Source: Myxococcus sp. (GTDB lineage: Bacteria > Myxococcota > Myxococcia > Myxococcales > Myxococcaceae). From it: 39,308 nucleotides of DNA. Each line of letters begins with the position of its first letter. Within the stretch, counting starts at the first letter, position 1. The position numbers and the translations under genes were made by a program. Below the pieces are notes generated by a model, which saw nothing but the letters and a program-made list of their open reading frames with translations, was not told where the DNA came from and did not search any database. Shown here piece by piece: positions 1 to 39,308 of the stretch. The stretch is taken from contig JACSRE010000278.1 in NCBI GenBank assembly GCA_014879945.1, positions 1 to 39,308 on the forward strand, given 5' to 3'.

Positions 1-44
1 CACTCTCTCCGTCGTCGGCAGCGTCAGATGTGTATAAGAGACAG
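1..44 (+). other. Illumina Nextera adapter remnant (non-genomic)
   Basis: Bases 1-3 (CAC) match the end of the P5 flow-cell sequence. Bases 4-11 (TCTCTCCG) match an 8-base i5 index that I recall as Nextera XT S511. Bases 12-44 match the Nextera read-1 transposase adapter, whose last 19 bases (26-44) are the Tn5 mosaic end. The three parts sit in library order, which makes chance very unlikely. Genomic sequence can only begin at base 45. This is untrimmed library sequence at a contig end, not a natural transposon end. Confidence 0.96.
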
Positions 45-52
45 AAGCAGTT

Positions 53-78
53 GATCAGCCTCTTCGATCAGCCTCTTC
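53..78 (+). repeat. 13-bp perfect tandem duplication
   Basis: GATCAGCCTCTTC occurs at 53-65 and again at 66-78 with no spacer, eight bases after the adapter junction. The extra copy shifts the frame. With only one copy, the TTG at 51 would run in frame into a hydrophobic leader (ISLFVLLSTSFAVAA) and the protein that follows. With two copies that TTG is out of frame. Either the duplication is a read or assembly artefact at the adapter-bearing end, or the gene is truly damaged here. Confidence 0.85.
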
Positions 79-648
79 GTTCTTCTCTCCACCTCGTTCG
101 CCGTCGCAGCGCCGCGGGTCGTGGTTCAGCCGATGAGCGCGTCGGTGCCCTTGCCAGGTGCCGCGAACGCCGCGCTGCAGACGGTGGTGGCGAGCCTGGC
201 GGTGGAGCTGCCCTCGACGTTCGAGGTTGACGACGCGCTGCTGCCGTTGCCCACGAAGTCGTGCGGCCTCGAGCCGACGTGCCTGGCCGAGCTGGCGAAG
301 GCGACGCGCTGCGGGTGGTCGCTGGCCGTCTGGGTGACGGCGGTGGACGCGGGGTTCGAGCTGACGGCGTTGGTGGTGTCGGCCGAGAAGACCATCGTGC
401 GTCGCGGCGGGCCGGTGGCGCTGTCGGCGCTCCCGACGACCGAGCTGGGCTGGACCGAGGTGGTCCGCCAGTTGACCGGCTCGCTCGCCCTCGAGACCCT
501 CGGCACCGAGGCGCCTGCCCCGCTCGTCGCCGAAGCGAAGCCGGCAGAGAAGCCCGCGGAGAAGCCGGTCGAGGGCCCGGTGGGGCTTCCGACGGCGGTG
601 AGGCCACCCGCCCCATCGACGCCGACGACCCCGACGCCGGGGTGGTGA
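55..648 (+). CDS. Secreted hypothetical protein, 5'-partial, probably frameshifted near its 3' end
   Basis: No family is recognised. The frame opens at base 55 after a stop at 52-54 and reads a hydrophobic leader ending FAVAA-P, which looks like a Sec signal peptide. The first usable start codon in the current sequence is GTG 121, which lies after that leader, so the real start is probably lost or displaced by the 13-bp duplication. The mature part has paired cysteines (SCGLEPTC and TRCGW) and a Lys/Pro/Glu-rich linker. Around base 600 the current frame turns into a Pro/Thr tail that stops at 648. The next frame reads an acidic Asp-Ala-Gly-rich tail to a TGA at 699-701, the type of tail common in myxobacterial secreted proteins. 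A one-base loss near 590-605 is therefore likely. Not recognised as any enzyme. Confidence 0.55.
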   Translation, partial: SASSISLFVLLSTSFAVAAPRVVVQPMSASVPLPGAANAALQTVVASLAVELPSTFEVDDALLPLPTKSCGLEPTCLAELAKATRCGWSLAVWVTAVDAGFELTALVVSAEKTIVRRGGPVALSALPTTELGWTEVVRQLTGSLALETLGTEAPAPLVAEAKPAEKPAEKPVEGPVGLPTAVRPPAPSTPTTPTPGW

Positions 649-714
649 CCGACGCGGGCAGCGAGCCCGTCGCCGACGCCGGCGACAACGGCAGGCCCTG
701 ACGGCCGGGCACGG

Positions 715-1024
715 GTGGCCCCTCGTTCCCGACCGCGCACGAACCGACGCTTCGTGGCATCGTCGCGCTCCTCCTCGTCGTCGCTCCCGTCGGCTTGGTG
801 GGCTCCAACTCGCGGCCCGAACCCGAGAAGACGTGCTGGTGAAGCTGAACGCGCGCTGCGGCGTCGACCTCGGCCGCTACGACGTCGAGTCGCTCAAGGC
901 GAACAACAAGGACCTCGGGTGGGACCAGACCGGCGGCGACCGCGAGTGCAACGAGCCGCTGCGCTACCGCTGGGCCCTTTGGGCGGCGTTCGAGGCAGAT
1001 GGCTCGCGCAAGCTGAAGCGTTAG
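715..1024 (+). pseudogene. Small membrane-anchored hypothetical protein, broken by frame changes
   Basis: No family is recognised. Three consecutive frames each give a believable piece. GTG 715 starts a basic stretch (APRSRPRTNRR). A second frame around 750-830 gives a hydrophobic helix (GIVALLLVVAPVGLV) and then PEPEKTCW before a TGA at 838-840. A third frame from about 833 gives a soluble domain (KLNARCGVDLGRYDVES and following) that ends at a stop at 1022-1024. Joined, they describe a short protein with a positively charged N-terminus, one membrane anchor and a roughly 60-residue exported domain. Two single-base errors or mutations are needed to join them. Given the adapter at the same contig end, sequence error is as likely as real decay. 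The last piece ends 10 bases before the CoA-transferase gene. Confidence 0.45.
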
Positions 1025-1034
1025 AAGCCGGCCC

Positions 1035-2327
1035 ATGAACACCTCATGGAAGAGCCGCGCCGTCAGCGCAGACGACGCGGTGAAGGTCATCAAGAGCGGC
1101 GACAAGGTCTTCGTCCACGGCGCGTCGGCGACGCCGTCACCGTTGCTCGAGGCGCTGTGCCGGCGCACCGACCTCGAAGACGTCACGCTCTACCATCTGC
1201 ACACCGCGGGGCCGTGCGGCTTCGTCGACCCCCAGCACGCCGGCCGCTTCTTCTCGGTGTCGCTCTTCACCGGCGGGGCGCTGCGCGGCCCCATCGCCGA
1301 GGGGCGGGCCGACTTCATGCCCATCTTCCTCTCCGACATTCCGTCGTTGTTCGTCTCGGGCTCCATTCCGCTCGACGTGGCGCTGGTGCAACTGTCGGAG
1401 CCGAACGCGCACCTCGACTGCACGCTGGGCACCTCGGTCGACACCGCGCTGGCGGCCGCCTGGCACGCGAAGGCCGTGGTGGCCGAGGTGAACGCCCAGA
1501 TGCCGCGCACCCTGGGCAACTCGGTGCTGCCGCTCGAGCGGGTGACGGCCTTCACCGTGACGGACCGGCCGCTCGTCGAGCACCCGCCTGGAGAGACGAG
1601 CGCCGTCGAGGCCAGCATCGGAGAGCGCATCGCCGAGCTCGTCGACGACGGGAGCTGCCTGCAGATGGGCATCGGCGCCATCCCCGACGCGGTGCTGGCG
1701 CGCCTGGGCAACAAGCACGACCTGGGAATCCACACCGAGATGTTCTCTGACGGGCTGATTTCCCTCGTCGAGGGCGGCGTCATCACCAACCGGAACAAGA
1801 AGGTGCACGCGGGCCGCAGCGTGGTGTCCTTCGTCACCGGTACACGAAGGCTCTTCGACTTCGTCAACGACAACCAGCAGGTGGAGTTCCACCCCTGCGA
1901 CCGCACCAACGACACCGCCCTCATCGCGAAGAACGAGAAGGTGGTCGCCATCAACTCGGCCATCGAGGTCGACCTCTCGGGCCAGGTGTGCGCCGACTCG
2001 ATGGGGCACCGCATCTACTCGGGCATCGGCGGCCAGATGGACTTCATTCGCGGGGCGGCGCGCTCGGCCAACGGCAAGCCCATCATCGCGCTGCCGTCGA
2101 CCGCGGCGGGCGGGAAGGTGAGCCGCATCGTGATGCAGCTCAAAGACGGCGCGGGCGTCGTCACCACGCGCGGGCACACCCACTGGGTGGTGACGGAGTA
2201 CGGCGCGGTCAACCTGCACGGCAAGACGCTGCGGCAGCGGGCTGAGCTGCTCATCTCCATCGCGCACCCCGACTTCCGCGCTGAGCTGACGCGGGACTTC
2301 GCGCGGGTGCGCCACGTCGCCCTCTGA
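1035..2327 (+). CDS. Acetyl-CoA hydrolase/CoA-transferase family protein (4-hydroxybutyrate CoA-transferase-like)
   Basis: A 430-residue protein of the acetyl-CoA hydrolase/transferase family, which moves CoA between short-chain acids or hydrolyses acyl-CoA through a glutamyl-CoA thioester. The N-terminal half has the FVHGASATPSPLLEAL nucleotide-fold segment. The middle has GIGAIPDAV followed by HTEMFSDG; Glu235 in HTEMF aligns by motif with the catalytic glutamate of 4-hydroxybutyrate CoA-transferases. The C-terminal half has YSGIGGQMDFIRGA and a GHTHWVVTEYGAVNL segment typical of the family. Length is normal. ATG 1035 is the first start that keeps the conserved N-terminus; its ribosome binding site is weak. 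Exact substrate (acetate, butyrate, 4-hydroxybutyrate or propionate) cannot be read from the sequence. It stands alone, convergent with the next gene across about 277 bases in which I see no gene. Confidence 0.88.
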   Translation: MNTSWKSRAVSADDAVKVIKSGDKVFVHGASATPSPLLEALCRRTDLEDVTLYHLHTAGPCGFVDPQHAGRFFSVSLFTGGALRGPIAEGRADFMPIFLSDIPSLFVSGSIPLDVALVQLSEPNAHLDCTLGTSVDTALAAAWHAKAVVAEVNAQMPRTLGNSVLPLERVTAFTVTDRPLVEHPPGETSAVEASIGERIAELVDDGSCLQMGIGAIPDAVLARLGNKHDLGIHTEMFSDGLISLVEGGVITNRNKKVHAGRSVVSFVTGTRRLFDFVNDNQQVEFHPCDRTNDTALIAKNEKVVAINSAIEVDLSGQVCADSMGHRIYSGIGGQMDFIRGAARSANGKPIIALPSTAAGGKVSRIVMQLKDGAGVVTTRGHTHWVVTEYGAVNLHGKTLRQRAELLISIAHPDFRAELTRDFARVRHVAL

Positions 2328-2604
2328 GGAAAGACGTCTGTGCTCGGAGGATGGGGCCTCGCCCTCGTCCACCATCTGGCGCGACATGGGGCGCATGCGC
2401 AGGCGCCGTGGCCGATGCCTCAGATCTGGGCTCCTCCTCGACATCGCGGTGGTGTTGGCCTCCGCCGTCGGCCGCGCGCGCCGGTGCGCGGCTGCGGTGC
2501 GTGACAGGGCCTGGGTGAAGCTGCCTCGTGCGCCACGACCGGGAAACGAGGCCAGCCGACGACGCGAAGCGCACGCCGGTGCGCAGCTGCGCAGGTTGCC
2601 TGCC

Positions 2605-3564
2605 TCAGCGGATGACGGCCTCGAGCGCCGCCGGGCCAGGCAGCACGCGGTCGAGCACACCCTTGCGGTACACCAGCAGCAGCGGCAGCGGCAGGCTGCC
2701 CGAGGTCGAGAGCGCGTCGGCCACCTCGTGCGGCAGCGGCGCCACGGGCCACGAGATGCCCAGCGACTTCGCCGCAAGCGTGAGCGCCTCGCCCTCGTGC
2801 AGGCCCAGGCTGACGAGCTGCACCTTCGCCTCGAGGGCCTTCAGCGCGGGCACCTCGGCTGCGCACGGCTTGCAGCCCTCGAGGAACAGCTGCACCACGG
2901 TGACGTCGCGCGTCGGCGTCAGCCCCAGCGCCTCGAGCGTCGAGGGGAACGGCCTGGGCGGCTCGCGCGCCTTGTCCTGGAACACCGAGACCACTTCGAC
3001 CGCGCCGTGCTCGTGGAGCCGCACCCGTCGCCCGGCCTTCACCTCGGCGCGGGTGCGCGCGCCCGAGCGCCACCGCACCTCGAGCGAGGCCGCAGCGCGC
3101 GCGCCCAGGCCCACGTGCACCACCGGGTCGACGCCGCTGGCGAAGCCCCGCGCCAGCACCACGGGGAACGCGCGGCCCGCCTCGTACACCACCGCGCCTT
3201 CGCCTTCGGTGCTGCCGCCATCGGGCGCCAGCACCACCTCGACCGCGTTCCCGCCTTCGCCCTGGTTCTCGAACAGCTGCAGCTTCGGCGCGGCGCGGTT
3301 GCGCATCAGCAGGTCGAGGTCTCCGTCACCGTCGAGGTCGGCCGACACCAGGCTGCGCCCATCGGCCCGCGAGTCGAAGCCCTCGGCGAACGCGCACTCG
3401 GTCGCGACGCCCCCGTCAGGGTTTCCACGCCAGAGCTTCTTGGGCTCCCAGCCAGAGAACGACATCATCGCGTCGGCGCTGGTGGGCACCGACGCCGTGC
3501 GGGGGAAGGCCTCGCCGCGCGCTGCCGAGGTTGTCTGCGCCACGACCTGGCGCCAATAGACGCT
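2605..3564 (-). CDS. C-terminal part of FG-GAP/UnbV/thioredoxin-like protein, separated from its N-terminus by an in-frame TGA
   Basis: This is the second half of the gene at 3565-5049, in the same frame. After the TGA at 3567-3565 the reading goes straight on as SVYWRQVVAQTTSAARGEAF, matching the W-R-Q-V segment seen in FG-GAP/UnbV proteins. The first internal start, GTG at 3543, sits inside that segment, so independent translation is doubtful. It holds another calcium-loop repeat (DLDGDGDLDL), then an ASPIC/UnbV domain (VVHVGLG then LEVRWRSGARTRAEV), then a thioredoxin-like domain with a CxxC pair (GCKPC, Cys726 and Cys729 if numbered through the stop) and a cis-Pro-like LPLPLLLVY segment. 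Without readthrough this part would lack a signal peptide and could not reach the periplasm. Confidence 0.7.
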   Translation of the reverse strand, partial: SVYWRQVVAQTTSAARGEAFPRTASVPTSADAMMSFSGWEPKKLWRGNPDGGVATECAFAEGFDSRADGRSLVSADLDGDGDLDLLMRNRAAPKLQLFENQGEGGNAVEVVLAPDGGSTEGEGAVVYEAGRAFPVVLARGFASGVDPVVHVGLGARAAASLEVRWRSGARTRAEVKAGRRVRLHEHGAVEVVSVFQDKAREPPRPFPSTLEALGLTPTRDVTVVQLFLEGCKPCAAEVPALKALEAKVQLVSLGLHEGEALTLAAKSLGISWPVAPLPHEVADALSTSGSLPLPLLLVYRKGVLDRVLPGPAALEAVIR

Positions 3565-5049
3565 TCATAAGTCTCGTCTGTTCGGCCTGCTGAGGTATCC
3601 GTTGGCCACCGCCACCTCGAGCTGGCCGTCGTCGTCGAGGTCCGTCATCAGGTTCGCGAACGCCCACAGCCCCCGGTTGACGCCGCGCGCGACCGCCACC
3701 TCGGAGAAGCCGCCGTCACGCGCGAGGTACATCGAGTTGCCCTGGGCGAACTTGGCCAGCCGCCCCTTGAGGGCCGGCGTCACCCTGGCCGCCGCGATGA
3801 TGCGGGTGCCGGCCTTCGAGAACATGTTGCTCACCGAGAGGTCGAGCGCGCCGTCGCCGTCGAAGTCGCCGAGGTCGGCGCTCATGCCATTGCCCGGGTC
3901 GTCGAGCCCGGCCGCGGTCGCCTCGTTCTGCACGCCGCCATCAGGGAGGAAGACGTAGAGGTCGTTCGTGCCGAAGTCGTTGGCGAGGTACAGCTGCGGG
4001 CTGCCCCGGCCCAGCAGGTCGCCCGCGACGCCGGCCAGCGTCCACCTCGGCGTGAGGGCGCGCGCCGGGAGCGCCCAGGGGAGGAAGCTGACGCCGGGCC
4101 CACCGCGCACGAAGACGGGCCGGTCGCCGTCGCGCGCCTCGAGCATGTCCCAGGGGAAGCCGGCCCCGAGGTCGTAGGGGAGGAAGGCGACGTCGAGGTC
4201 TCCATCGCCGTCGAAGTCGGCCGGCACCGCGCTCACGAAGTTCCCACGCACGCGCGTCGGCAGCGGCGCCGGCGTGAAGGTGTCGCCGTCGTTGCGCAGC
4301 ACCACCGGCGTCACCTGCGGGTAGCCGGTGAGGAGCAGGTCGACGTCGCCGTCGCCGTCGAAGTCTCCCCCCGTCACCGAGGTGGCCAGCACCGCTCTGG
4401 GGAAGCGGTAGAGCGTCGAGCGCGCGTAGCGCAGGGGCGACGCCGAGCGCCGGTCGAAGCGCACCACCTCGTTGGCGTCGACGGTGAAGAGCTCCGGCAC
4501 GCCGTCGTTGGTGACGTCGCGCACGGTGAGGCCTCCGGCCAGCAGCTCGGCCTCGGTGCGCCGCGGCACCTGGAGCTCCGGCAGCGAGAGCCCGGCTTCT
4601 TCTGCGCGCTCGAGGAAGCGTGGGGTGGCGCGAGCGACGGTCTCGCGCCAGGTGTCGGCCCATGACGAGATGGCGAAGGGCCCCACGCGCTGGAGCACGA
4701 CGTCGGCCTCGCCGCGCAGCGACGCGCGCGCGCCCGCCGCCCGCCGCCCTTCGACCTCCCACAGCACGTGAGCGCGCTGCTGCCCCTTCACCGCCGGCTC
4801 GAGCTTCAGCGCGCGCAGGGAGCACGAGGTCGCCCACGGCAGGTCGGTGATGGGCAGCGGGCCCTCGCGGTGGCCCGCCTTCACCGCGCCGCAGAGGGCG
4901 TCGAACTGCGCCTCGACGCGGTCGTTGTCGGCCTCGAGCGCGTTGAGCGCGGCCACCGGGTCGGCGGCCAGCGCCAGGCGCGTGGAGAAGAGGAGGAGCA
5001 GCACGGCCGCGCGCATGGCGCTGCGCAGCTTACGTCGGCGCGGCGTCAC
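3565..5049 (-). CDS. FG-GAP repeat protein, N-terminal part of a gene cut by an in-frame stop
   Basis: An exported protein with a predicted signal peptide (RAAVLLLLFSTRLALAA) and FG-GAP/VCBS calcium-binding repeats of a beta-propeller: DFDGDGDVDL, DFDGDGDLDV, DFDGDGALDL and DLDDDGQLEV. It ends at TGA 3567-3565, directly after VANGYLSRPNRRDL, a point where family members normally continue. The downstream frame is unbroken to 2605, so the ancestral protein was about 814 residues. Start: GTG 5049 overlaps the stop of the upstream lipoprotein gene (GTGA), while ATG 5016 is nearer the signal peptide; either works. The gene is probably co-transcribed with that lipoprotein. Codons around the stop (AGA, CGA, TTA, TGA, TAT) are rare for this genome. 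Function is unknown; such proteins are usually surface or periplasmic. Confidence 0.75.
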   Translation of the reverse strand: MTPRRRKLRSAMRAAVLLLLFSTRLALAADPVAALNALEADNDRVEAQFDALCGAVKAGHREGPLPITDLPWATSCSLRALKLEPAVKGQQRAHVLWEVEGRRAAGARASLRGEADVVLQRVGPFAISSWADTWRETVARATPRFLERAEEAGLSLPELQVPRRTEAELLAGGLTVRDVTNDGVPELFTVDANEVVRFDRRSASPLRYARSTLYRFPRAVLATSVTGGDFDGDGDVDLLLTGYPQVTPVVLRNDGDTFTPAPLPTRVRGNFVSAVPADFDGDGDLDVAFLPYDLGAGFPWDMLEARDGDRPVFVRGGPGVSFLPWALPARALTPRWTLAGVAGDLLGRGSPQLYLANDFGTNDLYVFLPDGGVQNEATAAGLDDPGNGMSADLGDFDGDGALDLSVSNMFSKAGTRIIAAARVTPALKGRLAKFAQGNSMYLARDGGFSEVAVARGVNRGLWAFANLMTDLDDDGQLEVAVANGYLSRPNRRDL

Positions 5050-5975
5050 ATGCGGGTCAGCGTGAAGGTGATGCTGGTGAGGGCCGAGATGGGGCCGCGC
5101 GTCACCGTGCCCGCCATCAGCGTCGCCGACGTCAGCACCACCGTCGTCTTGGGGGCGATGAGGTCGTCGGCGCCGCCGAGGACCCCGTCAGAGTCGTAGA
5201 CCGAGAAGGCGAAGCCAGCGCTCATCAGCGCGGCCGCCGTCATCGTGCACTCACCGCTCGTCCACGTCGGGGTGTACGAGTTGTCGACGGTGCTGGTGGA
5301 GGCGGTGACGCTGCTGCTGGTGGCCGGGCAGTAGACGTTGACGAACGGGTCCGGGTCGCCGCCGAAGGAGTCCCAGCTGGAGCCGCCAATCTTCGTCGCC
5401 GCGACGCGCGCCGAGGTGGGCCGCACCCGCCACATCGACTGCGGGTCGATGCCGCACGCCTGGTTGGTGCAGGACTCGTTCATCATGCACGTCAAGCAGG
5501 CGTCGCCGTTGGTGCCGCAGGCCAGCGGTTGCGTGCCGGGCTGGCAGGTGCCGTTGAGGCAGCAGCCGCTCGGGCACGAGGTGGGCGTGCAGCCAGCCGT
5601 GCCGCCGCCGCTCGAGCCACCACCGGCCGAGCCACCGCCTGAGACGCTCCCGCCGGCCGCGTTGCCGCCCGCGCTTCCACCTGCGAGGGCGCTCCCGCCG
5701 GCCGTGCTGCCGCCCGCGCTTCCGCCGCCCGCGCTTCCACCTGCGAAGGCGCTCCCGCCGGCCGTGCTGCCGCCCGCGGAGGCGCTCCCGCCCGCGGTGT
5801 TGCCTCCGCCAGTCGCCGCACCACCCGCGGTGCCTCCGCCAGTCGCCGCGCCACCGCCACCCGTGGGGCCGCCGTCGACCCGCGCGGTCCCGCCGCCGCC
5901 TGTGCCTCCAGTCATCAACTGAGCGCTGCCACAGCCGACGAAGACGAGCGCGAGGAGGAGCGAAGGCGTACGCAT
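5046..5975 (-). CDS. Repeat-rich lipoprotein with cysteine-rich segment and C2-like domain
   Basis: A 309-residue predicted lipoprotein. ATG 5975 gives MRTPSLLLALVFVGCGS with a lipobox cysteine at 15; longer starts upstream put non-signal sequence ahead of it and were rejected. A long Gly/Ala/Ser/Thr linker follows (TAGGS- and GSAGG-type repeats, DNA 5595-5905), then a cysteine-rich segment of about 45 residues containing SCPSGCCLNGTC and CLTCMMNESC. The C-terminal 130 residues resemble a C2-type beta-sandwich, with WDSFGGDPDPFVNVYC, a TPTW strand and FSVYDSDGVLGGADDLIAP. This architecture is common in myxobacterial secreted proteins, and its biological role is unknown. The stop overlaps the start of the FG-GAP gene by four bases, which suggests an operon of two exported proteins. 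Confidence 0.72.
   Translation of the reverse strand: MRTPSLLLALVFVGCGSAQLMTGGTGGGGTARVDGGPTGGGGAATGGGTAGGAATGGGNTAGGSASAGGSTAGGSAFAGGSAGGGSAGGSTAGGSALAGGSAGGNAAGGSVSGGGSAGGGSSGGGTAGCTPTSCPSGCCLNGTCQPGTQPLACGTNGDACLTCMMNESCTNQACGIDPQSMWRVRPTSARVAATKIGGSSWDSFGGDPDPFVNVYCPATSSSVTASTSTVDNSYTPTWTSGECTMTAAALMSAGFAFSVYDSDGVLGGADDLIAPKTTVVLTSATLMAGTVTRGPISALTSITFTLTRM
5595..5905 (-). repeat. Low-complexity Gly/Ala/Ser-coding repeat, including a 60-bp tandem duplication
   Basis: Within the lipoprotein gene the linker is built from short GC-rich codon repeats. Two neighbouring 60-bp units start at 5668 and 5728 and are nearly identical over their first 50 or so bases, with one G/A difference. A further 30-bp period repeat lies near 5801-5850. 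The repeat length is a multiple of three, so copy number changes lengthen or shorten the linker without breaking the frame. Confidence 0.8.
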
Positions 5976-6015
5976 GACTGACTGCCTACACCGCGTCGGC
6001 CGGTCGCCACCAGAC

Positions 6016-6050
6016 GCCGGTGCGCTTTGTGCCGGTGCGCTTTGGCGCAC
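6016..6050. promoter_or_regulatory. Tandem 14-bp repeat with hairpin in divergent promoter region
   Basis: GCCGGTGCGCTTTG occurs at 6016-6029 and 6031-6044. The second copy overlaps a perfect inverted repeat, GTGCGC-TTTG-GCGCAC (6035-6050). The element lies between the start of the minus-strand lipoprotein gene (5975) and the plus-strand metallopeptidase gene (6170). A binding site for a regulator of one or both genes is plausible. No protein can be named. Confidence 0.4.
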
Positions 6051-6169
6051 GGCGAGAACAACTTCACCCACCTCGGCGGTGGCCCCTGGTGTGCTCACGG
6101 CTGGCAATCGCTCCAGGCGCGGCCCGTTCCGCTGCGGTGACAAAGGAGGCTGTCTCGCTGAACGCACGG

Positions 6170-6928
6170 ATGAACACCTCGGTGACGGTCCTGCTCGTCC
6201 TCTTGGCGGCGGGGTGCCACAGGCGCGTCGCTCCAGCTCCGGCCCCGCGGCGCCTGGTTCGGCTGGAGCTCCCTGCGTCGCTGGAGCCCGAACGTCAGGC
6301 CTACACGAGCGCGCTCGAGGCCGCGCGGAGCCATGTCGTCGCGTGGTTCGACGCCCAGGGCCTCCGCCTCGATGACCGCGAGCTCATCGACGCGGCGGTG
6401 GTGTTCGCTGACGTCGCCGACGCGAGGCGTCGCCTGGCGAAGCACTTCTCGGTCACCGAAGACCAGATTCCTGACGGGTTCAGCGGCACCGTCGACGGCA
6501 AGACGCTCTTCCTCGTGCCGCGGGCGGCCTATGAGCGCACCTGGGCGCGGCTCTACCCGGAGCACCCGTGGTCGAGCGGCGCGTACCAGCAGCTGATGGC
6601 GCACGAGCTCGCGCACCGGGCACACGCCCTCGAGGCGGTGAAGCGCGCTGGCTCCGAGGAGGGCATGGGGCCGCGGTGGTTCTTCGAGGGCCTCGCCATC
6701 ACCTGCGCCGGTCAGTTCGCCGAGCGTCCGCTCCCTTCCCTGGCGCGCGCCCCCTTCGAGGCCCTGGTGACGAGCGACGCGACGCAGGTGCTCAGCTATC
6801 CGCTCTACGGCCAGATGTTCACGTCCGTCGCCGAGCGCCGCCCTGTGCGCTGGCTGGTCGAGCACGCCGGCCGAGGGGACTTCGCGGCGCGGCTGGCGGC
6901 GGCGCTGCCTCCCGCCCCCGCGCCCTGA
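6170..6928 (+). CDS. HExxH zinc metallopeptidase-like lipoprotein
   Basis: A 252-residue predicted lipoprotein. ATG 6170 gives MNTSVTVLLVLLAAGCHRR with lipobox cysteine 16. An open frame extends back to 6020, but that extension has no signal peptide and reads like non-coding sequence. The motif MAHELAHRAHAL holds the zinc-binding HELAH (145-149). WFFEGLA follows 24 residues later with Glu173 as the likely third ligand, the arrangement of gluzincin peptidases (peptidase MA-like clan). It probably acts at the outer or inner membrane on the periplasmic or surface side; the substrate is unknown. A good Shine-Dalgarno-like AAAGGAGG sits 20 bases before the ATG, farther than usual, so a slightly earlier start (GTG near 6139) cannot be excluded. 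Confidence 0.75.
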   Translation: MNTSVTVLLVLLAAGCHRRVAPAPAPRRLVRLELPASLEPERQAYTSALEAARSHVVAWFDAQGLRLDDRELIDAAVVFADVADARRRLAKHFSVTEDQIPDGFSGTVDGKTLFLVPRAAYERTWARLYPEHPWSSGAYQQLMAHELAHRAHALEAVKRAGSEEGMGPRWFFEGLAITCAGQFAERPLPSLARAPFEALVTSDATQVLSYPLYGQMFTSVAERRPVRWLVEHAGRGDFAARLAAALPPAPAP

Positions 6929-6934
6929 GGCGCT

Positions 6935-7777
6935 TCAGCGCTCGACGACTGCCTGCAGCTTCGGCCACGACTCGTACAGCGCTTCGATCGACGGCAGCAC
7001 GAACAGGCGCTTCTGCATCTGGTCGATGCGGAACTCCTGGGCGCAGATGCGCTCGACGTCGAAGGGCACCACCTCGGGCTCGTCGCTGAGGGCGTAGACA
7101 CACTCCCCGATGCTCGAGGCGATGCCGGCGCCGAAGATGCGTCGCCCCGCGGGCGTCTCGACCAGGCCGAACTCGATGGTGAACCAGAAGTAGCGCTCGA
7201 GGCGGCGCAGGCGCTCCGGGTCGTCGAGGAAGCGGCAGGCGAACTCACCGTAGCGGTGGCAGTAGTCGGCGTAGGCCGCGTCGGCGTGGAAGGGGACGTG
7301 CCCGTAGAGGTCGTGGATGATGTCGGGCTCGGGTGTGTAGTTGAGGTCCTTTCGGTCGCGCACGAAGTTGCCGATGGGAAACTTCTTGTCCCTCAGCAGC
7401 GAATAGAACCCCCGGCCGTCTTCGAGGCCCTTCACGAACTCGCCGCGCCACCCCGTGAGCGCGCGCAGCCGGGCGTTCACCGCCTCGAGGTCGGGCACGG
7501 TGTCGCGGTCCATCTCGAGGGCGGCCAGGCCCTTCGAGAACATCGGCACCAGCTGCTCGAGGCGCCGCGGGCGCTGGGTGCGCACCACGTCGCCCCAGGT
7601 CGCGTGTTCGTCGTCGGTGAAGGCGCGGCCCGTCGAGACGAAGGGCGCGGCGGGCGTGGCGGTCGCAGGTTGCAGCATGTCGAGGAGCCTCGCGAGAGCA
7701 GGAGCGGCGAACGGTACCGCCGGGGCCGCCGCGTCGATAGTGACAGAGTCCTGCCAGTCTCTGTCGAGCCGTTGCAC
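6935..7777 (-). CDS. phhA: Phenylalanine 4-monooxygenase
   Basis: Converts L-phenylalanine to L-tyrosine with O2 and a tetrahydropterin cofactor in the cytoplasm. The protein is 280 residues and single-domain, as bacterial PhhA enzymes usually are, without the regulatory ACT domain of animal enzymes. The iron ligands are visible: His155 and His160 in PDIIHDLYGHVPF and Glu202 in WFTIEFGL, with the expected spacing. Other family segments are GRGFYSLLRDKKFPIGNFVR and the downstream FGAGIASSIGE. The start is GTG 7777; no better in-frame start is seen. The gene is divergent from malQ with about 100 bases between starts. No pterin recycling enzyme is nearby. Identity is firm; a tryptophan or tyrosine hydroxylase role is unlikely in this bacterial subgroup. 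Confidence 0.93.
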   Translation of the reverse strand: MQRLDRDWQDSVTIDAAAPAVPFAAPALARLLDMLQPATATPAAPFVSTGRAFTDDEHATWGDVVRTQRPRRLEQLVPMFSKGLAALEMDRDTVPDLEAVNARLRALTGWRGEFVKGLEDGRGFYSLLRDKKFPIGNFVRDRKDLNYTPEPDIIHDLYGHVPFHADAAYADYCHRYGEFACRFLDDPERLRRLERYFWFTIEFGLVETPAGRRIFGAGIASSIGECVYALSDEPEVVPFDVERICAQEFRIDQMQKRLFVLPSIEALYESWPKLQAVVER

Positions 7778-7878
7778 AGCGTCGGCGCGCGGTGCTGGCG
7801 CGCCGGTGGAGGCCGGGGCCGTTCGCCGCGGCGACGTCTTCGATGCAACCGCTGGAGCGGGTGGTACAGGGGAGAGGA

Positions 7879-9408
7879 ATGCTCCCGTTCGGCCGACTCT
7901 CAGGAATCCTGCAGCCGCTCTTCTCCTTCCGCTCCGAGGGCGACTCGGGCGTGGGTGACTTCGCCGCGCTCGACCCCTTCTTCGCGTGGATGCAGCGCGC
8001 CCAGCAGCGCATGCTGATGGTGCTGCCGCTGCTGCCGACGACGCCGGGCGACCCGAGCCCCTACTCGACGCGCAGCGCGTTCGGCTTGAACCCGCTCTTC
8101 ATCCACCTCGAGTGGATGCCCGAGGGCGTGTCGTGGACGGCCGACGAGCAGCGGCGCCTGGCCGAGGCGAAGGCGTCCTCCACCATTCGCTACGACCTCG
8201 TCTTCCCCCTCAAGACCGCGGCGCTGGAGCGGGCCTTCGCGGCGTTCGAGGCCCAGGGCGCCACCGCGCGGCGCACCGAGTTCGAGCGGTTCTGCGTGGA
8301 GCAGGCCTTCTGGCTCGAGAACTACGCGCTCTACTCGTCGCTCTCCGAGGCGTTCGGCGCCAAGCCGTGGTGGGAGTGGCCGAAGGGGCTCTCGACGCGC
8401 GACCCCAGGGCCCTCGAGGCCGCGCGCAAGGAGCACGCGAAGCGCACGCGCTACCACCAGTGGCTGCAGTGGGTGTGCGACGTGCAGTGGAAGCGGGTTC
8501 GCCAGCAGGCGAAGGCGCGGCAGGTGCTGCTGTGCGGCGACGAGCCCTTCATCATCGGGCAGGACAGCGCCGACTGCTGGGCGAACGCGAGGTACCTGCG
8601 CCGCGACGCGCGCCTGGGCGTGCCGCCCGACGACTTCTCGGCCGACGGCCAGGACTGGGGCCTGCCCTGGTTCGACTTCGAGGCGATGGAGCAGGACGGC
8701 GACGGGTGGATCAAGGCCCGCGCGAAGGCGGCCGCCGCGACCTACGACACGCGCCGCATCGACCACGCCATCGGGTACTTCCGTCAGTACATTCGCGACG
8801 CGCAGACGCCCAAAGGCCGCTTCGTGCCGGCGGATCAGCCGTCGCAGCAGCGCCGGGGCGAGCGCAACTTCAAGATGCTGTCGGACGGCACCAGCATCGT
8901 CGCCGAAGACCTCGGCGTGATTCCCCGCTTCGCCAAAGACACGCTCGCCCAGCTGGGCCTGCCCGGGTACCAGGTGATGCGGTGGAGCCGCGAAGACGGC
9001 GTCTACCGCGACCCGCGCCACTACCCCGAGGTGTCGCTCGTCACCACCGGCACCCACGACACCGAGATGATGCGCACCTGGTGGGAGACGGCCCAGGCGT
9101 GGGAGCGCGAGACGGTGTGCCGGGTGTGGCCCGAGCTGTTTCGGTTCAACCCGCCGCCCGCCGAGTTCAGCCCCGAGGTGCACGAGGCGTTGCTCCAGGC
9201 CGCGCTCAACGCGCAGAGCGCCTGGTGCATCATTCCGTGGGGCGACGTCTTCGGTGAGTCGGAGCGCGTGAACACGCCCGGCACCATGGGCCCGCACAAC
9301 TGGGCCTACCGCATGCGGCCGACCGTCGAGTCCCTCGTCACCCGTGAAGACACCGCGCGCGCGGCCGACTGGCTGGCGCGGCTGACGCGTGAGGCCCGCC
9401 GCAGCTGA
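7879..9408 (+). CDS. malQ: 4-alpha-glucanotransferase (amylomaltase, GH77)
   Basis: Transfers alpha-1,4-glucan segments between maltodextrins in the cytoplasm, as part of glycogen or maltodextrin metabolism. The protein is 509 residues, the compact bacterial length. GH77 catalytic residues are visible: nucleophile Asp295 in RIDHAIGYFRQY, acid/base Glu343 in VAEDLGVIP and Asp394 in TGTHDTEMMRTWW. The N-terminus begins LPFGRLSGILQPLFS and includes the substrate-side NPLFI segment. I chose ATG 7879 because GGAGAGG lies just upstream at 7871-7877 and because the family N-terminus starts here. An in-frame start at 7792 adds 29 unlikely residues. No other glycogen genes are adjacent. Confidence 0.92.
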   Translation: MLPFGRLSGILQPLFSFRSEGDSGVGDFAALDPFFAWMQRAQQRMLMVLPLLPTTPGDPSPYSTRSAFGLNPLFIHLEWMPEGVSWTADEQRRLAEAKASSTIRYDLVFPLKTAALERAFAAFEAQGATARRTEFERFCVEQAFWLENYALYSSLSEAFGAKPWWEWPKGLSTRDPRALEAARKEHAKRTRYHQWLQWVCDVQWKRVRQQAKARQVLLCGDEPFIIGQDSADCWANARYLRRDARLGVPPDDFSADGQDWGLPWFDFEAMEQDGDGWIKARAKAAAATYDTRRIDHAIGYFRQYIRDAQTPKGRFVPADQPSQQRRGERNFKMLSDGTSIVAEDLGVIPRFAKDTLAQLGLPGYQVMRWSREDGVYRDPRHYPEVSLVTTGTHDTEMMRTWWETAQAWERETVCRVWPELFRFNPPPAEFSPEVHEALLQAALNAQSAWCIIPWGDVFGESERVNTPGTMGPHNWAYRMRPTVESLVTREDTARAADWLARLTREARRS

Positions 9409-9474
9409 GGGCGGTCGGCGCTGGGCCCGGACGGACGCCTCGCCTCCCAAAGAGGCAGAAGGGCAACTGCGAGC

Positions 9475-9879
9475 TCACCTCAACACGGCAGTGCACTCAG
9501 CCGACAGCTTCGACGACCCCATCGAGTCCACGAGCTGGAGGGTGCAAGCCCGGATGGCGTCCACCGCCGCCTTCTCGCCGCCCGCCGTGCACGCCGGTGC
9601 CGCCTCCACGCACTTCGCGTAGGCGTCGAGGAGCGTGTTGTCGGCCGAGGTGCACTTCGAGATCGACCTGTTGCAGGACGAGGCCGAGAAGGCGGCGCCG
9701 CCGAGCCACCTTGCCTTGCTAATCGTAATCGTCACCCCACCCTCGGTGGACTGGCACTCGGACTTACCGGCGAAGAACCTCGTGTCAGCAGCCTCGATGC
9801 GCTCGCAAATTCCGCTGCCGCATGCGGTGATCGACAACGTCATGACGACCGCCACTGCGACGGTGACCTTTCGGGACAT
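9475..9879 (-). CDS. Small cysteine-containing lipoprotein, unknown function
   Basis: A 134-residue predicted lipoprotein. ATG 9879 gives MSRKVTVAVAVVMTLSITAC, with lipobox Cys20, and AAGGAG lies about ten bases upstream of it. Beyond the lipid anchor it has further cysteines (GICER, KSECQ, SSCNRSISKC, AKCVEAAPAC, RACTLQ, SAECT) that could form disulfides in the periplasm, and an otherwise plain alpha-helical look. No family is recognised. An open frame runs further upstream, but nothing before the signal peptide looks real. Convergent with malQ over 66 bases. Confidence 0.7.
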   Translation of the reverse strand: MSRKVTVAVAVVMTLSITACGSGICERIEAADTRFFAGKSECQSTEGGVTITISKARWLGGAAFSASSCNRSISKCTSADNTLLDAYAKCVEAAPACTAGGEKAAVDAIRACTLQLVDSMGSSKLSAECTAVLR

Positions 9880-10046
9880 GAGCTCCGCTCCTTGATTCTT
9901 CCTGGGGATGATTCCCTCGACGAACGAAAGCGAGCACCTTCTGGGTGCTCGGCCAGTTCGCAGACAATCGAGTGCTGAGCGTCGCGACATGCTCAAGCCC
10001 CTCGAAGCGCAACGCCTCGAGCGGGCGCGTCCGCGCTCCCGATGCC

Positions 10047-10508
10047 TCAGCCCCGCACGCGCGCCGTCAAGGCCTTGAGGAAGTTCCTCAGGAACTGGTC
10101 GCCGCACGGCCTGAAGTTGCGGTGGTCGGGGTTCCGGAAGAGGGCGCTCAGCTCGGGCCGCGACACCTCGAAGCCCGTCGACTTCATCATCTCGGCGATG
10201 TCGTCTTCCTTCAGCTCGAAGGCCACGCGGAGCTTCTTGAGCACCACGTTGTTGGTGAGCCGGCCCTGGGTGACCTTCGCGCGCCCCTCGGGTGGCGGCC
10301 CGCGCCGGTGAATCACCAGCCCGTCGAGGAGCTGCCCCATCGTCTGCGGGTCGCAGGGCGCGTACCCCGGCTCGTCCTCCCGCTTGAGGAACGCCGCCAG
10401 CTGCAGCGGGGCGATGGCGCCGCCGCCGAGCGCGATGATGCTCGAGAGCGTCGACTCGCCCACGTTCAACATGAACCGCACGCTGCGCAGCACGTCGTTG
10501 CTGACCAT
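10047..10508 (-). CDS. DUF1456 (YehS-like) family protein
   Basis: A 153-residue cytoplasmic protein of the DUF1456 family. Two copies of the family unit are visible. The first starts SNDVLRSVRFMLNVGES and contains the FLKREDEPGY segment. The second starts LTNNVVLKKLRVAFELKEDD and contains ELSALFRNPDHRNFRPCGDQFLRNFLKAL, which is close to the family consensus. The biochemical function is not known for any member; the E. coli relative is YehS. The ATG start at 10508 fits the conserved N-terminus. A gap of about 135 bases separates it from the damaged gene at 10644, with nothing recognisable inside. Confidence 0.88.
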   Translation of the reverse strand: MVSNDVLRSVRFMLNVGESTLSSIIALGGGAIAPLQLAAFLKREDEPGYAPCDPQTMGQLLDGLVIHRRGPPPEGRAKVTQGRLTNNVVLKKLRVAFELKEDDIAEMMKSTGFEVSRPELSALFRNPDHRNFRPCGDQFLRNFLKALTARVRG

Positions 10509-10643
10509 GGTCTCCTTCTATCGTCGCTCGTCGCGCTTCAACCGGTCGACCAGCTTGTGACCGTCTCATCGGCGGGGACGCCGTAGAGCATCGCTGCGTC
10601 ACGGCCCTGCTCCTCACACCAGGCTTGCGCAGGCGGGACAGCG

Positions 10644-11095
10644 TCATCCGCGAGCATCTCGCCAGTCGACCAGGCGAGAGCGGAGGTCTACGAGTTCATC
10701 GCACGTCAGAAGCGAGTTCACGCTCGCCGCCCGCATTGCCGTCTTCCGCCCACGTCCAGGACCACTGCTCTTGACGCGCTGAAGCACCAACTCTGCGAAG
10801 CGCTCCTTGGGGTCGCACTCCTTCCGGACCTCTTGCCAGGGCACGCCAAGCAGCTCCTTGTAGGCGCTCAGCATCCACACCTCGACCTCCTGCCAGGCGC
10901 AGCACGCCAGGAGTTTGCCCAGATGATCCCGCTCACGGCGCTCGGCTCGCGATTCGTTCTCATCCCTGTTGCAGTCGCGATCAACGAACAGCAGGAACAG
11001 GTCACCATGGGGTTGTCGGAGACGATCTCGCCAATGACCTCCGCGCGCATGTACTGATCGAGCTCTTGATCCTCCGGAATGACGAGCACCTTCAC
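10644..11095 (-). pseudogene. ATPase partner protein (possibly Toprim-like), frameshifted and apparently shortened
   Basis: The N-terminus begins at GTG 11095 (MKVLVIPEDQELDQYM, then EIVSDNPMV) and overlaps the ATPase stop by four bases (GTGA). Near 11001-11010 the frame changes. One base later in phase it reads DLFLLFVDRDCNRDENESRA and then AWQEVEVWMLSAYKELLGV, continuing to a stop at 10644. Adding a single G in the CATGGTGACC stretch restores one 150-residue frame. Relatives that I remember beside such ATPases are longer between DQY and the DLFLL strand, so an internal loss is also possible. The early acidic ED and the later DxD are compatible with a Toprim-like nuclease fold, but that is inference. 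Whether the shift is natural or an assembly error is open. Confidence 0.6.
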
Positions 11096-12294
11096 GAAGC
11101 GCGCTCCAGCCAGCCGGTCGAGATGAGCGACGCCCGCTTCTCGGGGCTCACGAGCTTCTCGAAGTTCTTCAGCTCGCGAATCTGGTGAACGATGGTCGAA
11201 CCGTCTTCATCATCCCGGTCGAACGCGAGGACGTCGAGAAAGGCCCGCTCGGACAAGTGAGCCAGCAGGGTCGGACTGTGGGAGGTGGCAAGCACCTGGA
11301 TGCGGCGCTCCGCGGTGATCTGCTCGAGAAACTCCGCGAGCAAATGCACGCGTGCGGGGTGAAGACCCACGTCAGGCTCCTCGAGGAGGACCGTGCTTCC
11401 CTCGGGCGTCGTCATCAGCGCAACGAGGGTGCCGAGGAACCGCAGCGTTCCGTCAGACAGACTCCTCGCGGAAACGCGCGTCCCGTCGTCTTCCTCGAGA
11501 AACAGAAACACCTCCTGCACCTTCTCGATGAGTTCAGGAACGAGCGCTTTCACACGCGGAGCACATAGCTCTGCGAGCCAATCGACCACGTCTCGCCGCC
11601 TCTCGACCGAAAGCTCGTGGACCGCAGCCGCGATGTGTTCACCCGACAGCCCCACCGAGCGGCCCAGGGGGCTCGGGGCGCGCATGAGCCTGGGTTGGAT
11701 ATCGAGGAAGAACAGCGACCGGACGGCGCGCACGTAGGCCTGAACCGTCGGCAGGACTTCCGGAGCGAATCGAGCGTCCGGTTCGAGCTGCGAAACGACG
11801 CTCATGAGGTCACGGACGAGGACGCTCGGCCGGTTGCCCGTGCCCGCACCCCGGACAGCGACGTTGAGGCCGCCTGCCGGGTTTCGTCCGACATTCCCCT
11901 TGAGGGACGCGGCATGCGTATTGAAGACCTCTCCGTTCACATCCGAGAACACGTCCATCGCCACGCTCGCGAGCGGACCAGTGTCCACCGCGAGTTCGTG
12001 CGACCAACCCTCTGACCACTCGGTGGTGATTCGAAAGGTCTTGCCGGAGCGAGCGGCCTCCTGAGGGCCTCCGCGAATGCCAGACCACGTCTCGCGCCCA
12101 CCCTCCGACCGACCGCGCAGGACGTCGTCTACCGAGTAGCCCAGGGCGAGGCCCTGCAGAAAACGCAACGCATCGAAGACGTTGCTCTTACCTGATGCGT
12201 TCGGTCCGACGAGAACCGTCAAAGGAGACAGAGTCAGAGGGCGGCGCTTAGGCCCAAAGCTCTTCCACTTCTCGAGGTTCAGCCGCGTCAGCAT
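11092..12294 (-). CDS. AAA family ATPase (RecF/OLD-like, ABC-type head)
   Basis: A 400-residue ATPase with the split ABC-type head of the RecF/SMC/OLD group. Walker A is GPNASGKS (30-37), the signature-like segment is SARSLSDGTLRFL, Walker B is VLLEEPD at about 302-308 and the switch histidine is in ATSHSPTLL at about 338-345. No coiled coil and no C-terminal nuclease domain are visible, so nuclease or other activity would come from a partner. The next gene overlaps it by GTGA and looks like that partner. Such two-gene pairs are often linked to genome maintenance or anti-phage defence (for example PARIS, OLD-type and related systems); that role here is inference. The ATG 12294 start lies at the conserved LTRLNLEKWKSFG beginning. 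Confidence 0.82.
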   Translation of the reverse strand: MLTRLNLEKWKSFGPKRRPLTLSPLTVLVGPNASGKSNVFDALRFLQGLALGYSVDDVLRGRSEGGRETWSGIRGGPQEAARSGKTFRITTEWSEGWSHELAVDTGPLASVAMDVFSDVNGEVFNTHAASLKGNVGRNPAGGLNVAVRGAGTGNRPSVLVRDLMSVVSQLEPDARFAPEVLPTVQAYVRAVRSLFFLDIQPRLMRAPSPLGRSVGLSGEHIAAAVHELSVERRRDVVDWLAELCAPRVKALVPELIEKVQEVFLFLEEDDGTRVSARSLSDGTLRFLGTLVALMTTPEGSTVLLEEPDVGLHPARVHLLAEFLEQITAERRIQVLATSHSPTLLAHLSERAFLDVLAFDRDDEDGSTIVHQIRELKNFEKLVSPEKRASLISTGWLERAS

Positions 12295-12488
12295 TCCAGG
12301 TGCTTACCTCGAAACAACGCCTGGATGGAGGGCTCGCACGGGCGCTCGGAGCGACGAGACGAAAGGCCCAGCCAGCGGCTCGGGTGGCAGAAGGAGTCGG
12401 CGGCGACCCCGAGGGCCGAGGCGACCTCGGGGCCGGGCGCTGATCCAACGGCTTAGGGGTGGGACACCGGCTTGCATCGCGCGTCGTC

Positions 12489-13676
12489 ATGCACGCACAC
12501 GCCGTCTGGACGGAGGACGCGACGTCGCTCGAGGCAGGCAGGCGCCTGGGCGACGCGCTGGCGAAGGGGGTGCCGGACCTGAAGGTCGCGGTCGTGTACG
12601 CCACCGTGCACCACGACCTCGCGGCGCTGCTCGAGGGGGTGACCTCGCAGGTGCCGGCGGGGGTCACCGTCTGCGGGTGCTCGTCGCAAGGCGTGGTGTC
12701 GCGCAACTACTTCAAGGAAGACGGCTTCCTCGCCGGCGCGATGGGGCTGGGCGGCCCGACGCTCTCGGCGATGGCCACCATGCACACCGAGATTCAGCTG
12801 GGCACCGTCGAGAAGGCGCGCGCGATGGCGCAGGCGCTCGCCGCAGCGCCGGGCGGGCCTCCGAAGGTCGTCGTCCTCTACTACGACCCGCTCTCGCGCG
12901 TTGACGTGCCCGCGCTCCTCGAGGGGTTCCGCCAGGTGCTCCCAAACGCCGTGCTGGTGGGCGGCGGTGCCGGGCAGCCGTGGGGCCCGATGGTGCAGAC
13001 CTACCAGCTGCTGGGCACGACGGTGAGCAGCGGCGCGTGCGTGGCGCTGGGCCTCTCGGGGCCCTTCGAGGCGATGACGGCGCGCAGCTCGGGCGCCGAG
13101 TCCACCGGCATCTCGATGACCATCACGCGCACCGAGGGCAACCACCTGCTCGAGATCGACGGCCAACCGGCGCTCGACGTGTGGCTCGAGATGGTGGGCC
13201 GTGACCGCGCCACCAACAACGTCGATGACACCGCGGCCTGGTCCGTGGGCGTGCGCACCGGCGCCGACGCGCCCCTCGAGGGCGAGGAGCCGTGGACCAT
13301 CATGGCGGCCTTCGGCTTCGACCCCGCGCGGCGGAGCGTCATCCTCCAGGGCTCGGTGCCCCAGGGCGCGCAGGTGCTCTTCCACCACCGCACGGTGGGC
13401 GCGGTCGCCGAGGGCACGCAGGCCATGGCCACGCGCATGCGAGAGCGGCTGACGGGCCGGCGCCCCATCGCCGTCTTGACCTTCGAGTGTGGCGCGCGCG
13501 TCGGGCCCTTCCTCGGCGAGACCGAGAGCCGGCTCGAGAACAAGCGGCTGCAAGAGACGATGGCGCCAGATGCCGCGTGGCTCGGCATGTTAGCGTGGGG
13601 AGAGATCGCCCCGTCGCCGACGACGCCGGCCTTCTGCAACTACACCTTCCCGCTGCTGGTGTTGACGGAGCCCTGA
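12489..13676 (+). CDS. FIST-domain sensory protein (FIST_N plus FIST_C)
   Basis: A 395-residue cytoplasmic protein with the two-part FIST architecture, a proposed small-ligand (amino-acid-like) sensor module. The FIST_N part includes VYATVHHDLAALLEGV and TVCGCSSQGVV. The FIST_C part includes GNHLLEIDGQPALDVW, the TIMAAFGFDPARRSV strand, and the C-terminal FECGARVGPFLG with FCNYTFPLLVL. The ATG at 12489 is chosen because it begins at the conserved HAHAVWTEDATSLEAG stretch; GTG 12459 would add ten residues. The stop lies five bases before the hybrid kinase start, so both are almost certainly one transcript and probably one signalling unit. The ligand is unknown. Confidence 0.88.
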   Translation: MHAHAVWTEDATSLEAGRRLGDALAKGVPDLKVAVVYATVHHDLAALLEGVTSQVPAGVTVCGCSSQGVVSRNYFKEDGFLAGAMGLGGPTLSAMATMHTEIQLGTVEKARAMAQALAAAPGGPPKVVVLYYDPLSRVDVPALLEGFRQVLPNAVLVGGGAGQPWGPMVQTYQLLGTTVSSGACVALGLSGPFEAMTARSSGAESTGISMTITRTEGNHLLEIDGQPALDVWLEMVGRDRATNNVDDTAAWSVGVRTGADAPLEGEEPWTIMAAFGFDPARRSVILQGSVPQGAQVLFHHRTVGAVAEGTQAMATRMRERLTGRRPIAVLTFECGARVGPFLGETESRLENKRLQETMAPDAAWLGMLAWGEIAPSPTTPAFCNYTFPLLVLTEP

Positions 13677-13681
13677 CGCCC

Positions 13682-15409
<1,728 letters not shown>

Positions 15410-15440
15410 CTCTGCGCGGCGTTGCCCCCAATTCGGGCCC

Positions 15441-16730
15441 GTGAGCACGAACTTCATCGAAGAACTCCGCTGGCGCCGAATGCTGCACGACGTGATGCCC
15501 GGCACCGAGGCGCTGCTGAGCAAGGGCCAGCCCATCAAGGGCTACATCGGCTTCGACCCGACGGCCGACTCGCTGGGCGTGGGCCACCTGGTGCAGGTGA
15601 TGACGCTGCTGCACTTTCAGCGCGCGGGCCACCACCCCATCGCCCTGGTGGGCGGCGCCACCGGCCTGGTGGGCGACCCCTCGGGCAAGTCGTCGGAGCG
15701 CAACCTGCTCACCGAGGACGTGCTGGCCCACAACCTCAAAGGCATTCGCGCCCAGCTCGAGCGCTTCCTCGACTTCACCGGCGGCCGCGCCACCCTGGTG
15801 AACAACGCCGACTGGTTTCGCGGCATGCCGTTCCTCGAGTTCATTCGCGACGTCGGCAAGCACCTGACGGTCAACTACATGCTCGCGAAGGACTCGGTGA
15901 AGAAGCGCATCGAGGGCGACGGCGAAGGCATGAGCTTCACCGAGTTCACCTACCAACTGGTGCAGGGCCACGACTTCTTCCACCTGTGGAGGGAGCACGG
16001 CGTGCAGCTGCAGATGGGCGGCAGCGACCAGTGGGGCAACATCGTCACCGGCACCGAGCTGATCCGCCGGCGCGCGCAGGGCCAGGCGTGGGCGCTCACC
16101 ACGCAGCTCATCACCAAGGCCGACGGCACCAAGTTCGGCAAGACCGAGAGCGGCAACGTGTGGCTCGACCCCGCCCGCACCTCGCCCTACGAGTTCTACC
16201 AGTTCTGGCTCAACGCCTCTGACGCCGACGCCGCCACCTGGGCGCGCATCTTCACCCTGCGCTCGAAGGAAGAGCTCGAGGCGCTCGACGCCCAGCACGA
16301 GAAGGAGCCCTCGGCCCGCCACCTGCAGCGCATGCTGGCCAGCGACGTCACCGAGCGCGTGCACTCGAAGGCCGACGTCGACTTCGCAATCAAGGCCGCC
16401 GACGTGCTGTTCGGCAAGGCCACCATCGAGACGCTGCGCAGCCTCACCGAGGGGCAGATCGCGAGCATCTTCAAGGACGTGCCCTCGAAGGACGTCGCGC
16501 GCGACGAGCTGGTCAAGGGCGTGCCCTTCGTCGAGCTGGTGACGACGCTGACCGGCTTCGTGGAGTCCAAGGGCGCCGCCCGCAAGCTCATCGAGCAGAA
16601 CGGGCTGGCGCTCAACAAAGAGAAGGTGACCGACCCGAGCAAGCGCATCGACGTCGCGGCGCTGCTCTCAGACCGGTACCTGCTGCTGTCGCGCGGCAAG
16701 AAGGACAACTGCCTGGTGCGCGTGGGCTGA
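15441..16730 (+). CDS. tyrS: Tyrosyl-tRNA synthetase
   Basis: Charges tRNA-Tyr with tyrosine in the cytoplasm. The protein is 429 residues, the normal length. Class I signatures are the HIGH-like GVGH (46-49) in DPTADSLGVGHL and the KMSKS-like KFGKT (231-235). Tyrosine-pocket segments include VGGATGLVGDPSGKS and QMGGSDQWGNIVTG. An S4-type RNA-binding domain closes the protein (KLIEQNGLALNKEKV). GTG 15441 is the start, 31 bases after the kinase gene. No T-box leader is visible in that short gap. The gene converges with the NYN-domain gene, with only nine bases between stops. Confidence 0.96.
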   Translation: MSTNFIEELRWRRMLHDVMPGTEALLSKGQPIKGYIGFDPTADSLGVGHLVQVMTLLHFQRAGHHPIALVGGATGLVGDPSGKSSERNLLTEDVLAHNLKGIRAQLERFLDFTGGRATLVNNADWFRGMPFLEFIRDVGKHLTVNYMLAKDSVKKRIEGDGEGMSFTEFTYQLVQGHDFFHLWREHGVQLQMGGSDQWGNIVTGTELIRRRAQGQAWALTTQLITKADGTKFGKTESGNVWLDPARTSPYEFYQFWLNASDADAATWARIFTLRSKEELEALDAQHEKEPSARHLQRMLASDVTERVHSKADVDFAIKAADVLFGKATIETLRSLTEGQIASIFKDVPSKDVARDELVKGVPFVELVTTLTGFVESKGAARKLIEQNGLALNKEKVTDPSKRIDVAALLSDRYLLLSRGKKDNCLVRVG

Positions 16731-16739
16731 CGGCCTCCG

Positions 16740-17672
16740 TCACCCGTCTTCGTCGGGGTCGGGAATGTGCTCTTCCTCGACCCGCGCAGGCACCGGCGGC
16801 GGCATCGGCAGCTCCGCCCGCGCCGGCCGTGGCTCGCTCGCCTCGCTCGGCGCCGCGGCGCCCTCGACGCGGGGCTCGATGGGCCCCTCCTTCGCGGTGA
16901 CGTAGATCTGCCGGCCCTGCTGAATGAGGGTGAGCAGGCCCTCTTTGCCCATCGCCTCGAGCAGCCGGCTGAACGACGAGAAGCCGTAGTCGCGCTCGTC
17001 GAAGTCGGGCTTCTTGCGCACCAGCGCCTCTTTGAGGAACGAGGGGTTGATGGGGCCGGTGGCGCGCGCGAGCAGCGAGCCGAGCACCGAGCGCACCACC
17101 TGGGGAATCTCGCCCTTCTTGCGGGGCGCGCCGCCGCCGTCGGCGCGGGGCTTGCGGGCCGCGTCGTCGCCGCGCTCGCTCCGGTCGCGCTCGCGGTCGC
17201 GTGACGACGACTCGAGGTACATGAACTCGTCGCACGCCTTCACGAACATGGGCGACGTCGCCTGCTTCACGCCGATGCCCACCACGTAGCGGTCGTTCTC
17301 GCGCAGCTTGGCGGCCAGCGGCACGAAGTCGCTGTCACCCGACGCGATGACGTAGGTGTTGATGTGCTCGCGCGCGTAGCAGAGCTCGAGGGCGTCGATG
17401 ACCAGCCGCATGTCGGCGGCGTTCTTGCCCGCGCGCGTCGAGGGCGGCACGTCGATGAGCTCGACGCCCAGCTGGTGCAGGTGGGCCTTCGCGTCCTGGA
17501 AGCGCGACCAGTCGCAGTACGCGCGCCGGAAGATGATCTTCCCCTGCACCAGCAGGCGGTCGAGCGAGGGCTGGAGGTCGAAGTTGGCGGCGGTGAACCC
17601 GGTGTTGGTGACCAGGTTCTCGAAGTCGATGAAGAGCGCGATGCGGCGCTCGGTGGGGGCGGTGAGGCTCAT
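16740..17672 (-). CDS. NYN-domain protein with OST-HTH/LOTUS domain (LabA/DUF88-like)
   Basis: A 310-residue protein. The N-terminal NYN (PIN-like) ribonuclease fold shows the acidic residues Asp16 (LFIDFENL), Asp87 (NAADMRLVID) and Asp113/Asp115 (ASGDSDFVPL), so metal-dependent RNA cleavage is plausible. A charged Arg/Asp/Glu linker (about 157-187) is followed by an OST-HTH/LOTUS module (about 188-260, VVRSVLGSLLAR then YGFSSFSRLLEAMGKEGLL) that binds RNA in other systems. An acidic, proline-rich tail ends the protein. ATG 17672 matches the conserved start. This arrangement is known in bacteria under the LabA/DUF88 label; the actual RNA target is unknown. Confidence 0.85.
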   Translation of the reverse strand: MSLTAPTERRIALFIDFENLVTNTGFTAANFDLQPSLDRLLVQGKIIFRRAYCDWSRFQDAKAHLHQLGVELIDVPPSTRAGKNAADMRLVIDALELCYAREHINTYVIASGDSDFVPLAAKLRENDRYVVGIGVKQATSPMFVKACDEFMYLESSSRDRERDRSERGDDAARKPRADGGGAPRKKGEIPQVVRSVLGSLLARATGPINPSFLKEALVRKKPDFDERDYGFSSFSRLLEAMGKEGLLTLIQQGRQIYVTAKEGPIEPRVEGAAAPSEASEPRPARAELPMPPPVPARVEEEHIPDPDEDG

Positions 17673-17729
17673 GGCCCGCCCATGACACGTTCACGCGCAG
17701 CGCGATACGACTCCAGGCATCGCCCACCC

Positions 17730-18275
17730 TCACTTCGGAGGCGGGTGCTTCTGCAGCTTTCGCTGCAGGGAGCGCCGGTGCAGCCCCAGGCGGCGCGCGG
17801 CCTCCGACACGTTGCCCTGCGCGTCGGCCAGCACCCGGTTGATGTACTCCCACTCGGCGCGCGCGAGGCTGGGCGTCTGGTTCACCTCGACGGGCGCCGC
17901 GCCGCCCAGCAGCGCCTGCACCACCGCGTCGGCGTCGGTCGGCTTCGAGAGGTAGGCCACCGCGCCCAGGCGCGTCGCCTCGACCGCCGTCGGAATGGAG
18001 CCGTAGCCGGTCAACATCACCGCGCGCGTGCCCGGGTCCTTCGTGTGCAGCCTCTCGAGCAGCGTCAGGCCCGACGCGCCGTCCATGCGCAGGTCGACCA
18101 CGGCGTACTCGGGCGCCTCGTCGAGCGCGGGCAGCGTCGCCTCGACCGACGGGAAGAGCGTCACCGCGAAGCCGCGCTCCTCGAGGGCGCGCCCCAGGCG
18201 GTTGCGGAAGGCCTCGTCGTCGTCCACCAGCCACAGCGTGGGCGCCTCGGCGCTCGGCGTCGGGTTCATCGTCAT
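17730..18275 (-). CDS. regA: Response regulator of the RegA/PrrA/ActR type
   Basis: A 181-residue response regulator. The receiver has the acidic pocket Asp18-20 (WLVDDDEAF), phospho-acceptor Asp61 (AVVDLRMDG) and the switch lysine in YLSKPTDAD. The C-terminus is a Fis-type helix-turn-helix, GNVSEAARRLGLHRRSLQRK, which closely follows the RegA/PrrA/ActR pattern of global redox regulators. No AAA domain is present, so it does not act as a sigma-54 activator. The start ATG 18275 overlaps the kinase stop (ATGA), so translation is coupled. In proteobacteria these regulators control respiration, denitrification and carbon fixation. Its place two genes from a nos operon suggests a role in anaerobic respiration here. 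Confidence 0.85.
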   Translation of the reverse strand: MTMNPTPSAEAPTLWLVDDDEAFRNRLGRALEERGFAVTLFPSVEATLPALDEAPEYAVVDLRMDGASGLTLLERLHTKDPGTRAVMLTGYGSIPTAVEATRLGAVAYLSKPTDADAVVQALLGGAAPVEVNQTPSLARAEWEYINRVLADAQGNVSEAARRLGLHRRSLQRKLQKHPPPK

Positions 18276-19522
18276 GAGGGCTCCTGGAGTGAGGGCAGCG
18301 AGAGCGCCGCGGTGGTGCCCTCGCCGGGGCGTGAGTCGAAGGTGAGGGCGCCGCCGAGCTGCTGCGCCAGCGTGCGCGCCAGGAAGACGCCCAGGCCCAT
18401 GCCCTTGCCGACGGCCTTGGTGGTGAAGAAGGGCTCGCCGAGGCGGCTGGCGGTGGACGCGTCGAGGCCGGGGCCCCGGTCGCGCACCCAGAGCGTCAGG
18501 GCGCCCTCGCGCTGCGCGGCCTCGACCACCACCGGGCCCGTCGAGGCCTCGAGCGCGTTCTTCACCAGGTTTCGCAGCGCCTGCGCCAGCGCGGCCCGCG
18601 GGCCGGTGACGACGAGGCCGGGCGCGCCAGGGTTCTGCACGCGCTCCGCCCCGCGCAGGTCGGCGGTCGCCTCGGCCACCCACGTGTCCACGGCGAAGGT
18701 CGTGAGGGCCTCGCCCGCCAGCTCGCCCGAGCGCGCCGACATGCTCTGCAGAATCGCGCGGCAGCGCTCGACCTGCTCCCGCACCAGCTTCGCGTCGTCG
18801 CGCAGCGAAGGCGGCACCTCGAGCTTCTCGAGCGCGCGCGACATCTCGTGGCTGGCGACGGCGATGGTGCCCAGCGGCGTGGCCAGCTCGTGCGCCGCGC
18901 CCGCCGCCAGGGTGGTGAGCGCGGCCAGCTTCTCGTGCTGCGCCGAGAGCCGCCGCGCCTCGGAGAGCTGCCGCTCCTGGCCGCGCAGCGCCGTCAGCAG
19001 CCGCTGCACGAACGAGACGATGAAGCCCGCCGACACCACGAAGGCCAGCCACATGCCCGCGAGGTGGAGCCGCATCAGCTCCTGGTGGTTGGGCAGCTCC
19101 CACGTCGCCGGCGCCACCTTGTCCACGAGGAAGAGCGCCGCGAAGCCCAGCAGCGAGGCCAGCAGCTGCGCCCACTGCCGCGCCTTCGAGAGCACCAGCG
19201 CCGCCAGCACGATGTTCACCAGGTACAGCGCGGTGAAGGGGTTGAAGGGCCCGCCGCTCAGGGCGAAGACGCCCGTGTGCAGGGCGGTGTCGAGCAGCAT
19301 CAGGGCGAGCAGGCGGTCCTCGGAGACGCCGCGCCGCTGCCACCACCACGCCAGCGCGTCGGAGCCGAACCCCACGGCGATGAGCGCCAGCAGCCAGGCC
19401 ACCTGCAGGTGAATGCCCAGGCCCAGCCACGCCCACAGCAACAGCAGCAGCTGACACCCCCACACCGCCCGTCGCACCCAGCGGAACCACGGCAGCGAGA
19501 CGTCGAGGGGGCCTGCGCTCAT
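18272..19522 (-). CDS. regB: RegB/PrrB-like redox sensor histidine kinase
   Basis: A 416-residue membrane kinase. Several N-terminal transmembrane helices (about residues 18-200) contain the RegB quinone-site pattern GGxxNPF as GGPFNPF (90-96). The H-box is AGAAHELATPLGTIAVA with His211, the RegB-type H-box rather than the common SHE(L/I)RTP. Cys254 in QVERCRAILQSM sits where the redox-active cysteine of RegB is found. ATPase motifs are LRNLVKNALEAS, VRDRGPGLD and GMGLGVFLARTL. I chose ATG 19522, because the open frame further upstream runs through the divergent promoter region. By family, it senses quinone redox state and phosphorylates RegA; this has not been shown for this protein. Confidence 0.88.
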   Translation of the reverse strand: MSAGPLDVSLPWFRWVRRAVWGCQLLLLLWAWLGLGIHLQVAWLLALIAVGFGSDALAWWWQRRGVSEDRLLALMLLDTALHTGVFALSGGPFNPFTALYLVNIVLAALVLSKARQWAQLLASLLGFAALFLVDKVAPATWELPNHQELMRLHLAGMWLAFVVSAGFIVSFVQRLLTALRGQERQLSEARRLSAQHEKLAALTTLAAGAAHELATPLGTIAVASHEMSRALEKLEVPPSLRDDAKLVREQVERCRAILQSMSARSGELAGEALTTFAVDTWVAEATADLRGAERVQNPGAPGLVVTGPRAALAQALRNLVKNALEASTGPVVVEAAQREGALTLWVRDRGPGLDASTASRLGEPFFTTKAVGKGMGLGVFLARTLAQQLGGALTFDSRPGEGTTAALSLPSLQEPS

Positions 19523-19661
19523 GGAAAAAATTCCATCGGGTGGTGCCGGGTGGGTCGGCCTTCGTGCGAGGCTTCTACTGCACGAGGTCGGCCGCGGGGG
19601 CTGCGTCACGCCGCCGCGGCCTCTCGCGCGGGGCATACGCCGTGCACAGGGGGCGCTATCG

Positions 19662-20150
19662 ATGAGTGCGACCGTCTCCGAGGTGTTGAGGGAGCAGCAC
19701 CAGGTGCTCCGGGCCGCGCTGGCGCGGTGTCTGGTCGGCGCGACCGGCCTCGACGTCGAGGCCTTCGACCGCTTCCGTCATCACCTGTTGTGGCACGTCA
19801 GCGTCGAGGAGCGCGTGGTGGTGCCGGCGCTCCAGCAGGTGTTGGGGCGGCTGCCCGAGGGCACCGCGGGGCTTCGAAAAGACCACGCCGGCATCGCGGC
19901 GCTCTGTGTGCCCCGGCCCGAGCGGGAGTGGGTCGAGAACCTGCGCGACCTGCTCGAGGAGCACTACCGCGTCGAAGAGAGCCCCGGCGGCCTGTTGAGC
20001 CGGTGTGACGAGCTGCTGGTGAGCAGCCTCAACGAGCGCGTGGTGGCCGACATCGCGGCCCAGCCGCCGCTCAAGCTGGCGCCCTTTCGAAGGGGGCCGT
20101 CGGTGCGCGCCCAGGTGGCCGAGCTGCTGCGCCTCACCGGGGTGCGTTAG
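19662..20150 (+). CDS. Hemerythrin-like (HHE) di-iron domain protein
   Basis: A 162-residue four-helix HHE protein. Likely metal ligands are His13 (REQHQVL), His45 and Glu49 (WHVSVEERVVVP), His75 (KDHAGI), and His101 and Glu105 (EEHYRVEES), spaced as in hemerythrins and RIC/YtfE-type proteins. It probably binds O2 or NO at a di-iron site in the cytoplasm, as a sensor, scavenger or iron-sulfur repair factor. ATG 19662 is chosen; an open frame from 19521 has a long unrelated N-terminus across the promoter region. The gene is divergent from regB and 54 bases upstream of the sigma-54 activator, so a role in N-oxide or oxygen response is a reasonable inference. Confidence 0.82.
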   Translation: MSATVSEVLREQHQVLRAALARCLVGATGLDVEAFDRFRHHLLWHVSVEERVVVPALQQVLGRLPEGTAGLRKDHAGIAALCVPRPEREWVENLRDLLEEHYRVEESPGGLLSRCDELLVSSLNERVVADIAAQPPLKLAPFRRGPSVRAQVAELLRLTGVR

Positions 20151-20168
20151 CGGGCCCGGTCGTTCGGG

Positions 20169-20189
20169 GTTCCGTTTCGTTCCGGAACG
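20169..20189. promoter_or_regulatory. Palindromic operator candidate upstream of the sigma-54 activator
   Basis: CGTTCCGGAACG at 20178-20189 is a perfect 12-bp palindrome, with an additional half-site GTTCCG at 20169-20174. It lies 16 bases before the activator start codon. The same half-sites (CGTTCC and GGAACG, spaced by five bases) recur upstream of nosZ. The binding protein is unknown; autoregulation by the adjacent activator is the simplest guess. Confidence 0.5.
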
Positions 20190-20204
20190 TGCCAGATCGA
20201 AACC

Positions 20205-21254
20205 ATGTCGTGCGAGACGCCGTTCGAGTCAGGTGGGCAGCTGTGCAAGGTGTGCCGAGGCCAGCAGCTGGTGGGCGGCGCGCGGTTCTGTTCGAAGCTG
20301 GTGGTGAAGAGCCCGCAGATGCAGGCGCTGCTGCCGCGCATGGCGACGGTGGCGAACACCGACGCCTCGGTGGTGATTCGCGGAGAGAGCGGCTCGGGCA
20401 AAGAGGTCATCGCGCGGGCGATTCACGCCAACAGCGCGCGGCGGGCGAAGGCCTTCGTCGCGGTGAACTGCGCGGCGCTCCCGTCGGACCTGCTGGAGTC
20501 GGAGCTCTTCGGCCACGCCCGGGGCGCCTTCACCGGCGCGAACACGGCGCGCAAGGGGCTCTTCGAGGCGGCCGACGGCGGCACCCTGTTGCTCGATGAG
20601 ATCGCCGAGATTCCCCTGGGGCTGCAGGCGAAGCTGCTGCGGGCGCTGCAGGACGGCGAGATTCGCCGGGTGGGCGAGAGCCAGCCCTTCCGGGTGGACG
20701 TGCGCCTCATCTGCGCCACGCACCAGCACCTGCAGACCGCGGTGCGCGAGGGGCGGTTTCGCGAAGACCTCTACTTCCGCCTGAAGGTCTTCACCCTGGT
20801 GGTGCCGCCGCTGCGCGAGCGCCGCGAAGACATTCCGGTGTTGGCGGCGATGTTCCTCGAGATCGAGAAGCACCCCACCGGGCGCATCACGCCCCAGGCC
20901 ATGAAGGCGCTGCTGGCGTACCCGTGGCCTGGCAACGTGCGGGAGCTGGCCAACGCCATCAAGCACGGGGCGGTGCTCTCGGGCACGGCCGACGTCGCGC
21001 TCGAGCACCTGCCAGAAGAGCTGTCGTCGCCGGCGGGCAGCGTGCCGCTCCCGATTCCGGTGCCGACGCCGGGGGCCGCTCACACGGGGCTGCCGTCGGG
21101 CGTGATGGAGTCGCTGGCGCAGGTCGAGCGCCGCCACATCACCGAGGTGCTGCGGGCCTGCGGGGGCAAGTCGACCGACGCCGCCCGGGTGCTGGGCATC
21201 GGCCGCACCACGCTCTGGCGCAAGATGAAGGAGTACGGCCTGGCCGAGGCCTGA
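20205..21254 (+). CDS. Sigma-54-dependent transcriptional activator with four-cysteine N-terminus
   Basis: A 349-residue enhancer-binding protein. The AAA+ domain has Walker A GESGSGKE (60-67), the sigma-54 contact loop GAFTGA (107-112), Walker B TLLLDE (127-132) and the arginine-finger region FREDLYFRLKVF. The C-terminal Fis-type helix-turn-helix is RVLGIGRTTLWRKMKEYGL. In place of a receiver, GAF or PAS domain there are only about 32 residues carrying Cys3, Cys14, Cys17 and Cys29 (LCKVC, then RFC). This could hold zinc or an iron-sulfur cluster, and so sense redox or NO directly. It sits between the hemerythrin gene and nosZ. ATG 20205 is the start that includes these cysteines. Targets are inferred, not shown. 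Confidence 0.9.
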   Translation: MSCETPFESGGQLCKVCRGQQLVGGARFCSKLVVKSPQMQALLPRMATVANTDASVVIRGESGSGKEVIARAIHANSARRAKAFVAVNCAALPSDLLESELFGHARGAFTGANTARKGLFEAADGGTLLLDEIAEIPLGLQAKLLRALQDGEIRRVGESQPFRVDVRLICATHQHLQTAVREGRFREDLYFRLKVFTLVVPPLRERREDIPVLAAMFLEIEKHPTGRITPQAMKALLAYPWPGNVRELANAIKHGAVLSGTADVALEHLPEELSSPAGSVPLPIPVPTPGAAHTGLPSGVMESLAQVERRHITEVLRACGGKSTDAARVLGIGRTTLWRKMKEYGLAEA

Positions 21255-21363
21255 GGCTCGACCGCGACGGCCGTCCCGGCCTGGCCGCGGCCTCTCGCGC
21301 GCCCCTGGAGACGGCGCGGTCGCCGGCTCGGTTGCGCCGGCATGCGCGGATTTGCAGATTCTG

Positions 21364-21380
21364 CGTTCCGCCTTGGAACG
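21364..21380. promoter_or_regulatory. Inverted repeat CGTTCC-N5-GGAACG upstream of nosZ
   Basis: CGTTCC (21364-21369) and GGAACG (21375-21380) form an inverted repeat with a five-base spacer, about 100 bases before the nosZ start. The half-sites match those of the 12-bp palindrome in front of the sigma-54 activator gene, so one regulator may bind both places. The distance to the candidate -24/-12 element (about 30 bases) is compatible with an upstream activator site. Confidence 0.5.
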
Positions 21381-21408
21381 CCGGGGCGGCGGCCGAGGGT
21401 GATCCACC

Positions 21409-21424
21409 GGGTATGAGGTGTGCA
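21409..21424 (+). promoter_or_regulatory. Candidate sigma-54 (-24/-12) promoter of the nos operon
   Basis: GGGTATGAGGTGTGCA matches the sigma-54 consensus TGGCACG-N4-TTGCA at the invariant GG and GC with the required spacing, and at 8 of the 12 defined positions overall. It lies between the CGTTCC/GGAACG repeat and nosZ, and predicts a leader of about 40 bases. The adjacent gene encodes a sigma-54 activator, which supports the call, but single matches of this quality also arise by chance. Confidence 0.35.
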
Positions 21425-21478
21425 GACGGGTGCGGCAGAACGCCGCACCCCGCGGCCTTCGCGACCCAGGAGGTCTGC

Positions 21479-23755
21479 ATGAAGTTCGGAAAGAAGCGGC
21501 TTGCCGCTGCGTTGGTGGCCGCGTGCGCGGCGACGGCGTGGGCAGGCGAGTCACTGCAGGAAGTGATGAAGCGCAGGGCGCTGACGCAGCAAGACCTGCT
21601 CGCCGCGGCCAAGACGTACGTGCCGACGGGCAAGCGAGACGACTTCCTCGCCTTCAGCTCGGGCGGCCAGTCGGGGCAGGTCATCGTCTACGGCATCCCC
21701 TCGATGCGCATCCTCAAGTACATCGGCGTCTTCACGCCCGAGCCCTGGCAGGGCTACGGATTCGATGAAGAGTCGAAGAAGGTGCTCAAGGGCGGCTCCA
21801 TCGAAGGCAAGGACATCACCTGGGGCGACTCGCACCACCCGGCCATCTCCGAGACCAACGGCGCCTACGACGGCCAGTTCCTCTTCATCAACGACAAGTC
21901 GAACCCGCGCATCGCCGTCATCGACCTGCGCGACTTCGAGACCAAGCAGATCATCACCAACCCCATCTTCAAGAACGAGCACGGCGGCGCCTTCGTGACG
22001 CCGAACTCCGAGTACGTGATGGAGGCCGCGCAGTACGCGGCGCCGCTCGAGAAGGGGTACGTGCCCCTCGACCAGTTCAACGACAAGTACCGCGGCGGCC
22101 TCACCTACTGGAAGTTCGACCGCACCAAGGGCCGCATCGCGCCCGAGGACTCGTTCTCGTTCGAGCTGCCGCCCTACAGCCAGGACCTGTCGGACTCGGG
22201 CAAGGCCGTCTCTGAGGGGTGGGGCTTCACCAACTCGTTCTGCTCCGAGCGCTACGTCGGCGGCATCGAGCTGGGCCGCCCGCCGTTCGAGGCCGGTTGC
22301 TCCGCGAAGGACACCGACTTCCTGCACATCACCAACTGGAAGAAGGCCGCCGAGCTGGTGAAGGCCGGCAAGGCCAAGAAGATCAACGGGCACAACGTCA
22401 TCCCCATCGAGCTCGCGGTGAAAGAGGGCATCCTCTTCCTCGTGCCCGAGCCGAAGAGCCCGCACGGCTGCGACGTCTCGCCCGACGGCAAGTTCATCAT
22501 CGTGTCGGGCAAGCTCGACACGCACACCATGGTCTACTCGTTCGCGAAGATTCAGGAGGCCATCAAGGCCAACAAGTTCGAGGGCAAGGACCCGTACGGC
22601 ATTCCGGTCATCGCCATGAAGGACGCGCTCGAGAAGCAGGTCGAGCTGGGCCTGGGGCCGCTCCACACCCAGTACGACTCGAAGCCGTGCATCGCGTACA
22701 CCTCGCTCTACGTCGACTCGCAGGTGGCGAAGTGGAACTACTGTGAGGGCAAGGTGCTCGACAAGCTGTCGGTGCACTACAACATCGGCCACCTGATGAC
22801 GATGGAGGGTGACTCGGTCGCGCCCAAGGGCCGCTACCTGGTCGCGCTCAACAAGCTGGCCATCGACCGCTTCAACCCGGTCGGCCCGCTGCACCCGCAG
22901 AACCACCAGCTCATCGACATCAGCAACGACAAGATGCAGCTGCTCTACGACATGCCGCTGCCGCTCGGTGAGCCGCACTACGCCGTCGCCATCAGCGCCG
23001 CCTCGCTCAAGCCGGGCATGCGGTACAAGGTCGGCACCAACAGCCGCACCGACGAGAAGCACCCCGGCGCGGTGCGCGCGGGCGAAGAGAAGATCGTGCG
23101 CAGCCCCGGCAAGGTCGAGGTCTTCGGGACCCTCATTCGCTCGCACATCACGCCTGAGATCATCGAGGTCGAGAAGGGCGACGAGGTGACCATCAACCTC
23201 ACCAACCTCGAGCGCGCGCAAGACGAGACGCACGGCTTCACCATCAGCGGCATGAACGTGCACGCGTCGGTCGAGCCCGGCAAGACGAGCTCGGTGAAGT
23301 TCAAGGCCGACCGCGAAGGCGTCTTCCCCTACTACTGCACCGAGTTCTGCTCCGCGCTCCACCTCGAGATGCAGGGCTACTTCCTGGTCAAGCCCAAGGG
23401 CTACAAGGCCACGGCCACCGCGGCCGCGAAGGCCGACTACACCAAGGCCGACTACGACAAGCAGTACAACACCAACATCGAGACCCAGAAGGTCATCGAC
23501 GGCGTGGTGGCGTGGATCGTGTCGACCAACTTCAAGGAGTTCCCCGACGCGGTCGCGCTGGTGGAAGACGCGACTGATCAGCTCAAGGCCGCCGAGGAGC
23601 CCAAGAAGAAGATGGAAGAGGCCGCCAAGAAAGAGGACTGGCAGAACGTGACGCTCTGGGCTGGCCAGTGGTGGCAGTACCAGGTGAAGGCGGCCGACAT
23701 CGGCCTGCGCGCCAAGACGTACCTCGAGCAGAAGGGCGCCAAGAAGGTGAAGTAA
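21479..23755 (+). CDS. nosZ: Nitrous oxide reductase, clade II (Sec-exported)
   Basis: Reduces N2O to N2 in the periplasm, as a copper homodimer. The protein is 758 residues. The N-terminus MKFGKKRLAAALVAACAATA is a Sec-type signal without a twin-arginine motif, the hallmark of clade II (atypical) NosZ. CuZ-side histidine segments include GDSHHPAISE (His119, His120), FKNEHGGAF, SGKLDTHTMVY, GPLHTQYD, YNIGHLMTMEGDS and GEPHYAVAI. The C-terminal cupredoxin domain has a complete CuA set: His585 (ETHGF), Cys620, Cys624, His628 and Met631 in YYCTEFCSALHLEM. AGGAGG (21468-21473) lies five bases upstream of ATG 21479. First structural gene of the nos operon; all metal ligands look intact. Confidence 0.97.
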   Translation: MKFGKKRLAAALVAACAATAWAGESLQEVMKRRALTQQDLLAAAKTYVPTGKRDDFLAFSSGGQSGQVIVYGIPSMRILKYIGVFTPEPWQGYGFDEESKKVLKGGSIEGKDITWGDSHHPAISETNGAYDGQFLFINDKSNPRIAVIDLRDFETKQIITNPIFKNEHGGAFVTPNSEYVMEAAQYAAPLEKGYVPLDQFNDKYRGGLTYWKFDRTKGRIAPEDSFSFELPPYSQDLSDSGKAVSEGWGFTNSFCSERYVGGIELGRPPFEAGCSAKDTDFLHITNWKKAAELVKAGKAKKINGHNVIPIELAVKEGILFLVPEPKSPHGCDVSPDGKFIIVSGKLDTHTMVYSFAKIQEAIKANKFEGKDPYGIPVIAMKDALEKQVELGLGPLHTQYDSKPCIAYTSLYVDSQVAKWNYCEGKVLDKLSVHYNIGHLMTMEGDSVAPKGRYLVALNKLAIDRFNPVGPLHPQNHQLIDISNDKMQLLYDMPLPLGEPHYAVAISAASLKPGMRYKVGTNSRTDEKHPGAVRAGEEKIVRSPGKVEVFGTLIRSHITPEIIEVEKGDEVTINLTNLERAQDETHGFTISGMNVHASVEPGKTSSVKFKADREGVFPYYCTEFCSALHLEMQGYFLVKPKGYKATATAAAKADYTKADYDKQYNTNIETQKVIDGVVAWIVSTNFKEFPDAVALVEDATDQLKAAEEPKKKMEEAAKKEDWQNVTLWAGQWWQYQVKAADIGLRAKTYLEQKGAKKVK

Positions 23756-23765
23756 CGGCTCCGAC

Positions 23766-23797
23766 CAGCGCGGCTCGCTCCCGAGGGGTCCGCGCTG
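23766..23797 (+). terminator. Hairpin after nosZ (possible attenuator or processing element)
   Basis: CAGCGCGG (23766-23773) pairs perfectly with CCGCGCTG (23790-23797) across a 16-base loop, 10 bases after the nosZ stop. There is no T-run, so a classic intrinsic terminator is not supported. It may protect the nosZ message or reduce read-through into the cytochrome genes. Confidence 0.4.
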
Positions 23798-23834
23798 AAG
23801 TCGAGACCTGGCCGTGCGTCACACCAGGGCCGCC

Positions 23835-23854
23835 GCCGGTGACTGTCCACCGGC
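23835..23854 (+). terminator. Second hairpin in the nosZ-cytochrome gap
   Basis: GCCGGTG (23835-23841) pairs with CACCGGC (23848-23854) around a six-base loop (ACTGTC). It lies in the 204-base gap between nosZ and the cytochrome gene, in which no gene is seen. No T-run follows. Together with the upstream hairpin it could set unequal expression of nosZ and the downstream genes. Confidence 0.35.
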
Positions 23855-23959
23855 GCGCGGCTCGTTGCACGTCTGGGCATGTCGAGTGCAGCGGTTCCCC
23901 AACGCCGTGGCTCACCCCCTGCGCCGCGTCCCTGACTCGTTGTTCCCTGGAGTTCCAAA

Positions 23960-24307
23960 ATGAAAAAGCTGCTGCTCGCCCTCCTCGTGGTTCCCGCCCT
24001 CTCGCTCGCTGCCGACGCCAAGAAGAAGGAGGCCGCCAAGCCCGACCCGAAGGTGGTCGCCGAGGGCGCCAAGCTGTTCACCGACCGCACCTGCTGGAGC
24101 TGCCACGGGAAGGACGCGAAGACGCCAATTATGCCGGCGTACCCCAAGCTGGCCGGGCAGAACGCAGAGTATGCGGAGCGTCAGATGCTCGACATCAAGT
24201 CTGGAACGCGCGCCAACGGCAACTCGGCGGCGATGAAGGGCGTGATGGGCCTCGTGAACGAAGCCGAAATCAAGGCCATCGCGGTCTACCTGTCGTCGCT
24301 GCAGTGA
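23960..24307 (+). CDS. Monoheme cytochrome c (NosC-like electron donor)
   Basis: A 115-residue periplasmic class I cytochrome c. A Sec signal (MKKLLLALLVVPALSLAA) is followed by a lysine-rich stretch and one heme-binding site, CWSCH (45-49). A methionine in AAMKGVMGL is the likely distal ligand. GGAG lies about eight bases before ATG 23960. Its place directly after nosZ matches clade II clusters, where small cytochromes (called NosC1 and NosC2 in Wolinella) are thought to pass electrons to NosZ. The donor role here is inferred from position. Confidence 0.85.
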   Translation: MKKLLLALLVVPALSLAADAKKKEAAKPDPKVVAEGAKLFTDRTCWSCHGKDAKTPIMPAYPKLAGQNAEYAERQMLDIKSGTRANGNSAAMKGVMGLVNEAEIKAIAVYLSSLQ

Positions 24308-24350
24308 GCGGGGCACGGTTCTTGATCTGCATCACCCACGGAAGACACCC

Positions 24351-25070
24351 ATGAAGACTACCAACCGCATCGTCGCCGCCGCCGTCGCCGCCTTCGCCTT
24401 GAGCGCCTTCGCTGGTCCACCGCCGCCCAAGAAGGAGGGCATCGAAGCCAAGGGCTACAAGTGGAACGCCCAGGAGGGCGAGAAGATTGAAGCCCTCAAG
24501 CTCAAGGGCGACGCCAAGCGCGGTGAAGAGGCCTACGAGGTCTGCTCGGCCTGTCACCTGCCCAGCGGCGCCGGTCGCGCCGACGGCACCTTCCCGCAGC
24601 TCGCCGGCCAGCACTCGACGGTGCTCATCAAGCAGATCGCCGACATTCGCGGCGGCCTGCGCGACAACCCCATCATGTACCCGTTCGCGACGACGCTCAC
24701 CGACCCGCAGGAGCTGGCCGACGTGGCGGCCTACATCGAGACCATGAAGATCCCGCGCGACAACGGCCGCGGCCCCGGCACCGACCTCGAGACCGGCAAG
24801 AAGCTGTACCTGCGCGACTGCCAGACCTGCCACATGGCCAACGGCGAAGGCGAGCGCGACAAGTTCTACCCGGTGCTCGCCGGGCAGCACTACAAGTACA
24901 TGCTCCGCCAGGCGACCGAGATTCGCGACGGCAAGCGCCGCAACGCCAACCCAGACATGGTGAAGGTCATCAAGACGTACAGCGACAAGGAAATCGACGC
25001 CATCGTCGACTACATGTCGCGCCTCGAGATGCCCACGCACGACGCCGCGCCCAAGGCCAAGAAGAAGTAG
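24351..25070 (+). CDS. Diheme cytochrome c (c4/c553-like)
   Basis: A 239-residue exported cytochrome with a Sec signal (IVAAAVAAFALSAFA) and two heme sites, CSACH (65-69) and CQTCH (157-161), in two similar cytochrome folds. Both halves share the pattern P-x-LAGQH (FPQLAGQHSTVLIKQ and YPVLAGQHYKYMLRQ), typical of c4/c553-type diheme cytochromes. Methionines in the later part of each domain can act as distal ligands. It is likely the second soluble carrier between the quinone pool and NosZ. It starts 43 bases after the monoheme gene and ends in a lysine-rich tail. Confidence 0.88.
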   Translation: MKTTNRIVAAAVAAFALSAFAGPPPPKKEGIEAKGYKWNAQEGEKIEALKLKGDAKRGEEAYEVCSACHLPSGAGRADGTFPQLAGQHSTVLIKQIADIRGGLRDNPIMYPFATTLTDPQELADVAAYIETMKIPRDNGRGPGTDLETGKKLYLRDCQTCHMANGEGERDKFYPVLAGQHYKYMLRQATEIRDGKRRNANPDMVKVIKTYSDKEIDAIVDYMSRLEMPTHDAAPKAKKK

Positions 25071-25123
25071 CGCCCTTCCTTCGCGGCCGGGCTCTCACCG
25101 CTCGCAGTCCTCCTCTTTTCCAA

Positions 25124-25149
25124 CGCTCGCCCGACCGAAGGGGCGAGCG
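25124..25149 (+). promoter_or_regulatory. Perfect 9-bp hairpin just before the nosB-like gene
   Basis: CGCTCGCCC (25124-25132) and GGGCGAGCG (25141-25149) pair perfectly around an eight-base loop. The 3' arm ends 12 bases before ATG 25162, so the folded RNA would crowd the ribosome binding region. No T-run is present. It could be a translational control, RNA processing or message-stability element. Confidence 0.45.
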
Positions 25150-25161
25150 CCTGGTGGTGTC

Positions 25162-26205
25162 ATGTCAACAGCCAGCCCCGCCCTCGAGGTGAAGCCCGCC
25201 ACGCCGGCCCCTGCGGCCGCGTCGAGCCCGCCCGCCGTAGCCCGACAGTCGCTGGTGGTGAGCGGCCTGGGCCTCGCCGGCCTCGCGCTGATGGTGGCCT
25301 CGTACTTCCTGCCGATGTGGTGGGTCTCGCTGACGGCGCCGAACTACCCGCCCGACGCCTTCCCCGACGGCATTCGCATTCTGTTCGGCTTCACGGGCGT
25401 CTCGAACGGCTGCACCACCGCCCCGAAGGCCAGCCGCCTGACCCAGGAGACGCAGCAGGAAGACCTGGGCTGGCGCACCGACGAGGGCGCGGTCGACGAC
25501 AAGGCCGGCGGGCACGCCAAGCCCGAGGCGGCGCTCGACTGCATGCACGAGATGAACACCATCAACCACTACGTGGGCATGCACCCCATCGGCGTGGGGG
25601 CGCCCGCGGAGCGCCTGCTGGCGAAGTACATCTTCGGGGTGCTGGGCGTCGGCCTCCTCGCCTTCGCGCTCGGCTCGAAGAAGGCGCGCGTGGTGGTGCT
25701 GGCGGCGGGCTTCACCGGCGTCGCCGGGTGGATGCTGTACGGGCTGTTCGCCGCCGGGGGCCTTCAGGCGCACGTCACCGAGTACACCACCGAGGCCGGC
25801 CGCTACTTCCGCGACGCCGAGCGCATCGCCCAGTGGGGCCAGAACCTGCACACCGCCGTCGTCGTCATCGTGGTGGCGCTCCTGGCGGTGATGGTGGCCC
25901 TGACGCTGGTGAACGCGAAGTGGGAGAAGGCGCAGCTCTTGTTGGGCGTGCTGCCGGCGCTCCTGCCCGTCTTCTTCGTCGGCACCTTCGCCGCGTGGCT
26001 GTACTTCTTCGGCCACAACCTGCACCCGTGGGGCGCCTTCACCGTGAAGCCCTTCATGCCGACGGTGTTCGGTGAGGGCAAGGTGGCCCAGTTCTCGACG
26101 TTCTCGTACCCGATGGCTGGCTTTGGCGTGCTGGTCGCGGGCTCGGTGGCGCTGGTGGTGGCCGTGCTCCGCCGGCGCCTCGAGCTGCTCGAGGGCGGCA
26201 GATGA
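25162..26205 (+). CDS. nosB: Multi-pass membrane protein of the nos cluster (NosB-like)
   Basis: A 347-residue protein with about six transmembrane segments (near 31-55, 153-171, 175-198, 229-250, 257-283 and 315-336). A large loop between the first two segments carries Cys84, Cys127 and an INHYVGMHPI motif with potential metal or heme ligands. Its place between the cytochrome genes and nosD matches the membrane protein NosB of clade II nos clusters, for which a role in electron transfer or assembly is suspected but not established. The name rests on position and topology, not on a motif I can verify. The stop overlaps the nosD start (ATGA). Confidence 0.65.
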   Translation: MSTASPALEVKPATPAPAAASSPPAVARQSLVVSGLGLAGLALMVASYFLPMWWVSLTAPNYPPDAFPDGIRILFGFTGVSNGCTTAPKASRLTQETQQEDLGWRTDEGAVDDKAGGHAKPEAALDCMHEMNTINHYVGMHPIGVGAPAERLLAKYIFGVLGVGLLAFALGSKKARVVVLAAGFTGVAGWMLYGLFAAGGLQAHVTEYTTEAGRYFRDAERIAQWGQNLHTAVVVIVVALLAVMVALTLVNAKWEKAQLLLGVLPALLPVFFVGTFAAWLYFFGHNLHPWGAFTVKPFMPTVFGEGKVAQFSTFSYPMAGFGVLVAGSVALVVAVLRRRLELLEGGR

Positions 26206-27533
26206 GGTGGCGGCTCGCCATCGTGGCCGTCTTCGTCGCGGTGCTGGCCATCGCCCAGCCCGCCGAAGACGCGCCGGCCGAAGCGATGGCGCAGCCGGTG
26301 GTGGGCAACTGGGGCGCCTCGTGGGAGGCCGCGGTGAAGCCCACCGCGCCCAACGTCACCGGCATTCCCTGGCTGCAGGACCTGGTGGACGCGGCGCCCG
26401 AGGGCGGCGTGCTGGCGCTGGCGCCCGGCCGCTACTCGGGGCCCGTGCTGGTGACGAAGAAGCTCCTCATCGACGGCGGCGGCAAGGCCGTCATCGACGG
26501 CGGCGGCAAGGGCACCGTCTTCACCCTCGAGGCGAGCGGCGCCACCCTGCGCGGGCTCGTCTTCACCGGCTCGGGCGACTCGCACTCCAGCGACGACACC
26601 TGCCTCAACGTGCGCGGCCACCAGAACCGCATCGAAGACAACCGCTTCGAAGACTGCCTCTTCGGCGTCGACCTCAAGCAGTCGAACGAGAACGTGGTGC
26701 GCCGCAACCACCTGCGCTCGCTGCCGCTGCCGCTGGGCCTGCGCGGCGACGCCATTCGGCTGTGGTACTCGATGAAGAACCTCGTCGAAGAGAACGAGGT
26801 CGTCGACGCCCGCGACGTCGTCGTCTGGTACTCGAACGGCAACGTCATCAGGAAGAACGTCGGCCGCCGCGGGCGCTACTCGCTGCACTTCATGTACGCC
26901 CAGCACAACGTCGTCGAAGACAACCAGTTCTACGACAGCTCGGTCGGCATCTACGTGATGTACACCGACGGCGTCGAGATTCGGCGCAACCTCATCTCGC
27001 ACTCGCTGGGCGCGACGGGAATGGGCATCGGCTTCAAAGAGGCCTCTGACTCGGTGCTCGAGGGCAACCACGTCGTCTACTGCGCCATCGGCATCAGCTC
27101 CGACCTCTCGCCGTACGAGCCCGACTCGACCATCACCATCAAAGACAACCGCATCGCCTACAACGGGGTGGGCATCTCGTTCATCGGCGACAAGGAAGGC
27201 ACGCTCGTCGAGGGCAACGTCTTCGAGGGCAACATCGACCCGGTCACCAAGAGCGGCGGCGGCGGGGCCACCAACAACGTCTTCCGCGCCAACTACTGGG
27301 ACGACTACCAGGGCTTCGACCGCGACCGCGACGCGGTGGGCGACACGCCGTACGAGCTGTACGCCTACTCCGACCGGCTGTGGATGGAGGAGCCCACCGC
27401 GCGCTTCTTCAAGAACGCGCCGCTGATGGAGGCCATCGACTTCCTCGAGCGCCTGGCGCCCTTCTCGAGCCCGGAGCTGCTGGTGCGCGACGACCGGCCC
27501 CGCTTCATCAAGCCTGACCTGGGGGCGCCATGA
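26202..27533 (+). CDS. nosD: NosD copper-site maturation protein (first copy)
   Basis: A 443-residue exported right-handed beta-helix protein of the NosD/CASH family. It acts with the NosFY transporter to supply sulfur or otherwise assemble the CuZ centre of NosZ in the periplasm. After a short Sec signal (LAIVAVFVAVLAIAQP) come repeated beta-helix turns of the form N-x-I-x-x-N (NRIEDNRFEDC, NLVEENEVVDAR, NVVEDNQFYDSS and others). The family C-terminus is ANYWDDYQGFDRDRDAVGDTPY. ATG 26202 overlaps the upstream stop. A second NosD lies at the end of the operon (31533-32819) and shares the same motifs. Confidence 0.93.
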   Translation: MRWRLAIVAVFVAVLAIAQPAEDAPAEAMAQPVVGNWGASWEAAVKPTAPNVTGIPWLQDLVDAAPEGGVLALAPGRYSGPVLVTKKLLIDGGGKAVIDGGGKGTVFTLEASGATLRGLVFTGSGDSHSSDDTCLNVRGHQNRIEDNRFEDCLFGVDLKQSNENVVRRNHLRSLPLPLGLRGDAIRLWYSMKNLVEENEVVDARDVVVWYSNGNVIRKNVGRRGRYSLHFMYAQHNVVEDNQFYDSSVGIYVMYTDGVEIRRNLISHSLGATGMGIGFKEASDSVLEGNHVVYCAIGISSDLSPYEPDSTITIKDNRIAYNGVGISFIGDKEGTLVEGNVFEGNIDPVTKSGGGGATNNVFRANYWDDYQGFDRDRDAVGDTPYELYAYSDRLWMEEPTARFFKNAPLMEAIDFLERLAPFSSPELLVRDDRPRFIKPDLGAP

Positions 27534-28354
27534 GCGGCGACGCACCGAAGCCAGTGGTGAGCGACGTGCGCGCGAAGGAGCAGCGCCGCAAGCTGCTCCA
27601 GGCGGCGGCCGTCGGCGTGGGCGTGGTGGGCCTGTCGATGACGGGGCTGCTGCCGGTGCTGCTGCGCAAGGAGCAGCGCCTGCGCCCGCCCGGCGCGCTC
27701 GACGAGCACGACTTCCTCGCCTCGTGCATCAAGTGCGGCCAGTGCGTGCAGGTGTGCCCGGTGAACGCGCTCAAGCCGGCCGACCTCTTCGACGGCTTCG
27801 GCGTGGGCGTGCCGTACCTCGAGCCGCGCGAGCAGGCCTGTGACTTCTCGTGCGACGTCGGCCAGTGCATCCTCGCCTGCCCGACGGGCGCGCTCACCTA
27901 CCACAAGCCGGCCTTCCTCCCGGTGAGCGAGGGCATGCAGGTGCCGGCGCCCCCGGTGCTGCTGGCCAAGCAGCACGAGCCCGAGCCGAACCTCAACTTC
28001 ACCGAGCGCATGGGCGTGGCCCGGCTCGCCCGGCCCGAGGCCTGCCTGTCGGTGCGCGGCGAAGGCGTGAAGGGGAGCGCCCGCGGCGAGCGCTTCAAGG
28101 GCAAGAAGCGGTGGACCGAGGTCGACCGCTGGGCGCCGCAGCCGGTGCGCGAGCACCGCTACGAGCTCGAGCGCTGCGACCTCTGCGTGCGCGAGTGCCC
28201 CATCAAGGGCGCCATCAGCATCGAAGACGTGGCCGGCAAGCCGACCCCGGTGGTGCACGACGCCTGCGTCGGCTGCGGGGTGTGCGAGATGATGTGCCCT
28301 GCCGAGCCCGCCGCCATCGTCATCGACGCCCGCACGCCGTGGAGCGCGACATGA
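27530..28354 (+). CDS. nosG: NosG (NapG-like) periplasmic iron-sulfur protein
   Basis: A 274-residue ferredoxin-type protein with four [4Fe-4S] motifs: CIKCGQCVQVCP, CDFSCDVGQCILACP, CDLCVRECP and CVGCGVCEMMCP. The N-terminus has QRRKLLQAAAVGVGVVGLS, a twin-arginine (Tat) signal as in NapG, so it is exported folded. With NosH it probably carries electrons from menaquinol towards the periplasmic side to support NosZ, a feature of clade II clusters that lack NosR. No nosR is present in this window. Start and stop both overlap neighbours by ATGA. Confidence 0.88.
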   Translation: MSGDAPKPVVSDVRAKEQRRKLLQAAAVGVGVVGLSMTGLLPVLLRKEQRLRPPGALDEHDFLASCIKCGQCVQVCPVNALKPADLFDGFGVGVPYLEPREQACDFSCDVGQCILACPTGALTYHKPAFLPVSEGMQVPAPPVLLAKQHEPEPNLNFTERMGVARLARPEACLSVRGEGVKGSARGERFKGKKRWTEVDRWAPQPVREHRYELERCDLCVRECPIKGAISIEDVAGKPTPVVHDACVGCGVCEMMCPAEPAAIVIDARTPWSAT

Positions 28355-29397
28355 ACCGCACCCTCGACCAGCTGCGCCTGATGTTCGGCGGCGAGCCGCG
28401 CAAGCCCGCGCCCGAGGCCTACACCCCGGGCGCGAAGCACCTTCACGCCACCAAGAAGCTCAAGAAGCAGGACTTCCTCGACATGGAGGCGCGCGACGCC
28501 GGCTACCGCAAGCGCCAGGTGTGGAGGAAGCGCCGCTGGGCGGTGCTGCTGACGGTCAACCTGCTCTTCATGGCGTCGTACTGGCTCGACGTGCAGCTCG
28601 TCGAAGGGTCGCTCTCGGGCAGCCGCTTCCTCGGCTTTCACATGATCGACCTGAACGCCGCGCTGGGGCTGATGCTGGCGCACAAGCACATCATCGTGAA
28701 CCTGCTCATCGGCACCGCCACCGTGGGCACGGTCTGGCTGCTGCTCGGCGGGCGCAGCTTCTGCTCGTGGGTGTGCCCGTACCACCTGCTGTCGGAGTGG
28801 GCCGAGCAGCTCCACCTCTTCCTGGCGAAGAAGAAGCTGGTGAAGGACCACCCGCTGCACCGCGGGCTGCGCACCGTCATCTGGGTGACGTTCGCGGTGC
28901 TGGCCTACGGCACCGGCTACACCGTCTACGAGACCATCTCGCCCACCGGCATCGTCTCGCGCGCGCTCATCTACGGGCCCGGCCTGGCGCTGGCGTGGGT
29001 CGCGGCGCTGCTGGTCTTCGAGGTGCTGTACTCGCGGCGCGCCTGGTGCCGGTACCTGTGCCCGGTCGGGCTGACCTACGGCGTCGTAGGCACCTTCTCT
29101 CCCGTGCGCATCCACTACGACCTCGAGAAGTGCGCGCACGAGGGTGAGTGCAAGAAGGTCTGCCTGGTGCCGCACGTGCTCGACCACATCACCAAGGGCC
29201 GCGCGCCCGCCGAGCACCTCGACATCGGGCCCGACTGCACCCGCTGCGGCATGTGCGTCGACGTCTGCCCCGGCGGCGCGCTCACCTTCTCCATCGCGGG
29301 CGTCACCCGCAAGCCGCCCCCCACGAAGCTGGTGGCCTTGAACACCCCCGAGGCGGCGCCGCCGCCGGCTGGCTCGACCGAAGGAGCGCCCCGATGA
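28351..29397 (+). CDS. nosH: NosH (NapH-like) membrane iron-sulfur protein
   Basis: A 348-residue integral membrane protein with an N-terminal cytoplasmic stretch, about four to five helices, the polyferredoxin-like CxxxCP motifs CSWVCPYHLLSEW and CRYLCPVGLTYG, and C-terminal clusters with CTRCGMCVDVCPGG plus a Cys-rich CAHEGECKKVC segment. By analogy with NapH it would take electrons from menaquinol and pass them to NosG. ATG 28351 is chosen because it overlaps the nosG stop (ATGA); longer open sequence upstream is the shadow of nosG. It ends with a Pro/Ala-rich tail that overlaps the nosF start. Confidence 0.88.
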   Translation: MNRTLDQLRLMFGGEPRKPAPEAYTPGAKHLHATKKLKKQDFLDMEARDAGYRKRQVWRKRRWAVLLTVNLLFMASYWLDVQLVEGSLSGSRFLGFHMIDLNAALGLMLAHKHIIVNLLIGTATVGTVWLLLGGRSFCSWVCPYHLLSEWAEQLHLFLAKKKLVKDHPLHRGLRTVIWVTFAVLAYGTGYTVYETISPTGIVSRALIYGPGLALAWVAALLVFEVLYSRRAWCRYLCPVGLTYGVVGTFSPVRIHYDLEKCAHEGECKKVCLVPHVLDHITKGRAPAEHLDIGPDCTRCGMCVDVCPGGALTFSIAGVTRKPPPTKLVALNTPEAAPPPAGSTEGAPR

Positions 29398-30272
29398 TTC
29401 GCCTCAAGGCCCTCACCAAGCGCTTCAAGCGCCTCACCGTGCTCGACGCCCTCGAGCTCGAGGTGGCGCAGGGCGAGCGCATCGCGCTGGTCGGCTCCAA
29501 CGGCGCCGGCAAGACGACGATGATTCGCTGCCTGCTGGGCGAGTACACCTTCTCGGGCACGGTGGAGATCGACGGCAAGAGCCCGCGCGCGCACCGGGCC
29601 CAGGTGCTGCACAAGGTGGGCTTCGTGCCGCAGCTGCCGCCCCCGCTGAAGATGCCGGTGAAGGAGCTGCTGCGCTTCTCGGCCGCCGTCTCGGGCACCC
29701 GGGTGCAGGCCATCGAAGACCTCGCGCTGCGGCTGGGCCTCGACGTCAAGGCCTTCGCCGCGCAGCCGTTCTTCAAGCTGTCAGGCGGCCAGAAGCAGAA
29801 GCTCCTCATCGCCATCGCCCTGGGTCGCGACGCCGAGCTCCTCATCATGGACGAGCCGGCCGCCAACCTCGACCCCGAGGCCCGGCACGTCTTCTTCTCG
29901 CTGCTGGCCGAGCGCGCCGCGAAGGCGACGATGATCATCTCGAGCCACCGCCTCGACGAGGTGGCGTCGCTGGTGAACCGCGTCATCGAGCTCGACCGCG
30001 GCAAGGTGGTGCTCGACGACCGCGTAGCCGACGCGCCGCTGTCGGGCGTGCTGGCCTGCACCGTCAGGCTGCGCCGGGCCGACCCCGCCATCGCCAAGGC
30101 GCTCGGCGAGTGGGGCTTCACCGCGGGCCCCGAGGGCGTGGAGTGGACGGGCGTGGTCGCCGGGCCCGACCGGCTCCGCTTCATGGGCATGCTGTCGCGC
30201 TACGTGGGGCTGTTGGTGAAGGTGTCGCTCGACGAGCAGGCCGCGCCGGCGTCGCTGCGGGTGGTGTCATGA
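29394..30272 (+). CDS. nosF: NosF ABC transporter ATPase
   Basis: A 292-residue ATPase that pairs with NosY and NosD to mature the NosZ copper centre. Walker A is GSNGAGKTT, the Q-loop is in FVPQLPPP, the signature is LSGGQKQK, Walker B is LLIMDEP and the switch histidine is in IISSHRLDEV. An extra C-terminal domain of about 85 residues follows, as in other NosF proteins. ATG 29394 is chosen on three grounds: it overlaps the nosH stop by four bases, AAGGAG lies upstream, and it begins at the conserved IRLKALTKRF. Acts at the cytoplasmic face of the inner membrane. Confidence 0.92.
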   Translation: MIRLKALTKRFKRLTVLDALELEVAQGERIALVGSNGAGKTTMIRCLLGEYTFSGTVEIDGKSPRAHRAQVLHKVGFVPQLPPPLKMPVKELLRFSAAVSGTRVQAIEDLALRLGLDVKAFAAQPFFKLSGGQKQKLLIAIALGRDAELLIMDEPAANLDPEARHVFFSLLAERAAKATMIISSHRLDEVASLVNRVIELDRGKVVLDDRVADAPLSGVLACTVRLRRADPAIAKALGEWGFTAGPEGVEWTGVVAGPDRLRFMGMLSRYVGLLVKVSLDEQAAPASLRVVS

Positions 30273-30688
30273 GGGCGCTCGCGGTGCTGGGCGCGCTGGG
30301 CGTGCTGGCGTGCACCGAGGGCGCCAGCACCGGCCCCGCCGCCATCACGTGGGACCGCGACGTCTGCAAGACCTGCAGCATGGTCATCTCGGACCGCCAC
30401 TTCGCGGCGCAGGTTCGCGGCGGCCCGAAGAACCAGGTGGCGAAGTTCGACGACCTCGGCTGCGCGATGAAGTGGCTCGACGCGCAGCCGTGGGCCGACG
30501 ACGCCGCCACGCAGGTGTGGGTGGCGCGGCGCTCCGACGGGGCGTGGATCGACGGGAAGACGGCCCGCTACGTCGGCGGCCAGACCTCGCCCATGGGCTT
30601 CAACTTCGGCGCCCACGACCCCGGCACCGAAGGCAACGACTTCACCACCCAGCGCAACCTCGTGCGCGAGCTGTCGCGAAAGCGCTGA
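30269..30688 (+). CDS. nosL: NosL copper chaperone lipoprotein
   Basis: A 139-residue lipoprotein that delivers Cu(I) for NosZ assembly. The signal MRALAVLGALGVLAC has lipobox Cys15. The metal motif is CKTCSM (Cys33, Cys36, Met38), in keeping with the Cys-x-Met Cu(I) site of the family. The later KFDDLGCAMKWL, TARYV and SPMGFNFGA segments are also typical of NosL. ATG 30269 overlaps the nosF stop by ATGA. Here nosL precedes nosY, separating the two transporter genes. Confidence 0.9.
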   Translation: MRALAVLGALGVLACTEGASTGPAAITWDRDVCKTCSMVISDRHFAAQVRGGPKNQVAKFDDLGCAMKWLDAQPWADDAATQVWVARRSDGAWIDGKTARYVGGQTSPMGFNFGAHDPGTEGNDFTTQRNLVRELSRKR

Positions 30689-30700
30689 AAGGGAGCACCG

Positions 30701-31528
30701 ATGGGACACCTGGCAATGACGGCGAGGCTCGACGTAGCCGAGTCGGTGCGCGCGAAGTGGTTCTTCGTCTACTCGCTCATCTTCGGAGGCATCGTCGCGG
30801 CCTTCTTCGCGTTCGGCGTCACCGAGTCGCGGGTGCTGGGCTTCATGGGCCTCTCGCGCCTGCTGGTGACGTACATCCAGCTCGCGATGGCCATCATGCC
30901 CATCTTCATCCTCCTCACCACGGTGCGCAGCGTGGCGGGCGACCGCGAGGCCGGCGTCTTCGAGTACCTGCTGTCGCTGCCGGTGTCGCTGTCGAGCTGG
31001 TACTGGGGCCGGCTGGTGGGGCGCTTCCTCACCGTCTTCTTCCCGGTGTTCCTGGCGATGCTGGGCGCGGCGCTGTGGGCCACCTTCAAGGACATCGAGG
31101 TGCCCTGGCGCATGTTCGGCATCTACACCGGGCAGCTCGCGGCGATGTCGTGGTGCTTCCTCGGCCTGGGCATGCTGCTGTCGACGTTCGCGCGCTCGAC
31201 CGACGTGGCGCAGGGCTCGGCCTTCGTCTTGTGGCTGACGTGCCTGCTGTTCCTCGACCTCATCCTGCTGGGCGTGTTGATTCAGGGGCGCATGCCGGCC
31301 GAGGGCGTGGTGGCCATCGCGCTGGTGAACCCGCTGCAGGTGTTCCGCACCGGCGCGCTGATGTTGTTCGACCCGCAGCTGGTGGTGTTCGGGCCCGCCG
31401 CGTTCGTCATCTACGATTGGTTCGGCGGGCCGAAGTTCATCATCTACTCCATGGTGTACCCGGCGCTGCTGGGCACGGTGAGCGCGGCCATCGGCTACTT
31501 CAACTTCCGCCGCGGCGACCTGGTGTAG
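30701..31528 (+). CDS. nosY: NosY ABC-2 type permease
   Basis: A 275-residue inner-membrane permease with about six helices, partner of NosF and NosD in NosZ copper-centre assembly. ABC-2 features include TTVRSVAGDREAGVFEYLL, the family hallmark that follows the second helix, and LLSLPVSLSSWYWGRLVG. It begins at ATG 30701, 12 bases after nosL; GAAAGGGAG lies upstream. The C-terminus FRRGDLV is typical of this group. The stop is four bases before the start of the second nosD. Confidence 0.9.
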   Translation: MGHLAMTARLDVAESVRAKWFFVYSLIFGGIVAAFFAFGVTESRVLGFMGLSRLLVTYIQLAMAIMPIFILLTTVRSVAGDREAGVFEYLLSLPVSLSSWYWGRLVGRFLTVFFPVFLAMLGAALWATFKDIEVPWRMFGIYTGQLAAMSWCFLGLGMLLSTFARSTDVAQGSAFVLWLTCLLFLDLILLGVLIQGRMPAEGVVAIALVNPLQVFRTGALMLFDPQLVVFGPAAFVIYDWFGGPKFIIYSMVYPALLGTVSAAIGYFNFRRGDLV

Positions 31529-31532
31529 CCGG

Positions 31533-32819
31533 GTGCGGCGCGGGCTCCTCCTCGTGGTGGGCCTCGAGCTGTCGGGCTGCGGCGCCCCCGTCGCCGCCGG
31601 CCCTGGCGTCGAGAGCGCCCGCGCGCTCCAGCCGCTCATCGACGCGGCGGCGCCCGGCGCCACGGTGACCCTGCCGCCGGGGACGTGGGCGGGCCCGGTC
31701 GTCATCGACAAGGGCCTCACCCTCGACGGCCAGGGCGCGGCGGTGGTGACGGGCAACGGCGTCGGCACCGTCATCTCGGTTCGAGCCCCCTTCGTCACGC
31801 TGAAGGGCCTGCGCCTCACCGGCAGCGGCTCGAGCCACGACCAGATGGACGCGGCCGTGCTGGTGGAGGCCGACGACGTGCGCGTCTCGGGCAACACCTT
31901 CGACGACGTGCTCTTCGGGGTGCTGGTGAAGGCGTCGCGGCGGGCGCTCGTCTGCGGCAACCGCATCACCTCGAAGCGCGAAGACCACCCGCTGCGGGGC
32001 GACGCAGTGCGCCTGTGGAACGGGGGCGGGCACCGCGTCTTCGGCAACGACCTGCTCGACGCGCGCGACCTCTCGCTGGCCAACACCCGCGACAACGTGG
32101 TGAGCCACAACCGCATTCGCGGCGGGCGCTACGGCCTGCAGCTCATCTTCGCGCCCCACAACGTCATCGAAGACAACCTGCTCGACGGCAACCTCACCGG
32201 GGTGGCGGTGCTGTACTCGAATGACATGGTGATTCGGCGCAACGTGGTGCGGCACTCGCGCGGCGTGTCGGGCGCGGGGCTCTCGTTCAAGGAGAGCGGG
32301 CAGGCCATCGTCGAGGACAACGACGTGGTGCACTGCGCCGTGGGCGCGCGCACCAACGCCCCCACCTCGCCCGAGGCCATCATCTCGTTCACCCGCAACC
32401 GCTTCGCCCACAACGTCGCCGGCATGGACTTCTACGGAGAGAACGGCGGGCACGTCATTCACGACAACCGCTTCGAGCGAAACCTGTCGCAGGTGACGGT
32501 GAGCGGCGTGATGAGCGCGCGCAACAACGAGTGGCTGGGCAACGCCTGGGACGACTACGAGGGCTTCGACCGCGACGGCGACGGCGTCGGTGACACGCCC
32601 CACGACGTCTACGCCTTCGCCGACCGCATCTGGCAAGAGAACCCCCAGGCCACCTTCTTCCGCAACGCGCCGGCGCTCGAGCTGCTCGACTTCCTCGAGC
32701 GCCTGGCGCCCTTCGCCTCGCCCGAGCTCACGCTGTCAGACCCCAGGCCCCGCGTCTCGAAGCCCGAGGCCGCGGAGCCGGCGCTCCCCGAGTTCCACCC
32801 GTCGTGCCCCGCTGATTGA
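31533..32819 (+). CDS. Second NosD-like beta-helix protein, a predicted lipoprotein
   Basis: A 428-residue NosD/CASH-family protein and clear tandem relative of the first copy. Shared segments are GDAVRLWN, DDYEGFDRDGDGVGDTP and NAPALELLDFLERLAPFASPEL. Unlike the first copy it carries a lipobox (LLLVVGLELSGCGAP, Cys16), so it is probably membrane-tethered rather than soluble. The start is GTG 31533, four bases after nosY, so translation is likely coupled. It may replace or complement NosD for NosFY, or serve another periplasmic task. Two NosD genes in one nos operon are unusual in the clusters I know. Confidence 0.85.
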   Translation: MRRGLLLVVGLELSGCGAPVAAGPGVESARALQPLIDAAAPGATVTLPPGTWAGPVVIDKGLTLDGQGAAVVTGNGVGTVISVRAPFVTLKGLRLTGSGSSHDQMDAAVLVEADDVRVSGNTFDDVLFGVLVKASRRALVCGNRITSKREDHPLRGDAVRLWNGGGHRVFGNDLLDARDLSLANTRDNVVSHNRIRGGRYGLQLIFAPHNVIEDNLLDGNLTGVAVLYSNDMVIRRNVVRHSRGVSGAGLSFKESGQAIVEDNDVVHCAVGARTNAPTSPEAIISFTRNRFAHNVAGMDFYGENGGHVIHDNRFERNLSQVTVSGVMSARNNEWLGNAWDDYEGFDRDGDGVGDTPHDVYAFADRIWQENPQATFFRNAPALELLDFLERLAPFASPELTLSDPRPRVSKPEAAEPALPEFHPSCPAD

Positions 32820-32831
32820 GAGAGAGCCCCC

Positions 32832-33362
32832 ATGCCATCGAGAGTCCTCCTGGTCGTGACGCTGCTGGCCGTGCCCGCCCTCGCGCAGACCCCGCCGCCT
32901 CCGCTCGACGTCGCCCAGGGCAACCAGCGCGTGCACGACGTGGCGAAGACCGGCACGCCGTCGGCGCTGCAGCAGTTGCTGGCGAAGGAGCCCGCGCAGC
33001 TCAACGTGAAGAACGTGCGGGGCGCCACGCCGCTCCACCTGGCCGCCATCAACCCGGACCCGGGCGTCGTCGAGGCGCTGCTGCGCGCCGGCGCCGAGGT
33101 GAACGTGGCTGACGACGAGGGCTACACCCCGCTGCACATGGCCGCGTTCCACCGCCAGGCCGACTCGGCCCTGCTGTTGCTCGAGGCTGGCGCGAACGTG
33201 AACGCGGTCTCGACGTCGGGGCGCACGCCGCTGTCGATGGCCGAGAAGGCGCGCGCCGACGAGGTGTCGGGCGTCATCTCGCTGTGGATTCTCAAGGGCT
33301 GCAAGCCGCGGTCGGGTTGCGGTGTGGGCACGCCACGCGCGGTGAAGAAGCTGGTGAAGTGA
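32832..33362 (+). CDS. Exported ankyrin-repeat protein at the end of the nos operon
   Basis: A 176-residue protein with a Sec signal (RVLLVVTLLAVPALA) and about three to four ankyrin repeats. Clear turns are GATPLHLAAINPDPGVVEAL, GYTPLHMAAFHRQADSALLL and GRTPLSMAEKARADEVSGVI, each ending in an L-x-x-GA-x-V-N type loop. The C-terminal tail has two cysteines (GCKPRSGCG). AGAGAG precedes ATG 32832, 12 bases after the second nosD stop, so it belongs to the same transcript by spacing. Ankyrin repeats bind other proteins; a periplasmic partner among the Nos maturation proteins is a guess. Converges with the DUF2277 gene. Confidence 0.85.
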   Translation: MPSRVLLVVTLLAVPALAQTPPPPLDVAQGNQRVHDVAKTGTPSALQQLLAKEPAQLNVKNVRGATPLHLAAINPDPGVVEALLRAGAEVNVADDEGYTPLHMAAFHRQADSALLLLEAGANVNAVSTSGRTPLSMAEKARADEVSGVISLWILKGCKPRSGCGVGTPRAVKKLVK

Positions 33363-33378
33363 TGCCGGCGAGGAGCGC

Positions 33379-33699
33379 TCAGGCGCGCGCGGCTGAGGCT
33401 CGGGTGCGCTTCGGGCCGTACCGCGCCTTCAGCTGGGCCTCGCGCTTCTCGCCGCGGGCCTTCGTGCGCGCGGCCTCTGCTTCGCGGGTGTGCGGCGCGC
33501 CGTGCACCTCGAGCGAGTCGAAGAGGTCCTGGGTCACCTTGACGACCTGCTTCACCGCCTTCTCGAAGACCGCCTCGTTGTGCTTCGACGGCTTGTTCAT
33601 GCCGGTCAGCTTGCGGACGAACTGCAGCGCCGAGGCCTCAATCTCGGCCTGGGTGGCGGGGGGCTCGAAGTGATGCAGGCGGCGGATGTTGCGGCACAT
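33379..33699 (-). CDS. DUF2277 family protein
   Basis: A 106-residue cytoplasmic protein of the DUF2277 family, recognised from the start MCRNIRRLHHFEPPAT, the AEIEASALQFVRKLTGMNKPS helix segment and the charged, basic C-terminus. The family is widespread and uncharacterised. A strong GGAGG precedes ATG 33699. It ends 16 bases from the ankyrin gene on the other strand. Confidence 0.88.
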   Translation of the reverse strand: MCRNIRRLHHFEPPATQAEIEASALQFVRKLTGMNKPSKHNEAVFEKAVKQVVKVTQDLFDSLEVHGAPHTREAEAARTKARGEKREAQLKARYGPKRTRASAARA

Positions 33700-33771
33700 G
33701 GACGACCTCCGGAGGTCCTCACTTGTCGCAGATCAACCCCGCCGAGGCGATGGGCCTCGTATGCTGGATGG

Positions 33772-34503
33772 GTGGCGCGCGCGCTCCTCCTGGCCTCGGC
33801 GTTGACGGTCACCGTCGGGTGCGGGCCGGCCAGGTCCGTTGAGCCTCCGGTGAAGGTGACGCCCGACGCAGGCGCCTGGTTCGACGAAGACCTGGCCCGC
33901 TGCCGCATCGGTGGGGCCGCGCCGCGCACCGTCGACGAGGTCATCGCGCGCATCAACGCCCTGCCGATGCCCGTCTCGGCGCCGTGCTTCACCGCCAGCC
34001 TGCCGCGGCCGCTCAGCCTGGTCGCCACCACCAGCCGCTTCAGCGCGCAGCCCGCCGGCGGCCCCGATGACCCGCGCCTCTTCATCTTCACCCCCGGCGC
34101 CCTCTTGAGCGTCGTCATCGGCGGCAAGGCGAAGGACCTGCTCGAGATTGGCGAGCTGGTGACGGACAACCGCACGCTCAAGGCCGAGATTGTCTTCCCC
34201 GTCGCGGCGCCCATCACCCGCGACGCGGCCTATGCCCACCTCGACTACGCGCCCACCATCACCTCCTGCGGGCTCTGTCACACGGGCGAAGAGGTGCACC
34301 CCGCGCACCCCCTGGCGCGCACCTCCATCGCCTTCCGCCCCGTCGCGCGCACCCTGATGTCCCTCGACCGCGCCCGGGCGTTGTCGGCGGCCTGCGACCC
34401 CGCGGTGGAGCGCGAGCGGTGCGTGGCCTGGGCCAGCGTGTTCGGCTTCGGCGAGGTGGTGCCCGGCACCTTCCCCGCGGCCTTCGCCGACTTCATCAAG
34501 TAG
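33772..34503 (+). CDS. Lipoprotein with a c-type heme motif
   Basis: A 243-residue predicted lipoprotein. GTG 33772 gives a signal ending ALTVTVGC, with the lipobox cysteine followed by GPARS. The upstream open frame is the shadow of the DUF2277 gene and was dropped. A single CxxCH heme site is present in ITSCGLCHTGEEVHP, followed by further His and Met residues that could serve as the sixth ligand. The rest (VARCRIGGAAPRTVDEV-type start, FIFTPGALLSVVIGGKAKD) is not a known cytochrome fold. A membrane-tethered heme protein of unknown role is the best description. Neither neighbour explains it. Confidence 0.7.
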   Translation: MARALLLASALTVTVGCGPARSVEPPVKVTPDAGAWFDEDLARCRIGGAAPRTVDEVIARINALPMPVSAPCFTASLPRPLSLVATTSRFSAQPAGGPDDPRLFIFTPGALLSVVIGGKAKDLLEIGELVTDNRTLKAEIVFPVAAPITRDAAYAHLDYAPTITSCGLCHTGEEVHPAHPLARTSIAFRPVARTLMSLDRARALSAACDPAVERERCVAWASVFGFGEVVPGTFPAAFADFIK

Positions 34504-34514
34504 CCGGTCGCGCC

Positions 34515-34565
34515 GAACAATCTGCGTGTCGCGCCGGTGGGCGGCCGAACCCTGAACAATCTGCG
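34515..34565 (+). promoter_or_regulatory. Direct 12-bp repeats upstream of the ior operon
   Basis: GAACAATCTGCG occurs at 34515-34526 and 34554-34565, with 39 bases from start to start. Both copies lie in the 115-base gap before iorA, and the A+T-richer core stands out from the flanking sequence. A regulator of the aromatic 2-oxoacid operon may bind here. No known consensus is matched. Confidence 0.45.
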
Positions 34566-34618
34566 CCCGGTCGCTGGAGCGCGTCGCGGTAGCACGCGGC
34601 GTGCAGGGCGCCGGCGCC

Positions 34619-36289
34619 ATGAGCCAGGAGATTCTGTTGGGCGACGAGGCCGTCGCGCGGGGCGCCATCGATGCCGGCTTGAGCGCCGCCTATGCGTACC
34701 CGGGAACGCCCTCGACCGAAATCTTCGAGGCCATTCACGCGCTGACGAAGCAGCACCAGCTGCCGATTCGGGGCTTCTGGTCGACCAACGAGAAGGTGGC
34801 GCTGGAAGAGGCCATCGGCGTCTCGTACTGCGGCAAGCGGGCCCTGGTGTCGATGAAGCACGTGGGCCTCAACGTCGCCGCCGACCCCTTCATGAACGTC
34901 GCGGTGTCGGGCGCGTGGGGCGGGCTGGTGTTGGCGGTGGCCGACGACCCGTCGATGCACAGCTCGCAGAACGAGCAGGACTCGCGCTACTTCGCCGACT
35001 TCGCCCAGGTGCTGTGCCTCGAGCCGGCTGATCAGCAGGAGGCCTACGAGCTGACGCAGGAGGCCTTCGAGGTGTCGGAGCGGCTGCGGGTGCCGGTGGT
35101 GCTCCGGCTGGTCACCCGGCTGGCGCACAGCCGCGCGATGGTGGCCCTGGGCGAGCGCCGCGCGCAGAACGCGCTGCGCTACGTCGACGACGCGGGCCTC
35201 TACACGCTCATCCCCAGCAACGCGCGCCGCGCCTACGCCGGGTTGCTCGAGAAGCAGCCGGCGCTCCAGCGCTACTCCGAGGAGCACCGCCTCAACGCGC
35301 TGACGATTCGCGGCGACGGCAAGCCCGGCCTCATCGTGTCGGGCATCGCGTGGACGTACCTGCGCGAAGCGCTCGGCGCGCGGCTCGAGGACTACAACGT
35401 GCTGCGCGTCAGCGTGTACCCGCTGCCGGTCGGAAAGGTGCGCGCGCTGCTCGACCGCTCCAGCGAGCTGATGGTCGTCGAAGAGGGCTACCCCTTCATC
35501 GAGCGCTTCGTGAGCGCGCTGGGCCTGTTTCGCGAGAAGCCGGTGAAGGGGAAGCTGACCGGGCACCTGCCGCGCATGGGCGAGCTCAACCCCGACGTGC
35601 TGCGCGAGGCCTTCGGCCTGCCGGTGAAGGCGTCGCTCACCGTGCCGGGCCTCGAAGAGGTGTTGAGGCCGCGCCCGCCGCGCCTGTGCGACGCGTGCCC
35701 CCACGGTGACTCCTACGAGCTCATCAACGAGGTGCGCCGCGAGCTCGACGCCTCGATGCGGGTGATGGGCGACATCGGCTGCTACGCGCTCGGGTACTCC
35801 AAGCCGTACCAGGCCATCCACTCCTGCCTGTGCATGGGCTCGTCCATCGGCATGGCCATCGGCGCCGCGCACGCCGGCGTCTCGCCCTCGCTCTGCGTCA
35901 TCGGCGACGGCACCTTCACCCACACCGGCATGAACGCCCTGCTCGACGCGGTCATCGAGAACACCAACATCAAGGTCTTCATCCTCGACAACAGCATCGT
36001 CGCCATGACGGGCGGCCAGCCCACCACCATGTCCGACGCGCACCTCGAGAACCTGGTGCTCGGCCTGGGCGTGAAGAAGGCCCACCTGCGCACGCTGACG
36101 CCGGTGCCGCAGCGGCACGCCGAGAACCTCGCGGTGGTGCGCGAGGAGCTCGCCTACCAGGGCCTCTCGGTCATCATCGCGAGGCGGGCCTGCGTCCGGT
36201 ACGTGAAGGAGATCAAGGAACACAAACGCGAGCGCGGCGCGAGCGCGCCCCTCGAGGGCGACTGCGCCAACTGCGCGGGGGGCTGCTGA
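34619..36289 (+). CDS. iorA: Indolepyruvate ferredoxin oxidoreductase, alpha subunit (ferredoxin domain missing)
   Basis: Decarboxylates aromatic 2-oxoacids (from Trp, Phe, Tyr) to aryl-acetyl-CoA with reduction of ferredoxin, together with IorB. The protein is 556 residues. The N-terminal pyrimidine-binding part has AYAYPGTPSTEIFEAI and TNEKVALEEAIGVS. The thiamine-diphosphate part has GDIGCYALG, GDGTFTHTG (Asp430) and ILDNSIVAMTGGQ. Family members normally end in two [4Fe-4S] clusters. Here the protein stops soon after ARRACVRYV, with a short tail CANCAGGC. ATG 34619 matches the conserved start; GTG 34601 is less likely. The stop overlaps the iorB start (TGATG). Confidence 0.9.
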   Translation: MSQEILLGDEAVARGAIDAGLSAAYAYPGTPSTEIFEAIHALTKQHQLPIRGFWSTNEKVALEEAIGVSYCGKRALVSMKHVGLNVAADPFMNVAVSGAWGGLVLAVADDPSMHSSQNEQDSRYFADFAQVLCLEPADQQEAYELTQEAFEVSERLRVPVVLRLVTRLAHSRAMVALGERRAQNALRYVDDAGLYTLIPSNARRAYAGLLEKQPALQRYSEEHRLNALTIRGDGKPGLIVSGIAWTYLREALGARLEDYNVLRVSVYPLPVGKVRALLDRSSELMVVEEGYPFIERFVSALGLFREKPVKGKLTGHLPRMGELNPDVLREAFGLPVKASLTVPGLEEVLRPRPPRLCDACPHGDSYELINEVRRELDASMRVMGDIGCYALGYSKPYQAIHSCLCMGSSIGMAIGAAHAGVSPSLCVIGDGTFTHTGMNALLDAVIENTNIKVFILDNSIVAMTGGQPTTMSDAHLENLVLGLGVKKAHLRTLTPVPQRHAENLAVVREELAYQGLSVIIARRACVRYVKEIKEHKRERGASAPLEGDCANCAGGC

Positions 36290-37083
36290 TGAACTTCGAC
36301 CTCGTCCTCTGTGGGGTCGGCGGGCAGGGCGTGCTCTCGACGGCCTATGTCATCGACCACGCGGCGGTCGACGCCGGGCTCCACTTCAAGCAGCCCGAGA
36401 TTCACGGCATGTCGCAGCGCGGGGGCGCGGTCTCGGCCCAGGTGCGGCTGGGCAGCGCGCCCATCGCCAGCGACCTCATCTCGGCGGGCGAGGCGCGGGC
36501 GGTGCTCTCGGTCGAGCCGCTCGAGAGCCTTCGCTACCTGTCGCTGCTGTCGAAGGACGGCTGGGTGTTCACCGACGTGACGCCGCTGAAGAACATGGCC
36601 GACTACCCCGACACCGCGAAGCTGTACGAGGTGCTCTTCAGCCTGCCCCGGGTGGTGGCGGTGAACGCCACCAGGCTCGCCGCCAGGGCCGGCGCCAGCA
36701 AGGCGCAGAACATGGTGGTGCTCGGCGCCGCCGCGAGCCTGCTGCCCTTCGCGGTCGAGCTGCTCGAGAAGCACCTGCGCGCGCTGTTTCAGGTGAAGGG
36801 CGAGCACGTGGTGAAGGCGAACCTGAAGGCCTTCCAGATGGGGCTCTCGGCGCGGGCCTTCAAAGCGGCGCTGGTCGAGCGTGGGGTGCCCGCCGCCGTC
36901 GCGGCCCGGGTGGTGGCGCGGCTCGACTTCGACCCGGCGCCGGTGCCCGAGGCGGTGGTGAACGCGTGGGTCGCGCGGCTGACCCGCGCCGACGGTGAAG
37001 CCCTCTCGAAGCGCCTGCTGGCGTCAGGCGACGCGCTGCCCCTCGACGCGCAGGTGCCGGCCGCGCTGGCCTCGAGCCCATGA
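36289..37083 (+). CDS. iorB: Indolepyruvate ferredoxin oxidoreductase, beta subunit
   Basis: A 264-residue gamma-type subunit of the 2-oxoacid oxidoreductase family. The family start is LVLCGVGGQGVLSTAYVI, followed by PEIHGMSQRGGAVSAQVRLG. It partners with IorA. The protein is longer than the usual 190-200 residues; the extra C-terminal part (from about residue 185, KAFQMGLSARAFKAAL onward) is helical, with no motif I know. ATG 36289 overlaps the iorA stop. The stop overlaps the start of the synthetase gene (ATGA), so all three genes are translationally coupled. Confidence 0.92.
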   Translation: MNFDLVLCGVGGQGVLSTAYVIDHAAVDAGLHFKQPEIHGMSQRGGAVSAQVRLGSAPIASDLISAGEARAVLSVEPLESLRYLSLLSKDGWVFTDVTPLKNMADYPDTAKLYEVLFSLPRVVAVNATRLAARAGASKAQNMVVLGAAASLLPFAVELLEKHLRALFQVKGEHVVKANLKAFQMGLSARAFKAALVERGVPAAVAARVVARLDFDPAPVPEAVVNAWVARLTRADGEALSKRLLASGDALPLDAQVPAALASSP

Positions 37084-39302
37084 GCATCGAGACGCTCCAG
37101 CGCCTGGTGGAGGACACGCGCGCCCGCGGCGCCTCGGTGTTGACCGAGCCCGAGCTGTACCGCGCGCTCGGCGCGGCGGGCCTCGAGGTGCCCGAACACC
37201 AGGTGCTGACCGGCGAGGCGCGCTGCGCCCTGCGCGGCCCGGTGGTGCTCAAGGTCGTCTCGCGCGACGTGCTGCACAAGAGCGACGTGGGCGGGGTGCG
37301 CTTCCTCGAGGGGGCCGAGGTGACGCCTGCGGTGGTGGAGCGCTTCCTGGCCGAGGTCTCGGCTCGCTGGCGCGCCGAACATGGCCGCAGCCCGGCGCTC
37401 GAGGGGGCCCTGGCCATGCGCCGCGTGGAGTTCGACCGCGCGCGGCTCGGCGCCGAGGTCATCGTCGGCCTGCGCCGGAGCCCCGAGTTCGGCATGGTGG
37501 GGTTGATCGGCCTGGGCGGGGTGAAGACCGAGGTCTTCGGGGCCCGCCTGCCCCGCCGCGAGGCGACCGCCATCTTCTCTCCGTCAGACCCCGACGCCGC
37601 GCTGCGCGAGCTGACGCAGACGCTGGTGTACCGCGACCTCGCGGGGCTGCTGCGGGGCAGCGAACGGCTGGTGGGTGACGAGGCCTGGCTCGGGCTGCTG
37701 CGGCTCCTGCGCGAGGTCGCCGCCGTGCCCGGCCTCGAGGAGCTGGAGCTCAACCCCTTCGTGGTGACGCGGGCCGGAGCGCTGGTGCCCGTGGACGCGC
37801 TGGCGAGGGTCGGCGCGCCCCAGGCGGAGCGCGCGCGGCCGCCGGTCGAGAAGCTGCGCGCGTTCTTCGAGCCGAGGTCGGTCGCGGTGGCCGGGGTGTC
37901 GTCGAAGCAGGTCAACATGGGGCGCATTATCTTGCGCAACCTGCTGCGCGACGGCTTCACCCCCGCCCAGCTCACCGTGCTCAAGCCAGGGGACGAGGCC
38001 ATCGACGGCGTGCGCTGCGTGGCGGGCCCGGCCGAGCTTTCCTCGCCGGTCGACCTCGCGGTGCTGGCGGTGTCGGCGACCGCCGTGACCGGGCTGATGC
38101 ACGAGCTGGTCGCGCACCAGAAGGCCGAGGCGATGATCGTCATCCCCGGCGGCATGGCCGAGAAGGAAGGCGGCGCCGAGAAGCAGCGCGCGCTGGAGGA
38201 CGTGCTCGCCCGGGCGCGCGCGACGCCCTGGCGCGGCCCGGTGGTGTGTGGGCCCAACTCGATGGGCGTGGTGTCGGTGCCGGGCGGCTACGACACCACC
38301 TTCATCCCCGCGCACCGGCTGCCGCCCCGCGACGGCAGCGTGCGCAACCTCGCCTTCCTCAGCCAGAGCGGGGCCTTCACCATCACGCGCGGCAGCCACC
38401 TGCGGCAGGTGGTGCCGCGGTACCTCGTCAGCGCGGGCAACCAGGCCGACCTCGGCGTTCCCGACTTCGTCGCCTACGTCGCGAACGACCCGCAGGTGCA
38501 GGTCATCGCCGCGTACGTCGAGGGCTTCATGCCCGGCGACGGCGCTCGTTTCCTGAAGGCCGCGCGCGCGGCGCAGGCCAGCGGCCAGCGCGTCATCCTC
38601 TACAAGGGAGGGCGCTCGCCCGAAGGGCAGGGCACCGCGGCCGGCCACACCGCGGCCATGGCCGGCGACTACCGTGTGTGCTGGCACCTGTGCCGCGCGG
38701 CGGGCGTGCTGATGGCCGAGTCGTTCGCCGAGTTCGAGGGCCTGGTGCGCGTCGCGTGCGCCCTCGCCGGACGGCCGCGGGGCCCCCGGGTGATGCTGAT
38801 GAGCAACGCGGGCTTCGAGGTCGTCGGCATGGCCGACCACCTGCGCGGCGAGGCGCACGCCCTGTCGCTGGCGACGCTGAGCGCGGTCACCCGAGAGCGG
38901 GTGGGCGCGGCGCTCGCCCGCTGCAAGCTCGACGAGCTCGTCGACGCGAAGAACCCGCTCGACGTGACGCCCGCGGCGCCCGACGCGGCCCACCTGGACA
39001 TCGCGGCGGCGGTGCTCGACGACGACGGCGTCGACGCGCTCGTGCTCGGCCTCGTGCCCATGTCGCCCGCGGTGGCGTCGCTCGGCAGCAGCGAGGTCGA
39101 CGCCGAGACCATCGCCTCGGCGCAGAGCCTCGCGCGCTCGCTCCCGGCGCTCTTCAAGGCCACGAAGAAGCCGCTGGTCGTCGTCGTCGACGCCGGGCGC
39201 CTCTACGACCCGCTCGTCGCCGCGCTCGAGGCCGGCGGTGTGCCCGTCTTCCGGCGCGCCGATGAAGCCGTGCGCGCGCTCGGCGCCTGGCTCACCGGCT
39301 GA
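37080..39302 (+). CDS. ADP-forming acyl-CoA synthetase, ATP-grasp half first
   Basis: A 740-residue fused NDP-forming acyl-CoA synthetase. It converts acyl-CoA plus ADP and phosphate to acid, CoA and ATP. The N-terminal 230 residues are the ATP-grasp (beta) part, with VLKVVSRDVLHKSDVGGV (His66 in the position of the beta histidine) and ELELNPFVV. The CoA-binding (alpha) part starts near residue 260 (FFEPRSVAVAGVSSKQVNMG). The phospho-histidine is His523 in GTAAGHTAAMAGD. The common bacterial fused form has the alpha part first, so this domain order is reversed. Overlap with iorB (ATGA) suggests that it uses the aryl-acetyl-CoA made by IorAB to form ATP. Substrate is inferred. Confidence 0.9.
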   Translation: MSIETLQRLVEDTRARGASVLTEPELYRALGAAGLEVPEHQVLTGEARCALRGPVVLKVVSRDVLHKSDVGGVRFLEGAEVTPAVVERFLAEVSARWRAEHGRSPALEGALAMRRVEFDRARLGAEVIVGLRRSPEFGMVGLIGLGGVKTEVFGARLPRREATAIFSPSDPDAALRELTQTLVYRDLAGLLRGSERLVGDEAWLGLLRLLREVAAVPGLEELELNPFVVTRAGALVPVDALARVGAPQAERARPPVEKLRAFFEPRSVAVAGVSSKQVNMGRIILRNLLRDGFTPAQLTVLKPGDEAIDGVRCVAGPAELSSPVDLAVLAVSATAVTGLMHELVAHQKAEAMIVIPGGMAEKEGGAEKQRALEDVLARARATPWRGPVVCGPNSMGVVSVPGGYDTTFIPAHRLPPRDGSVRNLAFLSQSGAFTITRGSHLRQVVPRYLVSAGNQADLGVPDFVAYVANDPQVQVIAAYVEGFMPGDGARFLKAARAAQASGQRVILYKGGRSPEGQGTAAGHTAAMAGDYRVCWHLCRAAGVLMAESFAEFEGLVRVACALAGRPRGPRVMLMSNAGFEVVGMADHLRGEAHALSLATLSAVTRERVGAALARCKLDELVDAKNPLDVTPAAPDAAHLDIAAAVLDDDGVDALVLGLVPMSPAVASLGSSEVDAETIASAQSLARSLPALFKATKKPLVVVVDAGRLYDPLVAALEAGGVPVFRRADEAVRALGAWLTG

Positions 39303-39308
39303 GCGCCT

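Follow-up and report, generated by a model that had tools for sequence, protein, structure and literature searches.

Why does a single nitrous oxide reductase (nos) operon encode two NosD proteins? In the window (by which we mean the whole stretch of 39,308 nucleotides that we analyzed, from Myxococcus sp.), the gene order is nosZ - cytC - nosB - nosD1 - nosG - nosH - nosF - nosL - nosY - nosD2 - ank, all on the forward strand. The nitrous oxide reductase itself is of the clade II type (nosZ, 21479-23755), and it is followed by a di-haem cytochrome c (24351-25070; identified by profile matches). Next, a membrane protein (25162-26205) occupies the place of NosB; it was assigned by its placement and its conservation across related clusters, and no NCBIfam or Pfam model matched it. 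The next genes are nosD1 (26202-27533; profile match), nosG (27530-28354; ferredoxin-type; profile matches), nosH (28351-29397; a NapH-type ferredoxin membrane protein), nosF (29394-30272; the ABC ATPase), nosL (30269-30688; a copper lipoprotein), and nosY (30701-31528; the ABC permease, with one copy in the genome). The second NosD gene, nosD2 (31533-32819), encodes 428 amino acids and has a GTG start codon 4 bases past the nosY stop codon (31526-31528). Because the genes from nosB to ank (25162-33362) are on the same strand and either overlap or are separated by at most 13 bases, their layout is that of one operon. The last of them, ank (32832-33362), encodes a secreted ankyrin-repeat protein and is family-specific: it follows nosD2 in most Myxococcaceae clusters but does not do so in L132 or G106. 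Downstream of the operon (34601-39302) are a pair of genes similar to indolepyruvate ferredoxin oxidoreductase and a gene for a protein similar to NDP-forming acyl-CoA synthetases.

The preliminary description of this locus noted a soluble NosD and, in the same operon, a lipid-anchored relative that retains the C-terminal NosD signature. We agree that the operon encodes two full-length NosDs and that NosD2 has both a lipobox and the C-terminal module, with lipidation being a prediction. NosD2 matches the NosD family TIGR04247 with 330.1 bits (the curated cutoff is 300 bits) across positions 1-376 of the 377 in the profile; NosD1 scores 377 bits, and no third NosD in the genome is above the cutoff. 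The two proteins are 45% identical across 394 residues. NosD2 also matches Pfam's NosD (PF05048) with 100 bits. Among proteins of solved structure, the closest to it in sequence is the Pseudomonas stutzeri NosD of the NosDFY complex. Predicted structures of NosD2 (pLDDT 90.2) and NosD1 (pLDDT 89.5) both have 7o0y (7o0y_A) and 7osf (7osf_A) as their best Foldseek matches. In both the window and its relatives, nosD2 lies after nosY. We also considered whether NosD2 might be a CASH or beta-helix protein from outside the Nos system, a grouping that the preliminary description had raised. This is ruled out, as searches of NCBIfam, Pfam, and the PDB all give NosD as the top match, and NosD2 groups with NosD in the tree.

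The preliminary description had proposed a phylogeny of both copies. In our tree, which includes 116 NosDs, the 40 NosD2s form a single clade (SH-aLRT of 100) on a long branch within NosD. Its sister group is the NosD1s from this type of cluster, and the P. stutzeri NosD is outside. The support for the clade was 100/100 in a tree made without the alignment columns of the lost site (see below). By this tree, NosD2 is an ancient clade of NosD paralogues. A recent duplication in the window is ruled out: the split between NosD1 and NosD2 is older than their spread over three groups. The myxobacterial NosD1s and NosD2s are each nested among proteobacterial sequences, and the nos cluster thus seems to have moved together with both paralogues. 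The observation of a second NosD is confirmed, and it is broader than first noted, with NosD2 being a family of its own.

Next we describe where NosD2 occurs. We scanned one genome per species and found the same nos arrangement with nosD2 in five myxobacterial metagenome-assembled genomes (MAGs), and nosY-nosD2 pairs in MAGs from the Hydrogenophilales, Gallionellaceae, and Burkholderiales. Overall, nosD2 is found directly after nosY in Myxococcota, Betaproteobacteria, and Gammaproteobacteria. Eight genomes of Myxococcota contain both NosDs: five from the window's genus (counting the window's own), two more from the same family, and one from a distant family. Among the 31 genomes that we first found with NosD2, all 31 contain a NosD1-like second NosD, and 29 contain NosZ. 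Just one NosY is present in 32 of 34 genomes with NosD2. A second NosFY that is dedicated to NosD2 was not found in those 32; the other two have an additional set, which is of another type. One cultured carrier of nosD2 is Pseudothauera rhizosphaerae CC-YHH848. We also sampled, separately, 143 genomes from the class of a Dechloromonas MAG and obtained six further NosD2s, five of them in genomes with NosD1 and one of them in the complete order nosB-nosD1-nosG-nosH-nosF-nosL-nosY-nosD2. In one fragmentary genome from this sample (G256), NosD2 is present, and NosD1, NosY, and NosZ were not found. For two NosD2 matches that were flagged for internal stops, we do not claim decay, as tblastn gave one 377-residue match for each.

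In the Rhodocyclaceae and in some gammaproteobacteria, the gene that best matches nosD2 stands alone, at a distance from the nos cluster. The neighbors of these lone genes were considered as a clue to function and set aside: they are conserved within lineages only. In four Azonexus-like genomes (loci L021, L023, L030, and L032), the genes downstream of the lone nosD2, about 2 kb from it, include one similar to sulfite reductase genes and others for a TauE/SafE-like exporter and a CysB-like regulator. This could possibly reflect a link to sulfur or merely the synteny of close relatives. Separately, three Azonexus/Dechloromonas-type genomes (G204, G213, and G219) have two NosZ matches each of the same type, one of which, in G213, is partial at the end of a contig.

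What distinguishes NosD2 from other NosDs? We identified 24 invariant columns, which are conserved in at least 96% of 74 other NosDs, a set that extends from P. stutzeri (clade I) to myxobacteria (clade II). Two NosDs from Sedimenticola that are outside the NosD2 clade were excluded from the 74 because they have lost both of the methionines described below independently (H, V, L); these (G234 and G235; L202 and L208) represent a further NosD paralogue. At 20 of the 24 positions, 38 or more of the 40 NosD2 sequences keep the invariant residue, and Tyr226, another member of the invariant set, is retained in half of them. The remaining columns are H229-x-M231 and M253 of NosD1, where His229 is retained in 5 of 40 NosD2s, Met231 in none, and Met253 in one. 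Thus, of the 24 columns, those with His or Met are precisely the three that are worst affected, which has a 1 in 2024 chance under random order. In a held-out set of 30 sequences, all 24 of the new non-NosD2 NosDs have H, M, and M, versus none of the six new NosD2s; overall, not one of 46 NosD2s keeps all three. In the window, Q203-L204-I205 (codons at 32139-32147, + strand) are aligned in place of the invariant H-x-M, and L227 (32211-32213, + strand) is in place of the second invariant Met. NosD2 therefore lacks both the H-x-M and the second Met that would be expected of a copper-relay NosD.

In the model of NosD1, H229, M231, and M253 are in neighboring coils (strands 201-206 and 223-228 in the model's numbering, which is the protein's numbering minus 25), and the alternation of residues in and out along the strands suggests that all three point outward. 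Trp209, which is one coil up, is likewise lost in NosD2. Histidine and methionine are classic ligands for Cu(I). NosD bound to NosFY reportedly receives copper that NosL relays (PMC13068155). These two points make a copper site the natural reading of the H/M/M residues, and the three residues of NosD1 are probable Cu(I) ligands. By these alignments, the NosD2 family is marked by having lost the probable copper residues and not by the lipid anchor. Since NosD2 has lost the H, M, and M of ordinary NosDs, the "distinct copper step" that was initially suggested for it is disfavored; a sulfur step in NosZ maturation is possible.

The lipid anchor, with which the second NosD was first described, is not its defining feature, because only the window's family has the lipobox. 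In the window, the N-terminus of NosD2 (MRRGLLLVVGLELSGC followed by GAP) has a Cys after a hydrophobic stretch and fits a lipobox. The predicted lipoprotein signal is MRRGLLLVVGLELSG, with Cys16 of an LSGC lipobox as the putative lipid acceptor (31533-31580, + strand). The equivalent Cys is present in each of the seven NosD2s from the window's family (Myxococcaceae), with some weak lipoboxes among them (CTAC and WWAC). The NosD2s of the distant myxobacterium (G106) and of proteobacteria have ordinary export signals; our regular expression for the N-terminus also flags a few proteobacterial Cys, none of which is at a cleavage site. The signal of NosD1 is of the ordinary Sec type and lacks the Cys. 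The NosL of these clusters is itself a lipoprotein.

The C-terminal NosD module (residues 334-406; 32532-32750, + strand) shows the opposite pattern to the middle face of the protein. Across the C-terminal 73 residues, NosD1 and NosD2 have a mean identity of 66%, as compared to 63% between NosD1 and its gammaproteobacterial relatives; for the middle face, the corresponding values are 38% and 53%. The preliminary description had wondered if NosD2 lacks residues for contacting NosFY; as judged by this C-terminal region, where the paralogues are as similar as NosD1 and its relatives, such residues are probably kept. That both paralogues hold to the same sequence is explained most simply by the same partner, and with one NosY per genome, the candidate for this partner is NosFY. 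So, we infer that the C-terminal module docks on NosFY. Solved structures of NosDFY include 16 NosD chains in 16 entries and 34 NosY chains in 17 entries, or one NosD per two NosY in the complexes, which suggests that NosD1 and NosD2 would alternate on NosFY instead of occupying it together. As for what NosD2 might do there, apo-NosZ is reported to bind NosDFY (PMC11573801), and NosZ lacks CuZ if any of nosDFY is lost (PMC8390676). This makes a step on apo-NosZ a natural place for a second NosD.

Our best explanation is that NosD2 is a NosD without the copper site that most likely shares NosFY with NosD1, for a step in NosZ maturation other than the copper relay; we consider the chances of this to be about even. 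NosD2 keeps the beta-helix and the C-terminal module and has lost the probable site for relaying Cu(I). It would dock, in turns with NosD1, on the same single NosFY and would serve a step for which NosL need not relay copper. For example, apo-NosZ might be held or opened in this step, or the sulfide part of CuZ might be built with the help of NosD2. In the window's family, NosD2 would additionally be tethered by the predicted lipid. The proposal draws on features of the sequences themselves, namely monophyly, co-occurrence with NosD1, purifying selection, the loss of H/M/M, the conserved C-terminus, and the single NosY per genome. The many nosD2 that are lone genes away from nos count against the sharing of NosFY, and so does the NosD2 in G256 against the explanation as a whole.

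Alternatively, NosD2 might act off the transporter: tethered or free in the periplasm, it would bind NosZ or NosL as a scaffold and would make no contact with NosFY. The lone genes in Rhodocyclaceae and gammaproteobacteria are consistent with this, as is the lipobox in the window's family, which is without a residue for retention in the inner membrane. Specifically, mature NosD2 begins with CGAPVAA, with Gly at +2 and Ala at +7 (the +7 Ala is found in 5 of the 7 family members). In Myxococcus xanthus, lipoproteins with Lys at +2 are in the inner membrane, and those with Ala at +7 are in the extracellular matrix (PMC3222651). If the M. xanthus rule holds, NosD2 of the window's family may leave the inner membrane, and NosFY would then be hard to reach, which argues against docking in this family. 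This tension between the sorting signal and docking on NosFY is the main one in our account. Against this alternative, the C-terminal module keeps to the same sequence as in NosD1, and nosD2 lies right after nosY in three lineages. We view it as unlikely, though as the likeliest of the rivals.

A bolder reading is that NosD2 is an exchangeable adaptor: NosFY would work with NosD1 for copper loading and then with NosD2 for a CuZ sulfide or closing step. If so, one ABC machine would run two maturation steps by exchanging its periplasmic subunit. We regard this scheme as speculative and fairly unlikely.

Another rival is that NosD2 still handles copper or copper-sulfur species, by a new site. NosD2 has gained N184, H267, and Y301-G302-x-x-G305-G306-H307, which are 92-100% conserved in NosD2 and, except for G306, are not conserved in NosD1; H267, Y301, and H307 could be ligands. 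But no such site is known, the closeness of these residues in space is an assumption, and H/M/M is gone, so a new copper site seems doubtful.

The preliminary description raised the possibility of a hetero-assembly, with NosD1 and NosD2 together on one NosFY. The shared operon, the constant co-occurrence of the two NosDs, and the one NosFY for both would fit. Given one NosD per two NosY in solved NosDFY and the many nosD2 away from nos, we regard this as improbable. Lastly, some related genomes with the same type of cluster do not contain NosD2, as might be expected of a decaying duplicate without a function, but this is highly implausible, and a relic is ruled out, given the purifying selection on NosD2 (dN/dS of 0.23-0.38 among six myxobacterial sequences, similar to 0.21-0.39 for NosD1) and the 20 of 24 invariant positions that are kept across phyla.

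A natural and widespread NosD without the probable copper residues offers a way to separate the copper role of NosD from its other roles, and deleting nosD2 could part the non-copper role from the copper role. Conversely, the H/M/M residues, which are invariant in all but two of the sampled non-NosD2 NosDs, from clade I to clade II clusters, are candidates for the copper site of NosD. Also, if a lone nosD2 is overlooked, constructs for expressing clade II NosZ from these organisms may miss a needed factor.

Our literature search, which covered few subscription papers, did not find any name for such a NosD2 paralogue; nosD1 and nosD2 appeared only for Bacillus azotoformans. Like the genomes with NosD2, B. 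azotoformans has several NosDs, but there every copy has a separate nos cluster, and most of these copies are accompanied by a NosY or NosF of their own; that study does not describe a clade of NosDs without the copper site (PMC3475470). The closest relatives of NosD2 are the NosD1s of the cytC-NosB-NosD-NosG-NosH-NosF-NosL-NosY clusters, which form its sister clade, occur in the same genomes with the single NosFY, and are under similar selection. Unlike NosD2, NosD1 retains H-x-M/M and lacks a lipobox, and its beta-helix is preceded by an N-terminal extension. Among characterized proteins, NosD2 most resembles the NosD of P. stutzeri (NosDFY, 7o0y; NosDFYL, 7osf): the model of NosD2 is a full-length right-handed beta-helix, and the two share the C-terminal module and 20 of the 24 invariant positions. 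The P. stutzeri protein has H207, M209, and M231 (numbering derived from the alignment), whereas NosD2 lacks them and has conserved residues of its own; the NosD2 of the window is also predicted to be lipid-anchored.
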